A stretch of 36,419 bases of DNA, taken from contig NZ_CAMJUE010000014.1 in assembly GCF_946408925.1 (NCBI RefSeq), positions 1-36,419 of the forward strand, read 5' to 3'. Positions 1 to 36,419 of the stretch are shown here, piece after piece. Under the pieces are notes generated by a model that worked only from the letters and a program-made list of their open reading frames with translations, was not told where the DNA came from and did not search any database. Position 1 is the stretch's first letter. Each line of letters begins with the position of its first letter. This DNA comes from an uncultured Methanobrevibacter sp. Lineage in GTDB: Archaea > Methanobacteriota > Methanobacteria > Methanobacteriales > Methanobacteriaceae. The position numbers and the translations under genes are program-made.

Positions 1-1249
1 AGTCCCATTCCATGGAATCCGCCCAGTTTACCATACGGGATTTCATGTGTTCAGGCACCCAGTTCATTTCATCTGCTGCAGTTTTGGTTTTTTCGATTAA
101 ATCACGTACAGCAACGAACCATTGCTTTTTGAGAAGAATTTCAACAGGAGTTTTACATCTCCAGCATTGACCTACATTCTGGTCAACCTGTTCCTGTTTG
201 AGAAGATATCCTTCACTGTCAAGGTCTTCAATGGTCTGTTTTTTACAGCTTTGAAGGTCCATTCCCTCATATCTTCCGGCAGCTGAGGTTAATATTCCTG
301 CATCATCAATGATATCAATGACTTCCAAATTGTATTTTTGAACCCAGCTTACGTCAGTTTTATCCCCAAATGTACAAATCATTACTGCACCTGTACCGAA
401 TTCAGGATCTACTTCCTCATCAGCTATGATTTTAACCTTTTGATGTGAAAGTGGAACTTCAACATATTTGCCCAGAAGGTGAGCGTATCTTTCATCTTCA
501 GGGTGAATTACAACCGCTACACAGGCGGCCATCAGTTCCGGCCTGGTGGTTGCAATCAGAATTCCCTCATCTTTAGGATCAGCCTGCTTTCCTGATTCCT
601 GGGATGATGCAATGTCAACATAGGAATCTTCAACGGCAGGAGGGAAGTTTACATAGTTTAAAAATGTAGTGTTGTCTGAGTATTCAACCTCTGCAAATGC
701 AATTGCGGTCTGACAGCGAGGACACCAGTTTACAGGGTGTTTTCCCTGATAGATCAATCCTTCCTCATACATTTTTAAAAATGAGTATTGGGTCTTTTTC
801 ATGTACTCAGGAGTCATTGTGACAAATTCACGAGTCCAATCCTGTGAATAGCCCATTGCACGCATTTGTGATTTCATTTTTGCAATGTTTTCAGTGGTCA
901 AATCCACACAGTACTCTCTGAATTGTGCTCTTGAAACATCATTTTTCTTGATTCCATGAGTTTCTTCAACTTTCACTTCAGTTGGAAGACCGTGACAGTC
1001 CCATCCCTGAGTGAATAAAACATCATGACCCTTTTGTCTTCTGTATCTTGCATTCATATCAATGTAAACCCAATTAAGTACGTGACCCAAGTGAATTGAG
1101 CCTGTTGGGTATGGTGGGGGAGTGTCTATAATGTATCTAGGACGAGATCCATCTCCAATGTATTTGTAGATGTCTTCATCTTCCCATTTCTGCTCCCATA
1201 CTTTTTCTTTTTTAAAGTCATAGTCTTTAGGAATTTCTTCTTTTGACAT
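1..1249 (-). CDS. valS: Valyl-tRNA synthetase, N-terminal part (runs off the left edge)
   Basis: Charges tRNA-Val with valine in the cytoplasm (class I aminoacyl-tRNA synthetase). The reading frame is open from the ATG at 1249 to the window edge, giving about 416 residues of a protein usually near 900. The HIGH signature appears as HLGH at residues 53-56, after the proline-rich PPPYPTGS lead-in. Next come the conserved [10 protein letters not shown] segment and a CWRC cysteine pair in the editing/insertion region. The KMSKS half lies outside the window. The ATG is supported by a GGAG ribosome binding site about 8 bases upstream. It is divergent from the 118-residue membrane protein gene at 1486. 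Family assignment is secure; only the missing C-terminal half cannot be judged. Confidence 0.95.
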
Positions 1250-1430
1250 GTATTTTCTCCTAAAATATTAAGTAAAAATAATATTATTAATTATGTAATT
1301 TATTATTTAAAAAAGTAATTATGAAATGGAGAAATTTTTTAATTCAATGATTAATCATGATATAATTAAAGCAATATTATAGAGAGGAAACAATTTTTCA
1401 AAGTGAAGACAATGGCTAACAGTTAAATAT

Positions 1431-1450
1431 ATTATATAATAAAATCATAA
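1431..1450 (+). promoter_or_regulatory. Probable TATA region of the membrane protein / pheT pair
   Basis: An AT-only stretch reading TTAAATATATTATATAATA lies about 40-55 bases upstream of the start at 1486, where an archaeal TATA box would be expected for a short leader. It is the best candidate in the 1250-1485 spacer, but the whole spacer is AT-rich, so this is only a positional inference. Confidence 0.35.
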
Positions 1451-1485
1451 TAATAATATTATAAATCTATAAAGGACTGTTTAAA

Positions 1486-1842
1486 ATGAACTTAATTTGG
1501 TTTTATGTTGCTATTGTATTGGCCATAAGTGATGTATTGCACACCACTCTCATGTGGAAAGTTTTAAATAACTTCTACATTGTGTTAGGTGGTCTTATAC
1601 AGCAATCCACCCATTCCACATGGCAGACTTGGCTGTCCCATGAGATTATGGAAGCAGGATTTCATTTCATAGTTCTCACAATAGTTTTCCTTAACCCAAT
1701 CATAGGCATTCTAGCGGCCCTTATTCATTTTGTCATAGACATTACCCACACCGTTTTAATACGTGATATGGGCGAATTAGAACATAGAGCTCTTCATTTT
1801 GTAATTGAGTCTCTATTCTTTATTTTGATATTTGGATTATAG
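1486..1842 (+). CDS. Small histidine-rich integral membrane protein, function unknown
   Basis: 118 residues with about four hydrophobic segments (roughly 3-20, 25-40, 57-85 and 103-118). I do not recognise a named family. Histidines and acidic residues are placed in or next to the membrane segments: H19, H43, the HE pair at 52-53, H60, H81, H87, and an ELEHRALH stretch near 97-104. This could indicate a metal- or haem-binding membrane site, but that is inference only. A weak AAAGGA ribosome binding site precedes the ATG. The gene ends 18 bases before pheT, on the same strand, so the two are probably co-transcribed; this gives no clear functional link. Confidence 0.75.
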   Translation: MNLIWFYVAIVLAISDVLHTTLMWKVLNNFYIVLGGLIQQSTHSTWQTWLSHEIMEAGFHFIVLTIVFLNPIIGILAALIHFVIDITHTVLIRDMGELEHRALHFVIESLFFILIFGL

Positions 1843-1860
1843 AAATTATGGAGTTATCAG

Positions 1861-3519
1861 ATGCCAGTTATAACATTTAAATACAAAGATTTAAAAGATT
1901 TAGGAATAGATATGGAAAAAGATGAACTAATAGACACCTTACCAATGATGTCCAGCGATATTGAAGATTTTGATGATGAAGAAATCAAGGTCGAATTCTT
2001 CCCAAACCGTCCGGACAACCTGTCTGTTGAAGGTGTGGCCAGATCTTTTAAAGGTTTTATCGGTCAGGAAATCGGACTTCCAGATTATAAGGTGATTCCT
2101 TCCGGTGAAGAGGTTATTGTTGAGGCAGAAGTGGCTGAAATAAGACCTTATATTGCCTTTGCAAAAATAGATAATGTTGATTTTACTGGCGATAAGTTAA
2201 AATACATCATGGATTTCCAGGAAAACCTTCACTGGGTTATCGGAAGAGACAGGAAAAAAGTCGCTATCGGTATCCATAATGCAGATGTTGTAAACGCTCC
2301 ATTTAAATACATTGCAACTCCAAAAAATGAAAATGCATTTGTTCCACTTGAAAAGGATAGTGAAATGACTCCGGATGAAATCCTAACCCAACATGACAAG
2401 GGTAAGGACTATGCCCATTTGATTGAAAAATTTGATAAGTATCCTTTAATTTTAGATAAGGACGATCAGGTATTGTCCATGCCACCTATCATCAATGGTG
2501 AGCTGACCAAAATCAAGGAAGACACACACAACATTATTGTTGATGTGACAGGTACTGATGAAAGGGCAGTAAATCAGGCATTAAACATCATCTGTTCATC
2601 ATTTGCAGAAGTTGGAGGCCAAATCAAAAGTATGGAAGTAAAATATGAGGACAAAACCATTGTCAGTCCTGATTTAACTCCGCAGGAGATGAATGTTCAT
2701 GTGGATACTGCAAACAACTTGATTGGCGGAACCGAATTGACCGCTGAGGACATCAGGGAGTTATTGTATAAAGCCCGTTTTGATGCTGAAATCATTAATG
2801 ACAATGAAGTGAAGGCAATCATTCCAGCTTATAGGGTAGATATTCTTCATGAAGTTGACATTGTTGAAAATATTGCAGTGCAGTACCATATAAATTCAGT
2901 TGAAGCAAAACTGCCTGAAATAAACACTGTAGCTTACGAAAATAATTGGTTTAAAGCAGAATCAACAATCCGTGAAGTGATGGTTGGTTTAGGATTCCAG
3001 GAAGTGATGAGCTTAATGCTTACAAGTGAGGATGCACATTACACAAAAATGAACCAGGAAGAAAAACCTCATGTACAGGTTGCAAGGCCAATTACCATCG
3101 ACAGAACAATGATAAGAACCAGTCTAATCAACAGTCTGATGGAATTTTTAGAAGACAACAAGCATGAGGATCTGCCTCAAAAAATCTTTGAGATTGGTGA
3201 TGTCCTATACCTTGATGACACAAAGGAAAACAAGACTGTTTCATCTAAAAAACTGGCCGGTGTGATTTGTCACTCCACAGCTAACTTTACAGAAATCAAA
3301 TCCGTTGTGACAAGTGTTTTATCCAACCTCGGATACACTATGGAAATCAGCGACAGCGAAAATAAAACTTTCATTGAAGGCAGAGTTGCTGACGTTAAAG
3401 GTGAGGCTCAAAAAGGTGTGATTGAAGGGTTCTTTGGTGAGGTATCACCTGAAGTCATAACAAATTTCACTCTGGATTATCCGGTAATTGCTTTTGAAAT
3501 TGAATTTATCAACAAATAA
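1861..3519 (+). CDS. pheT: Phenylalanyl-tRNA synthetase beta subunit (archaeal type)
   Basis: Beta chain of the heterotetrameric PheRS that charges tRNA-Phe. Its 552 residues fit the compact archaeal/eukaryotic-type beta subunit rather than the roughly 800-residue bacterial form with tRNA-binding and anticodon-binding extensions. The N-terminal region carries the family segment [18 protein letters not shown] (near 46-63). A B3/4-like region and a B5 domain (about 275-345, ending in the [17 protein letters not shown] stretch) follow. The C-terminal half is the catalytic-like, non-catalytic class II fold. GGAG lies seven bases before the ATG. pheS is not in the window, so the alpha gene is elsewhere or beyond the edge. 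Confidence 0.95.
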
Positions 3520-3527
3520 ATTCTTTT

Positions 3528-3668
3528 TCAATACCACAATTTCCTCATATTGGTTTCCATTTGAGCGTAGTGGTTTACAGTCGGTGAAGCGTCGTAATTA
3601 TTGAAAAGAAATATCAGAATTAGTAAAAGTATTATGAAAGCTATTAAAATTATTGTCCATCGCCTCAA
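3528..3668 (-). CDS. 46-residue single-pass membrane peptide with a TTG start
   Basis: Short open frame of 46 codons plus stop. It has a positively charged N-terminus (LRRW, read as M at a TTG start), one strongly hydrophobic helix at about residues 5-22 (rich in I, L and F), then a polar tail ending in MRKLWY. The start is supported by a strong GGTGGAG ribosome binding site five bases upstream (3674-3680 on the plus strand). It begins 26 bases after the stop of the winged-helix regulator gene, on the same strand, so the two likely form a regulator/membrane-peptide pair. No family recognised. Convergent with pheT, whose stop is 8 bases away. Confidence 0.55.
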   Translation of the reverse strand: MRRWTIILIAFIILLLILIFLFNNYDASPTVNHYAQMETNMRKLWY

Positions 3669-3694
3669 TTAAACTCCACCACTTTAAAAAAATA

Positions 3695-3958
3695 TCATTC
3701 TTCCATATATTTGGCTATATCTTCTCCCTTAGGAGTCAGTCTATAAATTCTATTTTTGCGTTTTTCCTCATTTATACATTCGGCAACACCACAGTCCTTG
3801 AGTTCATGAAGAACCTTGGAAATATGATTTGACCTGATTCCAATATCCTCTGCAAGATCAGTTGGAATCTTGTTTGATTCATAAAGGGATTTGACTGATT
3901 TTTCCCTATATGAAGAGCTGATTACATAACCGTACGTTTTAAGAGTTTCATCATCCAT
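3695..3958 (-). CDS. Winged-helix transcriptional regulator
   Basis: About 87 residues with a single winged helix-turn-helix of the ArsR/MarR-like superfamily. Helices lie near residues 20-55, with the recognition helix around IRSNHISKVLHELKDCG, followed by a basic wing (EEKRKNRIYRLTPKGEDIAKYM). The LTPKG motif at the end of the wing is characteristic of small archaeal winged-helix proteins. There is no ligand domain, so it probably acts as a dimer. The start is ambiguous: an ATG nine bases further upstream (3967) sits directly on the GGA ribosome binding site, so I prefer the ATG at 3958. The following gene encodes a 46-residue membrane peptide. Target genes unknown. Confidence 0.75.
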   Translation of the reverse strand: MDDETLKTYGYVISSSYREKSVKSLYESNKIPTDLAEDIGIRSNHISKVLHELKDCGVAECINEEKRKNRIYRLTPKGEDIAKYMEE

Positions 3959-3994
3959 AATAATCATTCCATTTATTCACAGATTAATAATATA

Positions 3995-4399
3995 TTATTC
4001 TCCTATTATAGTTAAACTTATTGTTCTGTCATGTCTCGGCCCGTCAAGTTCGATGAAAAATACAGACTGCCAAGTACCCAAATCCAAATGATTATCTTTG
4101 ATGGGCAGACACTCGCTTGATGAAAGCAGAAATGACTTCAAGTGAGACCTTGCATTATTGTCGATTCTATCATGAAAATAGGAATGTTTTTCCGTGATGA
4201 GATTATCCAATGCATATTCAAAATCCATCAGAAGACCCGCTTCGTTTTCATTAACCGCAATGGCAGTTGTGGAATGTTTGGAAAAGATGGATATGATGCC
4301 ATTTTCAACATCAATCAAGTCATTGATTTTGGATGTGATGTCAATAATTTCAAAGCTTTTTGAAGTGTTTATATTTAGGGATTTTTTAGCTATCATCAT
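3995..4399 (-). CDS. YjbQ / UPF0047 family protein (secondary thiamine-phosphate synthase-type enzyme)
   Basis: 134 residues matching the YjbQ/UPF0047 family over its whole length. The core motifs are HSTTAIAVNENE (about 43-54), the SYFHDRIDNNARSHLKSF region (about 73-90) and LDLGTWQSVFFIELDGPRHDR near the C-terminus. Family members are small homotrimers, and some have weak thiamine phosphate synthase activity; the true physiological reaction is unsettled. The conserved His of HSTTA and the later His residues are all present, so the active site looks intact. The gene is 36 bases upstream of the winged-helix regulator and could be co-transcribed with it. thiD is in this window but about 10 kb away, so the thiamine link is only suggestive. 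Confidence 0.9.
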   Translation of the reverse strand: MMIAKKSLNINTSKSFEIIDITSKINDLIDVENGIISIFSKHSTTAIAVNENEAGLLMDFEYALDNLITEKHSYFHDRIDNNARSHLKSFLLSSSECLPIKDNHLDLGTWQSVFFIELDGPRHDRTISLTIIGE

Positions 4400-4429
4400 T
4401 ATCTAGTTTGTCAAAAGTCGTATAAATAA

Positions 4430-4450
4430 GAAAAAAAGAAAAGGAAAAAA
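4430..4450 (-). terminator. T-rich terminator after the 577-residue adhesin-like gene
   Basis: Read on the minus strand, the stop codon at 4451 is followed directly by a run of T residues broken only by single C or CC (the plus strand is A-rich at 4430-4450). Poly-U tracts without a stable hairpin are a common archaeal terminator type. Confidence 0.5.
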
Positions 4451-6184
4451 TTATTCCTCAAATTCATCTTTACGCCAGTATCCATAAATAAGACAACCCA
4501 TTATGGACAAGATTGATAAAACAACAAGCCCTGAAGTATTTGTTAACTCTTTTGAAGTTGTAACGGGAGGAACGATTTCATATGCCTTACCTTCCTGAGA
4601 GGAATCACCACTTCCAGATTCACCGGCATCAATATCTCCATTGGACAATGCATCATCACCATTATCTGAAGTATCCTGAGATGGAATGCTTGAACTGTTG
4701 GTTCCATAATTTCCAGATTTATCCGAATTGACCACATGTGAACCGGAAGAGTTTCCTCCTGCAGAGTTTCCATCATATTTTGAATTTCCCTGAACTTCAG
4801 ACGATCCATCATCACCGCTCAAGCCAGAACCTGTTTTTCCATCATTGTATGAACTCTTTGAATCATGAAATTCACCTTCATCTCCGGATGCCTTTTTAAC
4901 AGGATATCTATAAAATTCATTTGCAATTTCCACTTCCACTTCATGGTCAACATTTGGATCCAATCCTTCAACAGTTGCCTTACCGTTGGTGAATGTTACA
5001 GTGTATTGATTTCCATCCACATTTACTCTTGTCTGGAAGGTTGCAAAATCATTTACCGCTCTTCCTGATGAATCCCTTAACTGGAAGGTCACTGTATTGC
5101 TGATGGAGAATGTATCCAATTCCATTAGTGATGCAAGAAGCCTTGGACATACAAAGGTATTTGTTGGGTCGTTTGAATTATACCAATTCTGACCCAACTC
5201 AAAATTTTCATTTTCCCAATAGTTTTTGGCCTGGAAAAATTCATTATGCGCCATATAATTATGTTCGACCTGAAGTATTGAATTTCCTTTGCTTTTAAAT
5301 CCTGCACCGAATAAAAGACCGTTGCCTGTTTCAAATCCTCCCATGATGGAACGAGGGTCCTTTCTATTATGAGTCAACGAATTTTTTTCAACAATATCAT
5401 TTACGGAAGTCGAGTTGATATAAACACCATTGGTATTCTCATAAACATTGTTACTGTCAATCAAGGTATTTGACGATTTGTTAAAAGTTGAAATGCCATT
5501 TAACCCATTATGATGTATTGTATTGTTTGTGATATTGCAATTATCTATGTTTGATGTTTCAATTCCAGATAAACCATTGTACGATATTTCATTGCTTTTG
5601 ATTAAGCTTGTTTTAGTGTCATGAATCTGCACTCCATTTTTACCCGCTTTTGAAATATCATTGTTTATCAATGAAATTCTATCAGAATTTTTGATTAAAA
5701 CACCATTTTCCCCGTTAGTGACCTTGTTATTATCGATTTTGATATTTTTTGAATTATCAACAACGATACCATAATCACTATGGGAAGCAATGATGGTTAT
5801 TCCTGATAGAACACTTCCTGTTGCTTTTGAGGTAAAGTAAAATCCGAAAGTTTTAGTAATTCCTAAATCCTTAGCCTTATCAGTTATTTTATCCGATGTA
5901 TGAATCACACTATCATGCTTTGAAATAATATTCAATTTCTTATCCACTATCAATGAAATGTCATGATATTTGGAATCTGCAAATTCAAATGTGTCCCCAT
6001 CATCAGCATTGTCAAATTTGGACTGAATATCCTCGTTTGACAAGTCTGAAGTAATGGCATTATAAGAATCACCACTAGAAATAATGGTAATATTGGTGTC
6101 TTGATTATCCATAGCATTAACTGATGAAAGCAAGAATAAGAATATAAATAAGATAAAAAAAATATTTAATGCTTTTTTATTCAT
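4451..6184 (-). CDS. Secreted, membrane-anchored adhesin-like protein with right-handed beta-helix
   Basis: 577 residues. A signal peptide covers roughly 1-25 (basic MNKK start, long hydrophobic core, likely cleavage after SVNA). Residues about 130-300 form PbH1/NosD-type parallel beta-helix repeats, with recurring NN-x-I/V and NGV/NGI turns typical of carbohydrate-binding or adhesive surfaces. A short Ig-like beta domain (about 365-430) follows. Then comes a low-complexity Ser/Gly/Asp/Asn-rich stalk (about 440-540), and finally a single transmembrane helix with a charged tail ending DEFEE (about 548-577). The layout fits a surface protein anchored in the membrane with the stalk spanning the pseudomurein wall. 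A GGGAAG ribosome binding site precedes the ATG. Ligand unknown. Confidence 0.88.
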   Translation of the reverse strand: MNKKALNIFFILFIFLFLLSSVNAMDNQDTNITIISSGDSYNAITSDLSNEDIQSKFDNADDGDTFEFADSKYHDISLIVDKKLNIISKHDSVIHTSDKITDKAKDLGITKTFGFYFTSKATGSVLSGITIIASHSDYGIVVDNSKNIKIDNNKVTNGENGVLIKNSDRISLINNDISKAGKNGVQIHDTKTSLIKSNEISYNGLSGIETSNIDNCNITNNTIHHNGLNGISTFNKSSNTLIDSNNVYENTNGVYINSTSVNDIVEKNSLTHNRKDPRSIMGGFETGNGLLFGAGFKSKGNSILQVEHNYMAHNEFFQAKNYWENENFELGQNWYNSNDPTNTFVCPRLLASLMELDTFSISNTVTFQLRDSSGRAVNDFATFQTRVNVDGNQYTVTFTNGKATVEGLDPNVDHEVEVEIANEFYRYPVKKASGDEGEFHDSKSSYNDGKTGSGLSGDDGSSEVQGNSKYDGNSAGGNSSGSHVVNSDKSGNYGTNSSSIPSQDTSDNGDDALSNGDIDAGESGSGDSSQEGKAYEIVPPVTTSKELTNTSGLVVLSILSIMGCLIYGYWRKDEFEE

Positions 6185-6525
6185 AACAAAAACTTCCCAA
6201 TCACTATTTTGATAATCAACAATAAATTTTAGATAATTTTATGAAAAATTATAAAATTATCAATATGTATAATACTGATTAACGGTTTATATTTTGATGC
6301 AAAATATATATAAATATAACCATTTTAACCATCCTTTTTTTAAAGATCAGTGCGTTATATAATTAATTACATAAAATGAATATACATAACAATGTTATAT
6401 AAATAATTTAAGACATTTCAATTTAAATAATATAAAAATCAAACTATAATTCGTTACTTATCGATGAAAATTTAAATATTATTAAGTTAAGTAATTATTT
6501 ACAATAATTAAAAAAGAGGATAAAT
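6185..6525. promoter_or_regulatory. AT-rich divergent promoter region between two adhesin-like genes
   Basis: 341 bases with no credible gene. It holds an inverted repeat with 11-bp perfect arms (GATAATTTTAT and its complement, 8-base loop) at 6232-6261, 48-77 bases upstream of the leftward gene. The rightward gene has a GAGGAT ribosome binding site near 6512 and AT-rich TATA candidates around 6470-6485. The shared spacer suggests joint or alternating control of the two surface proteins. Confidence 0.5.
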
Positions 6526-9500
6526 ATGCATAAAAAGAGTTTAATATTAACTATATTTATAGTATTAATTGTATTCTTAAGTGCAAGTGTTGTATCAGCC
6601 GAAACAGTTACTGAAAACGATGATACAATAGATGACATTCTAGAAATGGATGATGCAAATACACTGACTGCAAAGGAAGTTACAATTGAGACTACAGATA
6701 CAAATGAGATAATACAAAATAAGATCAATAGCCTTGAGGATGGAGATACTTTAAACTTCAAAAAAGGAGAATATAAAGACATTTGCATATATGTAAATAA
6801 AAGCGTTACAATAAACGGTAACGGTTCAACATTGCATGGTTTCGACAGACCATCAGAAAACACAACTCCAGATATAATCAGAAACACCACAAGTAATGGA
6901 GGATATGCAATAACAAACTTCGCAACATTATACATTCTTGAAACAAAAGGATTAATTTTAAAGGACATCACTATTGTTGCCGGCGCAAACAGCGGAACCG
7001 ACAAAGGGGCAGATACAAGATACAGCAACTGTGTAATATACAATTACAAATCAAATCAAACTACAATTGCCAATACAACAATTGACGGATGTTCCTGGGG
7101 AATTTGGCTGCAAAATTGTAATGATGCCCTAATAGAAAACAATAAAGTTAAAAATCAATTGATTACCGGGATTTTCAGTTTCCAATCACCAAGAACCACT
7201 ATAAGAAACAACACTGTAACAAATGCCAAAAACCATGGAATAGATGTAAGACACCAATTAGGACCAAATGCAAAGATTCTGAATAACACAGTAATCAAAT
7301 CCAAAGAAGGAATTTACCTGCTACACTCAAAAGGACATACCGTAACTGGAAATACAATTATAAACTGTACAATAAGTTCAATTACATGTTGTGGTGCAAG
7401 CAACATACTAATAGAAAATAATAAACTTTACCATGCAAGAATTGGTGTCCTTTTAGGAGGAGGCGCACCTGTCGGCGGAGTTTATACAGGATACAATAAT
7501 GTAACCATAGGTGCAAACGAATGGAAAATCGACGAATTGCCATTCCCACCATCATTCCAGTATTATGTTGCTGAAGCAAAAGCAGACTATGCAAGTATGG
7601 ATTCAATGAAAGGAACTCACACAGACAGCAGTTTGTCCACTACCACCTACACAGAATATAGTGAAATTGAAGTTCCAGGACCAATTGTTATCAATTACAA
7701 TGATATTTTAAAACCTACCGGTAAAAATGCAACAATAAAAGCCGGAATGACAAATGATGAGATTCAAACAGCAATAAATTCATTAAATGATGGAGACACA
7801 TTAATTTTTGAAAAAAATGCTGTATTTAACGATGTTTCAATTTATATCGAGAAAAATATAAAGATAATGGGAAATAATGCTACATTGATTAGCCACAATA
7901 CCGCTGACCAAAATAATGTCCCTGAAAGAATAATCAATAAAACTTCCCAGGGAGGATATGGAATCGAATATATTGCAGTCATTTATACAATTAACAATAC
8001 TAATGCAGTGATAAGTGATTTGAATATTGTCTGCAGGTATCCTGGATATAACATCACCAATATCAATGCAACAAGATATGCAACAGCAGGAATTTATGGT
8101 GAAAAAAGTACAAAGCTCACAATAACCGATTGTACCATTGATTATGCATCCTGGGGAATATTTTTAGGTGGAAGAGATGGAAAAGGATGTCATAACTCCA
8201 TTTTAACAAACAATAAAATTTCCAATCAGTATACCACAGGAATTCTTAATTTTGGAGGCAAACAATCAATAATTGCAAATAACAGCATTACAAATGCATA
8301 CAACCATGGTATTGATGTCAGATTCAACTCAGGATTTGGAGTCACAGTATTCAACAATACAGTATCCGGTTCTAAAGAGGGAATTTTCCTCCTGCATTCA
8401 TATGGACACAAAGTCTATCAGAATACTGTCTTAAACTCAAAGATCAGTTCCATCACATGTTACGGATCAGGAAATGAATACATCTTCAATAATGTATTTA
8501 AAGGCAGCAGAATTGCAATCATTCTCGGTGGAGGATATTACAATGTCACAATCGGTGAAAATTCATTTACCCCAGACAAATTACCTTTCCCACCTACATT
8601 TGAACAATTCCTTGTAAAATCTGAAAACAAATATTATGACAAGGTCGGAGTGAAAGTGCAGGGAACATATAGTGATTCAAAAGCAGTTAACTTGACTGCA
8701 AATGCTGTAAATGTTGGATACAACAAAGGCAGTTTAGAAATTACTTTAAAAGATAATTCAGGCAAAGCAATTGCCAATAAATCCGGAACCATTACTTTAA
8801 ACGGAGATGTTAAAGAATTTGCCACAAATGAAAACGGTAGCGCAACAGTTGACATTAAGTTAACTACCGGAATTTATGAAGCTAAAGTCCACACTTCAAG
8901 TGACTATTACAATAAAGCGGGAAATGCCTTAACAACAATTAATGTTACTGATGACAGAATTGACACTTCATTAACTGCTGCCAACCCTACATTCTACTTA
9001 CAGGCTATCGCTAAAGGTTCATCATACCAAATAACCCTTAAGGATGCAAACGGAAAAGCAATTGCAGGTAGAGAAATTGTTGTAAGTTTCAACGGTGAAA
9101 ACTACAAAGCAACTACCGACAGCAACGGTATTGCAAAGGTAAATTTAAAGGCTTCCAAAACTGGTTCCCTTAAGGCAGCAATCAGTTTTGCAGGTGACGA
9201 TACATATAAAGCTGCAAGCAAAACTGCAACCGTTAAGGTAACCAAAGAGGCAACCAAAATCACTGCTAAAAAGAAAACATTCAAGGCAAAATCTAAAAAT
9301 AAAAAATACACTATTACCTTAAAATCAAAATCAGGAAAAGCCATATCAAAAGCTAAAGTTACCCTTAAAGTTAAAAACAAAAAATACACCGCTAAAACCA
9401 ATACTAAAGGTAAAGCTACATTCAACCTTAAGAAATTAACCAAAAAAGGAAAATATACAGCCACTGTCAGTTACAAAGCAACCAAATACTTTACCAAAAG

Positions 9501-9531
9501 CAGTGTTAAAGTAAAAATAACAATTAAATAG
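6526..9531 (+). CDS. Large adhesin-like protein: two beta-helix domains plus Ig-like domains
   Basis: 1001 residues. A signal peptide ends after SVVSA (about residue 25). Two tandem, clearly homologous beta-helix domains follow (about 50-345 and 395-700). Each contains, in the same order, a GGYxI start, a SWGI turn, NHGIDVR, KEGIxLLHSxGH, ISSITC, a GGG-rich turn and NVTIG...LPFPP. Three Ig-like beta-sandwich modules follow (about 720-820, 825-910 and 915-1001). The last is extremely lysine-rich and very basic, and probably interacts with the cell wall, since there is no C-terminal transmembrane helix. A GAGGAT ribosome binding site precedes the ATG. The C-terminal module recurs in the partial gene at 36273-36419. 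Confidence 0.9.
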   Translation: MHKKSLILTIFIVLIVFLSASVVSAETVTENDDTIDDILEMDDANTLTAKEVTIETTDTNEIIQNKINSLEDGDTLNFKKGEYKDICIYVNKSVTINGNGSTLHGFDRPSENTTPDIIRNTTSNGGYAITNFATLYILETKGLILKDITIVAGANSGTDKGADTRYSNCVIYNYKSNQTTIANTTIDGCSWGIWLQNCNDALIENNKVKNQLITGIFSFQSPRTTIRNNTVTNAKNHGIDVRHQLGPNAKILNNTVIKSKEGIYLLHSKGHTVTGNTIINCTISSITCCGASNILIENNKLYHARIGVLLGGGAPVGGVYTGYNNVTIGANEWKIDELPFPPSFQYYVAEAKADYASMDSMKGTHTDSSLSTTTYTEYSEIEVPGPIVINYNDILKPTGKNATIKAGMTNDEIQTAINSLNDGDTLIFEKNAVFNDVSIYIEKNIKIMGNNATLISHNTADQNNVPERIINKTSQGGYGIEYIAVIYTINNTNAVISDLNIVCRYPGYNITNINATRYATAGIYGEKSTKLTITDCTIDYASWGIFLGGRDGKGCHNSILTNNKISNQYTTGILNFGGKQSIIANNSITNAYNHGIDVRFNSGFGVTVFNNTVSGSKEGIFLLHSYGHKVYQNTVLNSKISSITCYGSGNEYIFNNVFKGSRIAIILGGGYYNVTIGENSFTPDKLPFPPTFEQFLVKSENKYYDKVGVKVQGTYSDSKAVNLTANAVNVGYNKGSLEITLKDNSGKAIANKSGTITLNGDVKEFATNENGSATVDIKLTTGIYEAKVHTSSDYYNKAGNALTTINVTDDRIDTSLTAANPTFYLQAIAKGSSYQITLKDANGKAIAGREIVVSFNGENYKATTDSNGIAKVNLKASKTGSLKAAISFAGDDTYKAASKTATVKVTKEATKITAKKKTFKAKSKNKKYTITLKSKSGKAISKAKVTLKVKNKKYTAKTNTKGKATFNLKKLTKKGKYTATVSYKATKYFTKSSVKVKITIK

Positions 9532-9564
9532 AAGAGATTAATTCTCTTCTAAAATTCTTTTTTT
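9529..9564. terminator. Hairpin terminator shared by two converging genes
   Basis: Perfect 9-bp stem (TAGAAGAGA / TCTCTTCTA) with a 5-base loop at 9529-9551. It overlaps the stop codon of the 1001-residue gene and is followed by a T tract at about 9557-9563. Read on the other strand it lies just after the small membrane gene ending at 9571, where an A/T tract again flanks it, so it can serve both directions. Confidence 0.65.
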
Positions 9565-9570
9565 AAAAAA

Positions 9571-9786
9571 TTAGTAATGTCTGTTTCTTCTTTCAATTGC
9601 AGCATAGATTATGAATAATCCAATGAATATTATAACAATTTGAGGGAACAATGCAGCAATCAGAGGAGGTATTACTCCAAGAGTTGCAAGAAGCCACAAT
9701 ATACCATAAATCACTATCAAGGCTCCAAGCACTATTGCTATCTTATATAACAGATCCTTCAATTCAGGAGGTATGAACATGTTCAT
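9571..9786 (-). CDS. Small two-helix membrane protein at the end of the rpiA operon
   Basis: 71 residues with two transmembrane segments (about 13-37 and 42-63) and a basic C-terminus (ERRNRHY). A longer frame starting at 9867 would overlap rpiA by more than 70 bases. The ATG at 9786 is preferred because a GTGAT ribosome binding site overlaps the rpiA stop codon just upstream. I do not recognise a family; short hydrophobic proteins of this kind are common in methanogens. It is translationally coupled to rpiA, but its role is unknown. Convergent with the large adhesin-like gene, with a shared hairpin between. Confidence 0.65.
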   Translation of the reverse strand: MNMFIPPELKDLLYKIAIVLGALIVIYGILWLLATLGVIPPLIAALFPQIVIIFIGLFIIYAAIERRNRHY

Positions 9787-9793
9787 TTTATCA

Positions 9794-10480
9794 CTACAGC
9801 TCTTTTGTTCCATCATCAGTTCCGATAATGACCTTATCAACCATCTGTGAGAATATTCCGTTTTCAACTACACCCGGTATTGAGTTCAAGTCAATTTCAA
9901 GATGTGCAGGAGATTCTATTTTGTCAAATTTGGCATCTATGACAAAGTTGCCGTTATCGGTAATGACCGGTCCGTCCTTTCTTTGAGCCATTCTTATCTC
10001 ACAGGTTGCACCCATATCCTCCAGGGTTTTGATAACCATTCTTGATGCATCCGGAAGCACTTCAACAGGTACTGGAAAAGTGCCCAATTCCTCTACAACT
10101 TTTGTCTCATCCACAATAACAATAAACTTGTCTGCAGCATAATCCACTATTTTTTCTTTTGTGTGAGCGGCTCCCCCACCTTTGATTAAATTGAAATCGG
10201 AATCCACTTCATCTGCTCCGTCAACTGACAAATCAATGTCATGCTCTTCAAGGGTTGTTATTGGAATGTTCCATTGTTTTGCTATTAATAATGATTGAAA
10301 TGATGTTGGAATTCCCATTACTTTAATTCCTTCATCACGAATTCTCATTCCTACCTTTTCAATGAAAAAGTGTGTGGTTGAACCGGTACCTAATCCTAAA
10401 ACCATTCCATCCTCGACATATTCTGCAGCTTTGTATCCTGCATTTTTCTTACTGGAACTGTTACTGTTAGTATTTTTCAT
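9794..10480 (-). CDS. rpiA: Ribose-5-phosphate isomerase A
   Basis: Interconverts ribose 5-phosphate and ribulose 5-phosphate, linking pentose supply for nucleotides to the ribulose monophosphate route used by archaea. Its 228 residues match the RpiA family. Near the N-terminus is the phosphate-binding [13 protein letters not shown] loop (about 29-41). DGADEVD contains the acidic active-site residues (about 87-93), and [13 protein letters not shown] (about 100-112) contains the catalytic lysine. The start ATG follows the stop of the UPF0179 gene with no gap, and a GTGAT ribosome binding site lies in that gene's last codons, so translation is coupled. Third gene of the egsA operon. Confidence 0.95.
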
Positions 10481-10918
10481 TTATATCACAAATCCTAAAG
10501 TGAGTTTATTAAGTTTTAAACCTTTTTTACATTTCTCTTTATGTTTACCATTATTTTCTAAAACAATGCATTTGTCTTCCTCAATCAAACCGTCAGGGAA
10601 GCACAAGTCATGAAAATCGCATTTTTCATCACAATCTGGAGCATTATATGTGAATGTTGATCCTTCAAAAATATTTTTTGATGGTGTAAGCAAATCTATT
10701 GGTGCCAATTCAACATCCACGGGTATTACTTTGCCCTGGGAATGTAGCGGACAATTCTGTTCATTTTCCTTAACTTCTTTTACTACATATTTTCGGTTGA
10801 GCTCCAAGTTTCCTATACAAGATGATTTGAATCTACAGTTTTCACAATCATCAGCAGGACCTAGAAATACGAATTCCTGACCTTCTTTTGCCAAATCTTT
10901 TCCTATCAATGTAATCAT
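10481..10918 (-). CDS. UPF0179 family cysteine-rich protein
   Basis: 145 residues matching UPF0179, a family confined to archaea with no established function. Cysteines are arranged in several pairs: a CENC pair near 26-29 with C35, CPLH near 56, then a DCDEKCDFHDLC cluster and further cysteines (CIV, CKK) near the C-terminus. This could hold zinc or an iron-sulfur cluster; which one cannot be told from sequence. The ATG overlaps the stop of egsA by four bases (ATGA) and its stop abuts rpiA. It is therefore tightly coupled inside an operon for archaeal lipid backbone and pentose metabolism. Confidence 0.85.
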   Translation of the reverse strand: MITLIGKDLAKEGQEFVFLGPADDCENCRFKSSCIGNLELNRKYVVKEVKENEQNCPLHSQGKVIPVDVELAPIDLLTPSKNIFEGSTFTYNAPDCDEKCDFHDLCFPDGLIEEDKCIVLENNGKHKEKCKKGLKLNKLTLGFVI

Positions 10919-11961
10919 TCAATCACTCCTGTCTTTTGAGCCAATTCATATGCTGCTTCTTTTGAAATTCCGTTGTCTCCAAGTATTGTGTATCTTTCAG
11001 GTCTGATTTTATGAGCCATCACCAATGCTTCAATAATGTCTTCATCATTAATGCCGATTTCTTTTGCAGTTGTTGGTGCCTGAACTGCTTCAAGAGTATT
11101 TTTTATTGCCATCCAGTCCCCACCATGAAGATACATCATCAGTATTGTACCTATACCACATTGCTCACCATGCAAAGCAGGCTTGTCAAGAATCTTATCC
11201 AGGGCATGTGAGAACAAATGTTCAGATCCACTGGCAGGACGTGATGAACCTGCAATGCTTATTGCCATTCCACCACTGAAAAGTGATTTCATTACTATTC
11301 TTGCACTTGCTTCCAAACCTGGCTTGATATTAGCCACATTATCAGTTATCAGATGTGCTGACATTATGGACAGTGCAGCCGCTGATTCGCTGATCGGTTC
11401 ATGCTTTAGTCTGTGGGCCAACTCCCAGTCCTTGATTGCAGTAAAGTTGGCAATCAAATCGGCACAACCTGCAGCCAATAGTCTGAATGGAGACTGTGCA
11501 AGGATTTCAGTGTCTGCAATGACTGCTATTGGAGACTGTGCCTTAGCGGATGTTGATGTATTAGGATTTTTTATTGAAGCTAAAGGAGATACAATACCAT
11601 CATGTGAAGCGGTTGTCGGCATGGATACAAAATAAACACCCTGATTGTGGGAAGACAGTTTAGCCACATCAATCACTTTTCCACCACCGATGCCTAAAAC
11701 GGTAGTGTCGGGAGTGATTAATTCTTCAACTTCAGATATTGATTCGTAAGTTGCTCTGTCAACTTTTGTAACCTCAAATGGAATGTCTGCCTTTTCAAGG
11801 CTTTCCATCACTGGCAAGGCACCTATATCATAAGTATGCTTGCCCGTAACGATTAAAATTTGTTTATCCAAACGTAAAGACTTGCAGATTTTTGCAGTAT
11901 CGCTTATGATACCCGGATCAATGTAGACTTCACGGGGCATTTGTATTTTCCTATTGCTCAT
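10915..11961 (-). CDS. egsA: sn-glycerol-1-phosphate dehydrogenase [NAD(P)+]
   Basis: Reduces dihydroxyacetone phosphate to sn-glycerol 1-phosphate, the stereospecific backbone of archaeal ether lipids; a hallmark archaeal enzyme. 348 residues, the normal length. The nucleotide-binding region carries GIGGGKVIDVAK (about 90-101). The metal/substrate region shows TTASHDGIVSP (H120, D121) and GCADLI (D168, expected zinc ligand). Later motifs are SEHLFSH and HGEQCGIG, with the other zinc-binding histidines. It is the first gene of the egsA - UPF0179 - rpiA - membrane protein operon. A GGGATATT sequence precedes the ATG. Divergent from proS across a 128-base AT-rich spacer. Confidence 0.95.
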   Translation of the reverse strand: MSNRKIQMPREVYIDPGIISDTAKICKSLRLDKQILIVTGKHTYDIGALPVMESLEKADIPFEVTKVDRATYESISEVEELITPDTTVLGIGGGKVIDVAKLSSHNQGVYFVSMPTTASHDGIVSPLASIKNPNTSTSAKAQSPIAVIADTEILAQSPFRLLAAGCADLIANFTAIKDWELAHRLKHEPISESAAALSIMSAHLITDNVANIKPGLEASARIVMKSLFSGGMAISIAGSSRPASGSEHLFSHALDKILDKPALHGEQCGIGTILMMYLHGGDWMAIKNTLEAVQAPTTAKEIGINDEDIIEALVMAHKIRPERYTILGDNGISKEAAYELAQKTGVIE

Positions 11962-12089
11962 AATATCCCTTAATATAAATTATACATTAATATATATGTA
12001 AAAAGTAATTATAAATAACTTTCTTTAAATATATTTAATACTCATTAAAAACAAATAATTTAGTATTATAAAAAATTACTTTAGGTGAT

Positions 12090-13493
12090 ATGGTGGAAAA
12101 TTTTGATGAATGGTTTCATGATATTCTAGAACAAGCGGACATAACTGATTCAAGATATCCTATTAAAGGAATGGCTGTTTGGAGACCATATGGTTTTCAA
12201 ATCAGAAAACACACAATGAACATTATTAAAAAATTGTTGGATAAAGATCATGATGAAGTATTGTTCCCAATGCTTGTTCCTGAAAGTGAACTTGCAAAAG
12301 AAGGAATACATGTTAAGGGATTTGAAGATGAAGTGTACTGGGTAACCAAAGGCGGATCCAGAGATTTAAACGAACAGTTAGCCTTAAGACCAACAAGTGA
12401 AACTGCAATATACCCAATGTACTCTTTATGGATTAGGACACACATTGATTTACCAATCAAAATGTATCAGATAGTAAACACTTTCAGATACGAGACAAAA
12501 CATACTAGGCCTTTAATACGTGTTCGTGAAATTACAACGTTCAAGGAAGCTCATACTGCTCATGCAACAAAAGAGGAATCAGACAAACAGGTTCAGGACT
12601 TCATTGAAATGTATAAGGAATTCTTTGATGATTTAGGCCTTGCATACCTGATTTCAAAAAGACCTGAATGGGACAAGTTTCCGGGTGCAGACTATACCAT
12701 GGCTTTTGATGTTATAATGCCTAACGGTAAAACATTGCAAATTGGTACAATCCATAATTTAGGCCAAACCTTTGCAAAAACATTTGACATTACTTTTGAA
12801 GACAAAGACGGCGAACATAAACTAGTCTATCAGACCTGTGCAGGATTATCCGATAGAGTAATCGCATCAGTCATTGGAATGCATGGGGACGACAAGGGAT
12901 TGAGATTACCTCCTAAAGTATCACCGAAACAAGTTACAATAATCCCAATTTTATTCAAAAAGGGAAAAGAGGAAGTGCTTGCAAAATGCACTGAAATCAA
13001 GGAACAGCTTGAAGCAAAAGGCTTAAGAGTTGACCTTGATGACCGTGACATCAGACCGGGCAAGAAATTCAATGACTGGGAGCTCAAGGGAACTCCAATC
13101 AAACTGGAACTTGGACCACGTGATTTGGAAAACAACATCACAATTGCAATGCAAAGAGACATTGAAGAGAAAATAGAATTGCCATTGGATGACAGCCTGG
13201 CGGATAAAGTTATTGAATTACTTGAAAAATCTTCCGAAAGCCTGTCTGCACAATCATGGACCTTCCAGGAAGAACATGTTAAATTTGCAGAAACCCTTGA
13301 AGAAATACCTGAACTTGTGGAATCCGGAAATGTTGTTCGCTTCTACTGGTGCGGTGAAGAGGAAGTTGGACATGAAATTGAAGAAAAAACAGGCTTAGAT
13401 GTTTTAGGTATTCAGGAAGAGGTATCCGAAGGCAAATGTATAGCTAGCGGAAAGGATGCAAAATACATTGCATTGATTGCTAAAACATACTAG
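12090..13493 (+). CDS. proS: Prolyl-tRNA synthetase (archaeal/eukaryotic type)
   Basis: Charges tRNA-Pro; class II synthetase. 467 residues, typical of the archaeal-type enzyme without the bacterial editing insertion. Motif 1 falls around [17 protein letters not shown]. The substrate region has [16 protein letters not shown] (about 107-122), and motif 2 contains [18 protein letters not shown]. The anticodon-binding domain occupies about 285-380. A C-terminal zinc-type domain follows, but here it ends CGEEE...[18 protein letters not shown] with few cysteines. An AGGTGAT ribosome binding site touches the ATG, so the GTG at codon 2 (12093) is an alternative start. First gene of a proS - cofC - thiD operon. 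Confidence 0.95.
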
Positions 13494-13500
13494 TGATATT

Positions 13501-14175
13501 ATGGATAACATTTACGCAATAATTCCCGTAACCAAGTTCAAAAATGCTAAAACCCGCCTATCTCCTTTTCTTTCAGAAGAGGAAAGGGAAAAGCTCCTAA
13601 AGGCAATGCTTCATGATGTTACAGACACCCTGAAAAAACATGTTGATAAAATTTTCATCATCAGCCGTGATGAAGATGTTTTAAGCTATGCTGAAAGTCT
13701 AAATGTCAACACAATCCTTGAAAACGACAATTCCAATTTGAACAAGGCTCTCACACAGGCAATGAAATACTGTAAGGGAAAAGCAAAAAAAATCATCATT
13801 GTACCTTCAGACATTCCCCTAATCGGAAAAACAAATATTCAAATGTTGATTGATGCTTCCAAAAGTCTTGATTTCATCATTGTCCCTGCCAAAGGTGGTG
13901 GAACAAACATGATTATAATGAAGCCTATGGCCATTCGCACAAGATTTGAAGGTTTCAGCTACAGGGAACATGTTCAGGCTGCCGAGAGGAAAAAGTTAAA
14001 TCCGCAGGTTCATGATTCATTCTTTATGGCATTGGACGTAAATACAACAGAAGATCTTGGAGAAATAATGATTCATGGAGACAAGACACATACCAGACGA
14101 TACTTGAAGGAATTGAAAGTGACCTTTGAGCCTTTCCGTGGCAGTGAAAGAATTAAAGTGACAAGAGAGGAATAA
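13501..14175 (+). CDS. cofC: 2-phospho-L-lactate guanylyltransferase
   Basis: Activates 2-phospho-L-lactate (or phosphoenolpyruvate) with GTP during coenzyme F420 synthesis. 224 residues from the ATG at 13501. An in-frame start at 13477 lies inside proS; the later one is preferred because a GTGAT ribosome binding site lies four to eight bases before it. Family motifs: IIPVTKFKNAKTRLSP at the N-terminus (nucleotide-binding loop), IIVPSDIPLI (about 100-109, metal-binding acidic residue), and AKGGGTNMI (about 133-141). F420 is central to hydrogenotrophic methanogenesis, and npdG, an F420-using gene, lies about 8 kb away. It is seven bases after proS and two bases before thiD. Confidence 0.93.
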   Translation: MDNIYAIIPVTKFKNAKTRLSPFLSEEEREKLLKAMLHDVTDTLKKHVDKIFIISRDEDVLSYAESLNVNTILENDNSNLNKALTQAMKYCKGKAKKIIIVPSDIPLIGKTNIQMLIDASKSLDFIIVPAKGGGTNMIIMKPMAIRTRFEGFSYREHVQAAERKKLNPQVHDSFFMALDVNTTEDLGEIMIHGDKTHTRRYLKELKVTFEPFRGSERIKVTREE

Positions 14176-14177
14176 TT

Positions 14178-14912
14178 ATGATTGTGATGAGCATTGCAGG
14201 TGTTGACCCCTCAGCCGGCGCAGGTGTTTTTGCCGATTTGAAAACATTTCAGGCAATTGGCGTTTATGGAACAGGCATTGTAACTGCTCTTACATCACAA
14301 AATCCCTATAAATTCTTTTCCACCCAACCCGTCAGTGGCGATTATATATCCGAAGAGATTGACAGCGTTTTAGATGCATATGATGTCAAATACATTAAGA
14401 CCGGAATGCTTTATTCCCCTGAAATAATCAAACTGGTATCTAAAAAAATCAGAGAATATGATTTAAAGGCAGTTGTTGATCCGGTCATGGTTGCCACATC
14501 CGGAGGTGATTTAACCAGGGAAGATTTGGCTGATGCATTAAACAAATATCTATTGCCCAAATCCATACTGACCACACCCAACATCAGTGAAGCTGAAAAA
14601 TTAACTGATTTTAAAATCAGCACCAAGGAAGATGCCATTAAAGCTTCCGAAATGATTAAATGTAACAGTTTAATTACAGGAGGTCATCTTGACGGAATCA
14701 ACACAATCAATATTGACGGTGAAATATCTATCGTTAAACAGGAGCTGATTGATACCGATAACCTTCACGGTACCGGCTGCAATTTATCAGCAGCGATTAC
14801 TGCATATTTAGCAAAAAACAATGATATGAATTCCTCAATCCTAAAAGCATTAGATTATGTGTATGAAGGAATAAAAAATGGAAATTATGGAACTTTAATA
14901 GCTAAAATATAA
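14178..14912 (+). CDS. thiD: Hydroxymethylpyrimidine (phosphate) kinase
   Basis: Phosphorylates HMP and HMP-phosphate to the pyrophosphate used in thiamine synthesis. 244 residues, a stand-alone kinase without the C-terminal ThiN domain found fused in many archaea. The N-terminus SIAGVDPSAGAGVFADLKTF is the classic ThiD opening. DPVMVATSGG (about 94-103) is the substrate region, and HGTGCNLSAAITAYLA near 197-212 is the ribokinase-family anion hole with its catalytic base region. A GAGG ribosome binding site lies in the end of cofC. The convergent ABC importer genes end 45 bases away, which raises but does not prove the possibility that they carry a thiamine precursor. Confidence 0.93.
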   Translation: MIVMSIAGVDPSAGAGVFADLKTFQAIGVYGTGIVTALTSQNPYKFFSTQPVSGDYISEEIDSVLDAYDVKYIKTGMLYSPEIIKLVSKKIREYDLKAVVDPVMVATSGGDLTREDLADALNKYLLPKSILTTPNISEAEKLTDFKISTKEDAIKASEMIKCNSLITGGHLDGINTINIDGEISIVKQELIDTDNLHGTGCNLSAAITAYLAKNNDMNSSILKALDYVYEGIKNGNYGTLIAKI

Positions 14913-14956
14913 TGTTTCTAATTTTTTCAAAAAATAGGTTTAGGAGAGAAAATAAT

Positions 14957-15709
14957 TTAATCTCCCATATCTAAATCTTTTACAATGGTTTCTTGAAGAG
15001 CAATGAACTCTTCGGATTCCCTTTTTCTTGGTCTTTCAATATCCACATCAACGATATTTGCAATTCTTCCAGGGTTTTTATCAAGAATTACAATCTTGTC
15101 TGCAAGGTAAACTGCCTCGTCAACATCGTGGGTTACAAAGACAATTGTGTTTTCAAACCTTTTCCAAACTCCAATCAGCTGCGCTTGAAGCTTGTGTCTA
15201 TTTTGCATATCCAATGCAGAAAACGGTTCATCCATAAGCAAAATAGGTGAATGATTAAGTAAAGATCTGATAATTGCAACCCTCTGCTTCATACCACCTG
15301 AAAGCTCATGAGGATAGCTATCCTTAAAGTCAATTAAACCGACACTTGTAAGGTATCTTTCAGCAGCTGCAATATTTTCCTCTTTTGATCCCTTTTTGGT
15401 CATCTCCAAACCGAAAGTCACATTCTGCAGTACAGTCAACCAAGGGAATAAAGAGTACTGTTGGAAAATTACTGCCCTGTCACCGGACGGTTTTTTAACG
15501 ACTTCCCCATTGGCGACAATCTCACCAGAGGTAGGCTGGTCCAGACCTGCTATCAATCTGAGCAAGGTTGTTTTACCGCAGCCAGAAGGTCCTAAAAGGC
15601 ATACCAGTTCACCATCTTCAATTGTTAAATTAATATTTTCCAAAACAGATAATTGATCAGTTTTTTTACTCTTAAAGGATTTGTTAATATTTTTAATTTC
15701 AATTGACAC
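14957..15709 (-). CDS. ABC importer ATP-binding protein (nitrate/sulfonate/taurine or pyrimidine type)
   Basis: Cytoplasmic ATPase of a binding-protein-dependent importer, 250 residues. Walker A GPSGCGKTT (about 40-48), signature LSGGMKQR (about 138-145), Walker B ILLMDEPFSAL and the H-loop FVTHDVDEA are all intact. The sequence type is that of SsuB/TauB/NrtD and the ThiZ group; the substrate cannot be told from the ATPase. Start is GTG with a TAGGTG ribosome binding site, eight bases after the permease stop. No substrate-binding protein gene lies next to it. Confidence 0.9.
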   Translation of the reverse strand: MSIEIKNINKSFKSKKTDQLSVLENINLTIEDGELVCLLGPSGCGKTTLLRLIAGLDQPTSGEIVANGEVVKKPSGDRAVIFQQYSLFPWLTVLQNVTFGLEMTKKGSKEENIAAAERYLTSVGLIDFKDSYPHELSGGMKQRVAIIRSLLNHSPILLMDEPFSALDMQNRHKLQAQLIGVWKRFENTIVFVTHDVDEAVYLADKIVILDKNPGRIANIVDVDIERPRKRESEEFIALQETIVKDLDMGD

Positions 15710-15717
15710 TTTAACAC

Positions 15718-16467
15718 CTACCAGAATATCCTGTCTTGAGCTTTGGTAAATACAAAATCAAATATGATACCAATCAAACCAATGTCCAACATACCAACTA
15801 CGGTTGTACCCGGATCAAATAAACTGGTGGCTGTAAGAATCATGTATCCTAAACCACTGCTTGAACCGACCATTTCAGCGGAAATTGTACACATCAAAGC
15901 AATACCAATACCCACTTTCAAACCGGATACCACATAAGGAACAGCGGAAGGCAAAATTACCCTTTTTAAAACATTCCAATCGCTTGCCCCTAAAGTTTGT
16001 GCAGATTCTATTAAAACTTTATCTGTTCTTTTTACTCCATCAATTGTATAAACCAAAATCGGGAATACGCAACCCATAAATATGATGAATACTGCTGGAA
16101 ACATTCCTATACCAAACCATAAGATGGAAAATGGAATCCATGCAACTGGAGGTATGGGTCTTAAAACACTGATTACCAATGTTGCAATGTCTTCCAAGGT
16201 TTTGTACCATCCAAGTAGTATTCCCAATGGAATAGCTACAATAGATGCCAATATTAAACCTCCAAATACTTTGTACAGAGTATCCAATGTGTTAGTTAAA
16301 AGTTTTCCAGACAATATCAAACTCCAGGCTGATTGACATACTGTAATCGGACCAGGCAATATATATGGATTAACCATACCCGTTCCTTCAGTAATCAGAT
16401 ACCAAATGAGAATGATACATATTGGTAAAATTAATGGGATAAACTTATTTCTATAATTATCTAACAT
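15718..16467 (-). CDS. ABC importer permease (BPD inner-membrane component)
   Basis: Membrane partner of the adjacent ATPase, 249 residues, with about six transmembrane helices. The cytoplasmic EAA loop appears as SAQTLGASDWNVLKRVILPS (about 158-177), which docks with the ATPase. The family is SsuC/TauC/NrtB/ThiX. The first helix starts after a short basic N-terminus (NYRNKF). The upstream spacer (16468-16557) is short and carries no binding protein and no recognisable TPP riboswitch. Confidence 0.9.
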   Translation of the reverse strand: MLDNYRNKFIPLILPICIILIWYLITEGTGMVNPYILPGPITVCQSAWSLILSGKLLTNTLDTLYKVFGGLILASIVAIPLGILLGWYKTLEDIATLVISVLRPIPPVAWIPFSILWFGIGMFPAVFIIFMGCVFPILVYTIDGVKRTDKVLIESAQTLGASDWNVLKRVILPSAVPYVVSGLKVGIGIALMCTISAEMVGSSSGLGYMILTATSLFDPGTTVVGMLDIGLIGIIFDFVFTKAQDRIFW

Positions 16468-16534
16468 TAAATCACTTAACTTAAAATTTTTTTATACATT
16501 ATTAATTATAGATGTAATTATATAAAAACTTTAA

Positions 16535-16557
16535 AAAAATTCGGAAAAAAGAAAAAA
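16535..16557 (-). terminator. Poly-U terminator after the P-type ATPase
   Basis: On the minus strand the stop of the ATPase gene is followed by a T-rich run interrupted by CCG (plus strand A-rich at 16535-16557), matching a hairpin-less archaeal U-tract terminator. It separates the ATPase gene from the ABC importer genes downstream on the same strand. Confidence 0.5.
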
Positions 16558-18705
16558 TTATGAAGCTTCAGCAACTTCAATAGCTTCCACTTCAATATCA
16601 TTAGTTAAATCACGGTCTTTTAAAACTGATTTGGTACTCATTGCACCAAACAACATCGTAGATAAATTATGTATCATTGAAGATGTTGACGGTTGAATTA
16701 CACCCATCACACCTAAAACCAAAAGGGAACCGTTTACTGCAACAATATTTCGATAGTTGGTGTTTATCTTGTCCAACATTCCGATGCTTAATTTTCTCAA
16801 GGTAACAAGGTCAAACAAATCATCAGACAGCAGTGATATGTCTGCAACTTCACGGGCAATGTCTGAGGAATGTTTCATCGAAACTGATACATCCGCCTCA
16901 GCAAGTGCCGGTGAGTCATTTATACCATCACCAACCATGATTACGGTTTTACCTTCATCTTTTAGTTCTTTAACGATTCTTGATTTATCTTCAGGCAGCA
17001 CTTGTGACCTGTACTCAGTGATCCCCAATGCTTTTGCACCTGCTTTAGCACCGCTTTCACTGTCTCCTGTAAGCATTATGACATTTTCAATTCCCAAGGA
17101 TTTTAACTCCTCAATGACATATTTTGCCTCTTCACGTACCGGATCGTCAATACAAATCAATCCTTCAAGTTTTCCGTCGATTGCCAGGTAAACAACAGAG
17201 TGTTCAGCCACTTCTTTTTCGACTTTTTTCTCCTGAGTTTTAGTAACCTTTACCTTCTCATCATCGAAAAGGAAGTGTTTGGATCCGATTACGGCACGTT
17301 TGCCATCGTATTCTGTTACAATACCGTGAGCCACAATGTATTCGACTTCACTGTGGTCTTCCTCATGTTTAAGACCTTCTTCTTCGGCCTGTTTTACAAT
17401 GGCAGTTGCGATACTGTGTGCAAAGTGCTCCTCGATACATGCAGCCATTCTTAAAATATCATCACGTGAGTATCTTTTAGACATTGGAATAACATCCACA
17501 ACTTTTGGAGTTGCATTTGTCAGTGTTCCTGTCTTGTCAAATACAATGGTGTCGGCATTTGCATATGCCTCAAGGAATTTTCCTCCCTTAATCATCATTC
17601 TGTTGTCTGATGCTTCACGCATTGCTGATATTACCGATAATGGAGTTGTGAGTTTGATTGCACATGAGAAATCAACCATCAATACTGACAATGCCTTTGA
17701 TGCGTTTCCTGTAATCAGATAGGTTAATGCTGTTGCAAGGAAACTGTAAGGCACGATTGAATCTGCGAGCTTTTCAGCCTTGCTTTGTGTTTCGGCCTTA
17801 AGCTCTTCTGAATTTTCAATGAGATCTATAATCTTATTCAGTCTTGTTTCCTTGTTCATTGAATATACTTCAACAACAATGTTTCCCTCTTCAATTACTG
17901 TTCCGGCATGCACTGTTTTTCCATTTGATTTGTGTACCGCCAATGGCTCGCCAGTCATGGATGCTTCGTTAACCATAGCTTCGCCGTCAACTACTTTACC
18001 GTCCACAGGAATGATATCTCCCATGTGGATTTTGATTTTATCTCCTTTTTCAATATCCATTGCAGATACCTGTTTTTCTTCACCATCATCTCCGACTACC
18101 CAGACAGTGTCAATATTTAAAGCCAAACTATCTTTTAAAGTGCTTTTAGCTTTTTGAACTGTATACTCTTCTAAAGCGTCGGAGATTGACAATAAGAACA
18201 TCATGGAACTTGCAGGCTGATATTGGCCCTGTATTAATGCACCTGTTACTGCGGCACCATCAAGCAAAGCCACATCTACACGGAAATCAGTTAAACTATC
18301 CAATCCATTCCATATATAGTCAATTGCATGATATAATGTCAGGATGTTTTTAATAGGTAGCGGCAGGAACCACCTTCCAAGCAGTCTGCGACCTATCATT
18401 TTGGCCAGTTTCAAGTAAAAGTCATCGGTGATTTCTTTTGAAACCTGAGTCTGTGTTGGTTCCGCTTCAAAAAGATCATCCAATGTGATTCCGTTTAAGA
18501 TATCGAAAATTTTTTGTTTGTTTTCACTGCCTCCTTCATAATAAACGGTTATGCTGCCGTTTCTGTGGGAAGTGAAAACTTCATATATAAAATCTTGATT
18601 TAAAAGTAATGAGGCAAGGCCGTAGCCTTCTTCTTTGGTGAAAGCCCATTGGCCGGAACGAACCCTTAAGCGGGATTCGCTATCATGCATTACTTGATAT
18701 TTCAT
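16558..18705 (-). CDS. Heavy-metal P1B-like ATPase lacking the CPC motif
   Basis: ATP-driven metal transporter, 715 residues. The soluble catalytic parts are canonical: MTGEP in the actuator domain, DKTGT with phosphorylated D390, and GDGINDSP at 592-599. The N-terminus (about 1-80) resembles the degenerate HMA-like domain of this subgroup and has no CxxC. Two features differ from textbook copper, zinc or cadmium pumps. The intramembrane CPC is replaced by SCAIK (C348, K351), and the HP motif reads EHFAHS with serine after H430. Both variants look intact, not damaged, so substrate specificity probably differs; iron or manganese are possible but unproven. It lies 26 bases downstream of the small gene at 18731 in one operon with a DtxR-like box in the promoter. 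Confidence 0.88.
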   Translation of the reverse strand: MKYQVMHDSESRLRVRSGQWAFTKEEGYGLASLLLNQDFIYEVFTSHRNGSITVYYEGGSENKQKIFDILNGITLDDLFEAEPTQTQVSKEITDDFYLKLAKMIGRRLLGRWFLPLPIKNILTLYHAIDYIWNGLDSLTDFRVDVALLDGAAVTGALIQGQYQPASSMMFLLSISDALEEYTVQKAKSTLKDSLALNIDTVWVVGDDGEEKQVSAMDIEKGDKIKIHMGDIIPVDGKVVDGEAMVNEASMTGEPLAVHKSNGKTVHAGTVIEEGNIVVEVYSMNKETRLNKIIDLIENSEELKAETQSKAEKLADSIVPYSFLATALTYLITGNASKALSVLMVDFSCAIKLTTPLSVISAMREASDNRMMIKGGKFLEAYANADTIVFDKTGTLTNATPKVVDVIPMSKRYSRDDILRMAACIEEHFAHSIATAIVKQAEEEGLKHEEDHSEVEYIVAHGIVTEYDGKRAVIGSKHFLFDDEKVKVTKTQEKKVEKEVAEHSVVYLAIDGKLEGLICIDDPVREEAKYVIEELKSLGIENVIMLTGDSESGAKAGAKALGITEYRSQVLPEDKSRIVKELKDEGKTVIMVGDGINDSPALAEADVSVSMKHSSDIAREVADISLLSDDLFDLVTLRKLSIGMLDKINTNYRNIVAVNGSLLVLGVMGVIQPSTSSMIHNLSTMLFGAMSTKSVLKDRDLTNDIEVEAIEVAEAS

Positions 18706-18730
18706 TTAAATCACTTAAAATAAAACGAGT

Positions 18731-18997
18731 TTATTCTTTGGATTCAACGTAAATTTCTTTTTTGGTTTCGGCATTTGCATCAACAACAATGTCTTCAGCG
18801 CTTTCTTTCATGTCTTGGAAACATTCTTCAGCGTCTCTTTTAGCAGACATTATTGCAGCCATACCTTTTGCAGTGGTGTCTTTGAAAACTTGGGATTTTA
18901 CAACTTTAGCTCCAATTAAAGCGGTTGCTACTCCCGCAGCAAAAATTAATGCATGTTTGTGTTCTACACAAGTGTTAATAATATCTTCTCTTTTCAT
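18731..18997 (-). CDS. Small one-helix protein partnered with the P-type ATPase (DUF6110-like)
   Basis: 88 residues. A basic/His-containing N-terminus (REDIINTCVEHKH) is followed by one glycine/alanine-rich hydrophobic segment (about 16-32) and then a long charged helix to the end (about 38-88), rich in E, K and D. I believe it belongs to the small family DUF6110 found beside P-type ATPases of this sort, but that is from memory. A chaperone, assembly or metal-sensing role is only inference. An AAGGATGG ribosome binding site precedes the ATG. First gene of the operon. Confidence 0.7.
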   Translation of the reverse strand: MKREDIINTCVEHKHALIFAAGVATALIGAKVVKSQVFKDTTAKGMAAIMSAKRDAEECFQDMKESAEDIVVDANAETKKEIYVESKE

Positions 18998-19021
18998 TTA
19001 AATACCATCCTTTTAATTATT

Positions 19022-19359
19022 TAAATATATCTTGAAGTCACTATAACTTCATGGACATATTTTTGTTTTTAAACATATTTATATTTTAGGCACGCCTAAA
19101 ATAATTTTTTTCGTTCTAGAACAAAAATGTCTTCCGCTCAGCATAGAAGATATTTGAACCTGTCTCAAACTTATGCAAACCTAAAAATTATCTTTAATTT
19201 ACATAGGCCCTCTGACTATATAATATAACTGACTCATTATATTTAAACTAATCGATAATATAAGCTTTTTTAGGCCAATCAAAGAAAAAATATTTAGTCA
19301 TACAAAAAAATAATTTATGTACATCAAAATAATTTTTAGTTAATCTAAAAAATAAAAAA
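19022..19359. promoter_or_regulatory. Spacer upstream of the P-type ATPase operon
   Basis: About 340 bases without a credible gene. It holds the metal-type palindrome at 19084-19101 and, on the minus strand, a TATA candidate (AAAATATAAATAT) abutting it at about 19074-19086. A second near-palindrome centred on GTTCTAGAAC lies at 19108-19127. Further right it is AT-rich, with a small inverted repeat ATATAAT/ATTATAT near 19219-19247. No tRNA or clear RNA fold was seen. Confidence 0.45.
19084..19101. promoter_or_regulatory. DtxR/MntR-like operator in the P-type ATPase promoter
   Basis: TTTTAGGCACGCCTAAAA: 8-bp perfect arms around a 2-base centre. It overlaps the BRE/TATA position of the leftward operon (18997 to 16558). 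The TTAGGC-GCCTAA pattern is that of iron-dependent DtxR-family boxes. Regulator not in the window. Confidence 0.6.
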
Positions 19360-19641
19360 TCATAATCTAACTTGATCCAGACAGCGTGCTGGACATTTCA
19401 TAACACAATCCAGGCATTGTCTGCAACGCCTATTGTTCAAAGTCCAGGTTTTGTTATGTACACTGACTGTTATTGCATCAACAGGACATAGCATTTGACA
19501 TTTTCCGCACAGATTGCACCTTTGAATGTCATTTCCGATACGCCATCTTGACTTGTGTGATGACCTTAAAAATTCCGAAAACAAATGCATTCCCAGATCC
19601 AAACCTATTGATGAATGACATCTTCCATATCTTCCTCGCAT
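19360..19641 (-). CDS. 2[4Fe-4S] ferredoxin-domain protein
   Basis: Small electron-transfer protein. Numbered from an upstream ATG at 19647 (95 residues), the clusters are bound by C44-C47-C50-C54 (CNLCGKCQMLCP) and C75-C78-C81-C85 (CRQCLDCVMKCP), both complete. The first about 40 residues are a basic extension (RGRYGRC...SSHKSRWRIG) not found in minimal ferredoxins. They recall ferredoxin-like subunits of larger redox complexes, though none is encoded nearby. The ATG at 19647 sits directly on a GGGGG ribosome binding site, so the ATG at 19641 (93 residues) is better spaced and is used here. An iron-type palindrome covers the predicted transcription start. Confidence 0.85.
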   Translation of the reverse strand: MRGRYGRCHSSIGLDLGMHLFSEFLRSSHKSRWRIGNDIQRCNLCGKCQMLCPVDAITVSVHNKTWTLNNRRCRQCLDCVMKCPARCLDQVRL

Positions 19642-19659
19642 ACACATCCCCCACTATTT

Positions 19660-19673
19660 TTAGGTATACCTAA
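19660..19673. promoter_or_regulatory. DtxR-like operator in front of the ferredoxin gene
   Basis: TTAGGTATACCTAA is a perfect 14-bp palindrome located 13-26 bases upstream of the ferredoxin ATG at 19647. A TATA-like TTTATATA lies about 20 bases further upstream (19688-19698, read on the minus strand), so the box should overlap the transcription start. Confidence 0.6.
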
Positions 19674-19698
19674 CTTTATTTGAGACAATATATAAATA

Positions 19699-19714
19699 TT
19701 TTGGCATGCCTAAA
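19699..19714. promoter_or_regulatory. DtxR-like operator in front of the CPBP protease gene
   Basis: TTTTGGCATGCCTAAA matches the other two boxes with one mismatch in an arm; its core GGCATGCC is a perfect palindrome. It lies directly downstream of the TATA-like stretch at 19687-19699, between it and the expected start of the rightward transcript. Confidence 0.55.
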
Positions 19715-19753
19715 TTTTTTATAGATATTGTTAAATAACATTAATTAAAAATT

Positions 19754-20665
19754 ATGATTAAAATGAACAGCGAAAAAAAGTTTTTCTCAAAAATAGGATT
19801 CAATTATCTGATATTGGCAATTGCTGCCATAATATTTCAGATACTCATCATAAACATCATAGGAAGAACACAACCCATTTACCTAAATGACATTAACATC
19901 ATAACAGTAATATCCTCAATCTGCAACTACATATTGCCATTTCCAATCTTTTACTGGCTTATGAAAAGGATTGACAGCGAAAAACTTGAAAAGCAAAGCA
20001 TCAACATTAAAACATTCATATCCTACACCGCAATAACCATAACCCTAATGTGGATTGGAAACATAGCCGGACTGATTATAACAAACCTGTTAAGCGGAGC
20101 AATACAAAATGACATTGCAAATCCCGTGCAGGAACTGATCAACAGTACCGATTTGATCCTTAATCTGATTGTCATCAGTTTCATAGCCCCGATATTTGAA
20201 GAGATTCTCTTTAGGAAATTTCTAATCGACAGAACCATAAAATATGGAGCAAACGTTTCCATAGTATTATCTGCAATAGTGTTTGCACTCTTTCACGGAA
20301 ATCTGAATCAGTTCTTTTATGCATTATTAATGGGTGGATTTTTCGCATATATCTATACAAAAACCGGAAAAATAAAATACACAATAATTCTTCATATAAT
20401 CGTCAACTTTATGGGATCTGTCGTCAGCTTATTCGTGGCGCAGGCAGCAATGAATATTCAAACTGCCATTACACCAATAGATGCTGCAATATTGCTCATT
20501 TACCTGTTAATTTTATTTTCATCATTTATTATTGGAATTCTTGGCTTAATCAAGTTCAGGCCTAAAAGGTTAGAGATTGGCCTAAAAACCATTTTTTTAA
20601 ATTACGGGATGATTTGTTTTATAGGATTTTTCATAATTGAAATCATCAGGCAAGCCTTATTTTAA
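19754..20665 (+). CDS. CPBP (CAAX/Abi) family intramembrane metalloprotease
   Basis: Multi-pass membrane protein of 303 residues with about eight hydrophobic segments. The three family motifs are present: EE-x3-R as FEEILFR (E149, E150, R154), the FHG histidine H181, and H214 in HIIVNF. These form the expected catalytic site, so it should be active as a type II CAAX-like protease; in prokaryotes the targets are seldom known (peptide or bacteriocin processing, stress responses). There is no convincing ribosome binding site, and the ATG at 19763 is an equal alternative start. It shares a promoter region with the ferredoxin gene, each side carrying a palindromic box. Confidence 0.88.
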   Translation: MIKMNSEKKFFSKIGFNYLILAIAAIIFQILIINIIGRTQPIYLNDINIITVISSICNYILPFPIFYWLMKRIDSEKLEKQSINIKTFISYTAITITLMWIGNIAGLIITNLLSGAIQNDIANPVQELINSTDLILNLIVISFIAPIFEEILFRKFLIDRTIKYGANVSIVLSAIVFALFHGNLNQFFYALLMGGFFAYIYTKTGKIKYTIILHIIVNFMGSVVSLFVAQAAMNIQTAITPIDAAILLIYLLILFSSFIIGILGLIKFRPKRLEIGLKTIFLNYGMICFIGFFIIEIIRQALF

Positions 20666-20876
20666 CCCCATTATATTAAAATTAGAATGAATTAAAATGA
20701 TAGTTAAAAATATATATTTAATATAATTGAAGGGATTTTTAAAATTTAAATAATGAACTTAAAATTTTGATTATCTCAACAAGTACAGACATATGAAATC
20801 CAAAATTTATGGAATATGAAATCAAAAAAGAGTTATCCCATTACAGCAAGAATAATTAAAAAAAAGTGATGGATGA

Positions 20877-21212
20877 TTATTCCTCATCCATTGTTGATAT
20901 GACACTGTTTAAAATTTGCAGGGATTTTGAAAATGCAGGCATACCGGAAGTTAATAAGACAACTCTTAAAACGTCCACGATTTCTTCTTTGGTAATGTCC
21001 AATTCATTAATTGCACTCTGGATTTGTTTTTTGGTTGCCCTTGGATCTGCACGTGATGCGGTAATGCCTATTGCTATTAATTTTTGAGTCTTGTAATCCA
21101 GAACATTTCCGCTCCAGACAGTTTCATTAATATTTTTTACAAGATCGTATAAGTCAGGATGTTCATCTTCCAATTCCCTTATTCCTTTTCCGTAAAATAT
21201 TTCACCTTTCAT
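20877..21212 (-). CDS. Carboxymuconolactone decarboxylase-like protein without cysteines
   Basis: 111 residues of the CMD/AhpD-like alpha-helical family (hexameric bundles). The central stretch LDYKTQKLIAIGITASRADP plus the helix VDVLRVVLLTSGMPAF matches the family core. AhpD-type members use a CxxC pair for peroxidase chemistry; this protein has no cysteine at all, so it cannot act that way, and its reaction is unknown. Start: a TTG at 21227 is in frame, but the ATG at 21212 has a GGAGAGG ribosome binding site at the right distance. The region upstream is partly duplicated at 25383-25436. Confidence 0.85.
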   Translation of the reverse strand: MKGEIFYGKGIRELEDEHPDLYDLVKNINETVWSGNVLDYKTQKLIAIGITASRADPRATKKQIQSAINELDITKEEIVDVLRVVLLTSGMPAFSKSLQILNSVISTMDEE

Positions 21213-21227
21213 ACTCTTCCTCTCCAA

Positions 21228-21530
21228 ATAATTTTATTAGTTAATTAATATTTTAAATTTCAAGATATATATTAATAGCTATTTTCTTTTCATTTAACAG
21301 TTGGTTTTATATTAACATCACCCATTTGAGATTCGAAGATTAGTTTGAAAAGGCTCATGATATAGCAAAGTTGAATAAAATTTGATTTCTATATCATTGG
21401 TGTTAATGTCAAAAACACATCAGCAAATCAAAGTTTTGAGAATAAGTTTCGTTTTATATGAATTGTTCGTATTAGAAGTTTAATTTATATGAAAACAATT
21501 TTAGAAGTAAGTTTTCAGTAATTAATGTGG
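21228..21530. repeat. Gene-free spacer with an inverted repeat and a diverged direct repeat
   Basis: Perfect 9-bp inverted repeat ATGATATAG (21357-21365) / CTATATCAT (21389-21397) with a 23-base loop. A diverged direct repeat with 31-bp period starts TTTATATGAA and ends TTAGAAGT (about 21453-21480 and 21484-21510). I see no gene. The left end is the promoter of the CMD-like gene; the right end lies downstream of the MarR gene. Confidence 0.4.
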
Positions 21531-21983
21531 TTATTTTTTATTTTTATTTAATTCGACGGATTTAAATGTTATTCTAGTAAAGGTTTTATTAAATCCCTCA
21601 GATACTTCATTTAGGCCTATTTCATTTTCCCATTGAGCATTTATTTCCTCTATAATTGGAATCATGTTTTTTCCTTTAGAAGTTAAAGTTAAAGTATACT
21701 GTCTTTTATCGGAAGTTGATTTCTCACGTATAATAAAATTATTCTTTTCCAATTTTTTGACCGCTTTAGTTATAGCACCTTTAGTTAAGTAAAACCCATC
21801 TGATAAATCCTTTTGATTTAAGTTGTTCTCCTCATTTAATCTTAATAAACATAAAACTTGAACCAGATTCAAATCATATTGGGAAAATAAGTCATTTAAA
21901 TATTTTTTATGATTTGTATGAAAAATAAATAATAAATCACCAAAACGATTAGGATTATATAAATCAATATTATCAGAACTCAT
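21531..21983 (-). CDS. MarR family transcriptional regulator
   Basis: 150 residues from the ATG at 21983. A longer frame to 22064 adds a hydrophobic stretch that is probably just the leader; a GGTG ribosome binding site supports the later ATG. The winged-helix core is typical: LNLVQVLCLLRLNE, the recognition helix region LTKGAITKAVKKLEKNNFI, and the wing with STSDKRQYTLTLTSKGK containing the MarR DxR signature (SDKR). It is 144 bases downstream of npdG on the same strand, with its own spacer. It is a reasonable candidate to bind the tandem operator in front of the dehydrogenase-npdG pair, which is inference. Confidence 0.9.
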   Translation of the reverse strand: MSSDNIDLYNPNRFGDLLFIFHTNHKKYLNDLFSQYDLNLVQVLCLLRLNEENNLNQKDLSDGFYLTKGAITKAVKKLEKNNFIIREKSTSDKRQYTLTLTSKGKNMIPIIEEINAQWENEIGLNEVSEGFNKTFTRITFKSVELNKNKK

Positions 21984-22127
21984 TGAAACACCAAAATATA
22001 ATTTATTAAAACTATTATAAAAAATTAGATGGAAAAAAGATGAAAAAATGGTTGATAAAATCATCTATTGATCAAATTTATTTTTTCCATCTAAAAAAGG
22101 TATGATTTTGATTAAAAAGACTTTTTT

Positions 22128-22808
22128 TTATCTGATTTTTGGAATTCCTGTAATTCTTAAACCACCGTAATGGGATTTGTATTTAATGTTTAATCCAATT
22201 AATAATGGGGTGATTTTTTCGATGATTCTTGCTTTTTCCAAGATACCTGTGTCGATTGTTTTGATTCCAGGTATTTTGTCGATGATTTCTGCTGCAATTT
22301 CTTTTGCTTCCTTGTCGTCACCTGCTATCAAACAGTCACAGTCGATTTCTTCTGGGATGTTTGCGAGGTGTGAGTTTGAAATGTTACAGAATGCGCAGAT
22401 TACTTTTGCACCTGTTCCCTCAAGGATTTTTGCAGTTCTTTCTGCAGCGGATCCTTCCATTAAATCAACAAATCTGAATGGTTTTCCACCGATTGCTGTT
22501 TCTAATGGTACGGTTGCATCCATGACTATTTTATCAGTACAGAATTCCTTGATTCCTTCAACTGTTGGCTTTTGAGCAGCTAAAGGCACTGTAAGAATCA
22601 ATACATCTCCTACTTTTGCGGCGTCTTCGTTTGCCATACCGGTCATGTTTAGGTTATAGCCTGCTAAGTCCTCTTTAGCTTTTGCAACTACGTCCAATGC
22701 TTTTTCTTCTTTTCTTGAACCTACAATCACTTCTACACCAGCAATAGATAATCTTTCAGCGATTCCAAGTCCTTGTGGACCTGTTCCTCCAATAACACTT
22801 ACAATCAT
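22128..22808 (-). CDS. npdG: F420H2:NADP+ oxidoreductase (NADPH-dependent F420 reductase)
   Basis: Moves hydride between reduced F420 and NADP+, supplying NADPH for biosynthesis in methanogens. 226 residues. The N-terminal Rossmann loop GGTGPQGLG (7-15) is followed by IVGSRKEEKA, whose Ser-Arg pair binds the 2'-phosphate of NADP. The F420-binding parts (MDATVPLE, and the C-terminal helices LLIGLNIKYKSHYGGLRITG) match the family. It starts 29 bases after the 3-hydroxyacyl-CoA dehydrogenase gene and is probably expressed from the same promoter. Confidence 0.94.
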   Translation of the reverse strand: MIVSVIGGTGPQGLGIAERLSIAGVEVIVGSRKEEKALDVVAKAKEDLAGYNLNMTGMANEDAAKVGDVLILTVPLAAQKPTVEGIKEFCTDKIVMDATVPLETAIGGKPFRFVDLMEGSAAERTAKILEGTGAKVICAFCNISNSHLANIPEEIDCDCLIAGDDKEAKEIAAEIIDKIPGIKTIDTGILEKARIIEKITPLLIGLNIKYKSHYGGLRITGIPKIR

Positions 22809-22837
22809 ATTATCACCTAAAAAATTAAAAAAAGGAT

Positions 22838-23773
22838 TTAATATTCATAAAATCCTTTTCCAGCATTTATTCCCAGTTCTCCTTTGTCTATTTTTTCTTT
22901 AAGTTTTTCAATCATTTTTGATTGAAGTGAATCAGGGTCTTGAGCTTCAGGATTCATTAAAGCAATATTGTATAATGTTGTTAAACCAACAATATCAATA
23001 ATGTGGAATGGTCCTTTTGGAGCACCAGTTGCCAACATCCAAGTTTTATCGATTGTTTCAGGTTCTGCCACATCATTGGCCCATAATTTAGTTGCGGCAT
23101 TTAAAAATGGTACTAATAAAGAGTTTAATATATAACCTGGTTGCTCTTTTTTAACTTCTAATGGAATCATGTTAATGTCTTCAGCAAATTTAACGACTTC
23201 ATCAAAGTATTTTTGTTCAGTTCCAGCATGACCCATAACTTCTGCTGTGTTGTTTTTCCAAATTGAGTTTGCAAAATGTAAACAAAGATATTTTTCAGGC
23301 CTTCCAGTATATTCGGCAAACATTGATGGAAGTAAAGTTGATGAATTTGTCACGAGAATAGTTTTTTCAGGCATATATTTAGCCAATTCTTGATAAAATG
23401 CAATTTTTTCATCTGGAATTTCTGCAATTGCTTCAATGATTAAATCTGCATCTTTTGCTGCTTCTTCATAACTTGTTGTTAAAATTAAGCTATCATGTGC
23501 TTTTTGAACTTGTTCTTTTAATTCATCAATTTTTTCATCAGAAATTTCATCTTTTTTGATTAAACCTCTGCAGTATGCCATTTCATCGGTTTTCATTGCT
23601 TCAAGGTCTTCAATGTAGACATTTTTGAATCTTTCAAGTTTTGGTTTTGCTCTTTCAATTGATCCTTCACTTCTAAGCCAAATAGTAACATCAAATCCAC
23701 AGTATGCAGATTGTAATGCAATTTGACTTCCAAGGACTCCTCCTCCTGCTACAACAACTTTCTTTATACTCAT
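22838..23773 (-). CDS. 3-hydroxyacyl-CoA dehydrogenase family protein
   Basis: 311 residues with an N-terminal Rossmann domain (GGGVLGSQIA at 10-19) and the C-terminal helical 3HCDH domain (about 208-311), the layout of 3-hydroxybutyryl-CoA dehydrogenases. The catalytic region is unusual. The family normally has a His-Phe-Phe-Asn-Pro sequence; here it reads LHFANSIW (H166, N169), with E178 following. His is retained but the FNP part is changed, so the substrate may not be a typical acyl-CoA. Partner npdG suggests a supply or use of NADPH/F420, though this enzyme family commonly uses NAD. An AGGTGA ribosome binding site precedes the ATG. Tandem operators sit in its promoter. Confidence 0.85.
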   Translation of the reverse strand: MSIKKVVVAGGGVLGSQIALQSAYCGFDVTIWLRSEGSIERAKPKLERFKNVYIEDLEAMKTDEMAYCRGLIKKDEISDEKIDELKEQVQKAHDSLILTTSYEEAAKDADLIIEAIAEIPDEKIAFYQELAKYMPEKTILVTNSSTLLPSMFAEYTGRPEKYLCLHFANSIWKNNTAEVMGHAGTEQKYFDEVVKFAEDINMIPLEVKKEQPGYILNSLLVPFLNAATKLWANDVAEPETIDKTWMLATGAPKGPFHIIDIVGLTTLYNIALMNPEAQDPDSLQSKMIEKLKEKIDKGELGINAGKGFYEY

Positions 23774-23794
23774 TTTTATTCACCTTCTAAAAAG

Positions 23795-23833
23795 TAGTAT
23801 ACCTGTAAACTAAATTAGTATACTTGTAAACTA
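23795..23833. promoter_or_regulatory. Tandem 18-bp operator in the dehydrogenase-npdG promoter
   Basis: TAGTATACCTGTAAACTA (23795-23812) and TAGTATACTTGTAAACTA (23816-23833) differ at one base. Each is a near-palindrome (TAGTwTAC-N2-GTAwACTA). They are 21 bp apart centre to centre, two helical turns. A TATA-like TTTATATACT (minus strand, about 23845-23856) lies just upstream, so bound protein would cover the transcription start. Confidence 0.65.
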
Positions 23834-24120
23834 ATATCTATTGTATAGTATATAAATCTTTTCTAAATCCGTTTCCCCTAAGCTGGTTTTTTAGGTTTTA
23901 ATTTTTAACCAATTTCGATTATCTGTTGATTCATTTTTGTTAAATATGAATCATTTTCAATTCAAAAAAAATCAAAAACAAACTAAAAGTGGATTTACAT
24001 AGTTGAACATCTCCTTTGGAGAGGATGGAGATTTTCAAATTTCTCATTTTAAAGTAACATTTAAATAGAAGTTATGAATATATATTCATAATACCTGAAG
24101 ATACATTTGGGGAGAAAATT
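23834..24120. promoter_or_regulatory. Spacer between two divergent operons with a perfect 20-bp palindrome
   Basis: No gene seen. TTATGAATATATATTCATAA at 24072-24091 is a perfect palindrome, 30-49 bases upstream of the DUF134 gene, and contains its likely TATA element. Further left, 24009-24032 carries a CTCC/GGAG hairpin-like element (ATCTCC-TTT-GGAGA and a second GGAGAT). Confidence 0.5.
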
Positions 24121-24645
24121 ATGGTAAGACCTAAAAGAATGAGGAGAGTAGTCACATGCCACAGGCATGAGTTGAACAGGAACCTGAAACCGATAGAGCT
24201 GTCTGTAGATGAGTTTGAAGCAATCAGATTCAAAGACTATCATAATATCAAACAAACGGAGGCTGCGGAATTTATGGGAATCTCACAGTCAACATTCCAC
24301 AGAATTCTAAACTCTGCAAGGCATAAACTAGCTGTTTCTCTAATTGAAGGCCGACCAATAGTTGTTGTAAAAGGTGATACAATGATTGATCCAAATAAAT
24401 ACTTATGCGAAGATTGTGGTTTTCAATGGTCAAATCCAGAAAAAGAATATGAGGAATGCCCGGACTGCAAATCAACAAACATTCGCAAATTGAATGCAAA
24501 TAATAGAAACAGAATGTCAAATGACACATGCAGTTGCCCTAATTGCGGATACACAGAACCAAAAATTAGAGGCATTCCATGCAGAACCAAAACATGCCCA
24601 GAATGTGGTTCACCACTACAGGGAAGAGGATTATGCAACATTTAA
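24121..24645 (+). CDS. DUF134 (UPF0251) helix-turn-helix protein with C-terminal zinc ribbons
   Basis: 174 residues. The N-terminal DUF134 domain has the usual RPKR opening, the LSVDEFEAIRFKDY segment and a sigma70-region-4-like helix-turn-helix (TEAAEFMGISQSTFHRILNSARHKLA, about 46-71). Two cysteine clusters follow: C96/C99 with C113/C116, and C137/C139/C142 with C154/C159/C162. The first is clearly a zinc ribbon and the second a ribbon or related knot. It is probably a DNA-binding regulator. DUF134 genes often sit near iron-sulfur or nitrogenase-cofactor-like genes; here the partners are a zinc ribbon protein and a ferredoxin. GGGGAG precedes the ATG. The palindrome at 24072-24091 could be its own operator. 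Confidence 0.85.
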   Translation: MVRPKRMRRVVTCHRHELNRNLKPIELSVDEFEAIRFKDYHNIKQTEAAEFMGISQSTFHRILNSARHKLAVSLIEGRPIVVVKGDTMIDPNKYLCEDCGFQWSNPEKEYEECPDCKSTNIRKLNANNRNRMSNDTCSCPNCGYTEPKIRGIPCRTKTCPECGSPLQGRGLCNI

Positions 24646-24663
24646 AGAGGGAGATGATTTAAG

Positions 24664-24951
24664 ATGGCTGATAATCTAGAATATGTCTGTAAAGAATGTG
24701 GCTTCAATTGGATAACATTGAACGGCGAACACCATATATGTCCAAGATGCCACAGCGAAACAATAGAATATGTCGGTGAAGTGAAAGGCTTAGACATCGA
24801 TTCAATATTAAACCACAACAAAAGGATGGGAGGATGCTGCGGTTCTGCCCGTGGAAGAGGACCATTGACCTGTGGAAAACCATATCCGGACCACCACGAC
24901 CCAAACATTCCACATGATCCGGAAAAATGCTGCGGACATAGAGCATGCTAA
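24664..24951 (+). CDS. Small zinc ribbon protein with a cysteine-rich tail
   Basis: 95 residues. The N-terminal half is a rubredoxin/zinc-ribbon-like knuckle pair (C9-x2-C12 and C26-x2-C29). The C-terminal half has a GGCCGSARGRGPLTC stretch and ends HDPEKCCGHRAC, so C58, C59, C70, C89, C90 and C95 could hold a second metal site. I do not recognise a named family. It begins 18 bases after the DUF134 gene and is followed 16 bases later by the ferredoxin gene, so the three form an operon devoted to metal-cysteine proteins. Role unknown. Confidence 0.75.
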   Translation: MADNLEYVCKECGFNWITLNGEHHICPRCHSETIEYVGEVKGLDIDSILNHNKRMGGCCGSARGRGPLTCGKPYPDHHDPNIPHDPEKCCGHRAC

Positions 24952-24967
24952 ACTGGAGGTTAAAAGA

Positions 24968-25147
24968 ATGGCTGAAATTACAATAGATACTGATAAATGC
25001 GACAATTGCGGAGACTGCACCGACGTTTGTCCTATGGAAGTTTTAATTCTTGAAGATGGCAAATTAACCATCAATGACCCTGATGAATGTAGTTACTGCG
25101 AAACCTGTGTGGATATTTGCCCAAACGAATGCATCACAATAGAATAA
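24968..25147 (+). CDS. 2[4Fe-4S] ferredoxin
   Basis: 59-residue soluble electron carrier, the size of clostridial-type ferredoxins. Cluster ligands: C11, C14, C17 with C21, and C41, C44, C47 with C51, giving two complete CxxCxxCxxxCP motifs; an additional C55 follows. A longer frame begins at 24872 but overlaps the preceding gene; the ATG at 24968 has a GGAGG ribosome binding site. Last gene of the DUF134 operon, followed by a T-rich stretch at about 25160-25190. Confidence 0.92.
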   Translation: MAEITIDTDKCDNCGDCTDVCPMEVLILEDGKLTINDPDECSYCETCVDICPNECITIE

Positions 25148-25604
25148 AACTTCTAATCATTTTCTTTTTTAAATATTTTTTATCAAAATAATACATCATT
25201 AAATTAAAGTTAAAAAATTTTATAATCATCAAAAAATTAATTTTCTATCAGAGTTTCAGTACAGATTTTGATAAGCATCGGAACTTTTTTTATAAGTTTT
25301 ATACGAATGAAAATTTTTAATTAGTATAAGTTCAAAAAAAAACTAGTGTAGAGAGAACATAAGTATGACAACTATCACATGTCCTTTCATATATTCCTCT
25401 CCAAATAATTACATGATTAATATTTTAAACTTCAAGTCATACATAATTAGGCCAAAACAAGACTTTAAAAAAATTACATTTAATTCAAACATAAACACTG
25501 ACCCCACATATCAAAGTGGAATTAATCTCATCACCATTAGCATATTGCATTAGCTAATAAGATGATGGATTAATGACTTCATTATACGATATATAATGAA
25601 GTTG
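25148..25604. other. Gene-poor spacer with a relic of the CMD-gene leader
   Basis: 457 bases. A T-rich terminator region lies at about 25160-25190. Bases 25383-25436 match the leader and start of the CMD-like gene (21205-21264), including TTCCTCTCCAAATAATT and ATTAATATTTTAAA; the frame after its ATGAAAGG stops after 15 codons, so it looks like a relic. A short frame at 25365-25553 crosses this relic and has no other support. An 11-bp hairpin at 25576-25602 ends the spacer. Confidence 0.45.
25576..25602. terminator. Hairpin directly after the NRPS-exporter operon
   Basis: ACTTCATTATA / TATAATGAAGT, 11 perfect base pairs with a 5-base loop, ending two bases before the stop codon of the MATE gene (TAA at 25605-25607 on the plus strand). 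It may terminate or protect the long transcript, or be an operator-like palindrome. There is no long T tract after it. Confidence 0.45.
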
Positions 25605-27335
25605 TTAATTTTTAATAGTTATTACAGTACTATTTAACCCTAATACTCTTGAATAGTCAACATTGTCTGCAATTTTATTTAAAACACTGATATTATCAAA
25701 TTCAAGATTATCTTTTTCCACTACTGGATTGAAATCGACACCAGTATCCTTAATTGATATTAAAATATTGTCAGCATTATTTCTAACAATTACGTCAATT
25801 GTATTAACTGTTTCATTGTTGTTGATGATGTTTACAAGCATCTCTTCAATAGCTAAACTGACTATTGCTGCAGATTTATTGTCTGATAAATAATTCTGAA
25901 CATTTTGTGCCAATTCCACAGCATCTTTTACATTACCATTAATTGTATGTTCAAATACTTTTTCATCATCATTGTGCTTGTTGATAAAGAATCCTGAATA
26001 TTCACCCTCTGTTTTTTTATGGATATATTTTGAATAAGCAAAGATGAACAGTATTGTTAATGCTTCAGCGATTGCAAATGAAATCCAAATACCGTTTCCT
26101 GCAAATGGAATGGACAATATGAATGCAAGCCCAATAGGCAAGACCAAACCTTCAAGCAGGGAAATAATAGTGGATAATTTATTTTTCTGAATTGCCTGAG
26201 CATAAAAAGTATATAAAAATGTAATGGCTGTTCCCACATAACTTATTGCAAATATTCGCAGAGCATTCAATACAACAGGAACATCTGCAGGATTTTTAAC
26301 ACTGTACAGGAACAATAACGCCCGAGGATACACAATAAATAACAAAGATAAAGCCAAACTTGCAATTACAACGATTTTTAAAGACCTGTGAATAATGTAA
26401 TTAACTCCAGAATAGTCTTCTTCTTTAAAGTAAACAGACACTATTGGAGACATTGTCTGAGCAGTTCCTATTAAAAATATATATAATATGAACAGGCTAT
26501 TATAGCAGATACCGAATGCCACAATACCTGATTTTCCAACATATATTCCAACTAAAAAGTTTATTACAAGCAATTTTAAAGTTAAGTATAACTGTGTTGA
26601 AGAAGATGAAAATCCGGAAGTTGCAATTTTTTTAAGGAAAGCGAAGAATTTGCCTAATTTTAATTTAATAAATTCCAATGTACGGTCCTTTTTAAAAAAG
26701 TAATATGAAATTAAAACTGATCCAACAAGATAACCTGTTGAAGTAGCCAATGCTGCTCCTGAAAGTCCTAAATGGAAATATGAAATATAAATTACATCAA
26801 AACATATATTAACAATATTTGCAATCAATATTGCTCTGAACGGTAGTGACGGCATACCATCTGCCCTTATAAAGTATGATAAACTCATCATATAACATAA
26901 AAACGGCATACCAATAATTAATGAATTGAAATATGAAGTTACCTCAGGAATCAGTTCGGGCTGGGAGGAACATAAAAACTGTGTAATACTGCCTGAAAAT
27001 ATCAAACCGAATATCGAAATCAGTATTCCAATTACTAAAAGTGAAATAATAGATGTTGAAAAATATGAATTACTCTTTTCATCATCAAATTCTGCCTTTG
27101 CAACAGAACAAAGTACACTACCACCCAATCCAATCATCCAATAGATTAGATTGACAAAAGTAATCACAGGAGCTACAATCTGAATTGGTGCAAGATTAGA
27201 TGCACCAATTAAAAAGCTCACTATCAAACCATCCACAAATAAACAGATATTTCCTGCCATTGAAGTAAATAATGTCGGGAGGAAAAATTCACTGAATTTA
27301 CTCCTCAATAATTCATAATTTCTTTCATACATCAT
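25605..27335 (-). CDS. MATE-type exporter fused to an RsbW/SpoIIAB-like ATPase domain
   Basis: 576 residues, longer than the usual 440-460 of MATE transporters. Residues about 1-450 are the MATE part: twelve hydrophobic segments in two similar halves. After a polar linker, about 460-576 is an HATPase_c_2-type domain. It shows an N box, IEEMLVNIINN at 496-506, with the E-x3-N pattern, and a G1 box, DTGVDFNP at 530-537, like the D-x-G-x-x-F-x-P of anti-sigma kinases. The glycine-rich G2 lid that normally follows is replaced by FDNISVLNKI, so ATP binding or kinase activity may be weakened. The end (NVDYSRVLGLNSTVITIKN) matches the last beta hairpin of RsbW. It follows the NRPS by 8 bases with a GGGG ribosome binding site, so it likely exports the peptide product under control of a STAS partner. 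Confidence 0.88.
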   Translation of the reverse strand: MMYERNYELLRSKFSEFFLPTLFTSMAGNICLFVDGLIVSFLIGASNLAPIQIVAPVITFVNLIYWMIGLGGSVLCSVAKAEFDDEKSNSYFSTSIISLLVIGILISIFGLIFSGSITQFLCSSQPELIPEVTSYFNSLIIGMPFLCYMMSLSYFIRADGMPSLPFRAILIANIVNICFDVIYISYFHLGLSGAALATSTGYLVGSVLISYYFFKKDRTLEFIKLKLGKFFAFLKKIATSGFSSSSTQLYLTLKLLVINFLVGIYVGKSGIVAFGICYNSLFILYIFLIGTAQTMSPIVSVYFKEEDYSGVNYIIHRSLKIVVIASLALSLLFIVYPRALLFLYSVKNPADVPVVLNALRIFAISYVGTAITFLYTFYAQAIQKNKLSTIISLLEGLVLPIGLAFILSIPFAGNGIWISFAIAEALTILFIFAYSKYIHKKTEGEYSGFFINKHNDDEKVFEHTINGNVKDAVELAQNVQNYLSDNKSAAIVSLAIEEMLVNIINNNETVNTIDVIVRNNADNILISIKDTGVDFNPVVEKDNLEFDNISVLNKIADNVDYSRVLGLNSTVITIKN

Positions 27336-27343
27336 TAATCCCC

Positions 27344-30300
27344 TTAAATACTAAAGAAGTCCAGATCATCCAAATATTTCACAAAGTTATAGACATACTC
27401 TTCAGACACATACGGCCATTTAATTCCCAAACGATACAATGCCTGTACGGTATAATCATTTGATACAGGAAGCCAGATTTTTTTAACTTTACCAGAACCG
27501 ATTGAAGTAATTAAACCTGAAACTCCTTCTTGTTTTGATTTATCGGCCAATGCATCATCCAATGCTTTTTGATATTCATCTTCCTCCACATATTCAATAT
27601 TCAATCCCAGAGGTTTGATGATTTCAATTATATCTCCAAAACTGATACTGTGATAATCATATGGATGGAATACAGTACAATCCTTTGGAGTTTTTGACAG
27701 ACTAATAATTGCTTTTGCAGTCATATCAATTGGTGAAAATTCAACATTGCCCATAATCATTGAGTAAGACATTTTTCCAATTGTAACAAATGCTTTTAAA
27801 CGGTTAATGAATCCGTTTGATTCAAAGTTAATTTGGAATTCACTGTCAGAGCTTCTTGCCATCAGGTTTCCAACCCTCATGATTTTAACATCCAAATCAT
27901 TCTCTACCGCAGCTTCAAGAACTGCCCTTTCTGCGAGGAATTTGGAGTTAAGATACTGATTGTCCACAGCCTGACCAATGAATAAGTCCTGCTCTGTGAA
28001 CGGAACATCGACAGGAGGATAATTGTTAATACTTTCACCTGCAATACTGTAGGTTGAAACCTGAACATATTTTGCATTTTTCATTTTAGCAAACTTAAGC
28101 CCGTTTACAACACCACCAAGGTTAATGTCCTCAATGTCCGTTCCAGATGAAAAGTGTTTCACATTAGCTGCACAATTGACAATGGTATCAATGTTTACAT
28201 TAATAAGTTTTTCAAAGTCTTCAAAGTTTGTAATATCCCCTTCAATAATGTGCAATCTCTCATTGAAAAGCTCTTCGTATTCATTGGAGAAATAATAGAA
28301 GAGAAGTGATTTTAATCTTTCCTCTCCGCTTAATACTTTGTTTGATCTTATGAAACAGTATACATCACCAGTTTCATTTTCCAATATTTCACGAAGAACA
28401 TGAATTCCTAAAAATCCTGTAGCTCCGGTGAGTAAAATATTTCCCAAACTATCCTGAATTTCGCCATCAAGTAAGTTTTCAAGAGTGTTTTTCTTAAGTA
28501 ATGAATCAATATCGGAATAATCATATGACAGTTCAGCTTTTTTCTCTTCAGACTGGTCGGATAATACCAATTCGGCCAATGCTCTTGGAGTTGGATTTGA
28601 AAATACATCCCCATAGTTCAGATTATAGTTTCTGTTTAGTGCCTCCATTGTAATTTTGGTCACTAAAAGTGAGGTTCCACCAATTTCAAAGAAATTATCT
28701 GTAGCACTTACTTCATCAAGTCCTAAGATTTCACCAAACAGGTTTGTAAAGAATGCTTCAATGTCATTTTCAGGAGCCACATATTCTGTTATTAAAACAG
28801 GTTCAGGTAAGTTTCTGAGGTCTGTTTTACCATTTGCTGTTTGAGGCATTTCATCAAGTTCCATATAAACTGTTGGAACCATATAATATACCAATTTTTC
28901 CGCAAGGGAAGCTTTTAAATCATCAATATTAATTGAGTATTCGTTTTCTCCACGGTTTTCCTCCCTGTATTCATCATGAACTGTGAAGTAGGCGCATAAA
29001 TGGTCATTGCCTTTGATTTTTCTAACAACAACTGCAACGGATTTGATTCCTGGGAATTTTGAAAGTCCAACTTCAATTTCCCCAATTTCTATTCTTAAAC
29101 CTCTGAGTTTGATTTGATTATCCATTCTTCCGAATACATAATAATCTCCTTCTTCAGTGACCTTAACAAAATCTCCTGAACGGTAAAATCTTATTCCGTT
29201 AATAACTTCATATGCCTCAGCATTTTTCTCAGGACGATTCAAGTATTCTCTTGAAACCCCTTTTCCTGCAATATATAACTCCCCTATTACATTTGGAGGC
29301 AATGGATTGGAGTCAAAGTCCATGACCATTTCATGAACGTTGAATAATTCTTTTCCAATGTGAATATCTGAGCTTTCAAGCTGAACACCGTTACAGTAGA
29401 CAGTTGTTTCTGTTGGCCCGTACATATTAAAGAATTTTCCATTGGAATTTTGTGAGAGAAGCTCATATAATCTTTTAGAGAAAGGTTCTCCAGCATGAAT
29501 ATATACCTTAAATCCATACATAGTCTCCTGCATCGCTTCAATTTCAAGATACTGAAGCAGTCTTGATGGGGTTGCAATGTAAACATTTGCACCGGTTCTG
29601 TGGATTAAATCCATCATTTCAATTGGATCTTTATATTCAGTATCATTAGCAAATACCATTGGAACACCATTCAAAAGTGATCCCATAATTTCCTGCTGGA
29701 ATACATCAAATGCAACTGTTGTTGTGGACAATACTTTATAATCTTCTTTTTCAAGATTATGAACCAGTTCATAAGTACAAACATTCCTTGGGTCAGGATA
29801 CACAAAGTTTGCAATGTTTCCATGTTCAAGGATTACTCCTTTAGGAAGTCCTGTTGAACCTGAAGTGTAAATTAGATATGCCATATTGTTTGCATGCACA
29901 TCCGGATCAGGGTTAGCAGTGTCTTTTTCTTTGAGCAGTTCATTAACATCAAGCAAATTATCTTCATATCCACTTAAATCTATACCTTTCTTCTCAATCA
30001 CATCATCCACAATGATAAATTTGGATTCGCTGTCTGTTAAAACATGCTCAATTCTCTCAGATGGATATTCTGAATCCACCGGAATGAATGCTGCACCGGA
30101 TTTTAGAATACCAAATATTGATGCAACCACATTACTGTCCCTATTTAATATAAACATTATTCTGTCTTCAGGACCGACACCCCTTTTAATGAGGCTGTGA
30201 GCAATTCTGTTAGCTTTTTTATTTAGTTCATCATATGTAAATTCCCCGTCAGTGGCATATAATATTACTCTGTCAGGATGCATTTCAACCTGATTTTCAA

Positions 30301-33300
30301 ATATTTTATTTAATCTGTCTTCAGGAACATCATCATATGCCAAATCATCGACACCCCAGTCATCGTTTTCAATGATTGAAATATCTTTCATCAATGTGCT
30401 TTCATCAAATGTCTGGAATTTGTTTAAAACTATTCTAATTGATTCAAGGAAAGTGCTGATTAAAGTTTCAGAGTATAACTGATCATTATATTCGCAGAAA
30501 ATTCTGTATTGACCATCAACTTCCACAACATTAATGTTGACTTTGAATTTCAGTCCTTCATAATCAATAGACTGTCTTTCAACTTTCATTCCACCGATTT
30601 CAATGTCTTCAATGATTTTTCCATGATAAGCATATAATATTTCAGGAGCAATATCGAATTCATTTGAAATTTCAGTTAAAGGATATGCGGAATATGTCAA
30701 TACATTCAGCCATTCCCCATTTATATATTCAAAGTATTCCTTAAGAGTTGAATCAGAATTTAATTTCAATGCTAATGGTAATGTTTTAACCATCATGGCC
30801 AATGTTTTCTGTTGATTTGGATTGAATCTACCATTAGTGATAGTTGCGATTAATGTATCACGATTATATGCGAATTTATTTATAACAAATGATGTTGCTG
30901 CCAGGAACAAATTGTTCTGAGAGATATTTGCTTTTGAACAGAACTCATCAATACTGGTTTTTTCAAGGAAAATATCATTCATTGCGACTTTACCTTGTGA
31001 TTCATCGCCGTTAATGTCCTGTGGAATTAATGTTACATCATCAAACTCTTTGACTCTGTTATTGAAGAATAATTTTGCCTCCTCATATAAACCGGATTGG
31101 CGTGTTTTAATCTCATTTAAGCAATATTCAAATCCGTCAAGCTCTTCAATCTCATAATCTTTTCCATCATAGATTTTTGAGATTTCATCAAATAAAATGT
31201 TTAAAGAGGTTCCATCAACAATAATGTGGTGGAAATCAGCTAAAAGCATTGAGTTTCCAACTATCTTAAATCTGAATAATGGACCCTCATCCAGTTTGAA
31301 TGGTTTTACAAACTCATCAACATCAGCTTCATCAACAACTTCAATCATATCATCAATTTTTAAATCATCCCTTCTTTGCTGATATACTTCACCGTTATCC
31401 ATTATTATTCTTGTTTTGAGATACGGATGATTTTCAATAGCTTTAATGATTGATGATTTAAGTTTGCCAACATCAATTCCTTCACTAAATTCCATTTTCT
31501 TCGGAAGGTTATATGCAGTGTTATCCAGATTTTTAATGCAGTCAAAGTAAACTCCAAGTTGATTTGGAGTTAAAGGATAAAGTTCTTTAATATCCTGCGA
31601 TTCATCATCTTCAATTTTAATTTCAGAAGCTATTTTTTCAATAGTTTTGTATTTAAGAATTTCAGTAACATTCAATTGGGCATTTAATTTGGAATATATT
31701 GCAGAGGTCAGCTGGATAACTGTCAAAGAAGTTAAACCAATGCTGAATAAATCAGTATTAACACCAAATTCATCCATTCCCAAAATATCTGAGACAATGT
31801 CAAACAGTTCTTTTTCAATATCATTTCTCGGTTTAATAAAATCATCTAGATTTATTTCAGGATCCGGCAAGTTTTTGAAGTCAGTTTTTCCATTTGGAGT
31901 TTTTGGAAAAGCGTCCAATTGTATTAAATAAGACGGCACCATATACTTCGGAAGTGAATCGATTAAATGCTGTTTTAAATCATCCAAATTAATTTGTGAA
32001 GTTGCAGTAAAGTATGCGCAAAGGTGTTCAATACTGTTAAGTTTTTTAACAACAACCTTTGACAATGCAATGCCTTCATAGTTTGCTATTACACTTTCGA
32101 TTTCAGATAACTCAATTCTCAATCCTCTGAGTTTAATCTGAGTATCGTTACGTCCTGCAACATACAGTTCGCCTTTTGAATCCTTTTTACCCAAATCACC
32201 AGTGTTATAATATGGAATGTTGTTTAACTCCATGAACACCTTTTCAGTCTGTTCAGGATTATTCAGATATCCTCTTGCAATTCCGGCACCACCAACATAT
32301 ATTTCACCGGAAACATAAGCAGGCAGCTGATTTCCATCAATATCCATAATTTTATCAACTACATTAAGCATTTTCCAACCAGCAGTTACTTCAGAAGAGT
32401 CAATTAATTTGTAATGTGATGCTATTGTAACTTCTGTCGGACCATATGAATTGTAGATATCTGCTTTAGTGTATTTTGACAATCTATCATAGAGAACTGG
32501 AGGGAATCCTTCACCACCTACAATAATTACTTTACATCCGCCAACAACATTCTGAATTTCTTCAAGCTGCAAGTATTCAAGCAGTCTTGTCGGTGTTGAG
32601 CCAAAACCATCCGCATCAGTCTTTTTAAACAGTTCCACTAATTGTAATGGGTCAATAGCCTCCTCATCATTTGCAAATACCACCGGCAAACCGTTTAAAA
32701 TTGTACCGAATATCTCCCTTAAAAATACAATGAATGACACTGTTGAAATTGATATGAACTTATCACATTTACGGTTGAGCTCATAAATCGGAACATTTTC
32801 ATCCACATTGGCAATATAGTTTGATATTCCCCTATGAGTAATCATTACCCCCTTAGGTTTTCCGGTTGACCCTGAAGTATAAATTAAGAAACATAAATTG
32901 TCAGGAGTTAATTCTACATTCGGATTTGAATCATCGCTTTCTTCAAGTAATTTTCCAACATCAAATCTGTTTTCACCATCGTATTCGATATCCTCAGAAG
33001 TAATGACAAATTTTGAATCGCTGTCTTCCAATATCTGGTCAATCCTGTTTTTCGGATAGTTCGGATCAATCGGAATAAATGCGGCGCCCGCTTTGACAAT
33101 ACCTAAAACAGCCGCTATCAAATCACTGTTTCTCCTCATCATAAACATTACTTTATCTTCAACTTCAACCCCATTTTTAATTAAACTGTTGGCTATTTTA
33201 TTTGCTTTTCTGTTTAATTCATCATATGTTAACTCGCCATCCTCTGTATAAAGTATTGTTTTATCCGGATTTTCCAAAGATATCTTTTCAAATATATTAT

Positions 33301-35161
33301 TTATTACGCCTTCATTAGCCAGATCAATTTCAAAGTCCTCATCAAGTTCAATTTCATGTCTTATTGAAATAGAATTAAGTAATGTCTCATTTATGGTAAA
33401 TTTATCCAATAATACATCAATGGACTCCAAAAATACGTCCATTAATTCTTTTGAATAGAATGATTCATCATAACTGATATTGATTTTTCCACTTTCATAA
33501 TTAAAGACAAGTTTGTAGTCTTTAGTGTCAAATTCATCAATGAAAAATAATATTTCACTTTCAAAGTTTAATTTCTGATTGTTTAAAAGGGGATATTTAT
33601 TGAATTCTTTAAATGAATTTTTAAAATCATTTAAGTATTCTTCAACGCTTAAATCAGTGTCAAAATGATATCCTGCAGCAACACGATTATAAGCAATTAA
33701 AATATCTTTTGAAAATGAAAATTTGGTTAAATCATATAGGAAAACTGCGAGCAATAGCTTTTCCTTAGGCAGTTTATACTGGTTAGACAAATTTTGTAAC
33801 TTATCCTCATCAATTGCTTTAGAAATCTGTGTAAAATTAACCTTATCACCACTAACATCCGGTGAAATTGATGTTGGATTATCAAATGAATTTATCAGAT
33901 TATTATAATAATTTTCTGCCCTGAAAAATTCCACTTCATCCACATTGTAATCCCGACATTTTTTTGATGAATCTATGCTAACCTCTTTTAATAGATCTTT
34001 TAAACCTTGACCGATTGATTCGATTTCACTTTTATTGAAACATGCTTTATCATATTCAATGAAAATAGAATGCAAACCATTTTTATCGGAGAAATTTTTA
34101 TTTATTCTGAAGTGAAGCGGGAATTTAATGTCCTTTTGATATGTCAGGAATTTAGAATCATGATTTGTAGAATTTGACACGATGGAAATAGTAGAAATAC
34201 AATCAGGATCAATTCCCGCATTTCTCAAATCAGTTGTGTACTCGCTGAACTGCAGTTTCGCATGAGCCAAACCCTCTTTTAAAACGCTTTTAGAGTATGC
34301 AAGCAAATCATCAAATGTTAAATATTCATCATAGGTTAATCTTAATGGAATAGTGTTTACAAACATTCCCAGTGCATCATCTTGTCCAAAGTATCTGCCA
34401 TGGACTGAAGTGTTTAAAACCAGATCTTTGAATAAGTTATTGCCACGTTTTAATTTTGCCAAATACAAGAAGGTTAATGCAAGAGATGTTACAAATGGCG
34501 AATAATTAAAATCTGAAGTCTGATCTAAAAGAACTTCAAAATACCCAAGTTCCGAATTATCAAATGAATACCAGTCTCCGGAATAATCCTTTAAAGTATT
34601 TAACCAGTATTTTTTATCACTTTTTGCTTCATCAGATTTTAAATATTTTAATTCTTCATCAACATAAGTTTCATAGGAATAATCAATTGGGACATATTCA
34701 CTATTGTTTTTAATAGATTCGATGCACTTATCCATTTCATGAGGAATAATTGAAAATAAAGAAGTCCCATCAAGCAAAATATGCTGGACAACACCTATCA
34801 AAACAGCGGAAGATTCTGTTTTTAAAACTGCCCATTTATATAACGGAGAGTCAAATACATCATCAAAAGGTTTATCAAGATAATCTTTTATAAAATCATT
34901 TAGATTTTCATTTGAAACATCAAATGAATCAATATTTACATCAATATCTATATAATACTGCTTGAAATTACCGGTATCATCATTTTTAATTTGTAAATTC
35001 AAATATTGGGCAGATATTATTTTAATTGCTTTTTTAACATACACCAAATCCTCCAAATCATAATCTTTTCTAAATTTAAGATAAAATGAATCATTATGAG
35101 GATTATTTATCTCTGAAAATAAAAGCATTTTCTGAGCGGAGGATAATTTAAAGAAATTCAT
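27344..35161 (-). CDS. Two-module non-ribosomal peptide synthetase with terminal reductase
   Basis: 2605 residues. Domains: C1 (about 1-400; active-site motif QHILLDG at 126-132, first His replaced by Gln); a partial second C domain (about 415-610, C-lobe only); A1 (about 630-1110; YTSGSTGKPKG at 761-771, NGKTD near 1090); T1 (S1145 in GLTSL); C2 (about 1195-1640; HHIIVDG at 1311-1317); A2 (about 1650-2090; YTSGSTGLPKG at 1765-1775); T2 (S2164 in GGTSL); NAD(P)-dependent reductase (about 2240-2605; GATGFLG at 2246-2252, Y2403 and K2407). It should join two units, with acylation by C1 possible, and release the product reductively as an aldehyde or alcohol. A1 has Ile811 where amino-acid-activating domains have Asp; A2 keeps it (D1819). 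An AGGTGA ribosome binding site precedes the ATG. NRPSs are rare in archaea but known in rumen Methanobrevibacter (from memory). No phosphopantetheinyl transferase is in the window. Confidence 0.95.
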   Translation of the reverse strand: MNFFKLSSAQKMLLFSEINNPHNDSFYLKFRKDYDLEDLVYVKKAIKIISAQYLNLQIKNDDTGNFKQYYIDIDVNIDSFDVSNENLNDFIKDYLDKPFDDVFDSPLYKWAVLKTESSAVLIGVVQHILLDGTSLFSIIPHEMDKCIESIKNNSEYVPIDYSYETYVDEELKYLKSDEAKSDKKYWLNTLKDYSGDWYSFDNSELGYFEVLLDQTSDFNYSPFVTSLALTFLYLAKLKRGNNLFKDLVLNTSVHGRYFGQDDALGMFVNTIPLRLTYDEYLTFDDLLAYSKSVLKEGLAHAKLQFSEYTTDLRNAGIDPDCISTISIVSNSTNHDSKFLTYQKDIKFPLHFRINKNFSDKNGLHSIFIEYDKACFNKSEIESIGQGLKDLLKEVSIDSSKKCRDYNVDEVEFFRAENYYNNLINSFDNPTSISPDVSGDKVNFTQISKAIDEDKLQNLSNQYKLPKEKLLLAVFLYDLTKFSFSKDILIAYNRVAAGYHFDTDLSVEEYLNDFKNSFKEFNKYPLLNNQKLNFESEILFFIDEFDTKDYKLVFNYESGKINISYDESFYSKELMDVFLESIDVLLDKFTINETLLNSISIRHEIELDEDFEIDLANEGVINNIFEKISLENPDKTILYTEDGELTYDELNRKANKIANSLIKNGVEVEDKVMFMMRRNSDLIAAVLGIVKAGAAFIPIDPNYPKNRIDQILEDSDSKFVITSEDIEYDGENRFDVGKLLEESDDSNPNVELTPDNLCFLIYTSGSTGKPKGVMITHRGISNYIANVDENVPIYELNRKCDKFISISTVSFIVFLREIFGTILNGLPVVFANDEEAIDPLQLVELFKKTDADGFGSTPTRLLEYLQLEEIQNVVGGCKVIIVGGEGFPPVLYDRLSKYTKADIYNSYGPTEVTIASHYKLIDSSEVTAGWKMLNVVDKIMDIDGNQLPAYVSGEIYVGGAGIARGYLNNPEQTEKVFMELNNIPYYNTGDLGKKDSKGELYVAGRNDTQIKLRGLRIELSEIESVIANYEGIALSKVVVKKLNSIEHLCAYFTATSQINLDDLKQHLIDSLPKYMVPSYLIQLDAFPKTPNGKTDFKNLPDPEINLDDFIKPRNDIEKELFDIVSDILGMDEFGVNTDLFSIGLTSLTVIQLTSAIYSKLNAQLNVTEILKYKTIEKIASEIKIEDDESQDIKELYPLTPNQLGVYFDCIKNLDNTAYNLPKKMEFSEGIDVGKLKSSIIKAIENHPYLKTRIIMDNGEVYQQRRDDLKIDDMIEVVDEADVDEFVKPFKLDEGPLFRFKIVGNSMLLADFHHIIVDGTSLNILFDEISKIYDGKDYEIEELDGFEYCLNEIKTRQSGLYEEAKLFFNNRVKEFDDVTLIPQDINGDESQGKVAMNDIFLEKTSIDEFCSKANISQNNLFLAATSFVINKFAYNRDTLIATITNGRFNPNQQKTLAMMVKTLPLALKLNSDSTLKEYFEYINGEWLNVLTYSAYPLTEISNEFDIAPEILYAYHGKIIEDIEIGGMKVERQSIDYEGLKFKVNINVVEVDGQYRIFCEYNDQLYSETLISTFLESIRIVLNKFQTFDESTLMKDISIIENDDWGVDDLAYDDVPEDRLNKIFENQVEMHPDRVILYATDGEFTYDELNKKANRIAHSLIKRGVGPEDRIMFILNRDSNVVASIFGILKSGAAFIPVDSEYPSERIEHVLTDSESKFIIVDDVIEKKGIDLSGYEDNLLDVNELLKEKDTANPDPDVHANNMAYLIYTSGSTGLPKGVILEHGNIANFVYPDPRNVCTYELVHNLEKEDYKVLSTTTVAFDVFQQEIMGSLLNGVPMVFANDTEYKDPIEMMDLIHRTGANVYIATPSRLLQYLEIEAMQETMYGFKVYIHAGEPFSKRLYELLSQNSNGKFFNMYGPTETTVYCNGVQLESSDIHIGKELFNVHEMVMDFDSNPLPPNVIGELYIAGKGVSREYLNRPEKNAEAYEVINGIRFYRSGDFVKVTEEGDYYVFGRMDNQIKLRGLRIEIGEIEVGLSKFPGIKSVAVVVRKIKGNDHLCAYFTVHDEYREENRGENEYSINIDDLKASLAEKLVYYMVPTVYMELDEMPQTANGKTDLRNLPEPVLITEYVAPENDIEAFFTNLFGEILGLDEVSATDNFFEIGGTSLLVTKITMEALNRNYNLNYGDVFSNPTPRALAELVLSDQSEEKKAELSYDYSDIDSLLKKNTLENLLDGEIQDSLGNILLTGATGFLGIHVLREILENETGDVYCFIRSNKVLSGEERLKSLLFYYFSNEYEELFNERLHIIEGDITNFEDFEKLINVNIDTIVNCAANVKHFSSGTDIEDINLGGVVNGLKFAKMKNAKYVQVSTYSIAGESINNYPPVDVPFTEQDLFIGQAVDNQYLNSKFLAERAVLEAAVENDLDVKIMRVGNLMARSSDSEFQINFESNGFINRLKAFVTIGKMSYSMIMGNVEFSPIDMTAKAIISLSKTPKDCTVFHPYDYHSISFGDIIEIIKPLGLNIEYVEEDEYQKALDDALADKSKQEGVSGLITSIGSGKVKKIWLPVSNDYTVQALYRLGIKWPYVSEEYVYNFVKYLDDLDFFSI

Positions 35162-35244
35162 ATTTATTCACCTAAAAAAATTTAACTATACTAAAATTAT
35201 GTAAAACAAAATATTTAAAATTATATATGAACAAATAAATTACT
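35162..35244. promoter_or_regulatory. Shared divergent promoter of the NRPS operon and the STAS gene
   Basis: 83 AT-rich bases. A TTATATAT element at 35221-35228 is 17-24 bases before the STAS ATG, so that message may be leaderless; no ribosome binding site is seen there. For the NRPS direction, a TTTAAATATTTT element lies at about 35206-35217. Confidence 0.5.
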
Positions 35245-35544
35245 ATGAATATTAATAAAGATTACAATGGACAAGAATTAACAATTTCTGTTGAAGGGCG
35301 TATAGATACAATTACTTCACAAGACCTTGACAATGAAATTAAAAATGAAATGGGAAAATTTGATTCATTAATTATGGATTTTACCAATATGGAATACATT
35401 TCAAGTGCAGGTCTCAGAGTTCTGATTGCAACTCAAAAGAAATTAAAACCAGACAATATTCCGTTCATCATTAAAAATGTTAATGAATCTGTGGGAGAAA
35501 TATTCAGAATGTCTGGGTTTGATAAAATTTTGAATATAGAGTGA
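35245..35544 (+). CDS. Single-domain STAS protein (anti-sigma factor antagonist type)
   Basis: 99 residues, just one STAS domain of the SpoIIAA/RsbV kind. It has EGRIDT after the first strands, MDFTNMEYISSAGLRVL (about 44-60) with S54 aligned to the serine phosphorylated by SpoIIAB/RsbW kinases, and a C-terminal helix SVGEIFRMSGFDKI. In bacteria such proteins bind an HATPase anti-sigma kinase and release a sigma factor. Archaea have none, so its natural partner here is probably the RsbW-like domain fused to the MATE exporter in the divergent operon. No PP2C phosphatase gene is visible in the window to reset phosphorylation. Confidence 0.92.
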   Translation: MNINKDYNGQELTISVEGRIDTITSQDLDNEIKNEMGKFDSLIMDFTNMEYISSAGLRVLIATQKKLKPDNIPFIIKNVNESVGEIFRMSGFDKILNIE

Positions 35545-35578
35545 ATTCAGCCAATTAGATAGAAATGATATGCATCAT

Positions 35579-35872
35579 TTAACTATTTGAATTCAAATAA
35601 TTATCAAATTTCAAGTACACATTCTCTTCAAATTTTCCAAATCTCTCTTTAACTTTTAATTTTCTGAATAATAATTCTCTTATCCAATCGATTAAAGCAC
35701 AAACAACAAATATTCCTATTCCAAGAACAATTACACTTATAAACAATGAAATTGGATCAAATTGAGCTATAAATTCAAATTTGCCATCAAAGAAGAAATA
35801 TGCAAGAGCCATGTTATCGTGAATAAGATAAACTCCAAAAAAACTAGAAAAAAGTAAATAGATTATTACAAA
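35579..35872 (-). pseudogene. C-terminal remnant of an acyltransferase-3 family membrane protein
   Basis: An open frame of 98 codons including the stop, of which 77 residues follow the first ATG (35812). The frame continues upstream of that ATG without interruption to 35872, reading FFGVYLIHDNMALAYFFF. This is the signature of the last helices of acyltransferase-3 (OafA/NolX-like) O-acetyltransferases, including the IHDN element. Beyond 35872 a stop blocks the frame, so about three quarters of the protein is missing. Two or three transmembrane segments remain. Not likely to be functional. The family modifies surface sugars. Confidence 0.75.
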
Positions 35873-36027
35873 TTAATATTTTTCAACTTAACTAAATCTT
35901 CTTTTAATTCAGGAACTTCAACTGTTAATGCATACTCCATTACATCAAATTCTGCAGATTCATATTTATGAATCATGATATTGCGCATATCCTTAATACT
36001 GCACCAAGGAATTACTTCCACAAAAGA
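35866..36027 (-). pseudogene. Truncated HepT-like (DUF86/HEPN) toxin remnant
   Basis: 53-codon open frame matching the C-terminal half of HepT proteins: IPWCSIKDMRNIMIHKY, with the RX4HXY ribonuclease motif (R, then H-K-Y), followed by VPELKEDLVKLKN in the place of the usual DLPxLK ending. In-frame GTG at 36021, but a stop codon just upstream (36028-36030) cuts off the first half, and no MNT nucleotidyltransferase antitoxin gene is visible. It overlaps the acyltransferase remnant by a few bases. Likely a decayed toxin-antitoxin locus. Confidence 0.65.
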
Positions 36028-36253
36028 TTAATGTGAAAAAAATAGAAATTCAAATATTATACTATAAACATAATACTCTTTTTAATCCCAACCCACAGTA
36101 AACAAGTGAATGAAATATTAAATTATTTTAAATTTCAAAGTAGTGTAAAGAGGAAAGTAGCACCAACTTCACATGAGTTTTCATAATTCTCCCCATTAAA
36201 TTTAAAGAATAAGTTTCCTTCTGATTTAATTAAACGTGAAATAGAAAAAATTT
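36028..36253. other. Gene-free AT-rich spacer
   Basis: I see no supported gene. A short plus-strand frame ending at about 36261 (reading FPSDLIKREIEKILK then stop) may be a relic of another protein's C-terminus. A minus-strand ATG with GGAG in front near 36175 opens only 18 codons. Confidence 0.3.
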
Positions 36254-36280
36254 TAAAATAGTGCATTGAGCACTATTTTA
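36254..36280. terminator. Hairpin terminator after the right-edge adhesin-like gene
   Basis: TAAAATAGTGC / GCACTATTTTA, 11 perfect base pairs with a 5-base loop. It overlaps the stop codon of the leftward gene and is followed on the minus strand by a T-rich stretch (plus strand 36243-36252). Confidence 0.65.
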
Positions 36281-36419
36281 CTTTAACTGTTGTTTTTATT
36301 GTGTTTTTAAGGTAGGTCACTTTGACAGTATAGGTTTTGCCTTTCTTAAGCTTTTTTATGACACTCTTTTTCAAGGTCTTCTGGGCGATTCCATTCTTGT
36401 TGGTTTTGACCTTGTAGGT
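36273..36419 (-). CDS. C-terminus of an adhesin-like protein (runs off the right edge)
   Basis: 48 residues to the stop TAG at 36273-36275. The sequence (TYKVKTNKNGIAQKTLKK, then KKLKKGKTYTVKVTYLKNT) is the lysine-rich Ig-like end module also found at the C-terminus of the 1001-residue protein (YTAKTNTKGKATFNLKK...). It is therefore part of a large surface protein whose body lies outside the window. Followed by a hairpin terminator. Confidence 0.85.
   Translation of the reverse strand, partial: TYKVKTNKNGIAQKTLKKSVIKKLKKGKTYTVKVTYLKNTIKTTVKVK

What the first reader, a model, noticed from the sequence alone, without database searches (positions are those of the whole stretch)
25605..35544. 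Peptide synthetase, exporter and bacterial partner-switching proteins in one archaeal cluster
An NRPS gene is followed by an exporter that carries an RsbW-like ATPase domain, and a stand-alone STAS protein (RsbV-like) is divergent across an 83-bp shared promoter. In bacteria RsbW and RsbV control sigma factors, which archaea lack. The simplest reading is that STAS binding switches the exporter, so export is gated by a phosphorylation or ATP signal. NRPS clusters in rumen Methanobrevibacter have been reported (from memory), but the switch logic seems undescribed.
Basis: partly seen in the sequence, partly recalled or inferred. Interest (0 to 1): 0.88.

Follow-up and report, generated by a model that had tools for sequence, protein, structure and literature searches.

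The report
Peptide exporter with partner-switch docking domain
A gut methane-producing microbe carries genes for making and exporting a small peptide next to signalling proteins that in bacteria control gene reading; here the exporter itself carries a relative of one of those signalling domains, so the switch probably controls the pump instead of gene reading.

The parts
35245..35544 (+). STAS-only protein (RsbV/SpoIIAA-like), 99 aa
   Evidence: Pfam STAS 1.7e-14; NCBIfam ant_ant_sig over cut-off; PDB hits TM1442, SpoIIAA, RsbV
35404..35406 (+). codon of Ser54, equivalent of the SpoIIAA phosphoserine (motif SSAGL)
   Evidence: alignment to SpoIIAA 1auz; SSxGL in 36 of 36 aligned STAS rows, some from one genome; that SpoIIAA is phosphorylated at this Ser is recalled
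35162..35244 (.). 83-bp divergent intergenic region with AT-rich palindrome CAAAATATTTAAAA at 35207-35220
   Evidence: sequence; element recurs, with variants, in intergenic regions of relatives; promoter role inferred
27344..35161 (-). NRPS, C-A-T-C-A-T-R, 2605 aa
   Evidence: Pfam/NCBIfam; motifs QHILLDG, HHIIVDG, two T-domain serines, GATGFLG and YLNSK in the reductase
27707..28432 (-). terminal thioester-reductase domain of the NRPS (residues 2244-2485)
   Evidence: NAD_binding_4, E 6.8e-35
25605..27335 (-). MATE-family exporter with C-terminal RsbW-like domain, 576 aa
   Evidence: MatE 9.4e-25; AF2 full length pLDDT 86.5, pTM 0.80
25608..25973 (-). RsbW-like tail, residues 455-576
   Evidence: AF2 tail model; Foldseek and VIA-align hits to UsfX, SpoIIAB, RsbW
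25830..25844 (-). N-box E498-MLV-N502
   Evidence: alignment of 102 MATE ORFs
25725..25748 (-). G1 box D530-T-G...N-P537
   Evidence: alignment
25674..25697 (-). position of the G2 box, DNISVLNK, glycines absent
   Evidence: alignment; compare GGLGI in free RsbW

Best explanation
An NRPS-exporter cassette run by a partner switch whose output is the exporter, not a sigma factor. A membrane SpoIIE-type phosphatase and the free RsbW kinase set the phosphorylation state of Ser54 on STAS. Unphosphorylated STAS, the form that binds RsbW-like surfaces in the classical switches, also docks on the RsbW-like tail of the MATE exporter and so gates release (and perhaps local synthesis) of a reductively released, probably N-acylated dipeptide. 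The tail is a diverged, probably pseudo-kinase, docking domain. Shown: gene set, conservation, co-occurrence, fold, phosphoacceptor residue, full triad in the same genome. Inferred: the phosphorylation cycle, STAS-tail binding, its effect on transport, and the product.
Against: No binding or transport data. 13 of 38 tail-MATE/NRPS regions show no STAS on the stretch fetched. In larger NRPS clusters the abutting STAS pairs with tails that lost the N-box, so the crude link of intact tail to STAS (33 of 57 intact against 1 of 44 degenerate) is softened by eight further regions found later; on the tree only 5 independent pairs exist, median p 0.25 for STAS and 1 for NRPS adjacency. Clostridial L172 has NRPS and MATE-tail without STAS or SpoIIE in 21.7 kb. 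Six NRPS genomes lack SpoIIE, 12 SpoIIE genomes lack NRPS. About 10 kb from the L191 STAS gene lies another HATPase_c_2 protein (G138:C4:187034), so 'no RsbW' holds for the cluster only. Lauric acid raises mRNA of mru_0069, mru_0351, mru_0352 and mru_0514, so some control is transcriptional.
Confidence: 0.5

Rival explanations
1. The STAS-RsbW-SpoIIE switch controls another target (expression of the cluster, or an unknown effector), and the exporter tail is a remnant or a structural domain.
For: Leahy 2010 proposed control of NRPS expression; transcript induction by lauric acid; tails of several MATE subfamilies are degenerate; the triad can lie apart from the exporter, as in the own genome.
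Against: N-box and G1 are kept in 51 of 65 NRPS-adjacent tails over wide divergence; STAS abuts the MATE gene in larger NRPS clusters; the bacterial clusters L191 and L192 have no RsbW beside STAS and SpoIIE.
Confidence: 0.27
2. The tail is an active kinase and the exporter is the sensor: transport or substrate state changes phosphorylation of STAS, which then acts on another partner (direction reversed).
For: N-box and G1 kept; in L191 and L192 it is the only HATPase found in the cluster and scores over Pfam's cut-off, with one G2 glycine left (DGIMLL); SypE-SypA shows that STAS can be the downstream part.
Against: The window's tail and the other archaeal tails have no GxG; a complete free RsbW exists in the same genome.
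Confidence: 0.15
3. The neighbourhood is a transferred block with no functional coupling of STAS to the exporter.
For: MATE fusion and NRPS occur in unrelated rumen taxa; linkage is not universal.
Against: Different gene orders keep the same partners (L056, L091, L191, L192); NRPS x SpoIIE holds genome-wide even when genes are dispersed; recurrence with GH3 enzymes.
Confidence: 0.08

Closest known systems
M. ruminantium M1 NRPS cluster mru0066-mru0071 (Leahy 2010, PMC2812497; passages read)
   Same: Serine phosphatases, anti-sigma factor antagonist, two-module NRPS, MatE exporter; third cluster with STAS, PPTase, phosphatase and RsbW.
   Different: The passages read do not mention a HATPase domain on the MatE protein, partner switching on the exporter, or bacterial clusters with the same regulators.
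RsbV/RsbW/RsbU and SpoIIAA/SpoIIAB/SpoIIE partner switches
   Same: STAS with phosphoacceptor Ser, RsbW kinase, SpoIIE phosphatase; tail fold matches 1th8, 6m37, 8ih8.
   Different: No sigma factor is expected in archaea (recalled); RsbW-like domain fused to an exporter, G2 glycines absent.
SypA/SypE of Vibrio fischeri (PMC10120452; abstract and passages)
   Same: STAS partner switch whose output is not a sigma factor and acts below transcription.
   Different: Output is biofilm formation; SypE is a kinase-receiver-phosphatase fusion, not a transporter.
SiaB/SiaC of Pseudomonas (6kko)
   Different: Output is a diguanylate cyclase (recalled).
Ruminopeptin and other gut dipeptide-aldehyde NRPSs (PMC12327764; passages)
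   Same: NRPS pathways of gut microbes yielding dipeptide aldehydes; the window NRPS has two modules and a reductase. That the rup NRPS shares the C-A-T-C-A-T-R layout is recalled.
   Different: Product of the archaeal enzyme unknown; regulators of those gut bacterial clusters not examined.

Membership tests
RsbV/SpoIIAA-type STAS-only antagonist | single STAS domain | tested here: met
RsbV/SpoIIAA-type STAS-only antagonist | phosphoacceptor Ser before xGL | tested here: met
   Ser54; SSxGL in 36 of 36 rows
RsbV/SpoIIAA-type STAS-only antagonist | RsbW and SpoIIE in the genome | tested here: met
   G000 C1 operon; that they act on this STAS copy is not tested
RsbV/SpoIIAA-type STAS-only antagonist | releases a sigma factor from its anti-sigma factor | not testable with these tools
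   archaea use TBP/TFB (recalled); no interaction data
RsbW/SpoIIAB kinase (tail of the MATE) | RsbW-type GHKL fold | tested here: met
RsbW/SpoIIAB kinase (tail of the MATE) | N-box and G1 box | tested here: met
   E498/N502, D530/G532
RsbW/SpoIIAB kinase (tail of the MATE) | G2 box GxG | tested here: not met
   DNISVLNK against GGLGI in free RsbW
RsbW/SpoIIAB kinase (tail of the MATE) | Pfam HATPase_c_2 cut-off | tested here: not met
   20.3 against 27.4 bits; bacterial homologues L188, L191, L192 reach it, L172 does not
RsbW/SpoIIAB kinase (tail of the MATE) | phosphorylates STAS | not testable with these tools
   needs biochemistry
MATE exporter | two MatE repeats | tested here: met
   two stretches; helical model
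N-acyl dipeptide aldehyde NRPS | N-terminal C domain, two A-T modules, terminal reductase | tested here: met
   that the first C domain is an acylating starter is inferred from position
N-acyl dipeptide aldehyde NRPS | aldehyde product | not testable with these tools
   needs chemistry

The most novel reading that the evidence does not exclude
Partner switching is a general, sigma-free control of small-molecule synthesis and export in gut methanogens and rumen bacteria: STAS and RsbW-like domains are attached directly to exporters (MATE-HATPase) and to amide-forming enzymes (GH3-RsbW, STAS-GH3, STAS-adenylation), so the switch gates the chemistry itself rather than transcription.
Probability: 0.45. 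Interest if true: 0.78.

Novelty: new variant of a known kind. Interest (0 to 1): 0.63.

Why it matters
If STAS docks on the exporter tail, a bacterial sigma-factor switch has been rewired to a membrane pump in an organism expected to have no sigma factors. It would answer what STAS/RsbW/SpoIIE proteins do in these archaea, point to a way of controlling or eliciting the unknown peptides of rumen methanogens, and give a simple pair of small proteins to test.

Tried and rejected
Tail against plasmid and phage records: no match. PDB sequence search with the tail profile: best E 0.18, sensor kinases, uninformative; structure was needed. PDB search with the own free RsbW: none at E 0.01. Hypothesis 'the tail is the only kinase in the genome': rejected, a free RsbW is present; RsbW proteins lie elsewhere in the bacterial genomes too. 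Hypothesis 'intact tail goes with linked STAS': crude association strong, not significant on the tree and weakened by the larger NRPS clusters. Paper searches: (all 10 used); in their listings and the passages read I saw no description of a MATE-HATPase fusion under partner switching; most subscription journals are not held, and the original ruminopeptin paper did not turn up.

Dropped rows and limits: one search used the hit lists, retyped; 'MATE' there means any match at E 1e-20 or better, tailed or not. Searches took only MATE ORFs over 540 aa with E under 1e-40, one per distinct sequence (7 of the 102 from bacteria), so split or cut ones (L102, L105) are out; one search also dropped L182, whose tail is cut by a frame break; stretches differ in flank length. 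Regions were picked from the part of the hit list that one search printed, several from one genome; most regions were picked because STAS lay near a MATE or SpoIIE, so they give no rate. One search kept 80 of 99 confirmed stretches, so bacterial counts are lower bounds. The middle's output was cut from view; motif counts come instead.

Full report

Own genome. G000 (2.30 Mb, 133 contigs, 88% complete) has four STAS matches, three SpoIIE phosphatases and five HATPase_c_2 matches at E 0.1: one over the cut-off, the free RsbW on C1; below it the window MATE and three proteins on C118 and C15 that read as histidine kinases. One operon on C1 is STAS-RsbW-SpoIIE-PPTase. The window therefore holds one output side of a switch whose other parts lie elsewhere.

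Relatives. In 60 regions chosen from Methanobacteriaceae a frequent layout is PPTase-SpoIIE-RsbW-STAS divergent from NRPS-MATE: 12 of 60 hold all six genes; of 38 with tail-MATE and NRPS, 25 hold STAS, 20 of these 25 divergent from the NRPS. Over 138 genomes NRPS and SpoIIE co-occur 72/6/12/48 (Fisher 4.9e-19, not corrected for kinship); in the genus 47 of 47 NRPS genomes have SpoIIE and 5 of 20 without NRPS do. STAS at E 1e-8 is in 90 of 138.

The tail. In 102 distinct MATE ORFs, N-box and G1 are intact in 51 of 65 NRPS-adjacent and 6 of 37 other copies; for the 95 archaeal ones 48 of 61 and 6 of 34. None of the 102 has a GxG at the G2 position; the window reads DNISVLNK, four Selenomonad and Synergistales tails keep one glycine (DGI), two archaeal ones have a glycine one place on (DNIG). 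An unrelated MATE-HATPase in L215 also keeps one (YGIKIV). The 22 free RsbW proteins aligned keep GGLG, one reading GGWG. The tree-based test has too few independent pairs (5) to decide whether intact tails go with STAS or NRPS.

Bacteria. A scan of species genomes gave 79 loci, nine from bacteria by record title. L191 (Synergistales) is STAS-SpoIIE-MATE/HATPase-NRPS; L192 (Selenomonadaceae) is MATE/HATPase-PPTase-NRPS-SpoIIE-STAS. ORF lists, Pfam scans and the genome-wide family search show no RsbW in these clusters; another HATPase_c_2 protein lies about 10 kb from the L191 STAS gene (G138:C4:187034). Both genomes have RsbW beside SpoIIE and a STAS protein elsewhere (L197, L198). In these clusters the exporter tail thus stands where RsbW stands in the canonical set. 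L172 (Clostridiales) has NRPS and MATE-tail alone.

Recurrence. STAS often lies next to a second class of MATE genes, whose tails are degenerate. In regions fetched for this, a convergent STAS gene ends 3-31 bp after the MATE stop in L200-L204, L206 and L208 and at 166 and 20 bp in L205 and L213, which also carry SpoIIE (gaps read). An NRPS is seen beside the MATE in L200-L202 and L204-L206, open frames up to 8210 aa. L206 is the region of L189, already counted, so eight are additional; other MATEs of this class show no STAS nearby (L207, L103, L104, L113). In L215 a GH3 amide synthetase is fused to a canonical RsbW domain, beside STAS, another MATE-HATPase and two SpoIIE genes. The GH3-RsbW query matches 21 of 138 genomes: in 3 only its HATPase part, in 18 the GH3 part, of which 4 have both in one open frame. 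Comparing positions by eye, STAS lies within 400 bp of the GH3 gene in 13 of the 18, and in G119 (C98) the STAS and GH3 matches are in frame with each other inside a 687-aa frame, i.e. a fusion. L191 also has a STAS-adenylation fusion.

Mechanism. The parts fit a partner switch acting on the pump: SpoIIE and RsbW set STAS phosphorylation, STAS docks on the tail. Since the G2 glycines are absent and STAS still abuts exporters whose tails lost the N-box, docking is likelier than catalysis by the tail. Direction (opening or closing) is not known. Lauric acid raises the mRNA of the first-cluster MATE, the second NRPS and its MATE, and the PPTase of strain M1 (log2 1.06-1.64; passages of PMC5816558); the first NRPS, mru_0068, is not named there. 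So transcription is also controlled.

Known or new. Leahy 2010 printed the gene set and a general regulatory guess. The fused domain, its fold, the bacterial versions and the repeated use on other enzymes were not seen in my ten paper searches and the passages read. I call it a new variant of partner switching; membership of the tail in the RsbW kinases is not claimed because G2 and the Pfam cut-off are not met.

Noticed in passing
window 27344-35161 (-), first A domain: The first adenylation domain reads SFIVFLREIFG where usual A domains have F-D at the position that binds the amino group (position 235 of GrsA, recalled); the same is seen in the corresponding domain of most NRPS ORFs listed. 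Its substrate may lack an alpha-amino group or be unusual.
   Followed up: partly
L215:4479-6614 (G048:C23): GH3 acyl-amido synthetase fused to a canonical RsbW domain, beside STAS, MATE-HATPase and two SpoIIE genes.
   Followed up: partly
L191:20296-21794: STAS domain fused to an AMP-binding adenylation domain in a Synergistales genome, downstream of the NRPS cluster.
   Followed up: no
L024:1878-3149 (G000 C1): A 423-aa protein of the window's genome ends in a STAS domain; its N-terminal part gave no Pfam match at E 0.01 and by eye resembles a methyltransferase.
   Followed up: no
L105:11001-12736 (G019): MATE and its RsbW-like tail lie in two overlapping frames (486 and 92 aa); natural fission or a frame break.
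   Followed up: no
window 35207-35220: AT-rich palindrome (AAATATTT core) that recurs with variants in the divergent intergenic region of relatives; could serve both promoters.
   Followed up: partly
L018:3408-7199 (G000 C32): Two tandem membrane SpoIIE phosphatases; no STAS or MATE found in the 9 kb fetched.
   Followed up: partly
L089, L090, L106, L153 and kin: Paralogous MATE-tail proteins away from NRPS genes have lost the G1 aspartate (to Tyr or His); function unknown.
   Followed up: partly
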